This document shows, piece by piece, positions 1 to 32,072 of a stretch of DNA of 32,072 nt. Location: contig PAOI01000061.1 in the NCBI GenBank assembly GCA_002707985.1, positions 1-32,072 of the forward strand. Reading direction: 5' to 3'. The position numbers were made by a program, and so were the translations under genes. This DNA comes from Sphingomonas sp. (GTDB taxonomy: Bacteria; Pseudomonadota; Alphaproteobacteria; Sphingomonadales; Sphingomonadaceae). The notes under the pieces are model-generated. The model had not been told where the DNA came from. It saw only the letters and a program-made list of their open reading frames with translations, and searched no databases. Within the stretch, counting starts at the first letter, position 1. Each line of letters opens with the position of its first letter.

Positions 1-185
1 ACATGCGCGTGGCGTGGCTGCAGGCGCTCGAAGTCGGGCAAACGCTGCGCTTCAACAAGGGGCCGGACGATCCGCTGGAGTTGAATTGCGGCGGTATCGG
101 ACTCGGCCATGCACAGATCGGCCAGCGGAACGGACGCGTGGCGGTACGGCTGATGTCGGGCATCACCCGGCTGACCAAGGGATAA
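1..185 (+). CDS. fliM: C-terminal end of flagellar motor switch protein FliM (partial)
   Basis: The reading frame is open at the left edge of the window, so this is the tail of a longer gene. The visible residues (about 60) read like a SpoA (surface presentation of antigens) fold: a hydrophobic stretch, LEVGQTLRF, then LELNCGGIGLGHAQIG and GRVAVRLMSGI. In FliM and FliN this domain forms the C-ring of the flagellar switch at the cytoplasmic face. FliM is preferred over FliN because in many alphaproteobacteria fliM is followed by a DUF6468-type gene and a MotE gene, which is the order seen here. The TAA stop shares one base with the next ATG (TAATG), so translation is probably coupled. FliN remains an alternative because the diagnostic N-terminal part lies outside the window. 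Confidence 0.65.
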   Translation, partial: MRVAWLQALEVGQTLRFNKGPDDPLELNCGGIGLGHAQIGQRNGRVAVRLMSGITRLTKG

Positions 186-685
186 TGGTTATGGATATCG
201 CAGTAACGACCAACATTCTGACCATCGTATTGTGCCTGGCGGTTCTGGTGCAGAGCAGCCGCATGATGCGCAGCCTGCGCAAGGTGAAGGACGGCGCATT
301 GAGCGACACCGTCAAGGCGCTCGACATCGCCACGGTTCAGGCGCGCGCGGTGCTTTCGGACATGAAGCGGACGCTGAGTGGCGATTGCGCCGAAAATGCC
401 CGGCTGGTCGCCGAGGCCCGCGGACTGCGCGACGAGCTTTCGGTGATGATCGGCATTGCCGACTCCACTGCCGAGCGGATCGCCGGGGCTGTGAGCAGCG
501 CGCGAGGCGAGCAACGCGAAGAGGCAGACAAGCCGGCAAAGCCCGCCGCTGCTCGTTCCAAGGCGAAAGCCGAGCCCAAACGGCGTGCGCCGCGCAAGAC
601 CAAGGCGCAGGTCGGCGAAGACACGGCGCTGGTTTCCGCAATCGCCGCGGCGGTCGCCGCCGGCATGCCGGCGGAAGCAGCATGA
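185..685 (+). CDS. DUF6468-like flagellar-operon membrane protein
   Basis: A 166-residue protein. It starts with a single transmembrane segment (about residues 3-22, TTNILTIVLCLAVLVQSSRM), then has a helical, probably coiled-coil cytoplasmic part (about 25-110), and ends in a Lys/Ala-rich basic stretch (KPAAARSKAKAEPKRRAPRK). Alphaproteobacterial flagellar operons often carry a small N-anchored protein of this kind (DUF6468) between fliM and motE, and its molecular role is not settled. Assignment rests on position and overall shape, not on a catalytic motif. ATG at 185 overlaps the upstream stop by one base; a second in-frame ATG lies at 191. The stop overlaps the next gene as ATGA, which places it in one operon with fliM and the MotE-like gene. 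Confidence 0.6.
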   Translation: MVMDIAVTTNILTIVLCLAVLVQSSRMMRSLRKVKDGALSDTVKALDIATVQARAVLSDMKRTLSGDCAENARLVAEARGLRDELSVMIGIADSTAERIAGAVSSARGEQREEADKPAKPAAARSKAKAEPKRRAPRKTKAQVGEDTALVSAIAAAVAAGMPAEAA

Positions 686-1239
686 TCGCGCGCCCTTCGC
701 TGATGCTGCTGATGGCCGGCGCCGCCGGACTTTCGGCCGTCGCGCATGGCGTGACGGCAGCGGCGCAGGATGCCTCGCAACAGGGGCAGCCCAAGACGCG
801 GCTCGGGACCGCGATCGAACAGGACATGTCGCAGCGCGATCGGCAGGCCGCGCAACGCCGCCGCTCGTTGACCCTGCGCGAACAGGCCGCGGCAGCCGCC
901 GAAGCCCGGTTGCAGGCGAGCATGGCAAGTCAGCGCCAGGCAGCCGAAGCAGAGGCGGCAACCGACGAGCCTGCCGAAGCCGAAGGCGCGCAGTTCGATG
1001 AACTCGCGCGCATCTATCAGTCGATGCGCCCCAAGAACGCAGCGGTCGTGTTCGAACAGCTCGCGATGGAAGTACAGGTCGAGGTCGCCAGGCGGATGCG
1101 CGAGCGCAACACCGCGCTGATCATGGCGAACATGTCGCCCGAAGGGGCCGCACGGTTGACCATGGCGCTGGCGCGTGGTCGCGAGGACAGCGGAAGGCGG
1201 CCTGCCGCGACCGGTGGCGCACAGGCGGGAGCGCGCTGA
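682..1239 (+). CDS. motE: MotE-like flagellar motor chaperone
   Basis: A 185-residue exported or anchored protein. A hydrophobic signal-like N-terminus (about residues 5-28, ending near VTAAAQ) is followed by a long Ala/Arg/Gln-rich coiled coil (about 35-100). A C-terminal domain follows (LARIYQSMRPKNAAVVFEQL, then MRERNTALIMANMSPEGAARLTMAL) with the alternating pattern of the MgtE N-terminal/MotE fold. In alphaproteobacteria MotE is a periplasmic chaperone of MotC-type stator components. The start ATG overlaps the preceding stop (ATGA), so it is co-translated with the DUF6468-like gene. The family call is firm at the domain level; the specific partner in this organism is an inference. Confidence 0.7.
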   Translation: MIARPSLMLLMAGAAGLSAVAHGVTAAAQDASQQGQPKTRLGTAIEQDMSQRDRQAAQRRRSLTLREQAAAAAEARLQASMASQRQAAEAEAATDEPAEAEGAQFDELARIYQSMRPKNAAVVFEQLAMEVQVEVARRMRERNTALIMANMSPEGAARLTMALARGREDSGRRPAATGGAQAGAR

Positions 1240-1255
1240 ATATCGGCGCCCCGGA

Positions 1256-1275
1256 TTTTCATTGCAGTTTGAAAA
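1256..1275. terminator. Possible bidirectional terminator between convergent genes
   Basis: TTTTCA and TGAAAA form a perfect 6-base inverted repeat around an 8-base loop. Flanking GCGCCC and GGGCG could extend the stem with an internal bulge. It sits in the 45-base gap between the convergent MotE-like and FliL-like genes. There is no long T-run outside the stem, so the call is weak. Confidence 0.35.
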
Positions 1276-1284
1276 GGGCGGCGC

Positions 1285-1689
1285 TCAGCCGGGAAAGGCG
1301 CCGACCCGAACGATCAGCACGCGCGCGACGCCATGATCCGCCGCCTGAAGCGCGACCGTAAGATCCTGATCCAGCATCGCGACATCCACTGCGCGCATGC
1401 CGCTGGCATAAAGCCGCGCAAATTCAAGTGACGCGGCGACCGCCGCCGCGCGCAATACCGGCATCATTTCCTGAATATTCTTCGCAGCGGCCTCATCGGT
1501 CGCATCGAGCACGAGCCGCACGCGAAGTTCGCCGCCTACTCGTCCGCTGTCGGTGATCGGCACCGCGATCTCGGGCATTTCGACGAAGTGCGTTCCCTCG
1601 CCGCCCGGCGACCCACCGCCCGACGCATTCGCGACCGGCACGGGGATCGCCATCGCGATCAAAGCGGAAAGAAACGCCGGAATTCGCAA
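1285..1689 (-). CDS. FliL-like exported flagellar protein
   Basis: About 134 residues if translation begins at TTG 1689. The N-terminus (about residues 2-22) is a signal peptide or uncleaved anchor ending near VPVANA. The rest matches the periplasmic half of FliL: FVEMPEIAVPI (the beta strand often written YELPEMTVNL), LRVRLVLDATDE, a long helix, and a closing strand VARVLIVRVGAF. FliL associates with the stator and basal body. The TTG is chosen because GGGGAG lies 8 bases upstream and the signal peptide then begins cleanly; a GTG at 1725 (146 residues) has a poorly spaced Shine-Dalgarno sequence. The gene points away from the small membrane protein at 1764 and shares a short promoter gap with it. 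Fold-level assignment only. Confidence 0.55.
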   Translation of the reverse strand: MRIPAFLSALIAMAIPVPVANASGGGSPGGEGTHFVEMPEIAVPITDSGRVGGELRVRLVLDATDEAAAKNIQEMMPVLRAAAVAASLEFARLYASGMRAVDVAMLDQDLTVALQAADHGVARVLIVRVGAFPG

Positions 1690-1730
1690 CGAAACAGCTC
1701 CCCTGGACGGCGCGGTTGGCGCCACTTCCT

Positions 1731-1741
1731 TCTATAATAGA
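1731..1741. promoter_or_regulatory. Palindromic -10-like element, site A (TCTATAATAGA)
   Basis: TCTATAATAGA is a perfect 11-base palindrome in the gap between the FliL-like gene (-) and the small membrane protein gene (+). On the plus strand it holds TATAAT; on the minus strand it reads TATTAT. It could therefore serve as the -10 of both divergent transcripts, with leaders of roughly 20-40 bases. No good -35 hexamer is visible at 16-18 bases on either side. It is the least conserved member of a set of five similar elements in the flagellar region. Confidence 0.5.
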
Positions 1742-1763
1742 GGATAACCCCAGCGAGAGACGC

Positions 1764-1979
1764 ATGTCCCAAGACCAACGCCCCGGAAAAATGCGCGTCG
1801 TCAGCGAGGCTGAGGCGCCTGTCGGTGCGACGGCCACGCCCGCCATGCCCGCCGTCGATACGGCGAAGCCCGCTGCGAAGAAGGCCGGCAAACTGGTTCC
1901 CATGCTGCTCTTCGCATTCGGTGCCGCTGCCGGCGGCGGCACAATCGCATTTGTTGCCCGCTCGGGCCTGCTCGGCTGA
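1764..1979 (+). CDS. Small single-pass membrane protein, unknown function
   Basis: A 71-residue protein. The first half is polar and Ala/Pro/Val-rich (about residues 1-40, with AKPAAKKAGK before the membrane). The second half is one transmembrane helix rich in Gly and Ala (about 44-66, LVPMLLFAFGAAAGGGTIAF), ending RSGLLG. This predicts a type II membrane protein with a cytoplasmic N-terminal tail. GAGAGA lies 4-9 bases before the ATG. Its stop overlaps the start of the TPR gene (TGATG), so the two are translationally coupled. The family was not recognised; FliL-like or stator-accessory roles are possible from context alone. Confidence 0.6.
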   Translation: MSQDQRPGKMRVVSEAEAPVGATATPAMPAVDTAKPAAKKAGKLVPMLLFAFGAAAGGGTIAFVARSGLLG

Positions 1980-3796
1980 TGCAACGCACCGTTTCCCTAT
2001 TGGCGCTGGCGCTTGCCGCCGGCTCGCCGCTTTCCGCGTCCGAGCCGGAAAAGCCTGCGCCCGATGCGACGGCACATTCCGGGCCTTCCACCGAAACACC
2101 CGCCAAAGCCGCGGAGGCGCCGAGCGGCGATACCGCCCTGCCCCGCTTCGCCGCCGAGTTGGCACAGCGCCCGATGTTCGTCGGTGCCGCGGCATGGCGA
2201 CCGGAAGGCGATGCGCGCGCACGCTGGATGTCCGCGGCTCCGGCCAAACGCCAGGCGGCGCGCTGGGACTATGCCCGTGCGCTGATCGGCACCGGGCGCG
2301 CGCCCGAGGCATTGGGCATGCTTACGCTGATGGAGGAGGACGACGCCGATCTGGCGCTCGTGCCCGTGTTCCAGCTCGCAAAAGGAATAGCGCAGCTGCA
2401 GTTGCGTCGACCGGCCGAAGCCATGGCAGTGCTTTCCGGTGCCGAACTGCGCGACAATGCCGAGGCATGCGCATGGCGGATGCGCGCGCTCGCCGCGCTG
2501 GGCCGCGACGGTGAAGCACTTCAGCAAGTCAATTGCGCGCTGCCTGCGATCAACGGTCGCCGCGATGCCAGCCGCATCCCCTTCATACTGGCGGCCGCGG
2601 ACGCGGCGGGACGCGCCGGGCGGCCGGGCATGGCGCTGCGCTGGCTGAGCCCGCTCACCGATCGCGATCCCGCGGCAAATGTGCTGCGTGGTCGCGCCTA
2701 TCTGGCGATGGGTGAAGTGCAGGCCGGCCGCTTGCGGCTGGAACGGGTGCTGATCGACGGGACCGAAGAGCAAAAGGCCGATGCCCGGCTGGCGCTGGTC
2801 GAAGGGGAGATCGATCATGGCGCGCTGTCGCCGGCCGAAGCGATCGGGAAGCTCGAAACCGTGCGCTATAGCTGGCGCGGCGGCCCGATCGAGGAACGCG
2901 CCCTGCGCCGCGAATTCATGCTCGCCATGGCAAACCACGATACCTTGGCGACGCTCCGGTCGGCCGCAACGCTAATCGGCTATTTCGAGCCGCGCAGCGA
3001 TGCGGCCGAATTGCTCGAACAGGCGCGTACCGCGCTGTTCGCCGTGCTGGCGCCCGATAGCAGCGTGCCGCTGGCCCAGGCGGCCGGGCTCTATTGGGAT
3101 TATCGCGAGCTGGCACCGGCGGGACCCGATGGCGACCGGCTGGTCGACCGCCTGGCCGATCGGCTTCAGGAAGCGGGCCTGTATGAGCGCGCCGCCGATC
3201 TGCTCGATCATCAGCTGCGCGAACGCGCGCAGGACGTGGTTCAGGGTCCGCTGTCGATCAAGGTCGCGTCGCTGCGCATCCTGGCCGGACAGCCCGAGCG
3301 GGCGATCCGCGTGCTGCAGGAGACCGAGCAGCCCGGATATTCGGACGAAATGATCTGGGATCGCAAGCGCGTGGAAGCGGTCGCGCTGCACGTTCTGGGC
3401 AAGCCCGAAGCCGCGATGGCGGCACTGGACAGCGTACCCGGCGGCGAGCTGCTACGCGCGGAATTCGAATGGAAGGACGCGGATTGGGAACGCTTTGCCG
3501 CGACCAACGGTGCCGCCCTTCCCGGTCGCGGCCCGCTCCAGGCGCCGCAACAGGCACAGATATTGCGCCAGGCGATCGCGCTGGCGATGCTGGGGCGCGA
3601 AGACGGGCTGGTGGCGCTGCGCAACCGCTATGGCAGCGCGTTCGAAAAGCTGCCGAGCGCAGGGGTGTTCGACGTTCTGACGCGCGCGGTGGGATCGGTG
3701 GATCCGGCCACGGTAAGCGCGGCGATGGGGGAAATTCCCTCGGCCAGCCCGGCCGGGCGCTTCGCCGACCTGATCGACGCGGTCTATACCGAATAG
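1979..3796 (+). CDS. Exported tetratricopeptide-repeat protein of the flagellar cluster
   Basis: A 605-residue protein with an N-terminal signal peptide (about residues 1-21, SLLALALAAGSPLSAS), a low-complexity Pro/Glu/Ala linker (22-52), and then an almost wholly alpha-helical chain. Repeated degenerate TPR-like helix pairs are visible (WDYARALIGTGRAPEALGML, AKGIAQLQLRRPAEAMAVL, LRILAGQPERAIRVLQE, VALHVLGKPEAAMAALDSV). Such proteins usually act as protein-binding scaffolds; a periplasmic location follows from the signal peptide. It overlaps the 71-residue membrane protein by one base and lies between FliL-like and hook genes, so a role in motor or hook assembly is a reasonable inference, but no characterised orthologue was recognised. 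Confidence 0.65.
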   Translation: MQRTVSLLALALAAGSPLSASEPEKPAPDATAHSGPSTETPAKAAEAPSGDTALPRFAAELAQRPMFVGAAAWRPEGDARARWMSAAPAKRQAARWDYARALIGTGRAPEALGMLTLMEEDDADLALVPVFQLAKGIAQLQLRRPAEAMAVLSGAELRDNAEACAWRMRALAALGRDGEALQQVNCALPAINGRRDASRIPFILAAADAAGRAGRPGMALRWLSPLTDRDPAANVLRGRAYLAMGEVQAGRLRLERVLIDGTEEQKADARLALVEGEIDHGALSPAEAIGKLETVRYSWRGGPIEERALRREFMLAMANHDTLATLRSAATLIGYFEPRSDAAELLEQARTALFAVLAPDSSVPLAQAAGLYWDYRELAPAGPDGDRLVDRLADRLQEAGLYERAADLLDHQLRERAQDVVQGPLSIKVASLRILAGQPERAIRVLQETEQPGYSDEMIWDRKRVEAVALHVLGKPEAAMAALDSVPGGELLRAEFEWKDADWERFAATNGAALPGRGPLQAPQQAQILRQAIALAMLGREDGLVALRNRYGSAFEKLPSAGVFDVLTRAVGSVDPATVSAAMGEIPSASPAGRFADLIDAVYTE

Positions 3797-3812
3797 GCGC
3801 TGGCAAATCCGA

Positions 3813-3826
3813 CGGGCGCATGCCCG
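3813..3826. terminator. Small GC hairpin between convergent genes
   Basis: CGGGC and GCCCG pair around a GCAT loop in the 39-base gap between the stops of the TPR gene (+) and flgL (-). The position suits a shared terminator, but there is no T-run, so it may need Rho or may be chance. Confidence 0.3.
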
Positions 3827-3835
3827 CCGGAGCGA

Positions 3836-4741
3836 TCAGAGATAGCGGACGAGGCTGAGGTTCGACAGCTGGGAAAAGACCGAATAGCTGGCTTCCAGCA
3901 CTGCCTTTTGCTGGGCAAGGTCGATGGCCACCTGGCCCAGATCGGCATCTTCATTATTCTCGATCACGCCCTGCAGCACGAGCGCGCGCTGTTCGCCGCG
4001 CGAGACGAGCGATTCGAGTTGCGCCTGTTTGCGCCCATTTGCCGCATTGACGCTGTTCACATCGTCCAGCCCATTGGCAAGCTGTTCGGCAGCCTGTTGC
4101 AGAACCAGCTTCTGGTCGTCGGTCAACGCGGCACCGATCGCGCCGCCATCGGCAAGCGTACGAAACGCATCGAACAGCTTGCCACCCAGTTCGCTGGCAC
4201 CGATGCCATAGGTGACATCGACATTATCGTCGACACGCGCTTTTGCCATCACCTGGTCATCGGCAAAGGCATCGGCAGGATCCAGGCCGGCGAGATCAGA
4301 AAACTTCAGCGGCTTGAACGGCAAAGTGTCGGTTTGCGATCCCGCGAACAGCGGCTTGCCGCCTTCCGACGCGTTGAGCGAATTGCGGAACTGGTCGAAC
4401 GCGGCTTCGATGTCCGATTGCAGCCCCTGGGATTGACCGGTGCCGATCGCCGTCAGGATCAACGTGCGCAGCGACGAAGCCGATTCCTCCACGACTTCGA
4501 TATGCCCCTGATAGAGGTCCAGCGTCGTCCCGACGCGCTTTGCCACAACCGACGTTGCCTGTTGCTTGGCAAGCATCGAGTGCGTCGAAAGGTTGCGCAC
4601 CGCCTCCGTGCCCAGATCGGCGAAATCGCTGGCCTTTTTGCCGGTCGACAGCCGCACCTGAGTCAGCGCGAGCTTTTCCTGCGACTTGCCGATCGCATCG
4701 GCCATGGTGCGCTGAAGCGGAATGGTGGCAACGCGAGTCAT
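3836..4741 (-). CDS. flgL: Flagellar hook-filament junction protein FlgL
   Basis: A 301-residue protein of the flagellin/FlgL superfamily. The N-terminal helix (MTRVATIPLQRTMADAIGKSQEKLALTQVRLSTGKK) and the C-terminal helix (LAQQKAVLEASYSVFSQLSNLSLVRYL) have the heptad pattern of the two D0/D1 coils that pack together in the axial structure. The middle is a short variable domain. FlgL forms the second junction ring between hook and filament and is secreted through the flagellar export gate. Its position just after flgK (15-base gap), last in flgE-flgK-flgL, favours FlgL over flagellin. No flagellin gene is present in the window. Confidence 0.85.
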   Translation of the reverse strand: MTRVATIPLQRTMADAIGKSQEKLALTQVRLSTGKKASDFADLGTEAVRNLSTHSMLAKQQATSVVAKRVGTTLDLYQGHIEVVEESASSLRTLILTAIGTGQSQGLQSDIEAAFDQFRNSLNASEGGKPLFAGSQTDTLPFKPLKFSDLAGLDPADAFADDQVMAKARVDDNVDVTYGIGASELGGKLFDAFRTLADGGAIGAALTDDQKLVLQQAAEQLANGLDDVNSVNAANGRKQAQLESLVSRGEQRALVLQGVIENNEDADLGQVAIDLAQQKAVLEASYSVFSQLSNLSLVRYL

Positions 4742-4756
4742 ACTCTATCTCCCCGA

Positions 4757-6856
4757 TCAGCCGACCATCGCGATCAGCGTATCGTACATTTCGCTGGCGG
4801 TGCTCATCACGCGCGCGGACGCGGCATAGCTGTTCTGAAGCACCACCATCTGCGCCAGCTCCTCGTCGATATTGACGCCGGAAAAGCTGTCGCGGCGGCT
4901 TGTCGCGTCGGCGCGGCGCGCAGCGGCGTCCGCCAGCGAATCTTCTGCCTTCGAAGCGTGAAGCCCCGCTTTGCCCAGCAACAGGCTGGAAAAACGTTCC
5001 AGCGTTGCGCTGCCGTCCTTGCCGAAGTCGACCGGAATATCGAGCCGCTCGACAAAGGCATTGGCACCGCGGGTGTCGCCGGCGCCCAGCGCCTTCTCAC
5101 CCAATGCCGCGCTCGCCTGAAGCCGCGAAAGCGGCAGCTTGCCGGCACTGGTCGCCACGTCCGCCCGAACCGCCGCGTCGGAAAGGCCACTAGATGCGCC
5201 GGTCAGGCCCATCAGCGCCGAAAGCGTGCGCCCGGTGCCCCGCCTATCGGTGGAATCGACCGGAATGGTGATGGTCGAACCCGCAACCGACGCAGTCGCA
5301 TCGAACCGCAGCCGCCCCCGATCATCGAGCGCGAAACTGCCGAACTGCCCCATCGGGCTGGCGTTGAGATCGTTGACGATGTCGCCGAAACTGCCCCCGC
5401 TCGCCGTTGTGAGCGCATAGCTGGCAAGCTCACGCCCGCTTACGTCGCGCAGTACGAATTGAGTCGTCTGGCCGGCTGCGAAGCCATGCGGATCAGTGGC
5501 CGCGAACCCCGATGGGACCAGCGAGCTCGTATCGCTGCGCACCACATCGTTGAGACCGAAAAATTGTGCGAAACCCACACCCCCGCGATTGCTGGGATTG
5601 GTTTCGTCCTGCGCCACCACCACGCCGTTGCTGCTGTTGGCAGCAGTCAGGTTGAGCTTTCCGTCGACAAAGCTCGCGGTTGCCGCGCCGCCAAGGCCGG
5701 CGTTGATCCGGGCGACTACGGTATCGACGGTTGCGTTTGCCGGCAGTGCGGAAAAGTCGATGTCGGCCCGCGCAAGCAGCGTGCCGTTGGCGGCAGTGAC
5801 CGCGAATGTCGCGGAACCGGTGAAACCGGCCCTGTCGCTTCCGGCAAGCCCGGTCTGACGACCGTTCAGGCTGGCCGGAGCGGGCACGGTCGTGTTGGCA
5901 TTGGACACCGAATTCAACGCTTCGGCCATGCCGCCAAACAGCACACCGATCTGTTCGTTGAATTCGGGAAGCGCGCGGTCGCGCAAATCGATCAGGCCGC
6001 CCAGCTTGCCGCCAACGACCGCGCTGTCGAGCTTTTCCCCCGTCGCCGCGCCCAGATTGCCCTGGCCGTCGGCAAAACGCAGTTCGATCGCTGGATAGTT
6101 CGGCTGCGCGATCCCCGCGCCGCTGGAGGGATAGCTTAGCTGACGCAGCTTCTTGTCGAGCAGCGTGGCGCCATTGCCAGCTTCGATCGTTACGCGGCCA
6201 TCGGGCTGATCGCGCACATTGATCGAAACGAGCTGGCTGAGTTCCTCGATCGCGTTCATCCGCTGATCGGCGGGGCCGCTGGTGCTGCGGCCCAGGCCGG
6301 TCAGCTGCGAAACCGTGGTGTTGAGATCGTAAACCCGCTGCAGCAACCCGTTGATGCGATCGACCGTATAGCCGACTTCGCTTTCCACATCGCCGCGCAG
6401 ATTTTCCACGTCGCCGGTCAGCTGCTGCATCGATGACAGCGCGTCTTGGACATCGGCGGTGAATTCCGCGGCAGTCTGTTCAGATCCCATCGAGCCGGTC
6501 ATTGCCACGGCGGCGGAAGCGATCGCGTCCAGCCGCGCAGGCAGACCCGCTTCGCCGCCGGGCTCGCCCAGCAATTCCTGGAGACGGTCGAGATATTCGG
6601 CCTTGACCTCGGCCCGGCCATAATCGCCCGAACGACGATAGACTGTGGCTTCGAGGAACTGGTCGGCAACCCGGCTGGGTTCGCCAACGGCGACGCCGCT
6701 GACCCGCCCCGCGACGACCCGTGTCGTGAGGTTGGTCTTTTCGCGCGCATATCCGGCAACGTTGACGTTCGCGATATTGTTCGAGACCGAGCGCAACCCG
6801 GCCTGCGCGGCGGCAAGCCCCGATGTCGCGCTGTGGAGGATCTCGTTGATGGACAT
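4757..6856 (-). CDS. flgK: Flagellar hook-associated protein FlgK
   Basis: A 699-residue axial protein. The N-terminus carries the rod/hook signature (LHSATSGLAAAQAGLRSVSNNIANVNVAGYAREKT), and the C-terminus the matching coil (FSGVNIDEELAQMVVLQNSYAASARVMSTASEMYDTLIAMV). Both are typical of FlgK, the first hook-filament junction protein. The length is somewhat above the usual 450-650 residues; the excess is in the variable central part (about residues 300-560), which contains Gly/Ala/Ser-rich beta-domain sequence that would be surface exposed. It is followed 15 bases later by flgL and preceded by flgE, with a strong hairpin in the 68-base gap before it. Confidence 0.92.
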   Translation of the reverse strand: MSINEILHSATSGLAAAQAGLRSVSNNIANVNVAGYAREKTNLTTRVVAGRVSGVAVGEPSRVADQFLEATVYRRSGDYGRAEVKAEYLDRLQELLGEPGGEAGLPARLDAIASAAVAMTGSMGSEQTAAEFTADVQDALSSMQQLTGDVENLRGDVESEVGYTVDRINGLLQRVYDLNTTVSQLTGLGRSTSGPADQRMNAIEELSQLVSINVRDQPDGRVTIEAGNGATLLDKKLRQLSYPSSGAGIAQPNYPAIELRFADGQGNLGAATGEKLDSAVVGGKLGGLIDLRDRALPEFNEQIGVLFGGMAEALNSVSNANTTVPAPASLNGRQTGLAGSDRAGFTGSATFAVTAANGTLLARADIDFSALPANATVDTVVARINAGLGGAATASFVDGKLNLTAANSSNGVVVAQDETNPSNRGGVGFAQFFGLNDVVRSDTSSLVPSGFAATDPHGFAAGQTTQFVLRDVSGRELASYALTTASGGSFGDIVNDLNASPMGQFGSFALDDRGRLRFDATASVAGSTITIPVDSTDRRGTGRTLSALMGLTGASSGLSDAAVRADVATSAGKLPLSRLQASAALGEKALGAGDTRGANAFVERLDIPVDFGKDGSATLERFSSLLLGKAGLHASKAEDSLADAAARRADATSRRDSFSGVNIDEELAQMVVLQNSYAASARVMSTASEMYDTLIAMVG

Positions 6857-6885
6857 TGCGTTCCGATCCCCACCTCCCGCCGTTT

Positions 6886-6910
6886 CCGGACCGGATCATC
6901 TCCGGCCCGG
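6886..6910. other. Intercistronic hairpin between flgE and flgK
   Basis: CCGGACCGGA and TCCGGCCCGG form a 10-base stem with one mismatch around a five-base loop (TCATC). It lies in the only sizeable gap of the flgE-flgK-flgL block. No T-run follows on the minus strand, so it fits an mRNA processing or stabilising element, or a partial terminator setting the hook to junction-protein ratio, better than a full terminator. Its function is inferred from position only. Confidence 0.45.
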
Positions 6911-6924
6911 AATCGGCAGCATGA

Positions 6925-8226
6925 TTACCGCTTGAGGTCGCTGACTTCGCGCAGCATGTCGTCCACGGTCGTGATGATCTTGGACGATGCGCTATAGGCA
7001 CGCTGGAAGCGGATCATGTTGGTGAATTCGCCCGCCAGATCGACGTTCGAGGATTCGAGCGAATTGGCGGAGATGCTGCCTGCGCCGAGCGAACCCGGAG
7101 CATTGAGCGCGAATCCACCCGATTGCTGGCTGATCCCATAGGCATTGCCCGACAGGCGGGTAAGGCCGTCCGGATTCTGGAACGTGGCGATCGGCAACTG
7201 GAATACCGAGCGCGTGGAACCATCGTCGAAGATCGCGCTGACGATGCCGTCATCGGAAATTTCGATGGTGGAAAGATTGCCGAGCAATCCGCCATTCACC
7301 GACGAGGAGATCATCGCAGATTCGGTGCCGAACTGGGTAAGGCCGTTGATCCCGCCATTATCGCCGATCTGCAGTTCGATCGGCACCGATCCGGCGCCAT
7401 TGGTCCAGTTGATATTGAGATCATCGAACACCGCAGGCGACGAGTTTGCGCGATCCAGGCTGCCGTCCGGATTGAACATCAGCGTGCCGCTCGACAGCAG
7501 TCCGCCGGCTGCCGTCACATCGCTGGCGGGATCGGCATAGGTTTCCGACTGCCAGGTGTTCGGACCGGTCTTGAGATAGGACATGGTGATCCGGTGCGTC
7601 GAACCTTGCGAATCATACACGTCGAACGAGCGCGAAAATTCCGGCTGCACCGCTCCGGACGCCATGTCGCCTGCGGCATAGGCGCCGGTATAGGCAGTTG
7701 CCGAAGAGCTGAGATTGGTGCGCATCTGGATACGCGTGGACGGCTGCGCCGTACCCGTCAGATCGCTGATGCGGACCGGCTCGAGCGTCGCGAGATTGCC
7801 GGTATTGGTATAATTGCCTTCTGCATCGAGGCGCCAGCCATAGAGATAGAGACCGGCGGCGTTGCGCAGAAAGCCCTCATTGTCGGGACGGAAGGAACCG
7901 GCACGCGTGAATTCTACATCGCCATTGGCGTTGGGTTCGTTGCGCGTGACGAAAAAGCCCGCGCCTTCGATCGCGATATCGGTGCTGCTGGTCGAAGCCT
8001 GCAGCAGACCCTGTTTGGAAATCATCGCAATCGGGGCAACCGTCACGCCGCCGGCCGAATAGGAACTGGTGCTGCGTCCGTCGGTGACCATCGAACGGAA
8101 CTGGGCATCGGTGCCCTTGTAGCCGATGGTGTTGATATTGGTGATATTGTCGGCGACCGCGGCCATTGCATTGGCGTGGGCGCCAAGGCCGGAAACGCCG
8201 GCATAAAGTGCGGAATAGAGGCTCAA
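6925..8226 (-). CDS. flgE: Flagellar hook protein FlgE (TTG start)
   Basis: A 433-residue axial protein of the FlgE/FlgF/FlgG family. The N-terminus is SLYSALYAGVSGLGAHANAM followed by ADNITNINTIGYKGTDAQF, the flagellar rod/hook signature. The C-terminus is NVDLAGEFTNMIRFQRAYSASSKIITTVDDML. The length suits the hook subunit rather than FlgF or FlgG (about 250-265 residues). The start must be the TTG at 8226: it gives the conserved MSLYSAL beginning, and GGAG lies 8 bases upstream. It heads a minus-strand block with flgK and flgL. A CCTATAAT element (site B) lies 46-53 bases upstream of the start codon. The hook cap gene flgD is not in the window. Confidence 0.9.
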   Translation of the reverse strand: MSLYSALYAGVSGLGAHANAMAAVADNITNINTIGYKGTDAQFRSMVTDGRSTSSYSAGGVTVAPIAMISKQGLLQASTSSTDIAIEGAGFFVTRNEPNANGDVEFTRAGSFRPDNEGFLRNAAGLYLYGWRLDAEGNYTNTGNLATLEPVRISDLTGTAQPSTRIQMRTNLSSSATAYTGAYAAGDMASGAVQPEFSRSFDVYDSQGSTHRITMSYLKTGPNTWQSETYADPASDVTAAGGLLSSGTLMFNPDGSLDRANSSPAVFDDLNINWTNGAGSVPIELQIGDNGGINGLTQFGTESAMISSSVNGGLLGNLSTIEISDDGIVSAIFDDGSTRSVFQLPIATFQNPDGLTRLSGNAYGISQQSGGFALNAPGSLGAGSISANSLESSNVDLAGEFTNMIRFQRAYSASSKIITTVDDMLREVSDLKR

Positions 8227-8271
8227 CTCTGATACTCCCCGGATGATGGCTCAACCGAGCCCTTCCTGCGC

Positions 8272-8297
8272 ATTATAGGATGGCGGAGCCCGTCGGG
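8272..8297 (-). promoter_or_regulatory. Site B: CCCGAC-N12-CCTATAAT upstream of flgE
   Basis: Read on the minus strand, CCCGAC (8297-8292) is followed after exactly 12 bases by CCTATAATG (8279-8271). TATAAT is a consensus -10, which would place the transcript start near 8265 with a leader of about 40 bases. The same CCCGAC-N12-CCTATAATG arrangement occurs on the opposite strand at 8415-8440 in front of flbT, with the 12-base spacer ending in CAT in both. The CCCGAC box may be a non-canonical -35 or an activator site; that is inference. Confidence 0.55.
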
Positions 8298-8414
8298 GTT
8301 TGATCTGGCGATTTATGCGTAGCCCGGAGCGAAAATATTCGCCGCGCCGGTTCGCATCCTGGCACGCTTCTTCGTTGCGGCGTGGGCGCTAGGCAAATTT
8401 TGCCGGTGCACGAT

Positions 8415-8440
8415 CCCGACCCGCGCATTCATCCTATAAT
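8415..8440 (+). promoter_or_regulatory. Site C: CCCGAC-N12-CCTATAAT upstream of flbT
   Basis: CCCGAC (8415-8420), 12 bases, then CCTATAATG (8433-8441). The predicted start of transcription near 8447 gives a leader of about 25 bases before the flbT ATG. No TTGACA-like -35 is present at 16-18 bases. The arrangement mirrors site B in the same 245-base divergent gap, so flgE-flgK-flgL and flbT-fliI-fliJ-transglycosylase are likely co-regulated. Confidence 0.55.
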
Positions 8441-8471
8441 GTGTCCAAGAACGTCATCAAAAGGACGCCCT

Positions 8472-8885
8472 ATGCTTCGGATCACGCTCCGGGACGGCGA
8501 AAAGGCAATTATCAATGGCGCGGTCGTTCGCGCGATCGGTCGCACGCGGCTGCTCGTCGAAAACCGCGTTTCGATCCTGCGCGGCAGCGAAGTGATGCAG
8601 CCCGAGGATGCTACCACGCCCGCGCGCAAACTCTATTTCACCTGCATGCTGGCCTATGTGGATCTGGAACAGCGCGAAGCGCATAACGATGCGATCCTGA
8701 CCGATCTTCAGGCCCTGCTCGGCGCCATGCAGCAGCCGGCAGCCAAGGCGGCCTGCGTGCGTTTCGCCAACCACCTCGCCCGCAACGATTATTATCGTGC
8801 GCTGGCATCGGCGCGCGATCTGATCGCGCTCGAACAGACCGGACCGGCCGAACCCGAAGCCGGTGCGCAAGCCGAGGCGGCCTGA
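8472..8885 (+). CDS. flbT: Flagellin mRNA regulator FlbT
   Basis: A 137-residue protein with the FlbT family pattern: LRITLRDGEKAIINGAVVRA at the start, VLIV-type strands (RTRLLVENRVSILRGSEVM), and MQPEDATTPARKLYFTCMLAYVD, which matches the conserved MQPEE-TTPARRxYF segment. In Caulobacter FlbT binds the leader of flagellin mRNA and promotes its decay, coupling filament synthesis to hook completion. Its usual partner FlaF and the flagellin gene are absent from this window. The C-terminal 15 residues are a Glu/Ala-rich tail. It is the first gene of a + strand operon with fliI nine bases later. Confidence 0.88.
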   Translation: MLRITLRDGEKAIINGAVVRAIGRTRLLVENRVSILRGSEVMQPEDATTPARKLYFTCMLAYVDLEQREAHNDAILTDLQALLGAMQQPAAKAACVRFANHLARNDYYRALASARDLIALEQTGPAEPEAGAQAEAA

Positions 8886-8894
8886 GGAAGAGCC

Positions 8895-10238
8895 ATGCAG
8901 ACGCTCGCCAGCGCAGCCCGTGCGATCCGCGCCAAGGCGCCCGACCATCGGTTCGGGCGCGTGGTCGCGGTGCGCGGCGCGCTGATCGAAGTCGAAGGGC
9001 TGGCCGGCGCTACGCAGATCGGAAGCCGCGTTGCGATCCGTTCCAATAACGGCATCGTCGAAACCGAAGTCACTGCCCTCGATCGCGAGCTGGCGCTGTG
9101 CATGCCCTTCGCCGATCCGCAGGGCGTGGGGCTCGGAGCGCGCGCCGATCTTGCCGCCGGACAATTGAGCCTGCGGCCCTCGACCGGTTGGCTTGGTCGC
9201 ATGATCGACGGGCTGGGGCGGCCGGTGGACGGCAAGGGCGCACTACCGCTCGGCGCGGACCCGCATCTGATCAAGGCCCCGCCGCCCGCCGCCGCCAATC
9301 GCGCGCGCGTTGGCGGGCGCGTGGAAACGGGTGTCCGGGCGCTCGATATGTTCGCGCCGCTGTGCCAGGGCCAGCGGCTCGGCCTGTTCGCAGGTTCGGG
9401 CGTGGGCAAGTCGGTGCTGCTGTCGATGCTCGCGCGCTGGACGCAATGCGATGTCGCGGTGATCGGTCTGATCGGCGAACGCGGCCGCGAAGTGCAGGAA
9501 TTCGTCGAGGACGATCTGGGCGAACAGGGCCTTGCCCGCAGTGTCGTCGTCGTCGCGACGTCGGACGAACCCGCGCTGATGCGTCGCCAGGCCGCCTGGA
9601 CCACGCTCGCCGTCGCGGAGCATTTCCGCGATCAGGGGCTGAACGTCCTTTGCCTGATGGATTCGGTCACGCGCTTTGCCATGGCACAGCGCGAGATCGG
9701 ACTGGCTAGCGGCGAACCTCCTGCGACCAAGGGCTATCCGCCGACGGTATTTGCCGAACTGCCGCGGCTGCTCGAACGCGCCGGTCCCGGCCTGCCGGGT
9801 CAGGGCAGCATCACCGGGCTGTTCACGGTACTGGTCGATGGCGACGATCACAACGAACCGGTTGCCGACGCAGTGCGCGGCATTCTGGACGGGCATGTGG
9901 TGATGCGCCGTGCGATCGCCGAACGCGGCCGCTATCCGGCGATCGACCTGCTCAAATCGGTGTCGCGCACACTGCCCCATTGCCTCGACGCAACGCAGAA
10001 CGCTGCCCGCATTTCCGCGCGCAACCTGCTCTCCACCTATGCCGATATGGAGGAAATGGTGCGGCTCGGCGCGTATAAGCGCGGATCGAACCCCGAGGTC
10101 GATCGCGCGGTCGCGCTGGCGCCGCGGATCGAAGCGATGCTCAATCAGGGCAAGGAAGACCGCGGCAATTCGGGCGAAGCCTTTGCCGCGCTTGCCGCCA
10201 TCGTCGACGATGCGCTTGCAGAGGAGCCCGTCGCATGA
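8895..10238 (+). CDS. fliI: Flagellar export ATPase FliI
   Basis: A 447-residue ATPase of the F1-beta/T3SS family. An N-terminal beta barrel (about 15-85) leads into the nucleotide-binding domain with Walker A GSGVGKS (about residues 168-174), GERGREVQEFVEDDLGEQGL, the Walker B strand LNVLCLMDS (about 250), and GYPPTVFAELPRLLERAG. The C-terminal helical domain includes STYADMEEMVRLGAYKRGSNPEVDRAV, characteristic of FliI and its injectisome homologues. It energises substrate unloading at the flagellar export gate with FliH and FliJ. GAGGAAGAG precedes the ATG with good spacing. The fliI stop overlaps the fliJ start (ATGA). fliH is not adjacent here. Confidence 0.95.
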   Translation: MQTLASAARAIRAKAPDHRFGRVVAVRGALIEVEGLAGATQIGSRVAIRSNNGIVETEVTALDRELALCMPFADPQGVGLGARADLAAGQLSLRPSTGWLGRMIDGLGRPVDGKGALPLGADPHLIKAPPPAAANRARVGGRVETGVRALDMFAPLCQGQRLGLFAGSGVGKSVLLSMLARWTQCDVAVIGLIGERGREVQEFVEDDLGEQGLARSVVVVATSDEPALMRRQAAWTTLAVAEHFRDQGLNVLCLMDSVTRFAMAQREIGLASGEPPATKGYPPTVFAELPRLLERAGPGLPGQGSITGLFTVLVDGDDHNEPVADAVRGILDGHVVMRRAIAERGRYPAIDLLKSVSRTLPHCLDATQNAARISARNLLSTYADMEEMVRLGAYKRGSNPEVDRAVALAPRIEAMLNQGKEDRGNSGEAFAALAAIVDDALAEEPVA

Positions 10239-10663
10239 AGAGTTTCGACACCGCGCTTCGCGTTCAGCGTCGTGAACTCGATGCGCTGCGCATTTCGATC
10301 AGCGTTCAGATCGAGCAGGTCGATATGCTGACCGACGAACAGCGCGCGCATCTGGAGGCAGAGCGGCGCGAGCGTGCGGCGGCGTCCGAAATCTGGATGC
10401 CCACCGATGCCTGGGCCGCACGCATGCGCAGCGAGCGCGACCGTCTGGCACGCAGCGCCCGGGATGCGAGCGAGCGGCTGACGTTGCTGCGCAGTCGCGC
10501 GGCGGAAAGCTATGGCACCATGCGTGCCATCGAAGAGGCAGCCGCGCGCCGACAGGAAGAAATCGACCGCGAGCAATCCGCCGCAGAACAGGCGCAGGCC
10601 GATGATTTCGGCACTGCCCGGTTCCTCGCTGCGCGCGGTATCGAGCGGAGGCGGATGCAATGA
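10235..10663 (+). CDS. fliJ: FliJ-like export chaperone
   Basis: A 142-residue, almost fully alpha-helical and charged protein with long heptad stretches (LDALRISISVQIEQVDML, RSERDRLARSARDASERLTLLRS, EEAAARRQEEIDREQSAAEQ). FliJ is a small antiparallel coiled coil that fits into the FliI hexamer like the F1 gamma subunit. Sequence conservation in the family is low, so the call rests on coiled-coil shape, size and immediate position after fliI with a 4-base overlap. It also overlaps the next gene by 4 bases (ATGA). Confidence 0.75.
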   Translation: MKSFDTALRVQRRELDALRISISVQIEQVDMLTDEQRAHLEAERRERAAASEIWMPTDAWAARMRSERDRLARSARDASERLTLLRSRAAESYGTMRAIEEAAARRQEEIDREQSAAEQAQADDFGTARFLAARGIERRRMQ

Positions 10664-11736
10664 ACGGCCCCGAAACGCTTGCATCGCTGACGCCGTCGCG
10701 GCGCGCCGAGCTGATCTATCGCACCGCGCAATCGGAAATGTCGAACCGGCTGTGGCGCGCTGCGCTGGGCGACCCCGATAGCAGGGACCGCAGCGATCCG
10801 ACCGGCGGTGGTACCGGCAGCATCGGCGGCTTTCCGGTCGAAATGCTGATGCAGATGATGGGCGGCGGCAATAGCGCCGGGGCTCAGGCAGGCGGCGCGT
10901 GCGGATGCCAGCATCATTGCTGTTGCTGCCAGCATGAGGGCGGTACCTCCGCCATCGGCGCAACCGCAAACGCAGCGGGCCCCGACCCGGCGCTGCGGGC
11001 CGCCGCGCTGGCGCGCGGAAACGGCATTGCCGCCGTCGGCATCAGCGCGACCGGCGCCGCCGACACGCTTGCCCCCGCCCCGGCCGCGGGCCCGCTCGAC
11101 CTTGGCCCGAACGGCCGATACGCCAACACCATCGCAGCCGCTTCGGCCGCCACCGGCGTCCCGGCGCCTGCCATCGCTGCGATCGTCGACGCCGAATCGG
11201 CGCGCCATCCGGATGGAAGCTGGAATCCCCTTTCGCGCAATCCGCGTTCGAGCGCAGCCGGGCTTGGCCAGTTCCTCAGCGGCACCTGGCAGGATCTGGC
11301 GCAGACGCCGGGATGCTGGCTGAACGATGTCGCGAAACAGCGCGGCTGGATCGATCAGGCAGGACGCATCGTACCCCAGGCACGCGCCGAGCTATTGCAG
11401 CTGCGCTATGATCCCGGCGCGGCGATTCGCACCGTCGCCGATTTCGCGCGAATCAATCTCGACCGGCTCGAATCGTCGGGCTTCAACGTCCGCGCGGATT
11501 CAGAGACGGTGGCCAAGGCAGCCTATCTCACCCATCATCTGGGTCTGGGCGACGCCCGCCGTTTTCTGGGCAATGAAATCGGCACCGAACGCGCACGCTC
11601 GCTTCTGACCGCGCAGATCGGCCCCGCCGCAGCGCAGGAACGGATCACGCGTGCGGGCGGCGCCGTGCAAGCGCATCGCCAGTGGCTGCTCGGCTATATC
11701 GCGCAACGCGTCCAGCCGGACCGATTCGCATCGTAA
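10660..11736 (+). CDS. Flagellar-cluster lytic transglycosylase with a Cys/His cluster
   Basis: A 358-residue protein. The N-terminal part (1-75) is polar with a Met-rich, Gly-rich stretch. Residues 81-92 read CGCQHHCCCCQH, six Cys and three His in twelve positions. A Gly/Ala/Pro linker (93-160) follows. The C-terminal half (about 165-275) is a lysozyme-like SLT domain: AIAAIVDAESARHPDGSWNP, whose Glu is the likely catalytic acid, then SSAAGLGQFLSGTW. It presumably cuts peptidoglycan to let the rod or hook through, the job of the FlgJ muramidase in other bacteria. No classical signal peptide is visible, so export through the flagellar gate is possible. It overlaps fliJ by 4 bases and ends the flbT operon. 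No FlgJ rod-cap domain is recognised. Confidence 0.7.
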   Translation: MNGPETLASLTPSRRAELIYRTAQSEMSNRLWRAALGDPDSRDRSDPTGGGTGSIGGFPVEMLMQMMGGGNSAGAQAGGACGCQHHCCCCQHEGGTSAIGATANAAGPDPALRAAALARGNGIAAVGISATGAADTLAPAPAAGPLDLGPNGRYANTIAAASAATGVPAPAIAAIVDAESARHPDGSWNPLSRNPRSSAAGLGQFLSGTWQDLAQTPGCWLNDVAKQRGWIDQAGRIVPQARAELLQLRYDPGAAIRTVADFARINLDRLESSGFNVRADSETVAKAAYLTHHLGLGDARRFLGNEIGTERARSLLTAQIGPAAAQERITRAGGAVQAHRQWLLGYIAQRVQPDRFAS

Positions 11737-11792
11737 ATTTTTCGGGAACCATGTCCGTAGTGCCACGGATGCGGTCGAGCCGGCAAAATTAT

Positions 11793-11800
11793 CCTATAAT
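11793..11800 (+). promoter_or_regulatory. Site D: CCTATAAT upstream of the sigma factor gene
   Basis: CCTATAAT inside an A/T-rich island (AAAATTAT before, TTTTTAA after). If it is the -10, the start near 11807 gives a leader of about 225 bases before the sigma-factor ATG at 12031. The base run 12 upstream is not CCCGAC, unlike sites B and C. No TTGACA-like -35 is seen. Confidence 0.45.
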
Positions 11801-11920
11801 TTTTAACAGAGGCCGGAAAAATTCCCGCCGCGGCTGCGACGCCAATCGCGCAGGCCGCCGATAAAGTTGCCAAAAACCGCCATTCTCTGTATCAAACGCC
11901 GCTCCTAGGTGTGACTACTC

Positions 11921-11938
11921 ATATGTAGGATTACATAT
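11921..11938. repeat. Perfect inverted repeat ATATGTA-N4-TACATAT
   Basis: Two 7-base arms with a 4-base centre (GGAT), 93 bases before the sigma-factor start and inside its predicted leader or promoter. A symmetrical 18-base site this AT-rich is unusual in such GC-rich DNA and is typical of a dimeric repressor operator. As RNA it could form only a weak hairpin. A binding partner is not known; the tandem-HTH protein encoded at 13754 is an obvious candidate by proximity. Confidence 0.5.
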
Positions 11939-11950
11939 AGGACTGGTTAA

Positions 11951-11979
11951 CTCCTTTTAGGAGGATCACGCCAATCTCC
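11951..11979 (+). promoter_or_regulatory. Shine-Dalgarno-like hairpin in the sigma-factor leader
   Basis: CTCCT-TTT-AGGAG forms a tight hairpin whose right arm (AGGAGG) is a perfect Shine-Dalgarno sequence, but no start codon stands at a usable distance after it. A second CTCCT at 11975-11979 could pair with the same AGGAGG. Alternative pairings of one AGGAGG with two CTCCT copies look like a leader switch or a ribosome standby site. The likely true Shine-Dalgarno sequence (AGGGGG) is at 12019-12024. Confidence 0.35.
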
Positions 11980-12030
11980 TGAGTGTGAACAGCGTCCAGG
12001 GGGCCGCTGACAACAATCAGGGGGACAGAG

Positions 12031-13080
12031 ATGTCCAAGGTCACGATCGCACTTGAAGCCGCTGTTGCTTCCGCACTTGAAAACATGCCGAAGGACGGCG
12101 AGCAGACCCGGCGCCAGCGCGCCAATGTCGACCGCGCCTATGCCGAGATCCTGAAGCTGATCGCACCGCGTATCCGCCACTTCATCCGCCAGTACGGGCT
12201 CAATGCCCATTGGGAAGATGCCGAACAATGCTGTGCCATCGCCGTGCATCGTGCGATCCAGGCCTATGACCCTGCCAAGGCCCAGTTCACCACCTTCATC
12301 AACTGGCAGATCCGCGGCGAACTGCAGAGCCTGCGCTTCCGCCTGATGACCGATCAGCGCCCGTCGGCAAAGAAGGTCGAAGCGACCACCGTTTCGCTCA
12401 GCGCCCTCGCTTCGAGCGCCGATGGCGAGGAAATGTCGCCCGAAACGCTGATCGAAGACGAATTCGCCCAGGAACGCACCGAAGCGGCCGCGTCGGATTA
12501 TCTCGCCGACAATGCCATCGAAGCGCTGGTCGACGCCTATGTCGATCATCTCCGCAAGGTGGGGATCGAACAGCTGCATCGTCGCCCGCGTCCGAAGCGC
12601 CGCGAACGCCTGCCGAGCGACGCACCGCGCCTGCGCGTCGCAACCCACGGGATCGACCCGGAAGAGCTCGAAAAGCTGGAAGCCAAGCTCGAACGCGATC
12701 GCGAGATCGTCCTGCGCCGCGTATTCGACGCCGCCACGCTCGACGATCTGTCGAACGACACCGGCGTGACCAAGGAACGCGTCCGCCAGATCACCAAGCG
12801 CGCCACCAAGGCGATGGCCGATCTTGCCGCCGCCGATCCGCGCTTCGCCGTGATGGCCGAATATAAGGCTGCGGCCGCCGAGCGGGCTCGCCCGCGCCGC
12901 GCCGCCGCCGCGCCCGCTCCCTCGCTGCTGCCGCGTGCCGATGACGCGCACAACCGCCTGACGCGGGTGCGTGCGATCGATCCGGCTTCGCTGCCCGCCG
13001 GCGGCGAAGGGGCGACCGAAAAGACACGCGCCGGCAACGCCCAGCTGGTCGTGAATATGAGCTCGGCGTCCCGCCATTGA
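12031..13080 (+). CDS. Unassigned sigma-70-family sigma factor in the flagellar cluster
   Basis: A 349-residue protein. Region 2 is at about residues 35-105 (IAPRIRHFIRQYGLNAHWEDAEQ, HRAIQAYDPAKAQFTTFINWQIRGELQSLR). Region 4 is at about 218-265, with the helix-turn-helix TLDDLSNDTGVTKERVRQIT. No region 1 or clear region 3 is seen. The linker of about 110 residues contains acidic (DGEEMSPETLIEDEFAQE) and basic (RRPRPKRRERL) patches, and an Ala/Pro/Arg-rich tail covers about 285-349. The FTTFINWQIRG..LR segment faintly recalls FliA, but the whole is neither a standard FliA (about 240 residues) nor RpoH (about 290-300). It is transcribed alone after a gap of 294 bases and is followed by a hairpin terminator. 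A flagellar promoter specificity is inferred from location. Confidence 0.8.
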   Translation: MSKVTIALEAAVASALENMPKDGEQTRRQRANVDRAYAEILKLIAPRIRHFIRQYGLNAHWEDAEQCCAIAVHRAIQAYDPAKAQFTTFINWQIRGELQSLRFRLMTDQRPSAKKVEATTVSLSALASSADGEEMSPETLIEDEFAQERTEAAASDYLADNAIEALVDAYVDHLRKVGIEQLHRRPRPKRRERLPSDAPRLRVATHGIDPEELEKLEAKLERDREIVLRRVFDAATLDDLSNDTGVTKERVRQITKRATKAMADLAAADPRFAVMAEYKAAAAERARPRRAAAAPAPSLLPRADDAHNRLTRVRAIDPASLPAGGEGATEKTRAGNAQLVVNMSSASRH

Positions 13081-13090
13081 TCCCCGGGGT

Positions 13091-13120
13091 ACGCGGCCTT
13101 GCCATCAGGGCCGCGTATTT
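13091..13120 (+). terminator. Hairpin terminator after the sigma factor gene
   Basis: ACGCGGCC (13091-13098) and GGCCGCGT (13109-13116) form a perfect 8-base GC-rich stem around a 10-base loop, followed by ATTTCTT. It begins 11 bases after the sigma-factor stop. The T-run is short, so it is a moderate intrinsic terminator. Confidence 0.6.
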
Positions 13121-13123
13121 CTT

Positions 13124-13131
13124 CCTATAAT
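13124..13131 (+). promoter_or_regulatory. Site E: CCTATAAT upstream of the orphan gene at 13161
   Basis: CCTATAAT lies directly after the hairpin terminator and about 30 bases before the GTG start at 13161. It is framed by TTCC and GGAA, and more widely by TATTTC and GAAATA, giving local dyad symmetry around the -10. There is no CCCGAC at the position seen in sites B and C. Confidence 0.5.
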
Positions 13132-13160
13132 GGAAATACCCCCCCCGAGGATTCTCTATC

Positions 13161-13679
13161 GTGACCGTTCGCATGATCGCTCCCGCCGCCCCGACGCTCG
13201 AATCATCCGGGGCATTTCGCCCCAACCGGCGGCTCTCCAGCCTCGCCCGGCGCGTGACGCACAGCGCATCGGCGCTGCTCGCGGCCGATCGGCGTATGCT
13301 GCTCGGCGTCCGTTCCGAAGGCGACAGGATTTCGCTCGGCTGGTGGAATCCGCAATTCGAAATCGTGGCGCGGCTCGATGCCTCGCGCAGCGACTTTTGC
13401 CCGGTCGGCACTGCAGAAGGTGCCGTGCAGCGCAGCTCAGCGGTGCTGCTTGACTGGCTGATCGGTCGCTGGCCGCCTGGCGCCGCGCCAGCGCGATTCG
13501 GCATCGTCACCGACGGTATCGGTGTCGCCTTCGCCCCGGAACGACCCGACCCGTTCCTTCCCGGCTGGTTCGCCGACATCGCCAGCGGGCGACATGTCCT
13601 GCGCGAGATCCGCCCGCTTTCGCCGACCGGCTCCGCCGCATTGCTGAGCTATCAGGATCAGGGGATCGTCCTCCACTAG
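13161..13679 (+). CDS. Orphan protein of the flagellar regulatory island
   Basis: A 172-residue soluble protein from GTG 13161 (an in-frame ATG lies at 13173). GAGG stands 10 bases before the GTG. No signal peptide or membrane segment is visible. The middle alternates hydrophobic strands and short helices (ADRRMLLGVRSEGDRISLGWWNPQFEIVARL, SAVLLDWLIGRWPPG, ARFGIVTDGIGVAFAP), suggesting a compact alpha/beta fold. No family was recognised. It stands alone between the sigma-factor terminator and the tandem-HTH gene, under its own CCTATAAT element. An accessory role for the neighbouring sigma factor or regulator, such as anti-sigma or co-regulator, is speculation. Confidence 0.65.
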   Translation: MTVRMIAPAAPTLESSGAFRPNRRLSSLARRVTHSASALLAADRRMLLGVRSEGDRISLGWWNPQFEIVARLDASRSDFCPVGTAEGAVQRSSAVLLDWLIGRWPPGAAPARFGIVTDGIGVAFAPERPDPFLPGWFADIASGRHVLREIRPLSPTGSAALLSYQDQGIVLH

Positions 13680-13713
13680 GATCATTCCGACAATCACAGC
13701 TTGTTCATTAATT

Positions 13714-13742
13714 CGCTCCAAGATAAACGCCGCTTGGAAGCG
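13714..13742. repeat. Inverted repeat before the tandem-HTH gene
   Basis: CGCTCCAAG (13714-13722) and CTTGGAAGCG (13733-13742) pair with a single bulged A around a 10-base spacer. The right arm ends against the Shine-Dalgarno GAGGGG of the gene at 13754. It could be an autoregulatory operator for that DNA-binding protein, or an mRNA hairpin affecting ribosome access. Confidence 0.45.
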
Positions 13743-13753
13743 AGGGGATAGTA

Positions 13754-14890
13754 ATGAGCAGCATCGCCGGTGTGGCTGGCGTGGGAAATGGTGCCGCAAC
13801 GACGGTTGCGGCAACAGTTCCGGTCGATCTGTATCGGGGAATTGTGTTCCCCAACCATATGCGTGAACTGCGCCGGGCGCATGGCTATGCCAAGCTGCTC
13901 CCGCTCGCGGCTGCGATCCCCGACATCCCCTATATCCGCCTGTCGAAAATCGAACGCGGCGAAGTCGTCGCGCGGCCCGAGGAATTGCGGCATATCGCCG
14001 CCGCGCTGGGAATCGCGCCCGAAACCCTGCTGATCGATCCCGACGCGCCCGGTTTCGACATTGCACGATGGGCCGAACCGTTTCGCGACGGCAGCGACAT
14101 CGACATTGCCGAGGAACGATTCGCGGTCCTGCTGGGCGCTGCGGTGCGGGCATTGCGCGCTAACGACGCGGCGCTGACGATCGCCGCCATCGAACGCGAT
14201 CATGGCCTGCCGCCGGTCAATCTTTCCCGGCTGGAAAATGCACAAAAGACCTTTGCCCGCTGGAACGGCTCGGTGCGCCAGTCGCTCTATTCGCTGTTCG
14301 GCGTTTCCGGCGAAGCGGCGCTGCGCGCACTGATCGAGGACCGGCATCGCAGCGGCGCGCTCGATGCCTTTCTTTCCAGCGTGTCCGATCCCGCCGAACG
14401 CCTCGCGCGCAGCCGCGACCGCATCGCAGAACTGCGCGCAGCATTGGCGAGCGGACAGCCCGGAACCGCCAGGCCCGGCCGCGCTGCACCGGTGCACGCT
14501 ACGGTCCCCGCCCCGACCAATGTCCCGGCAGCCACCATTCCGGTCTATTCGACCGGCCTGCCCGGCGGGCTGATCGCAGCCGAAGCGACGTCGGAACAGG
14601 TCGCCGCGCCGGAAAATGTTAGCCCGCAAGCATTTGCGGTGCGCACGTCGCGCGCCACGCTGGGCCCGGGATTGCCGGTTCAGACCTTGCTGATCGCCGA
14701 TCCGGCACGGTCGCCCAGTCCCGGCGGCCTTGTCCTGTTGCGCGAAGAACAGGGATGGCGGCTGCTTGCCATCGAATCGAACCGCAGCGGCGGCATGACC
14801 GGATTTTCGCTGCATCCGGAATATGAAGTCCCGCTCGACGACTGCGATCCGGCTCGCCTTGCGCCGGTGGTTACCGCAACCTTTCCATAA
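13754..14890 (+). CDS. Tandem XRE-type regulator with a degenerate S24-like C-terminal domain
   Basis: A 378-residue protein. Residues about 32-95 form an XRE-like helix-turn-helix (MRELRRAHGYAKLLPLAAAI, YIRLSKIERGE, EELRHIAAALGI). Residues about 123-184 repeat the pattern more loosely (VRALRANDAALTIAAIERDH, VNLSRLENAQK, SVRQSLYSLFGV), so the N-terminal half looks like an internal duplication. A Pro/Ala-rich linker (about 235-290) leads to a C-terminal part (about 300-378). Its strands (TLLIADPARSPSPGGLVLLR, GWRLLAIESN, and a closing Asp-rich strand) recall the LexA/phage-repressor S24 fold, but the usual Gly-Asp-Ser-Met nucleophile segment is not seen. GAGGGGAT gives a good ribosome site. 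Probably a DNA-binding regulator of this cluster; its targets are unknown. Confidence 0.75.
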   Translation: MSSIAGVAGVGNGAATTVAATVPVDLYRGIVFPNHMRELRRAHGYAKLLPLAAAIPDIPYIRLSKIERGEVVARPEELRHIAAALGIAPETLLIDPDAPGFDIARWAEPFRDGSDIDIAEERFAVLLGAAVRALRANDAALTIAAIERDHGLPPVNLSRLENAQKTFARWNGSVRQSLYSLFGVSGEAALRALIEDRHRSGALDAFLSSVSDPAERLARSRDRIAELRAALASGQPGTARPGRAAPVHATVPAPTNVPAATIPVYSTGLPGGLIAAEATSEQVAAPENVSPQAFAVRTSRATLGPGLPVQTLLIADPARSPSPGGLVLLREEQGWRLLAIESNRSGGMTGFSLHPEYEVPLDDCDPARLAPVVTATFP

Positions 14891-14959
14891 CGCTCCGCAC
14901 ATCTCCAATCTGACGCGCGCGCTGCTTTCTCTCTAACTAGCATAGAGGAGGCAGTGGGG

Positions 14960-16612
14960 ATGAAGTATCTGCGGCGGATCGGGCGTTGGACGGCCTCGCG
15001 AGAGCACGCGCTGATCGCCGTGCTGCCGCTTCCGCTGTTCGTTCTGGTCTGGGGCGCATTGGAAATGCTTGCGGAGATCGGCGCCTTTGGTGCCGATCGC
15101 GAAACGGTCATGGCGATCGAACTGGTCGCCACCATGCTCCTGACGCTGTTCTTCTATCTCGCCCTGCTGATCCGTCGTACCGAAGGGTTGCGTGTCGAAT
15201 ATGCCCGACGGACCCAGGCGGAAGCACATGTCGAACATATCGCACGCTTCGATTCGCTGACCGGCCTGCCCAATCGCAATTCGCTGCTAAAGGCGCTTCA
15301 GGAGGCGTCCGCCCGATCGCGCGCGGGGAGGCAAATTTCGCTTATCGCGCTCGATATCGACCGGTTTCGGCCGATCAACGATATTCACGGGCATGAAGCC
15401 GGCGACCGTGCGCTGCGGGTAATCGCTGATCGCATACATGAAATCTGCGGAAACCGCGCCTTTGCCGCACGGCTTAGCGGCGACGAATTCGCCTGTTTCC
15501 TGCGACATTCCCCAGGATCTTCATGGCCGGCTAACCTGGCCGAGATGCTGGCACGCGGCATCGCCCGACCGATTGAGCTGCGCACCGGCGTCATTCAGAT
15601 CACGGCATCGCTGGGTATCGCCACGCTGCCGGCGGAATCGCTCGATGGCGAACGATTGCTTCGCTCCGCAACTTTCGCGGCTCAGCAGTCGAGCCGCAAC
15701 GCCCGTGGCAGATGCGCTTTTTTCGTGTCTGAGATGGCGGCGAAGATGGACGATCGCGCCGCATTGGAAGTCGATATGCGATCGGGCATAACCCGGGGCG
15801 AGTTCATTCCCTATTTCCAGCCGATCGTGTCGCTTAAGTCGGGCAAACTGAACGGTTTCGAATGCCTGGCGCGATGGCAGCACCCGCAGCGCGGACTGGT
15901 GTCGCCCGATATCTTCATCCCCATTGCCGAAGAAGCGGGCCTGATCCAGGAGCTCAGCTATGCGATTCTGAGCGCTGCCTGCCGGCATGCGCGCGAATGG
16001 CCCGCCGAACTGACGTTATCGATCAACATCTCGCCGCTGCAGCTGATCGACAGCTGGCTGCCCGAGCGGATCTTGCGAACGCTGTGCGAAACAGGGTTTC
16101 CCGCGCAGCGGCTGATCGTCGAGATCACCGAAAACAGGCTGGTCGGCGATTTCGATGCCGCGCGCGCGATCCTGACATCGCTGCACAATGCCGGCGTCCA
16201 GATCGCACTGGACGATTTCGGCACAGGCTATTCGGGGCTCAAGCATCTGCGCGAGCTTCAGTTCAATCGGGTCAAGATCGACCGCAGTTTCATCGCCCAT
16301 ATGGAGACCCAGGAAAACCGCGCGATCATCGCGTCGATCCTGCGGCTCAGCGAAGGTCTGAAGCTTGCGGTCACCGCCGAGGGCGTCGAAACCCAGGAAC
16401 AGGCCGATGCGCTGCATGCGCTCGGATGCCCGCTCGCCCAGGGCTATCTGTTCGGGCATGCCGAACCGGCGCCGCGCGCGCTTGCGCTTGCCCGGCAGAT
16501 GGTGCCCCATGCCGCGCCACACGGCGACCGCGTGATCAACCTCCAGACGCCCGCTATAGTCATCCCGTGCGACAGCAGCCGGGCCGCCAAGGGCTGCAAC
16601 GCGGACAGGTGA
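14960..16612 (+). CDS. Membrane GGDEF-EAL cyclic-di-GMP protein
   Basis: A 550-residue protein starting at ATG 14960 (GAGGAG 9 bases upstream; GTG 14954 is too close to it). Two N-terminal membrane helices (about residues 17-38 and 52-73) are followed by a GGDEF domain (about 90-250) whose signature reads SGDEF. The EAL domain (about 265-510) starts with ECLARW in place of EALxRW and keeps the residues expected for metal and substrate binding: NIS, EITEN, DDFGTGYSGL, KIDRSF, AEGVET and QGYLFG. Phosphodiesterase activity is therefore likely. Cyclase activity is uncertain with Ser in the first GGDEF position. Located directly after the flagellar genes, it probably lowers c-di-GMP to favour swimming. 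Confidence 0.88.
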   Translation: MKYLRRIGRWTASREHALIAVLPLPLFVLVWGALEMLAEIGAFGADRETVMAIELVATMLLTLFFYLALLIRRTEGLRVEYARRTQAEAHVEHIARFDSLTGLPNRNSLLKALQEASARSRAGRQISLIALDIDRFRPINDIHGHEAGDRALRVIADRIHEICGNRAFAARLSGDEFACFLRHSPGSSWPANLAEMLARGIARPIELRTGVIQITASLGIATLPAESLDGERLLRSATFAAQQSSRNARGRCAFFVSEMAAKMDDRAALEVDMRSGITRGEFIPYFQPIVSLKSGKLNGFECLARWQHPQRGLVSPDIFIPIAEEAGLIQELSYAILSAACRHAREWPAELTLSINISPLQLIDSWLPERILRTLCETGFPAQRLIVEITENRLVGDFDAARAILTSLHNAGVQIALDDFGTGYSGLKHLRELQFNRVKIDRSFIAHMETQENRAIIASILRLSEGLKLAVTAEGVETQEQADALHALGCPLAQGYLFGHAEPAPRALALARQMVPHAAPHGDRVINLQTPAIVIPCDSSRAAKGCNADR

Positions 16613-16673
16613 CTCCCCGTGCCAGCATGCTAGAGCGGCGCGGCTGTACATCAGGGAAAGAGGCTCGGCATCG

Positions 16674-17339
16674 ATGGGATTGCTCGTCGCGATCGAAGGC
16701 GCCGACGGCGTCGGCAAGAATACGACCGCGAACGCGTTGCGCGACACGCTGATCGCGGGTGGCCGCAACGCGGAGCTGATCGCGTTTCCGCGCTATGGTG
16801 AGACCGTAGCTGGGGTGACGATCGGACGCTTCCTGTCCGGAGAACTGCCCGTGCCGATGACAGTGGAGGCGGCCGCAGTCCTCTATGCGCTCGACCGGCT
16901 CGAATGGCGCGACACGCTGAAGCGCGCGCTGGCGGCGAACGATGTGGTGGTGCTCGACCGCTATGTCGCATCCAACATGGCGTACCAGGGCGCCAAGGTG
17001 CCGACGGCGCAAGCGCGCCCGCTGATGGACTGGATCCGCGCGCTGGAGATCGATCAGTTCGCGCTGCCGCTGCCCGCGCTGAACATCTATCTCGACACAC
17101 CCTGGGAACTGGCGCGCGAAATGATCCTCAAAAAGGCGCAGCGCAGCTATACCGACCGTAGCTATGACGTGCACGAGGAGGACGTCGCGCTGCAACAGCG
17201 CGTGCGCGCCAATTACGAGGCGATCGCCGAAGCAGGCCTGCTGGGAAGCTGGCGCATCGTTCAGGCGAGCGAGGCCGGCACGATGCGCGCTACCGCCGAC
17301 ATCGTCGCGGACATCATGGCGGCGATCGACGCACTCTGA
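16674..17339 (+). CDS. Thymidylate kinase-like nucleoside monophosphate kinase
   Basis: A 221-residue P-loop kinase of the dTMP kinase family, which phosphorylates dTMP to dTDP. The P-loop reads EGADGVGKNTT, with Asn where most bacterial Tmk proteins have Thr or Ser after the Lys. The DR(Y/F) motif is DRYVASNMAYQG, and the C-terminal half contains LNIYLDTPWELAREMI. A LID-like segment (KKAQRSYTDRSYDVHEED) follows. The DRYVASN and non-Thr P-loop features recall actinobacterial Tmk more than the E. coli type. Sphingomonads normally carry a canonical tmk next to holB, so this may be a second, divergent copy; that cannot be checked within the window. A long GC palindrome follows the gene. Confidence 0.75.
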   Translation: MGLLVAIEGADGVGKNTTANALRDTLIAGGRNAELIAFPRYGETVAGVTIGRFLSGELPVPMTVEAAAVLYALDRLEWRDTLKRALAANDVVVLDRYVASNMAYQGAKVPTAQARPLMDWIRALEIDQFALPLPALNIYLDTPWELAREMILKKAQRSYTDRSYDVHEEDVALQQRVRANYEAIAEAGLLGSWRIVQASEAGTMRATADIVADIMAAIDAL

Positions 17340-17343
17340 CGCG

Positions 17344-17361
17344 GCCGGGCCGCGGCCCGGC
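17344..17361. terminator. 18-base perfect GC palindrome after the kinase gene
   Basis: GCCGGGCC-GC-GGCCCGGC is perfectly self-complementary over 18 bases and begins 5 bases after the kinase stop. It can fold into a strong hairpin but lacks a T-run (TTCC follows). A Rho-assisted terminator or a transcript-stabilising hairpin is likely. Confidence 0.45.
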
Positions 17362-17519
17362 TTCCACCGTTACGGTGTCGGTCCATAGTGGCGAATCGCG
17401 ACGCGCGCTGTATGCTCATCTTCGGGACGCATCGCATCGGGACAGGGCCGCCAGACGCTCGCTCGATCTCGCCGCCGGGGGGCGGCCTGCCGGTCGACGC
17501 CGGAACAGGGGGGAATGCC

Positions 17520-18812
17520 ATGCGACCGATCGTCATCGCGCTGTTGATGCTCACCAGCCTAAGCGGCTGCGCGCGCGGCGCGCTCAACATTGATTGTCCC
17601 AGCTTCGAAACGATGCGGCGCGATCTGCCCTATTCGCAGCTCGAGCGCGAAATCCATGGCGAGACGGCAACGCCACCCGCGGAAAATGCGGACCAATCCG
17701 AACTCACCGAGCGTGTCGAAGCGACGCTGCCGTCAGAAGCGGAGATGGCCGATCCTTCCACTCCCACGCCGACCCCGGTGCTGCTGCTGCTGAGCGGCGG
17801 TGGTCAGTGGGGGGCGTTCGGTGCGGGCTATCTCAACGAATTGCGCCTGCGCAGCGAATTGCCCGAATTCACCGTCATCACCGGAGTCAGTACCGGCGGG
17901 CTGCAATCGATGTTCATCGCCGTGGCAACGACCGAAGCCTATGACGGACTGCTGCGCGCCTATGATCCTGCGCGCGAAAGCGATGTCGTCGATCGCAACC
18001 CCACCTGGCAGGCTGCGTTTCGCGGTTCGGTCGCCGGTCTCGCTCCCCTGCGGCGACGGATCGAGGCAGCACTCTGCCCCGACGATCTGATCGACATTCC
18101 GGAAAGCCGATGCATGCTCGACGGATTACGCAGGTTGAAGGGGCGAAAGACCGTGCTAATCGGCTTCGTCAATGCGGAGACGGGGCGGTTCCAATATGTC
18201 GATGCCGTCGACCTGGCGCAGTTGCCCCGGCGAGAGGCACGCAGTTGCCTTACCGGCGCGGCGCTCGCATCGGCCGCGATGCCGGTTTTCTTTCAGCAAG
18301 TGCGGATCAACGGCGTCGCTTATTATGACGGTGGCGTGCGATCTTCGGTCTTCGAGGCATCGGTGGCGCATACCGCCGCGCTGGTGACCGAGCGCCGCGA
18401 GATCCTCGATGCGCTCTACAACCGTATCTGGCGCGATCGCGAGGCGCGACTGCCCATCTATGTCGTCCGCAACGGGCCGACGACGGTTCAGCCCGATCCG
18501 GACGTCAATCGCCAGTCGGGCGCGCTGACGGCGGCGATGCGGGCGGAGGGGATCGTCGTCAATCAGCTTGAGGTCGGATCGATCGCCGCGCTGCGCATCG
18601 AGCATCCGCGCGGGCCGCTGTTGCTTGTGACGGCGGATGGCTGGGATAGCGCAGGGTGCGTCAAGCCGGGTGGCGGCGCGATGTTCGACAAGGATTTCAT
18701 GAACTGCCTGACACGCTTCGGCGCGGCCAAGGCACGCGCGCCTTCCCCCTGGATATCGCTCTCGCAACTGCCGTTGCATGGCGATACGGACGTACAACCG
18801 CCCGACAGTTGA
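17520..18812 (+). CDS. Patatin-like phospholipase lipoprotein
   Basis: A 430-residue lipoprotein. The start at 17520 gives a short signal peptide (about residues 2-16) ending in the lipobox LSGC, so Cys would be lipidated; GGGGGGA stands before the ATG. The patatin domain (about 83-310) shows the oxyanion loop GGGQWGAFGAGYL, the nucleophile elbow GVSTGG (Ser) and DGG (Asp) in YYDGGVRSS, the complete Ser-Asp dyad. Patatin enzymes hydrolyse acyl esters of phospholipids. Envelope anchoring is inferred from the lipobox; whether it faces the periplasm or outside is not decidable. The next gene follows after 74 bases on the same strand. Confidence 0.82.
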   Translation: MRPIVIALLMLTSLSGCARGALNIDCPSFETMRRDLPYSQLEREIHGETATPPAENADQSELTERVEATLPSEAEMADPSTPTPTPVLLLLSGGGQWGAFGAGYLNELRLRSELPEFTVITGVSTGGLQSMFIAVATTEAYDGLLRAYDPARESDVVDRNPTWQAAFRGSVAGLAPLRRRIEAALCPDDLIDIPESRCMLDGLRRLKGRKTVLIGFVNAETGRFQYVDAVDLAQLPRREARSCLTGAALASAAMPVFFQQVRINGVAYYDGGVRSSVFEASVAHTAALVTERREILDALYNRIWRDREARLPIYVVRNGPTTVQPDPDVNRQSGALTAAMRAEGIVVNQLEVGSIAALRIEHPRGPLLLVTADGWDSAGCVKPGGGAMFDKDFMNCLTRFGAAKARAPSPWISLSQLPLHGDTDVQPPDS

Positions 18813-18886
18813 ATTTCGTCGGGGGAAGCGGATATCGGCATCGATGCCCGGCGTGCTCAGCGCCGCTGGCGGAAATGGAGCGTAAC

Positions 18887-20434
18887 ATGGCTGTGCCGCT
18901 CACTGGCACGCAGACCGATGATCAGGCACCTCAGCTTGCTTTCCTCGAAAGCGGCGATGCTATCGGTCATGTCGAACGGCGCGTGGATACGCATGGCGCC
19001 CATATCTTCCTGACCAGCGACCGCGCCTGGAAGCTGAAGCGCGCGGTCCGCTATGATTATTTCGACTTTTCGACGCCCGCGCTCCGGCATGATGCGCTGG
19101 AGGCCGAACTGCGGCTCAATCGCCGGACGGCACCCGACCTCTATCGCGCGCTGCATCCGATAGCCCGCCGGGCGGATGGCGCGCTGGCGCTGGATGGCGA
19201 CGGCGATCCGATCGACTGGGTGCTCGAAATGGAACGCTTCCCAGACGACGCGCTGCTCGACGATGTCGCAACGCATCATCGGCTGAGCACGGCTTTGCTG
19301 ATCAAGCTGGCCGACCGGATCGGCACGCTCCACGCACAGGCGGAGCGCGACACCGGGGACGGTGCGCAGCGCATGCGCGACATCCTCGACGGCAATGCGC
19401 GCAGCTTCGCCGGTGTCGCGGCGGTCATCCCGTCGGAGCAGGCCGCCGCGCTCGATCGCCTGCAACGCGCCGAAGTCGAACGTCTTGCCACCCAGCTCGA
19501 CAGCCGGGCGAAGGGCGGCCGGGTACGTCACGGGCATGGCGACCTGCATCTGCGCAATATCGCGCTGATCGACGGCGCGCCGGTGCTGTTCGACTGTCTG
19601 GAATTCGATGCCGGGCTGGCGACGGTCGATGTCCTGTACGATCTGGCATTCGTGCTGATGGACCTTTGGCATCGCGGGTTACGGATCGAAGCCAATATCG
19701 TCGCCAACCGCTATCTCGACGTGTCGCCGCAAGGCGCGACCGGATACAGCCTGTTGCCGCTGTTCATGTCGATCCGTGCGGCGATCCGCAGCCATGTGAC
19801 CGCCGCCGCGGCGCTGGCCACCGGGGACGCGGAACGCATTTCCGAAGCGCGCGACTATTGTGCGCTGGCAGTCGAATTGCTGACCCCCGTGCCGCCGCGT
19901 CTGGTCGCGGTCGGCGGGCTTTCGGGAACCGGCAAGTCCACGCTTGCGCGTCAGCTGGGCGCATGGATCGGCCGCGCGCCCGGAGCACGGGTGCTGCGCA
20001 GCGACGTGTTCCGCAAGCGGCTCGCCGGCGTTTCGCCCGAAACGCGGCTGCCGCCCGCCAGCTATACGGCGGCGTCTTCGGACGAAACCTATGAGGCATT
20101 GTTCGAATCCGCCGAGGATCACCTTCGCTGCGGCACCAGCGTGATCCTCGACGCAGTCTTCGCCAGCCGCAGCGAACGCGAAGTCGCGCAGATCATTGCC
20201 GAACGCGAGCGCGTTCCGTTTCACGGCATCTGGCTGGAGGCGCCCGAGCAGGAGCGCGTGGCGCGCGTTTCCTCTCGCAAGTTCGATGCTTCGGACGCAA
20301 GCGCCCAAGTCGTACGCGAACAATCGCGCAAATCCGTCGGCGATGTCGGCGGATGGCTGCGGCTGCGCGCCAATCGACCGATTGACATAGTCGCGCAGGC
20401 GGCGCGCGCCTTTCTCGACCGGCGCAGGCGATGA
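18887..20434 (+). CDS. APH-like / P-loop kinase fusion protein
   Basis: A 515-residue two-domain protein. The N-terminal two thirds (about 1-325) resemble aminoglycoside phosphotransferase/choline kinase-like enzymes, with the catalytic loop HGDLHLRN and the metal-binding FDCLEFD. The C-terminal domain (about 335-515) has Walker A GGLSGTGKSTLA, an LDAVFASRSER strand and an Arg-rich LID, as in zeta-toxin/gluconate-kinase-like P-loop kinases. Such fusions (COG2187 plus COG0645) are widespread but uncharacterised; real aminoglycoside resistance is unlikely. ATG 18887 is chosen because GGAG stands 6 bases before it; an in-frame ATG at 18875 is possible. The gene is followed 41 bases later by pfkB, suggesting a phospho-metabolite role. 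Confidence 0.75.
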   Translation: MAVPLTGTQTDDQAPQLAFLESGDAIGHVERRVDTHGAHIFLTSDRAWKLKRAVRYDYFDFSTPALRHDALEAELRLNRRTAPDLYRALHPIARRADGALALDGDGDPIDWVLEMERFPDDALLDDVATHHRLSTALLIKLADRIGTLHAQAERDTGDGAQRMRDILDGNARSFAGVAAVIPSEQAAALDRLQRAEVERLATQLDSRAKGGRVRHGHGDLHLRNIALIDGAPVLFDCLEFDAGLATVDVLYDLAFVLMDLWHRGLRIEANIVANRYLDVSPQGATGYSLLPLFMSIRAAIRSHVTAAAALATGDAERISEARDYCALAVELLTPVPPRLVAVGGLSGTGKSTLARQLGAWIGRAPGARVLRSDVFRKRLAGVSPETRLPPASYTAASSDETYEALFESAEDHLRCGTSVILDAVFASRSEREVAQIIAERERVPFHGIWLEAPEQERVARVSSRKFDASDASAQVVREQSRKSVGDVGGWLRLRANRPIDIVAQAARAFLDRRRR

Positions 20435-20475
20435 CTGCTTGACCGCTTGGGCACCCGCCGCCTAGCGCCGGATCC

Positions 20476-21414
20476 ATGCCGTCTTCCATGCCCTCCATCG
20501 TCACGCTGACCATGAACCCGGCGCTCGATGTCACGACCGGTACCGAACAGGTACGTCCGACGCACAAGCTGCGCTGCTCGGCGCCGCGGTTCGACCCGGG
20601 CGGTGGCGGGATCAATGTCGCACGGGTCGTCCACGCGTTGGGCGGCGAGGCGACTGCAATATTCCCGGCCGGAGGCCCGACGGGCGAAACGCTGAAGCAA
20701 TTGCTGGTGCAGGCAGGGATACCGATCGCTCCAGTCGCCGTCGCAGGGGCGACACGAGAGAGCTTCACGGTCGATGAAACCGCGACCGGCGAACAATATC
20801 GCTTCGTGATGCCGGGACCCGCGCTGTCGGAAACCGAACAGCAGGCGATCCTTCAAACGCTCGAGGACCAGCCGGGACCTCCAGCCTATATCGTCGCGAG
20901 CGGCAGTTTGCCGACGGGGCTGCAGGAGGATTTCTATTGCCGGGTCGGCGCGCTTTGCCGCCGGATCGGGGCGCGGATGATCCTCGACACCTCCGGCCCG
21001 GCGCTGGCGGCGGCAAAGGGATGCGGGGCGTGGCTGATCAAACCCAGCCAGCGCGAGCTGGAGGATCTGCTGGGTCGCAAGCTGCCCGACGAAACAGCGC
21101 AGACCGACGGCGCACGGGAACTGATCAGCCAAGACTTTGCCGAAGTGGTCGCGCTGTCGCTTGGCGAAGCGGGCGCGTTGCTGGTGACCGCCGACACCAG
21201 CCGGCACTTTCGCGCACCCAGGGTGGCAGCAGCGAGCGCAGTCGGCGCCGGCGATTCGATGGTGGCAGCCATCACCCTGGCGATGGCGCGCGGCCTGCCG
21301 CTCGAGGAAGCGTTTCGCCATGGCATGGCCGCGGGTGCAGCGGCGCTGCTTACCCCGGCGACCGAACTCGCGCATCGGGATGACGTCGAGCGGCTGCTCG
21401 CTCAGATGGACTGA
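20476..21414 (+). CDS. pfkB: PfkB-type phosphofructokinase
   Basis: A 312-residue ribokinase-family sugar kinase very like E. coli PfkB. Diagnostic stretches include TLTMNPALDV, KLRCSAPRFDPGGGGINVAR, FPAGGPTGE, GEQYRFVMPG and, near the C-terminus, AVGAGDSMVAA, whose Asp is the catalytic base and whose Gly-Ala-Gly forms the anion hole. It should phosphorylate fructose 6-phosphate, or fructose 1-phosphate or tagatose 6-phosphate, at the cytoplasm. Sphingomonads mainly use the Entner-Doudoroff route, so the physiological substrate is uncertain. ATG 20476 lacks a strong ribosome site; ATG 20488 is an alternative. It is convergent with the ArsR gene, only 3 bases between the stops. Confidence 0.85.
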   Translation: MPSSMPSIVTLTMNPALDVTTGTEQVRPTHKLRCSAPRFDPGGGGINVARVVHALGGEATAIFPAGGPTGETLKQLLVQAGIPIAPVAVAGATRESFTVDETATGEQYRFVMPGPALSETEQQAILQTLEDQPGPPAYIVASGSLPTGLQEDFYCRVGALCRRIGARMILDTSGPALAAAKGCGAWLIKPSQRELEDLLGRKLPDETAQTDGARELISQDFAEVVALSLGEAGALLVTADTSRHFRAPRVAAASAVGAGDSMVAAITLAMARGLPLEEAFRHGMAAGAAALLTPATELAHRDDVERLLAQMD

Positions 21415-21417
21415 CCG

Positions 21418-21711
21418 CTATCCGACTTCGAACAGGCGGTCCATCAGGCCGAGCAACGCAACCGCTTCCTGGCTGGCCAGCGAATAGAAGATCGTCTGCC
21501 CTGCCCTGCGCGCGGACACGATACCGTCGTTGCGCAGCAGGGCGAGCTGCTGCGACACCGCCGTGTCGCGAACGCCGCTCAGCTCGGCGAGTTCGCCGAC
21601 CGAGCGTTCGCCGTCGCGAAGCAGGTACAGAATATTGAGCCTGGTTCGGCCCGAAATCAGTTTGAGAAAAGCCGAGGCACGGTCGGCCTGCACTTGCAAA
21701 TCATCGGTCAC
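21418..21711 (-). CDS. ArsR-family winged-helix regulator without cysteines
   Basis: A 97-residue protein from a GTG at 21711. The winged helix is complete: FLKLISGRTRLNILYLLRDG, ERSVGELAELSG, the recognition helix RDTAVSQQLALLRNDGIV, and the wing SARRAGQTIFYSL. There is no Cys in the protein, so the thiol-based metal or redox sensing of many ArsR relatives is excluded; it resembles the NolR-like branch. The gene diverges from the YdeP-like oxidoreductase across 174 bases, and control of that gene plus itself is the obvious inference. Its ribosome site is weak. It overlaps no other real gene although the opposite strand of the oxidoreductase is open upstream. Confidence 0.8.
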   Translation of the reverse strand: MTDDLQVQADRASAFLKLISGRTRLNILYLLRDGERSVGELAELSGVRDTAVSQQLALLRNDGIVSARRAGQTIFYSLASQEAVALLGLMDRLFEVG

Positions 21712-21885
21712 GGTGGCGACTGCTATTCCGAGCTGCGCGACGACGCAACCTGCTATCTTGCGGGAACAGAAAGAAATTTTGCCTATTGACCAAATGTCGC
21801 GATACCCCCTGCCCCGGCGTGCCTTGCCCTTCGCCGCAGTTCGCGCGATGGAACGCCTACGGTCCGGCGAACGAAGGAACACATC
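21712..21885. promoter_or_regulatory. Divergent control region, arsR-like / ydeP-like
   Basis: A 174-base gap with an A/T-rich core around 21765-21800. There, ATTTTG and CCAAAT (21777-21796) form a 5-of-6 inverted repeat of the size an ArsR dimer could bind. A TTGACC hexamer (21785-21790) lies in the same place, but no convincing -10 follows at 16-18 bases. GAAGGA precedes the oxidoreductase ATG. Confidence 0.35.
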
Positions 21886-24171
21886 ATGGCAAACCGACGC
21901 GACAAGGGCCGGATCGGCGAATATCGCAGCCCGGTCGGCGGATGGGGTTCGGTGCGCGGGATTACCAGCATCGCCGCCAGCGAGCGGCCCTCTGTCGACG
22001 CACTCGATACGCTCCGTCGCCAGAACAAGCCCGGCGGCTTCATGTGCACGTCCTGTGCCTGGCCCAAACCCGCGCACCCGCATGGATTCGAGTTTTGCGA
22101 GAACGGCGCGAAGGCGACATTCTGGGAACTGACCAGCCGCCGCTGCACGCCCGATTTCTTCGCCAGCCACACGGTTACCGAACTGCGCGACTGGAGCGAC
22201 TATGACCTTGAGCAGACCGGTCGCCTCACCCATCCGATGCGCTATGACGCGGCAAGCGACAAATATGTGCCGGTCGGCTGGAACGAAGCCTTTGCCCGGA
22301 TCGGCAGCGAGCTGGAGGCGCTCGATCCCAAATCGACGATCTTCTACGCTTCGGGCCGCGCGAGCCTTGAAACCAGCTATCTCTACGCGCTGTTCGCCCG
22401 GCTCTATGGGCACAACAATCTGCCCGACAGTTCGAACATGTGCCACGAAACCACGTCGGTTGGGCTGCGCAAGGTTACCGGATCGCCGGTGGGCACCTGT
22501 ACGCTCGAAGATTTCGATTCCTGCGACGCGATGTTCTTTTTCGGTCAGAATACCGGGACGAACAGCCCGCGTTTCCTCCACCCGCTGCAACAGGCCGCCA
22601 AGCGCGGATGCCGGATCGTCACCTTCAATCCGATCCGCGAAAAAGGGCTGATCGCGTTTCGCAATCCGCAGAACCCGGTGGAGATGCTGACAGGCGGCAA
22701 GACCGACATTTCCGAACTCTATTTCCAGCCGCGCCCCGGCGGCGACACTGCAGTGCTGATGGGCCTGTGCAAACATGTGCTCGCCGCCGACGAAGAACGC
22801 CGGGCGAGCGGCGGCGCTCCGATTCTCGACACCGAATTCCTCGATACCCATTGTCAGGGATTCGAGGCGTTCCGAGCGCAGGTGGAAGCCACCAGCTGGG
22901 AGGATATCGAAACCGAATCGGGCCTGACTCGCGAAGGGCTGAAGGCCGCTGCCGATGTCTATTGCGCGGCGAAGCGGGTTATCGGCGTCTATGGCATGGG
23001 CGTGACGCAGCATGTCCGTGGCTTTGAAACCATCGGCATGTTCGTCAATCTGCTCGCGCTGCGCGGCAATATCGGGCGCGAGGGTGCGGGTATCTCGCCG
23101 GTGCGCGGGCACAGCAATGTGCAGGGCCAGCGCACCGTGGGTATTTCCGAAAAGCCGGAACTTGTGCCCTATGACAAGCTCCGGCAGCTCTTCGGATTTG
23201 AACCACCCGCCGAAGAAGGCATGGCGACCGTGGCGGCGTGCGAAGGCATTATCGCGGGCAAGGTGCATGCCTTTATCGGGCTGGGCGGCAATTTCCTGCG
23301 CGCCATTCCCGAAACCGCAATGATGGAAGCCGCCTGGCCGAACATGCAACTGACCGTCCAGATCGCGACCAAGCTCAACCGCAGCCATCTAATCAACGGG
23401 AAGAGCGCGTGGCTCCTCCCCTGCCTTGGTCGTTCCGAAGAGGATATGCAGGAAAGCGGTCCCCAGATCGTGACGGTGGAGGATAGCACCAGCTGCATCC
23501 ACGGTTCGGTCGGCAAGGCGAAACCGGCCAGCAAATTCCTGAAATCCGAACTCGCGATCGTCGCCGGCATCGCCAAGGCAACGCTGCCGCAAAAGGACGA
23601 AGTCACCTGGGACGCATGGACCGCCGATTACGGCAAGGTCCGCGACCTGATCGAAGCGACTTACCCCGACAAATTCGCCAACTTCAATGACCGCCTGTTC
23701 ACGCCCGGCGGATTCAACAAAGGCATTCCCGCCCGCGACCGCATCTGGAACACCGCCAGCGGCAAACTGGAATTCACCGTTGCCGAAGCGCTCAACAGCT
23801 GCGGCTTCGATGATGCCCCAGGTCGCTACCGGCTGATGACGCTGCGTTCGAACGATCAGTTCAACACCACCATCTATGGCTATTCGGACCGTCTGCGCGG
23901 GATCGAAGGCACGCGCGACGTCCTGCTGATGAGCCAGGAGGAGATCGACAAAGCCGGGCTGACAGCGGGTCAGGTCGTATCGCTCGTCAGCGATGCCGAA
24001 GACGGAGTTCATCGCGAAGTCAGCGGGCTGACCGTGACGCCCTTCAGTCTGCCGCACGGATGCGTTGCGGGCTATTACCCCGAACTCAATCCGCTGATGC
24101 CGCTGTCGCACCATGACAAGCTGGCGCAAACGCCTGCCGCGAAATCGGTTCCGGTGCGGATTGTGAGCTAG
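21886..24171 (+). CDS. YdeP/FdhF-like molybdopterin oxidoreductase
   Basis: A 761-residue protein of the molybdopterin oxidoreductase superfamily, YdeP branch. The N-terminus holds GGFMCTSCAWPKP, the CxxC-AWP motif typical of YdeP in place of the four-Cys [4Fe-4S] motif of formate dehydrogenases. Cofactor-domain signatures follow: YLYALFARLYGHNNLPDSSNMCHETT, FFFGQNTGTNSPRFLHPL, GNIGREGAGISPVRGHSNVQG. The C-terminal molybdopterin-dinucleotide-binding part contains LRSNDQFNTTIYGYSDRLRGI. E. coli YdeP is linked to acid resistance; the substrate of this branch is unknown. No electron-transfer subunit is adjacent. Its stop overlaps that of the convergent PilZ gene by sharing CTAG. Confidence 0.88.
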   Translation: MANRRDKGRIGEYRSPVGGWGSVRGITSIAASERPSVDALDTLRRQNKPGGFMCTSCAWPKPAHPHGFEFCENGAKATFWELTSRRCTPDFFASHTVTELRDWSDYDLEQTGRLTHPMRYDAASDKYVPVGWNEAFARIGSELEALDPKSTIFYASGRASLETSYLYALFARLYGHNNLPDSSNMCHETTSVGLRKVTGSPVGTCTLEDFDSCDAMFFFGQNTGTNSPRFLHPLQQAAKRGCRIVTFNPIREKGLIAFRNPQNPVEMLTGGKTDISELYFQPRPGGDTAVLMGLCKHVLAADEERRASGGAPILDTEFLDTHCQGFEAFRAQVEATSWEDIETESGLTREGLKAAADVYCAAKRVIGVYGMGVTQHVRGFETIGMFVNLLALRGNIGREGAGISPVRGHSNVQGQRTVGISEKPELVPYDKLRQLFGFEPPAEEGMATVAACEGIIAGKVHAFIGLGGNFLRAIPETAMMEAAWPNMQLTVQIATKLNRSHLINGKSAWLLPCLGRSEEDMQESGPQIVTVEDSTSCIHGSVGKAKPASKFLKSELAIVAGIAKATLPQKDEVTWDAWTADYGKVRDLIEATYPDKFANFNDRLFTPGGFNKGIPARDRIWNTASGKLEFTVAEALNSCGFDDAPGRYRLMTLRSNDQFNTTIYGYSDRLRGIEGTRDVLLMSQEEIDKAGLTAGQVVSLVSDAEDGVHREVSGLTVTPFSLPHGCVAGYYPELNPLMPLSHHDKLAQTPAAKSVPVRIVS

Positions 24172-24800
24172 GCAGTCGCGGCGAGGCGCAGGCCCAGCGG
24201 CTGACGGCGCGTCGCCCATTCGGCGAGTGTCGCGAAGGCGATCGGCCGGAAGAATCCGATTTCGGCCATGCCGTCACCTTCCCAAACGATGTGGCCCCGA
24301 TGGGGTTCGAGCCCTTCGATCTGGAGGAAGACATCGTCATGACGCGGCAGCGCCGGCCATTCGAACCGCGCGCCGGTCGTGCCCACGCCATGCACCGTCA
24401 CCACTGCGCTTTCGTGCGGCGCACGTAACAGGCCGCTCGCGCTGATGTCGAGCACGGGGAAGCGCAGCCGCTCCAGCGCCGTCGACGCAACGAACGGCAG
24501 ATGCAATATGTCGGCAACATCGATTTCGCGCGTGAACTGCACGCCGATATGGGGGGTATCGGCCCACACCACCGTGCCTTCGATCCGCTTGCCGCTCGTC
24601 AGTTCCGCCGTGATCAGGGTACCGATAGGGACCGGCTCATAAACCTGGGCCTTAAGACCGCCGGACGACAGATTCTTGACCAGCATCAGGCGCTGGACGT
24701 CGCCGATGCACATCCGCGCTGTTCGATAGACGGTGAGATGCCGCGAAGCGGCGCGCCGTTCGGAAACGACATCGTGCGGGCGATCAATACCTTGATCCAT
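24168..24800 (-). CDS. Double PilZ-domain protein
   Basis: A 210-residue soluble protein. The N-terminal PilZ domain (about residues 12-100) has both c-di-GMP motifs: RAASR (RxxxR) and NLSSGG (NxSxxG), then strands including GTVVWAD and IGVQFTR. The C-terminal part (about 112-200) repeats the layout (LDISASGLL, GHIVWEGDGMAEIGFF) without the RxxxR motif, so it is probably a degenerate second PilZ domain. It likely acts as a c-di-GMP effector, possibly on motility or envelope functions, and would respond to enzymes such as the GGDEF-EAL protein at 14960. AGGGGAG before the ATG is a strong ribosome site. A GCCGATAA octamer lies 87 bases upstream. Confidence 0.82.
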   Translation of the reverse strand: MDQGIDRPHDVVSERRAASRHLTVYRTARMCIGDVQRLMLVKNLSSGGLKAQVYEPVPIGTLITAELTSGKRIEGTVVWADTPHIGVQFTREIDVADILHLPFVASTALERLRFPVLDISASGLLRAPHESAVVTVHGVGTTGARFEWPALPRHDDVFLQIEGLEPHRGHIVWEGDGMAEIGFFRPIAFATLAEWATRRQPLGLRLAATA

Positions 24801-25172
24801 ACTCGCTCCCCTCGCACTGCGCCAAAACAGGTGCAGCGTTAAACTGACCTCTGGCGACCTCGGCTTATTTTTTTGATTGCCGGTCTTTATCGGCGTTCAA
24901 TCGTTAAAAAACGCTTAAATCGCAATATAACGCCGTGATTTTACAATCGGATCAAGAAAATCCGCAGGAATTTCGACGCGTTGTATAAATTGGCCAAAAC
25001 ATAAACGACGGATGCTCAGCCAGGTGCCGTGCGCGCTGATGCCGGTTTATTATTTTATTTCACAAGCGCAGTTTACAGACGTGTGAATAAACACCCGAGC
25101 GCCAATAGCGACAGGATGGAGCGGCATTTGGGAAAACAGACTCTCTGGCGAGGGAGAACGCGCGATGGCGTC
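24801..25172. other. AT-rich intergenic region between the PilZ gene and tRNA-Gln
   Basis: 372 bases without a supported gene. The part nearest the PilZ gene is A/T-rich (for example the Ts at 24867-24874 and CGTT-N4-AACG around 24903) and presumably holds its promoter. Near 25070 a 5-base inverted repeat GTTTA-N12-TAAAC is present. Downstream of the tRNA on the minus strand only a weak hairpin near 25145 followed by TCTGTTTT could end transcription. No integrase, direct repeat of the tRNA end or small ORF with a ribosome site was found. Confidence 0.5.
24887..24894 (-). promoter_or_regulatory. GCCGATAA octamer upstream of the PilZ gene (possible sigma-28 -10)
   Basis: On the minus strand GCCGATAA matches the -10 consensus of the flagellar sigma factor FliA exactly. 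The -35 position 11 bases before it reads CGTTTTTT, which fits the consensus TAAAGTTT only in its last three bases; a better TAAG lies too far upstream. A sigma-28 promoter is possible but unproven. Confidence 0.3.
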
Positions 25173-25247
25173 TGGCTGGGGCGGCAGGGATCGAACCTGC
25201 GAATGACGGTACCAAAAACCGTTGCCTTACCACTTGGCTACGCCCCA
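25173..25247 (-). tRNA. tRNA-Gln (anticodon UUG)
   Basis: The minus strand folds as a 75-base tRNA with encoded CCA. The acceptor stem TGGGGCG pairs with CGCCCCA. The anticodon stem ACGGT/ACCGT holds loop TTTTGGT with anticodon TTG. The T arm contains GGTTCGAACC. The first base T/U and discriminator G are normal for tRNA-Gln. The UUG anticodon reads CAA and, by wobble, CAG. Confidence 0.95.
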
Positions 25248-25280
25248 GCAGGCGTCGCCCGACATGCGGGCGGGTGAGCG

Positions 25281-25308
25281 CTTATAATCGTCTGGCGCGA
25301 CGATGGAA
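25281..25308 (-). promoter_or_regulatory. Probable tRNA-Gln promoter
   Basis: On the minus strand TTCCAT (25308-25303), 16 bases, then TATAAG (25286-25281). This would start transcription near 25273, about 26 bases before the mature tRNA. The -10 is good, the -35 only fair. Confidence 0.4.
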
Positions 25309-25335
25309 GGGGCGGAATTCCCCTTTTGGGCTGGT

Positions 25336-26433
25336 TCAGTCGAGCCGTTCGAGCCAGCCATGCGGATCGGGCGCCTCACCGCGCTGAATCCCGACCAGTT
25401 GCCCGCGCAACTGCTCGGTCAGCATCCCCGGTCCGCGATTGCCGATACCGAATTCGAAACCGTCGCCCTTCACCGTGCCGACCGGCGTGACCACCGCTGC
25501 GGTCCCGCAGGCAAAGGTTTCGCGCAGCTTGCCGCTTTGGGCGTCGTCCCGCCATTGATCGAGCGAATAGGGCTCTTCACGCACGGTGATGCCGGCGTCC
25601 TTTGCCAGGGTGAGGATCGAATCGCGCGTGATGCCGGGAAGGATCGTTCCGCCGAGCGGCGGCGTGACCATCGATCCGTCTTCGAACACGAAGAACAGGT
25701 TCATTCCGCCCAGTTCCTCCACATATTTGCGTTCGGCTGCGTCGAGAAACACGACCTGATCGCATCCCTCGCGGATCGCTTCGGCCTGCGCGACCAGGCT
25801 GGCGGCGTAATTGCCGCCGCATTTGGCCGCACCGGTGCCGCCGGGCGCGGCACGCGTATAGTCTTCGGAAACCCAGAGCGTGACCGAGGGCGCGCCGCCC
25901 TTGAAATAGGCACCCGCAGGCGAAGCGATGACCATGTAGAGATATTCCGAAGCGGGCTTCACGCCCAGAAACACTTCGCTCGCGAACATGAAGGGGCGAA
26001 TATAGAGCGCCCCCCCTTCCATCGCCGGAATCCAGTTTTTGTCGGCGCGCACCAGCGCACGGATCGATTCGAGAAACAACTCCTCGGGCAGCGGGGCCAT
26101 TGCCATCCGCTCGGCAGATTCGCGAAAGCGGCGCGCATTGGCTTCGGGCCGGAACAGAGCGGTGCCTCCGTCGGGAAGGCGATAGGCCTTCATCCCTTCG
26201 AAAATTTCCTGGGCATAGTGAAGGACAGCACAGGCAGGATCCATCTGGATCGGGCCGCGCGGCATGATGCGCGCGTCGTGCCAGCCGCGATCGGTCGAGT
26301 AGCGGATCATCGCCATATGATCGGTAAAGACCTTCCCGAAGCCGGGATCGGCCAGAATCGCCTCACGCTCGCTCACCGGTACCGGACTGCCATGCGCCTC
26401 GAACCGGAAGTCGAGAAGAGAGGCATCGGACAT
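25336..26433 (-). CDS. ilvE: Branched-chain amino acid aminotransferase IlvE
   Basis: A 365-residue fold-type IV PLP enzyme of the BCAT type 2 group. Key segments are LHYAQEIFEGMKAYR, LYIRPFMFASEVFLGV, the PLP-lysine context GAAKCGGNYAAS, the CDQVVFLDAAERKYVEELGGMN stretch, and TFACGTAAVVTPVG near the C-terminus. It catalyses the last step of Leu, Ile and Val synthesis and the first step of their breakdown. Length and motifs are complete. GGAG stands 8 bases before the ATG. It diverges from the MarR-family gene across 92 bases, so mutual regulation is possible. Confidence 0.93.
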   Translation of the reverse strand: MSDASLLDFRFEAHGSPVPVSEREAILADPGFGKVFTDHMAMIRYSTDRGWHDARIMPRGPIQMDPACAVLHYAQEIFEGMKAYRLPDGGTALFRPEANARRFRESAERMAMAPLPEELFLESIRALVRADKNWIPAMEGGALYIRPFMFASEVFLGVKPASEYLYMVIASPAGAYFKGGAPSVTLWVSEDYTRAAPGGTGAAKCGGNYAASLVAQAEAIREGCDQVVFLDAAERKYVEELGGMNLFFVFEDGSMVTPPLGGTILPGITRDSILTLAKDAGITVREEPYSLDQWRDDAQSGKLRETFACGTAAVVTPVGTVKGDGFEFGIGNRGPGMLTEQLRGQLVGIQRGEAPDPHGWLERLD

Positions 26434-26525
26434 CGAAACGGCTCCGCAAAACTGGGCATTCCGCGATACGGAATGGCGCGCTGAAAACTTGCGCGAAACT
26501 AGGCGCGGTGGCAGGATCGGTCAAC

Positions 26526-27023
26526 ATGGCTGCCCCAATTCCCGCATCACCGCTTTTCCTGCGTGAGCCCGAGATTCGGCGCGGCGTGGAACTGCTCTAT
26601 TTCGGCTATAGCCACCTCACCCGTTCGATCGACGAACAGCTTTCGAAACAGGGGCTTGGCCGCGCCCATCATCGCGCGCTCTACTTCATTGCGCGCAAGC
26701 CGGGCCTGTCGGTGAGCGAACTTCTGGCGCTGCTGGCGATCACCAAACAATCGCTCGGGCGCGTGCTGGGCGATCTTTCCGATCGCGAGCTGGTCGAAAC
26801 CAGAACCGATCCCAAGGATCGGCGCCGCCGGATGCTGACGCTGACCGAAAGCGGAGCGGCGCTCGAGGCGGACCTGTTCGAAGCACTGCGCCGCCGGCTT
26901 TCCACGGCCTATTCCGAAGCAGGCCAGGAAGCGGTCGGCGGGTTTTGGGCTGTACTCGAGGAACTGATCCCGCTTTCGGAGCGCGGCCGTATCCAGAAAT
27001 TGCGCGAAGGCGACCGGAGCTAG
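26526..27023 (+). CDS. MarR-family transcriptional regulator
   Basis: A 165-residue winged-helix protein. Dimer helices flank the DNA-binding core: LGRAHHRALYFIARKPGLSVSELLALLAI, the recognition helix TKQSLGRVLGDLSDRELV, and the wing ETRTDPKDRRRRMLTLTESG. ATG 26526 is preferred since GCAGGA stands 9 bases before it; an upstream GTG (26508) would overlap that site. Divergent placement next to ilvE recalls PetP-type MarR regulators of alphaproteobacteria. The effector is unknown. Confidence 0.85.
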   Translation: MAAPIPASPLFLREPEIRRGVELLYFGYSHLTRSIDEQLSKQGLGRAHHRALYFIARKPGLSVSELLALLAITKQSLGRVLGDLSDRELVETRTDPKDRRRRMLTLTESGAALEADLFEALRRRLSTAYSEAGQEAVGGFWAVLEELIPLSERGRIQKLREGDRS

Positions 27024-27053
27024 ACCCGGCAGCCTTTCGGGCGCATCCGGAGT

Positions 27054-27653
27054 TCAGGCGACCTTGAACCCTTCCTTGTTCATCGCAAAGGCCAGCTTCT
27101 TGTTCTTCTCTTCGGAAAGCTGGCCATAAAGCCGCGGGAACAGGTCGGTCTCTTCCTCGGTGATGTGCTTTTCCAGATCGGCGCGGAACTGACGCAGCTT
27201 TTCCAGCCATTCGGGCGCCGCATAGGGCATCGTCTCCAGCTCGTAGAGATATTGCTTCACATAGCCATGTTCGCGCGTCAGCTGATCAGCCTCTTCGGCC
27301 ATGCCCGCTTCGCGCAGTGCCGGGTAGATGACATTGCCTTCCTCGACGTCATGTTTGGCAAGCGCATGTTTGAGCTGCGCAAGATGCAGGCTGCGCCGCG
27401 TGGTCGCACGGTCGTCCGTGTTTTCGATAAGGTCGAACAGCTTGAGCACGGCCAGATGCTCCTTGTGCAGCGCCTGAACCCAGTCTTCGGACAGCGCCGA
27501 AGGCGCCTGCACCGCCGCCTTCCGGCCCAGCATCGCCAGCAGGCCAAGTGCAGCGCCGCCGGCCGCGGCCGCTCCGATCAGGCCCAGATGTCGGCTGGCT
27601 CCCGCCTTGCCGGTAAAACGTCCCTTGCTGTCGCGTTCCATTGTCGTCGCCAT
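27054..27653 (-). CDS. Membrane-anchored hemerythrin-domain protein
   Basis: A 199-residue protein. A polar start (GRFTGKAG) is followed by a Gly/Ala-rich hydrophobic segment (about residues 22-43), then a four-helix hemerythrin-like domain (about 55-175). Likely di-iron ligands are H66 (in LHKEHL), H101 and E105 (HxxxE in AKHDVEEG), H129 (REHGYV), and H153 and E157 (EKHITEEETD). Such domains bind O2 or NO or handle iron; the function here is unassigned. AGGAGGG six bases before the ATG gives a strong start. It is convergent with the MarR gene (30-base gap). Confidence 0.82.
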   Translation of the reverse strand: MATTMERDSKGRFTGKAGASRHLGLIGAAAAGGAALGLLAMLGRKAAVQAPSALSEDWVQALHKEHLAVLKLFDLIENTDDRATTRRSLHLAQLKHALAKHDVEEGNVIYPALREAGMAEEADQLTREHGYVKQYLYELETMPYAAPEWLEKLRQFRADLEKHITEEETDLFPRLYGQLSEEKNKKLAFAMNKEGFKVA

Positions 27654-27734
27654 GGCTTCCCTCCTGGTTGGAGCACGTCTCTATAACCGACGGCGCGAGC
27701 CGTCGTTCCGCTCGGAGGGGTTGGAAGAATGCGG

Positions 27735-28568
27735 TCAGCCGCGCGCGGCGGCCGCCAGTTCCTGATTGCGCCTGGTCGCTGCAGCCAGTGTCGCGGCCAT
27801 CAGCTTCTGAATCGCCTGATCCGCATCGAGCACATTCAGCCCCTCGCGCGTCGATCCGCCGGGGCTCGCCACCTTGTCGGCCAGTTCGCCGGGGGTTTCG
27901 TCGGCATTGGCCGCCAGAGTTGCGGAACCCTCCACCGTAGCGGTTGCCATGCGCAGCGCCTGATCCTCGGGCAGGCCAAGCGACCTGGCACCTTCGGCAA
28001 GCGCGTCGATCACGCGATAGACGAAACCGGGGCCGCTGCCCGCCAGCGCTGTAACGACATCCAACAATTGTTCATTGTCGATCCATTCGACCAGACCCAG
28101 CGGCTCCATCAGCGCCGAAACCTTGTCGCGCAGCACGGCATCGGCATCGCTGCTGTAGAGGCCGGCCACGCCCTTGCCGATCGCGACCGGCAGGTTCGGC
28201 ATCAGCCGCACCACCGCATCGGCATCGAAACGTCGCGCCAGCGCCGATTCCTCGACACCCGCCAGAATGGAAATCAGCAGCGGCAATTTTCCGCCGCGAT
28301 CGACATCGGTATAGAGCGGCGCAACCTTGTCGAGCATCTGCGGCTTTACGCCCAGCAACATCGCTTCCGGCCAGCCCGCGGGCGGCTCGGCAACATGCGT
28401 AATCCCGGCCGGCAGTTTCGGCTCGCCCGGATCGATTACCGTGAAAATGGCCGGGTCCATGCCGGCATCGACCCATCGGCGCAGGATCGCGCCGGCCATA
28501 TTGCCGCAACCAATCAGCCAGATGGACTTGGGAAGTTCGGGGTTCGTTGCGTTTCCGCTCTCGGTCAT
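27735..28568 (-). CDS. proC: Pyrroline-5-carboxylate reductase ProC
   Basis: A 277-residue enzyme of proline synthesis, reducing pyrroline-5-carboxylate with NAD(P)H. The N-terminal Rossmann motif is IWLIGCGNMAGAIL. SILAGVEESAL and VVRLMPNLPVAIGKGVAGLY follow. The C-terminal dimerisation domain has TALAGSGPGFVYRVIDALAEGARSLGL and VASPGGSTREGLNVL. The ATG at 28568 overlaps the stop of the YbjN-like gene as ATGA; longer starts would run into that gene. It ends a minus-strand unit with the YbjN-like gene. Confidence 0.93.
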   Translation of the reverse strand: MTESGNATNPELPKSIWLIGCGNMAGAILRRWVDAGMDPAIFTVIDPGEPKLPAGITHVAEPPAGWPEAMLLGVKPQMLDKVAPLYTDVDRGGKLPLLISILAGVEESALARRFDADAVVRLMPNLPVAIGKGVAGLYSSDADAVLRDKVSALMEPLGLVEWIDNEQLLDVVTALAGSGPGFVYRVIDALAEGARSLGLPEDQALRMATATVEGSATLAANADETPGELADKVASPGGSTREGLNVLDADQAIQKLMAATLAAATRRNQELAAAARG

Positions 28569-29065
28569 GCCTCGCCTTGTGTTTCGATCAATGCAGCTGC
28601 GATTGCCTCGGCCGGGCTCTTGCCGCCCCAAAGAACGAACTGAAACACCGGATAGAAGCGCTCACACTCATCAATGGCGCTCTCGACCAGGAGTTCCGCC
28701 TGAGCGAGAGAAAGTGTCGCTTCGTCCCCGTCGACCATGGCCGCGTGACGGAACAACAGGATGCCGCTCTGCGACCAGAGTTCGAAATGGCCGATCCACA
28801 GCTGCTCGTTGACCAGACCGATGGTTTCATACAGCGCCGCGCGCCGATCATCCGCCACGCGGATGTCCGGAAACGCCAGGAATTGCAGCACGCCGTCATC
28901 CTCGCGCCAGATTGCGCGAAGCTCATAAGGCGCCCAGCTGCCCTTTACCTTGGCGACGATTTCATCGTCGTCGCGCTCATGCTGCCACCCATGCGCGGAG
29001 AAATAGCTCTCCAGCATATCGATGGGCGCAGCGTCGTCGCGGTCGAAATCGGCTTCTTCCAGCAT
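28565..29065 (-). CDS. YbjN-domain protein
   Basis: A 166-residue soluble protein with the YbjN pattern: an N-terminal helix (IDMLESYFSAHGW), strands (IVAKVKGSWAPYELRAIWREDDGVLQFLAFP), and a helical C-terminal half (LYETIGLVNEQLWIGHFEL, AELLVESAIDECERFYPVFQFVLWGG). The fold resembles type III secretion chaperones, and YbjN affects motility and envelope functions in E. coli. In sphingomonads and relatives it is commonly placed next to proC, as here, with a 4-base overlap. GAGGAA precedes the ATG. Confidence 0.8.
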   Translation of the reverse strand: MLEEADFDRDDAAPIDMLESYFSAHGWQHERDDDEIVAKVKGSWAPYELRAIWREDDGVLQFLAFPDIRVADDRRAALYETIGLVNEQLWIGHFELWSQSGILLFRHAAMVDGDEATLSLAQAELLVESAIDECERFYPVFQFVLWGGKSPAEAIAAALIETQGEA

Positions 29066-29170
29066 TCAGTTCCTCTGCGCGGCTGCCATGCTGCACCAAA
29101 GGTGCACGGCGCCGCGATACCGCACAAGCACAGTGTTACTCATATTGTAGAAAAGCTGTGGAAAAGCCGT

Positions 29171-29470
29171 TCAATCCTTGGGGGCGGTTTTCTTCGCACG
29201 CGGCGCGGGTTTTGCCGCAGCAGCCGTTCCCAGCTTTGCCTCCAGATCGGCGATACGCGCTTTCAGCGCATCGGCTTCGTCGCGCGCAGCGGCGGCCATT
29301 TCCTTCACCGCGTCGAATTCCTCGCGGCTGACGAAATCGAGCCCGCCGATCCATTCGCGGGCGCGCTCGCGGGTCGCAGCCTCGCCTTCGCGCACCATGC
29401 CGGCCATGGTTCCGGCGGCTCCGTTCACGAATTTCACGAAGTCGTCGAAAATCCGGTTGTCGCTCTGCAT
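29171..29470 (-). CDS. UbiK/BMFP-like accessory factor
   Basis: A 99-residue protein. An amphipathic N-terminal region (MQSDNRIFDDFVKFVNGAAGTMAGM) is followed by the conserved REEFDAVKEMAAAARDEADALKARIADLEAKL coiled coil, as in the BMFP/YqiC family. A Lys/Ala/Pro-rich tail (KPAPRAKKTAPKD) closes it. UbiK helps aerobic ubiquinone synthesis by binding lipid and UbiJ in gammaproteobacteria; the role in alphaproteobacteria is less certain. GGAGGA four bases before ATG 29470 fixes the start. Confidence 0.75.
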   Translation of the reverse strand: MQSDNRIFDDFVKFVNGAAGTMAGMVREGEAATRERAREWIGGLDFVSREEFDAVKEMAAAARDEADALKARIADLEAKLGTAAAAKPAPRAKKTAPKD

Positions 29471-29498
29471 TCGTTCCTCCAGCGCCTGAATGGCGATA

Positions 29499-30050
29499 TC
29501 ACAGCTGAATCTGGTCGCTCGCAGCCGATGGTACAAGGCTTTCGGCATTGGGATTGAGCTGGTGGATCTGCCACAGCAATGTTCCGGCAAAGCCCAGCCA
29601 CGCCAGATACGGGACCATCAGCAGCGCCGCGCCAATGCGAATCCGCGCAAACAGCAGGATCGTGATCAGCACCGTCAGCAGCAACGCACCGATGACGATC
29701 AGCGCCGGGACCACCTGATGCGCGCCGAAAAACAGCGGCGTCCAGAGCAGGTTCAGCCCCATCTGCACCGCGAACACCACCAGCGCAGGACCGCGCAGCC
29801 GCGATCCCCGCGCATTGATGATCATCGCCAGCGCGAGCCCCATCAGGATGTAGATCGCCGTCCATGCCACCGGGAACACCCATTCCGGGGGCAGGATTTC
29901 CGGCTTTGCGAGCTGGCGATACCAGGCGTTTTCCGAACCGCTCGGCACCAGTCGCGCCGATGCAAAACCCAGCAACAGGATGAAGGGGACGGTGACCACT
30001 GCCCACCGCAGATACGCCAAACGCAACTGACCCTTGGATGCGATTTCCAT
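29499..30050 (-). CDS. tspO: TspO/MBR family protein
   Basis: A 183-residue membrane protein with five predicted helices. The family hallmarks are WYRQLAKPEILPPEWVFPVAWTAIYILMG near helix 2, NLLWTPLFFG in the middle, and ALLMVPYLAWLGFAGTLLW at the end. TspO binds porphyrins and in Rhodobacter modulates photosynthesis-gene expression in response to oxygen. It is somewhat longer than the typical 155-165 residues, with extra residues at both ends. The ATG at 30050 shares one base with the stop of the RND pump gene (TGATG), suggesting coupled translation. It lies upstream of the UbiK-like gene by 28 bases. Confidence 0.88.
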   Translation of the reverse strand: MEIASKGQLRLAYLRWAVVTVPFILLLGFASARLVPSGSENAWYRQLAKPEILPPEWVFPVAWTAIYILMGLALAMIINARGSRLRGPALVVFAVQMGLNLLWTPLFFGAHQVVPALIVIGALLLTVLITILLFARIRIGAALLMVPYLAWLGFAGTLLWQIHQLNPNAESLVPSAASDQIQL

Positions 30051-32072
30051 CAACCTTGCGACCCTCCCTTCGCGACCGGCACTTCCAGCGCCGCGTCCAG
30101 CTCCCGGCTCACGGCCTCTGGCGAACGCGTACGCCGGGCCAGCTTACTATAGAGAATGGGAATAAGGAAAAGAGTGATCATCGTCGCAAGCGAGACACCC
30201 GAGATGATCACCACGCCGATCGCCGCGCGTGCAGCGCCACCGGCGCCGCCCGCCGTGACCAGCGGCACCGCACCCGCGACCGTTGCGATCGACGTCATCA
30301 GGATCGCGCGCAAACGCCGCGAAGCCGCCTTGCGGATCGCCTCGGCGATCGCCAGCCCCTCGTCACGCAACTGATTGGCGAATTCGACGATCAGAATGCC
30401 GTTCTTCGCCGCGAGGCCAACCAGCATGACAATGCCGATCTGGCTGTAGAGATTGAGCGTCTGGCCGAACAAGGCGAGCCCGATCAGCCCCCCGCCCACC
30501 GCCAACGGCACGGTGGTGACGATGACCGTGGGATGGACGAAACTTTCGAACTGCGCGGCGAGCACCAGATAGACGATCAGGATGGTGAGCCCGAACACGA
30601 TCAGGATCGAATTGCCCGTTTCCTTATAGGCCTGGCTCTCGCCGCGATAGCCGATGGCAGTCACTTCGGGCGAGGCGTGCGCCTGCGCCTCGAGAAAGGC
30701 GAGCGCATCGCCCAGCGAATAGCCGGGCGCGAGGCTGCCCGACAGGGTAATCGCGCGCAGCTTGTTGAACCGGCCCAGCTCGCGCGGCCCGGCGGCCTGT
30801 CGCGTCGTCACCAGATTGGAAAGCGGCACCAGCCCGCCGTCGCGCGCGCGGACATAGATATTGCCCAGATCGGATACCGCCGATCGGCTGCCCGCTTCCG
30901 CCTGCATGATCACGCGATATTCCTCGCCGCGATCGACATAGGTCGATACGCGCCGCGAGCCGAGCAGCGTCTGCAGCGCCTGGCTGACCGCCTGTACCGA
31001 CACGCCCAGATCGCCCGCCCGCGTGGTGTTCACATCGATCCGAAGCTGCGGCTTGGTTTCCTTATAATCGGAATCGAGGTTGATGATGCCGGGATTATCG
31101 GCAGCGGCGGCAAGGATGCGGTCGCGCGCACGGGCGAGATCGTCATAGCTGCTGCCCGCAAGTACGAAGTTGATCGGCTGCCCCCGCCCGCGTCCCAGCG
31201 CCGATCGCGCCTGCGCATTTCCACGAACCGCGGGCATGGTGGCGATGATCCGGTTGACTTCGTTCGCCACGTCCTGCGTTGATTGCGTGCGATCTTCCCA
31301 GTTTTTCAGGAAGACGATGAACATCCCGCTGTTGAAATCGTCGCTCGAACCATAGCCGCCGGGGGTGCGCGTGATGATCGAGCGGACCGCCCCCTGATCG
31401 AGCAGCGGCAGGAGCTTTTCCTGCACCTGCGTCATATAGCGGTCCATCTGCGCGAAGCCGGTGCCTTCGGGTGCGGAGATACTGGCGTTGAGTGCGCCCT
31501 GGTCCTCCGCCGGCACCAGCTCGGACTTCAGCGTCGAAAAGGCGAAGGCGGCAGCTCCCAGGAAAAGCAACGTGCCCAGCACGGGAAGCAGCGGGCGACT
31601 GAGCGCGCGATCGAGCCAGCCGCCATAAATTCGCTCCAACGAGCGGAACCGGTCATCGACCCAGCCGGTCAGCCGCCCGCGCTTTTCGACGCGCAGCAGC
31701 TTCGAACAGAGCATCGGCGTCAGGCTGAGCGCGAGGAAGCCGGAAAAGCCGATCGCCGCAATCATCGCGACCGCCAGTTCGCGGAACAACAATCCCGTCT
31801 GCCCGGCAAGGAAACACACCGGCACGAACACCGCGCAGACGACCAATGTCGTCGAAATCACGGCAAAACCCACCTGGCGCGTGCCCCGGAAGGCGGCGAC
31901 CAGCGGCGGCTCCCCCTCTTCGATCCGGTGATAGACATTTTCGAGCACCACAATGGCGTCATCGACCACCAGCCCGATCGCCAGCACCAGCGCGAGCAAC
32001 GTCAGAAGATTGATCGAAAACCCGGCGATCCACAGCACGGCAAAACTGCACAACAGGCAGATCGGCACCGTC
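30050..32072 (-). CDS. RND efflux pump inner-membrane transporter (partial, N-terminus missing)
   Basis: At least 674 residues of a HAE1/AcrB-type RND transporter; the 5' end lies beyond the window and the frame stays open. The visible part starts in the first membrane half: LLALVLAIGLVVDDAIVVLENV carries the paired Asp residues of proton relay helix 4. It continues through FRELAVAMIAAIGFSGFLALSLTPMLCS, the second periplasmic porter domain, and a second set of helices (LIVYLVLAAQFESFVHPTVIV, GIVMLVGLAAKNGILIVEFANQL). It probably works with a periplasmic adaptor and a TolC-like channel to export drugs, solvents or lipids. The substrate cannot be predicted. The C-terminus is followed directly by tspO. 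Confidence 0.92.
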   Translation of the reverse strand, partial: TVPICLLCSFAVLWIAGFSINLLTLLALVLAIGLVVDDAIVVLENVYHRIEEGEPPLVAAFRGTRQVGFAVISTTLVVCAVFVPVCFLAGQTGLLFRELAVAMIAAIGFSGFLALSLTPMLCSKLLRVEKRGRLTGWVDDRFRSLERIYGGWLDRALSRPLLPVLGTLLFLGAAAFAFSTLKSELVPAEDQGALNASISAPEGTGFAQMDRYMTQVQEKLLPLLDQGAVRSIITRTPGGYGSSDDFNSGMFIVFLKNWEDRTQSTQDVANEVNRIIATMPAVRGNAQARSALGRGRGQPINFVLAGSSYDDLARARDRILAAAADNPGIINLDSDYKETKPQLRIDVNTTRAGDLGVSVQAVSQALQTLLGSRRVSTYVDRGEEYRVIMQAEAGSRSAVSDLGNIYVRARDGGLVPLSNLVTTRQAAGPRELGRFNKLRAITLSGSLAPGYSLGDALAFLEAQAHASPEVTAIGYRGESQAYKETGNSILIVFGLTILIVYLVLAAQFESFVHPTVIVTTVPLAVGGGLIGLALFGQTLNLYSQIGIVMLVGLAAKNGILIVEFANQLRDEGLAIAEAIRKAASRRLRAILMTSIATVAGAVPLVTAGGAGGAARAAIGVVIISGVSLATMITLFLIPILYSKLARRTRSPEAVSRELDAALEVPVAKGGSQG

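Follow-up and report, generated by a model that had tools for sequence, protein, structure and literature searches.

Which sigma factor transcribes a flagellar island that carries, among its own genes, one for a sigma-like protein? The window, i.e. the whole 32,072-nt stretch of Sphingomonas sp. DNA analysed here, holds such a gene, and a sequence-only reading had proposed that it encodes a dedicated flagellar sigma factor beyond the standard models. According to the accessible portion of a 2025 paper, Alphaproteobacteria have no known flagellum-specific sigma factor (PMC12826043). In Sphingomonas sp. WG, the accessible portion of the published account describes flagellar clusters lacking fliA and assumes a Caulobacter-like CtrA/sigma-54/FlbD scheme (PMC8921679), and a 2026 preprint on plant-associated Sphingomonas describes two differently regulated flagella, the word "sigma" being absent from its accessible portion (PMC13015449). 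No description of the gene was found among open-licence papers.

A flagellar island next to a second flagellar system

The sigma gene was indeed located among flagellar genes, as first read, with family matches for flgL, flgK, flgE, flbT and fliI in the window (Table 1). Two further genes bear tentative names: the one following fliI is presumably fliJ-like, judging by its position, and the next one we take to be a flagellar muramidase. Gene starts and intergenic status throughout come from an in-house codon-usage gene caller. One gene, presumably fliM, is split between contig C22, where it comes last, and contig C61, the window, where it comes first; the two contigs therefore form one island. 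This island contains motA, a chemoreceptor gene, fliN, fliG, fliL, flgH, genes for flagellin, FlaF and FlbD, flgL, flgK, flgE, flbT and fliI. The nearest named genome is that of Sphingosinithalassobacter portus (98% identical). The sequence-only reading had asked whether the genome also holds a standard fliA. It does: a further flagellar system is encoded on contig C2, where it has a FliI, a flagellin and a FliA (207 bits) of its own, so that the sigma factor of the window would serve one of two flagella.

The gene at 13754-14890, after the sigma gene, has a helix-turn-helix-like start, matches no family and is kept at many flagellar loci. The edge of the island (L128:3944-7053) encodes two candidates for its input signal, namely a PAS histidine kinase and a response regulator of the FixJ-like kind.

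Table 1 Features of the window, numbered from its first base
Feature	Coordinates	Strand	Remarks
flgL	3836..4741	-	family match
flgK	4757..6856	-	family match
flgE (hook)	6925..8226	-	family match
flbT	8472..8885	+	family match
fliI, clade 3 flagellar export ATPase	8895..10238	+	620 bits
fliJ-like gene	10235..10663	+	no family match
conserved gene	10660..11736	+	weak NCBIfam match only
sigma factor gene, 349 aa	12031..13080	+	ORF with ATG start; sigma-70-family domain matches
region 2, residues 36-112	12136..12366	+	88.3% mean pairwise identity (15 flagellar-locus rows, alignment A1)
linker replacing region 3, residues 113-215	12367..12675	+	one predicted helix, 146-184
region 4, residues 216-264	12676..12822	+	61.2% identity (15 flagellar-locus rows)
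disordered tail (model), residues 286-349	12886..13077	+	28% identity (15 flagellar-locus rows)
conserved gene without assigned family	13173..13679	+	TCCTATAAT 50 nt upstream
variant TTCTATAAT	1730..1738	+	between divergent genes at 1285(-) and 1791(+)
TCCTATAAT	8272..8280	-	54 nt upstream of flgE
dyad GGCAAATTTTGCC	8392..8404		upstream of flbT; candidate FlbD site
TCCTATAAT	8432..8440	+	40 nt upstream of flbT
TCCTATAAT	11792..11800	+	239 nt upstream of sigma gene
TCCTATAAT	13123..13131	+	50 nt upstream of gene 13173-13679

The 349-residue protein combines a conserved region 2 with a decaying region 4

Pfam scans of the 349-residue protein identified Sigma70_r4 with 30.0 bits (cut-off 24.1); region 2 scored 22.1 bits in the protein scan, slightly below its cut-off of 24, and 24.9 bits, above it, in the genome scan. 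The families for regions 1 and 3 gave no match at E-values up to 1. In agreement with the structure model, these scans bore out the architecture proposed from the sequence, with regions 2 and 4 present and regions 1 and 3 absent. Regions 2 and 4, together with sigma folds in the PDB, place the protein in the sigma-70 family, and binding to core RNA polymerase and initiation are predicted for it.

The model, built from an alignment of 32 sequences (mean pLDDT 79, pTM 0.44), had pLDDT values mostly above 90 for residues 1-108 and low values for about 109-145. Residues 146-184 formed a single long helix predicted with confidence, residues 210-286 comprised region 4 and an additional helix, and residues 286-349 were disordered. 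The linker, first described as some 110 residues long, exists and spans about 103 residues, but it is only partly disordered because of the confident helix; the tail, described as 65 residues long, has 64. Mean pairwise identity in the linker was 53% among 15 flagellar-locus homologues, and orthologues start with MSK(I/T)T or similar.

The region 2 model (residues 1-106) superposed on the -10-reading domain of SigC (Z 10.6, 2.1 Å over 87 residues) and on that of sigma-E (Z 10.3, 2.9 Å over 94), and the surface of this region was near-invariant across homologues. The Pfam model for region 2 matched 30 of the 32 homologues and that for region 4 only 14. A conserved region 2 next to a decaying region 4 fits a factor selected for reading the -10 element, in which the -35 arm would no longer be needed. 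A fold search among viral proteins returned phage sigma factors only.

The protein lies outside the FliA, RpoH and ECF families

None of the NCBIfam sigma families was matched above its cut-off. An assignment to FliA was rejected since TIGR02479 gave 29.2 bits against a cut-off of 189.6, the true FliA of the same genome scoring 207.4 bits. RpoH was likewise rejected (TIGR02392, 29.5 bits against 323.1, with a match to region 4 only), a separate RpoH being present in the genome, as was an ECF factor (TIGR02937, 37.9 bits against 42.9). The phylogeny that had been proposed as a check gave the same answer: a region 2 tree of 20 sequences, of low resolution with about 79 columns, separated the sigma family from the RpoD, RpoH, FliA and ECF factors of this genome. 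The poor fit to FliA, RpoH and typical ECF factors noted at the outset was thus confirmed by both approaches. A distant relative (L085) branched between the sigma family and the other sigma factors (0.85).

FliA (sigma-28) is also a sigma-70-family factor dedicated to the flagellum. It has region 3 and is associated with late-class promoters. In the protein described here, by contrast, the place of region 3 is taken by a low-confidence stretch and one helix, and the word TCCTATAAT (see below) precedes early structural genes rather than those of a late class. Sites of the FliA type, which we take to be TAAA-N15-GCCGATAA, were absent from nine islands with the sigma gene, and the real FliA goes with the genome's other flagellum. 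Similarly, EcfG and other ECF factors have regions 2 and 4 without 1 and 3, but lack the long linker, the tail and the RVRQI-type region 4 found here. The gene next to the sigma gene (13173-13679) had no match in the family versions scanned; it could be a new anti-sigma gene, the kind of neighbour expected for an ECF factor. According to the accessible portion of its description, RpoE6 of Azospirillum brasilense is an alphaproteobacterial sigma factor adjoining flagellar genes; it differs in being an ECF factor with an anti-sigma factor, and its control extends to a minor flagellin and metabolism rather than to an entire island (PMC12826043).

The nearest working parallel, by analogy and not by family membership, may be T4 gp55. 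The accessible portion of the source describes gp55 and gp33 as a split sigma factor, in which promoters are chosen via region 2 and the -10 element without contacts by sigma domain 4 (PMC2988020). Unlike in T4, no gp33 or sliding clamp partner was seen here, and an eroding region 4 is present.

An extended -10 word marks the intergenic regions of the island

The most enriched 9-mer in six islands was TCCTATAAT, seen 29 times against 0.09 expected under an order-2 Markov model; all 29 copies were intergenic and none occurred in 323 kb of background strand. Our genome holds 13 copies, 11 of them in the island and the other two inside unrelated genes, and there was none on the contig with fliA and the other flagellar system, a search confined to this genome. 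The 11 island copies precede flgE, flbT, the sigma gene, gene 13173, fliG, fliL, motA, fliN, a chemoreceptor gene, a fliF orthologue and an alginate-export-like gene; ten are intergenic, and the remaining copy runs into the beginning of an ORF that was probably called too long. In nine islands (408 kb), 42 of 43 copies were intergenic, in regions that are 9.9% intergenic. Across 31 named loci (503 kb) the figure was 40 of 40, and six permuted words occurred 0 to 2 times. No exact copy was found in 12 of these 31 loci, five of which are paralogue loci. Upstream of flbT, CTATAA was found in all 22 loci shown and TCCTATAA in 18; TCCTACAAT is the usual form upstream of flgE, and flagellin genes have the variant TTCYCAGAAT or similar 100-105 nt upstream.

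Alignment of the 43 sites revealed high information only from -3 to +8, corresponding to (TCA)TCCTATAAT. The position of a -35 hexamer was flat, with at most 0.28 bits. Some of the sites contain the dyad GGCAAAATTTTGCC, which gives rise to an A/T block some 35 nt upstream.

The sigma gene had been credited with its own promoter and its own terminator. No TTGACA/TATAAT-type promoter was found in 11600-13400, but a copy of TCCTATAAT does lie upstream, and across 8 named loci such a site is retained at distances of 208-239 nt; its presence suggests autoregulation. Downstream, a strong hairpin lies within 13078-13124 (-26.7 kcal/mol, z -4.67), but its U-run is weak and a consensus scanner called no terminator on the plus strand.

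The word followed the sigma gene into another family: G334, a genome of an independent family whose sigma factor is 60% identical, had 14 exact sites and no copy of the reversed word. G091 combines the island with a sigma factor of 49% identity, but 40 kb of it contained variants only. No copy was found in 80 kb of G047, a genome with a clade 3 island lacking the sigma factor, nor anywhere in G228. Counts over whole genomes discriminate poorly, since 230 of 297 genomes carry the word at least once. Among the 20 genomes with sigma factor and island, the word totalled 135 copies and its reversed control 73, with more copies than control in 16 of them, and in many genomes without the sigma factor the reversed word was as common or commoner (G063: 24 copies against 51 reversed). 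The case for TCCTATAAT thus rests on the position of its copies, not on their number. Literature searches for the 9-mer gave only unrelated matches among the matches listed.

TATAAT is also the housekeeping -10 element, so RpoD could act at these sites together with another factor. TCCTATAAT would then be an RpoD -10, with an island regulator binding to its TCC arm or to the palindrome TCCTATWATAGGA, and the sigma-like protein would serve a few other promoters. About half of the island copies do extend into the palindrome (CTATAATAG, 14, against 29 for TCCTATAAT). At the 43 sites, however, conservation covers the left TCC but not the right arm, the 9-mer being followed by A in 16 and by G in 15; the sites lack a -35 element, and the word tracks the sigma factor in the independent family of G334. 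We consider this explanation unlikely, though the best placed of the alternatives.

FlbD has lost the motifs for sigma-54 activation

FlbD is a sigma-54 activator. The Caulobacter sigma-54/FlbD hierarchy goes with an alpha-type island of this kind, in which FlbD, FlbT and FlaF occur. In contrast to that hierarchy, FlbD here lacks the sigma-54 contact loop and the Walker B aspartate, and strict sigma-54 sites are absent: strict sites for sigma-54, CtrA and FliA numbered zero in the nine islands (408 kb), and a weight-matrix scan for sigma-54 yielded four weak intergenic matches. All ten full-length FlbDs from islands with the sigma gene have lost the threonine of the GAFTGA loop (GAFPGA in six; GDFPGA, GAFAAA and GAFEGA; one loop deleted) and have the Walker B aspartate replaced by arginine. 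At loci L163-L170 and L174 and in G334, the ATPase motifs of FlbD are dead and its DNA-binding end is conserved. Only the DNA-binding (HTH) end is left in the islands of G066, G155 and G099, and the search of seven other genomes with the sigma gene revealed no full-length FlbD.

Both residues, threonine and aspartate, were kept in 33 of the 33 FlbDs examined from genomes without full-length sigma factor. These came from G047, G051 and G035 and from the 30 best-scoring of 167 genomes of the class, a choice that biases the 30 towards intact proteins; 26 of them have GAFTGA and four GSFTGA. G051 does give a weak region 4 match to the sigma profile. The class sets for the sigma and the FlbD searches, 337 genomes each, were taken as identical. 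Among 18 other sigma-54 activators, the loop threonine was missing in four and the Walker B acid in none. RpoN was present in 13 of 13 genomes tested.

G047 looks like the ancestral state: its clade 3 FliI is accompanied by a normal FlbD, and a sigma-54 site precedes the operon holding flgE by 35 nt. The weight matrix gave six intergenic matches in this genome; one of the best four precedes the flgE operon and three (two sites) precede non-flagellar genes, which leaves a single flagellar site behind the sigma-54 contrast. The full pattern of sigma factor, exact sites and damaged FlbD is repeated in G334.

The sigma factor co-occurs with the clade 3 export ATPase

We surveyed 297 sphingomonad genomes, defining full-length sigma factors by an E-value below 1e-100. 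At 1e-5 the profile matched 48 genomes: 22 with a full-length protein, 22 with a shorter or more distant one, one with a remote relative (G033) and three with weak region 4 matches. Full-length sigma factors were found in 20 of the 22 genomes whose clade 3 FliI exceeded the cut-off and in two of the 275 others (Fisher p 9e-27, not corrected for descent and hence overstated, most of the compared genomes sharing descent). The exceptions are G047 and G035, with clade 3 FliI alone, and G228 and G034, with the sigma factor alone. For four of the 20 (G099, G122, G167 and G091), the FliA search gave E-values of only about 1e-30 to 1e-31, the RpoH/RpoD background of FliA-less genomes, which indicates that they use the island without FliA. 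In the wider class, the sigma factor was present in two of 337 genomes, the present one and G334.

Three further cases were noted. A third match in the class (G390) was rejected as an ordinary ECF-like gene. In G228 and G034, where the island has been lost, the sigma gene and its upstream neighbour stay side by side. A pseudogene was considered for G034 and rejected, as the reading frame runs uninterrupted for 289 aa, region 4 included, and the in-frame stop falls in the tail.

A dedicated sigma factor would have replaced sigma-54 in the island

We think it likely that the protein serves as a sigma factor specifically for the alpha-type flagellum and chemotaxis island of sphingomonads, that it reads an extended -10 element and that it has replaced sigma-54 there. 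The near-invariant region 2 would read (TCA)TCCTATAAT, and core enzyme carrying the sigma factor would open the DNA at TCCTATAAT. A -35 element would not be needed, region 4 giving at most weak or unspecific contacts. The factor would drive flgE, flbT-fliI, fliL-fliM, fliF, fliG, motA and the chemoreceptor genes, and probably its own gene. We infer the direction of the switch: sigma-54 would have been displaced in the island by the new factor, and FlbD, having lost the sigma-54 contact loop and the ATPase aspartate and kept its DNA-binding domain, would have become a plain DNA-binding protein. Acting at the dyad GGCAAAATTTTGCC, which spacing would place near -50, such a non-ATPase FlbD may assist. 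The claim of a dedicated flagellar factor beyond the standard models is thus favoured by comparative evidence, namely the co-occurrence, the island-confined word and the decay of FlbD, but is qualified by relatives that are not flagellar.

Alternatively, the protein could be a modulator that binds core RNA polymerase via region 2 and aids or redirects another sigma factor, reading no promoter itself. Region 4 is degenerate in many homologues, and the short homologues, found apart from flagella, consist of little beyond region 2. This is quite improbable, since region 2 retains the length and fold of -10-reading domains as well as its near-invariant surface, and the protein is tracked by a word that resembles a -10 element extended by TCC. 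That an ordinary ECF or group 3 factor with another regulon sits in the island by chance is the least credible reading: non-flagellar paralogues exist and G228 and G034 keep the gene without the island, but no known family was matched over cut-off, the region 2 tree, small as it is, gave a separate branch, and the association holds in 20 of 22 genomes.

Returning to a dedicated sigma factor, we are evenly divided over a more specific course of events, in which it is becoming a -10-only factor, with region 4 being lost, and in which it first displaced sigma-54, the loss of the FlbD ATPase, and of the whole AAA+ domain in several lineages, coming afterwards. If true, this would be a complete natural sigma replacement with living intermediates, a case of one sigma class replacing another across a large regulon. 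The sigma factor and TCCTATAAT would form a simple switch for one of two flagella, whose division of labour would become testable through a single gene.

Relatives of the sigma factor outside flagella

Five Sphingomonas genomes hold a second sigma copy outside the flagellar genes (L021, L023, L024, L026 and L036 at 8001). Compared with the flagellar copy of the same genome, DNA identity was 88.6-98.9% for residues 1-185 and 65.9-70.0% for the rest; in seven comparisons of orthologues the same two parts gave 88.4-93.9% and 79.0-92.7%, a far smaller gap. At least four of the five second copies look like products of gene conversion in the promoter-reading half.

Shorter relatives were found in 22 genomes, mostly in a fixed non-flagellar setting. 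Together with the paralogues, they show a wider family that extends beyond flagella. The short relatives at L074-L083 and L086-L090 (164-272 aa as called) come from sphingomonads without clade 3 FliI. Most share one neighbourhood with a large gene and a gene pair that we take to be efflux-pump-like and etfAB-like, respectively. Their region 4 is reduced to a remnant such as KEQKRQVARRVLRHMAK. In two genomes without flagellar FliI, the short relative is immediately preceded by an FlbT-like gene (L079:5449-5910 and L080:5465-5917), which suggests an old link between FlbT and the sigma factor beyond flagella.

In G033 (L155-L157), a 25%-identical relative (gene 841532-842446) lies inside another flagellar island. 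The promoters of this island look like GGCTATAAC, at few sites, possibly a shifted -10.
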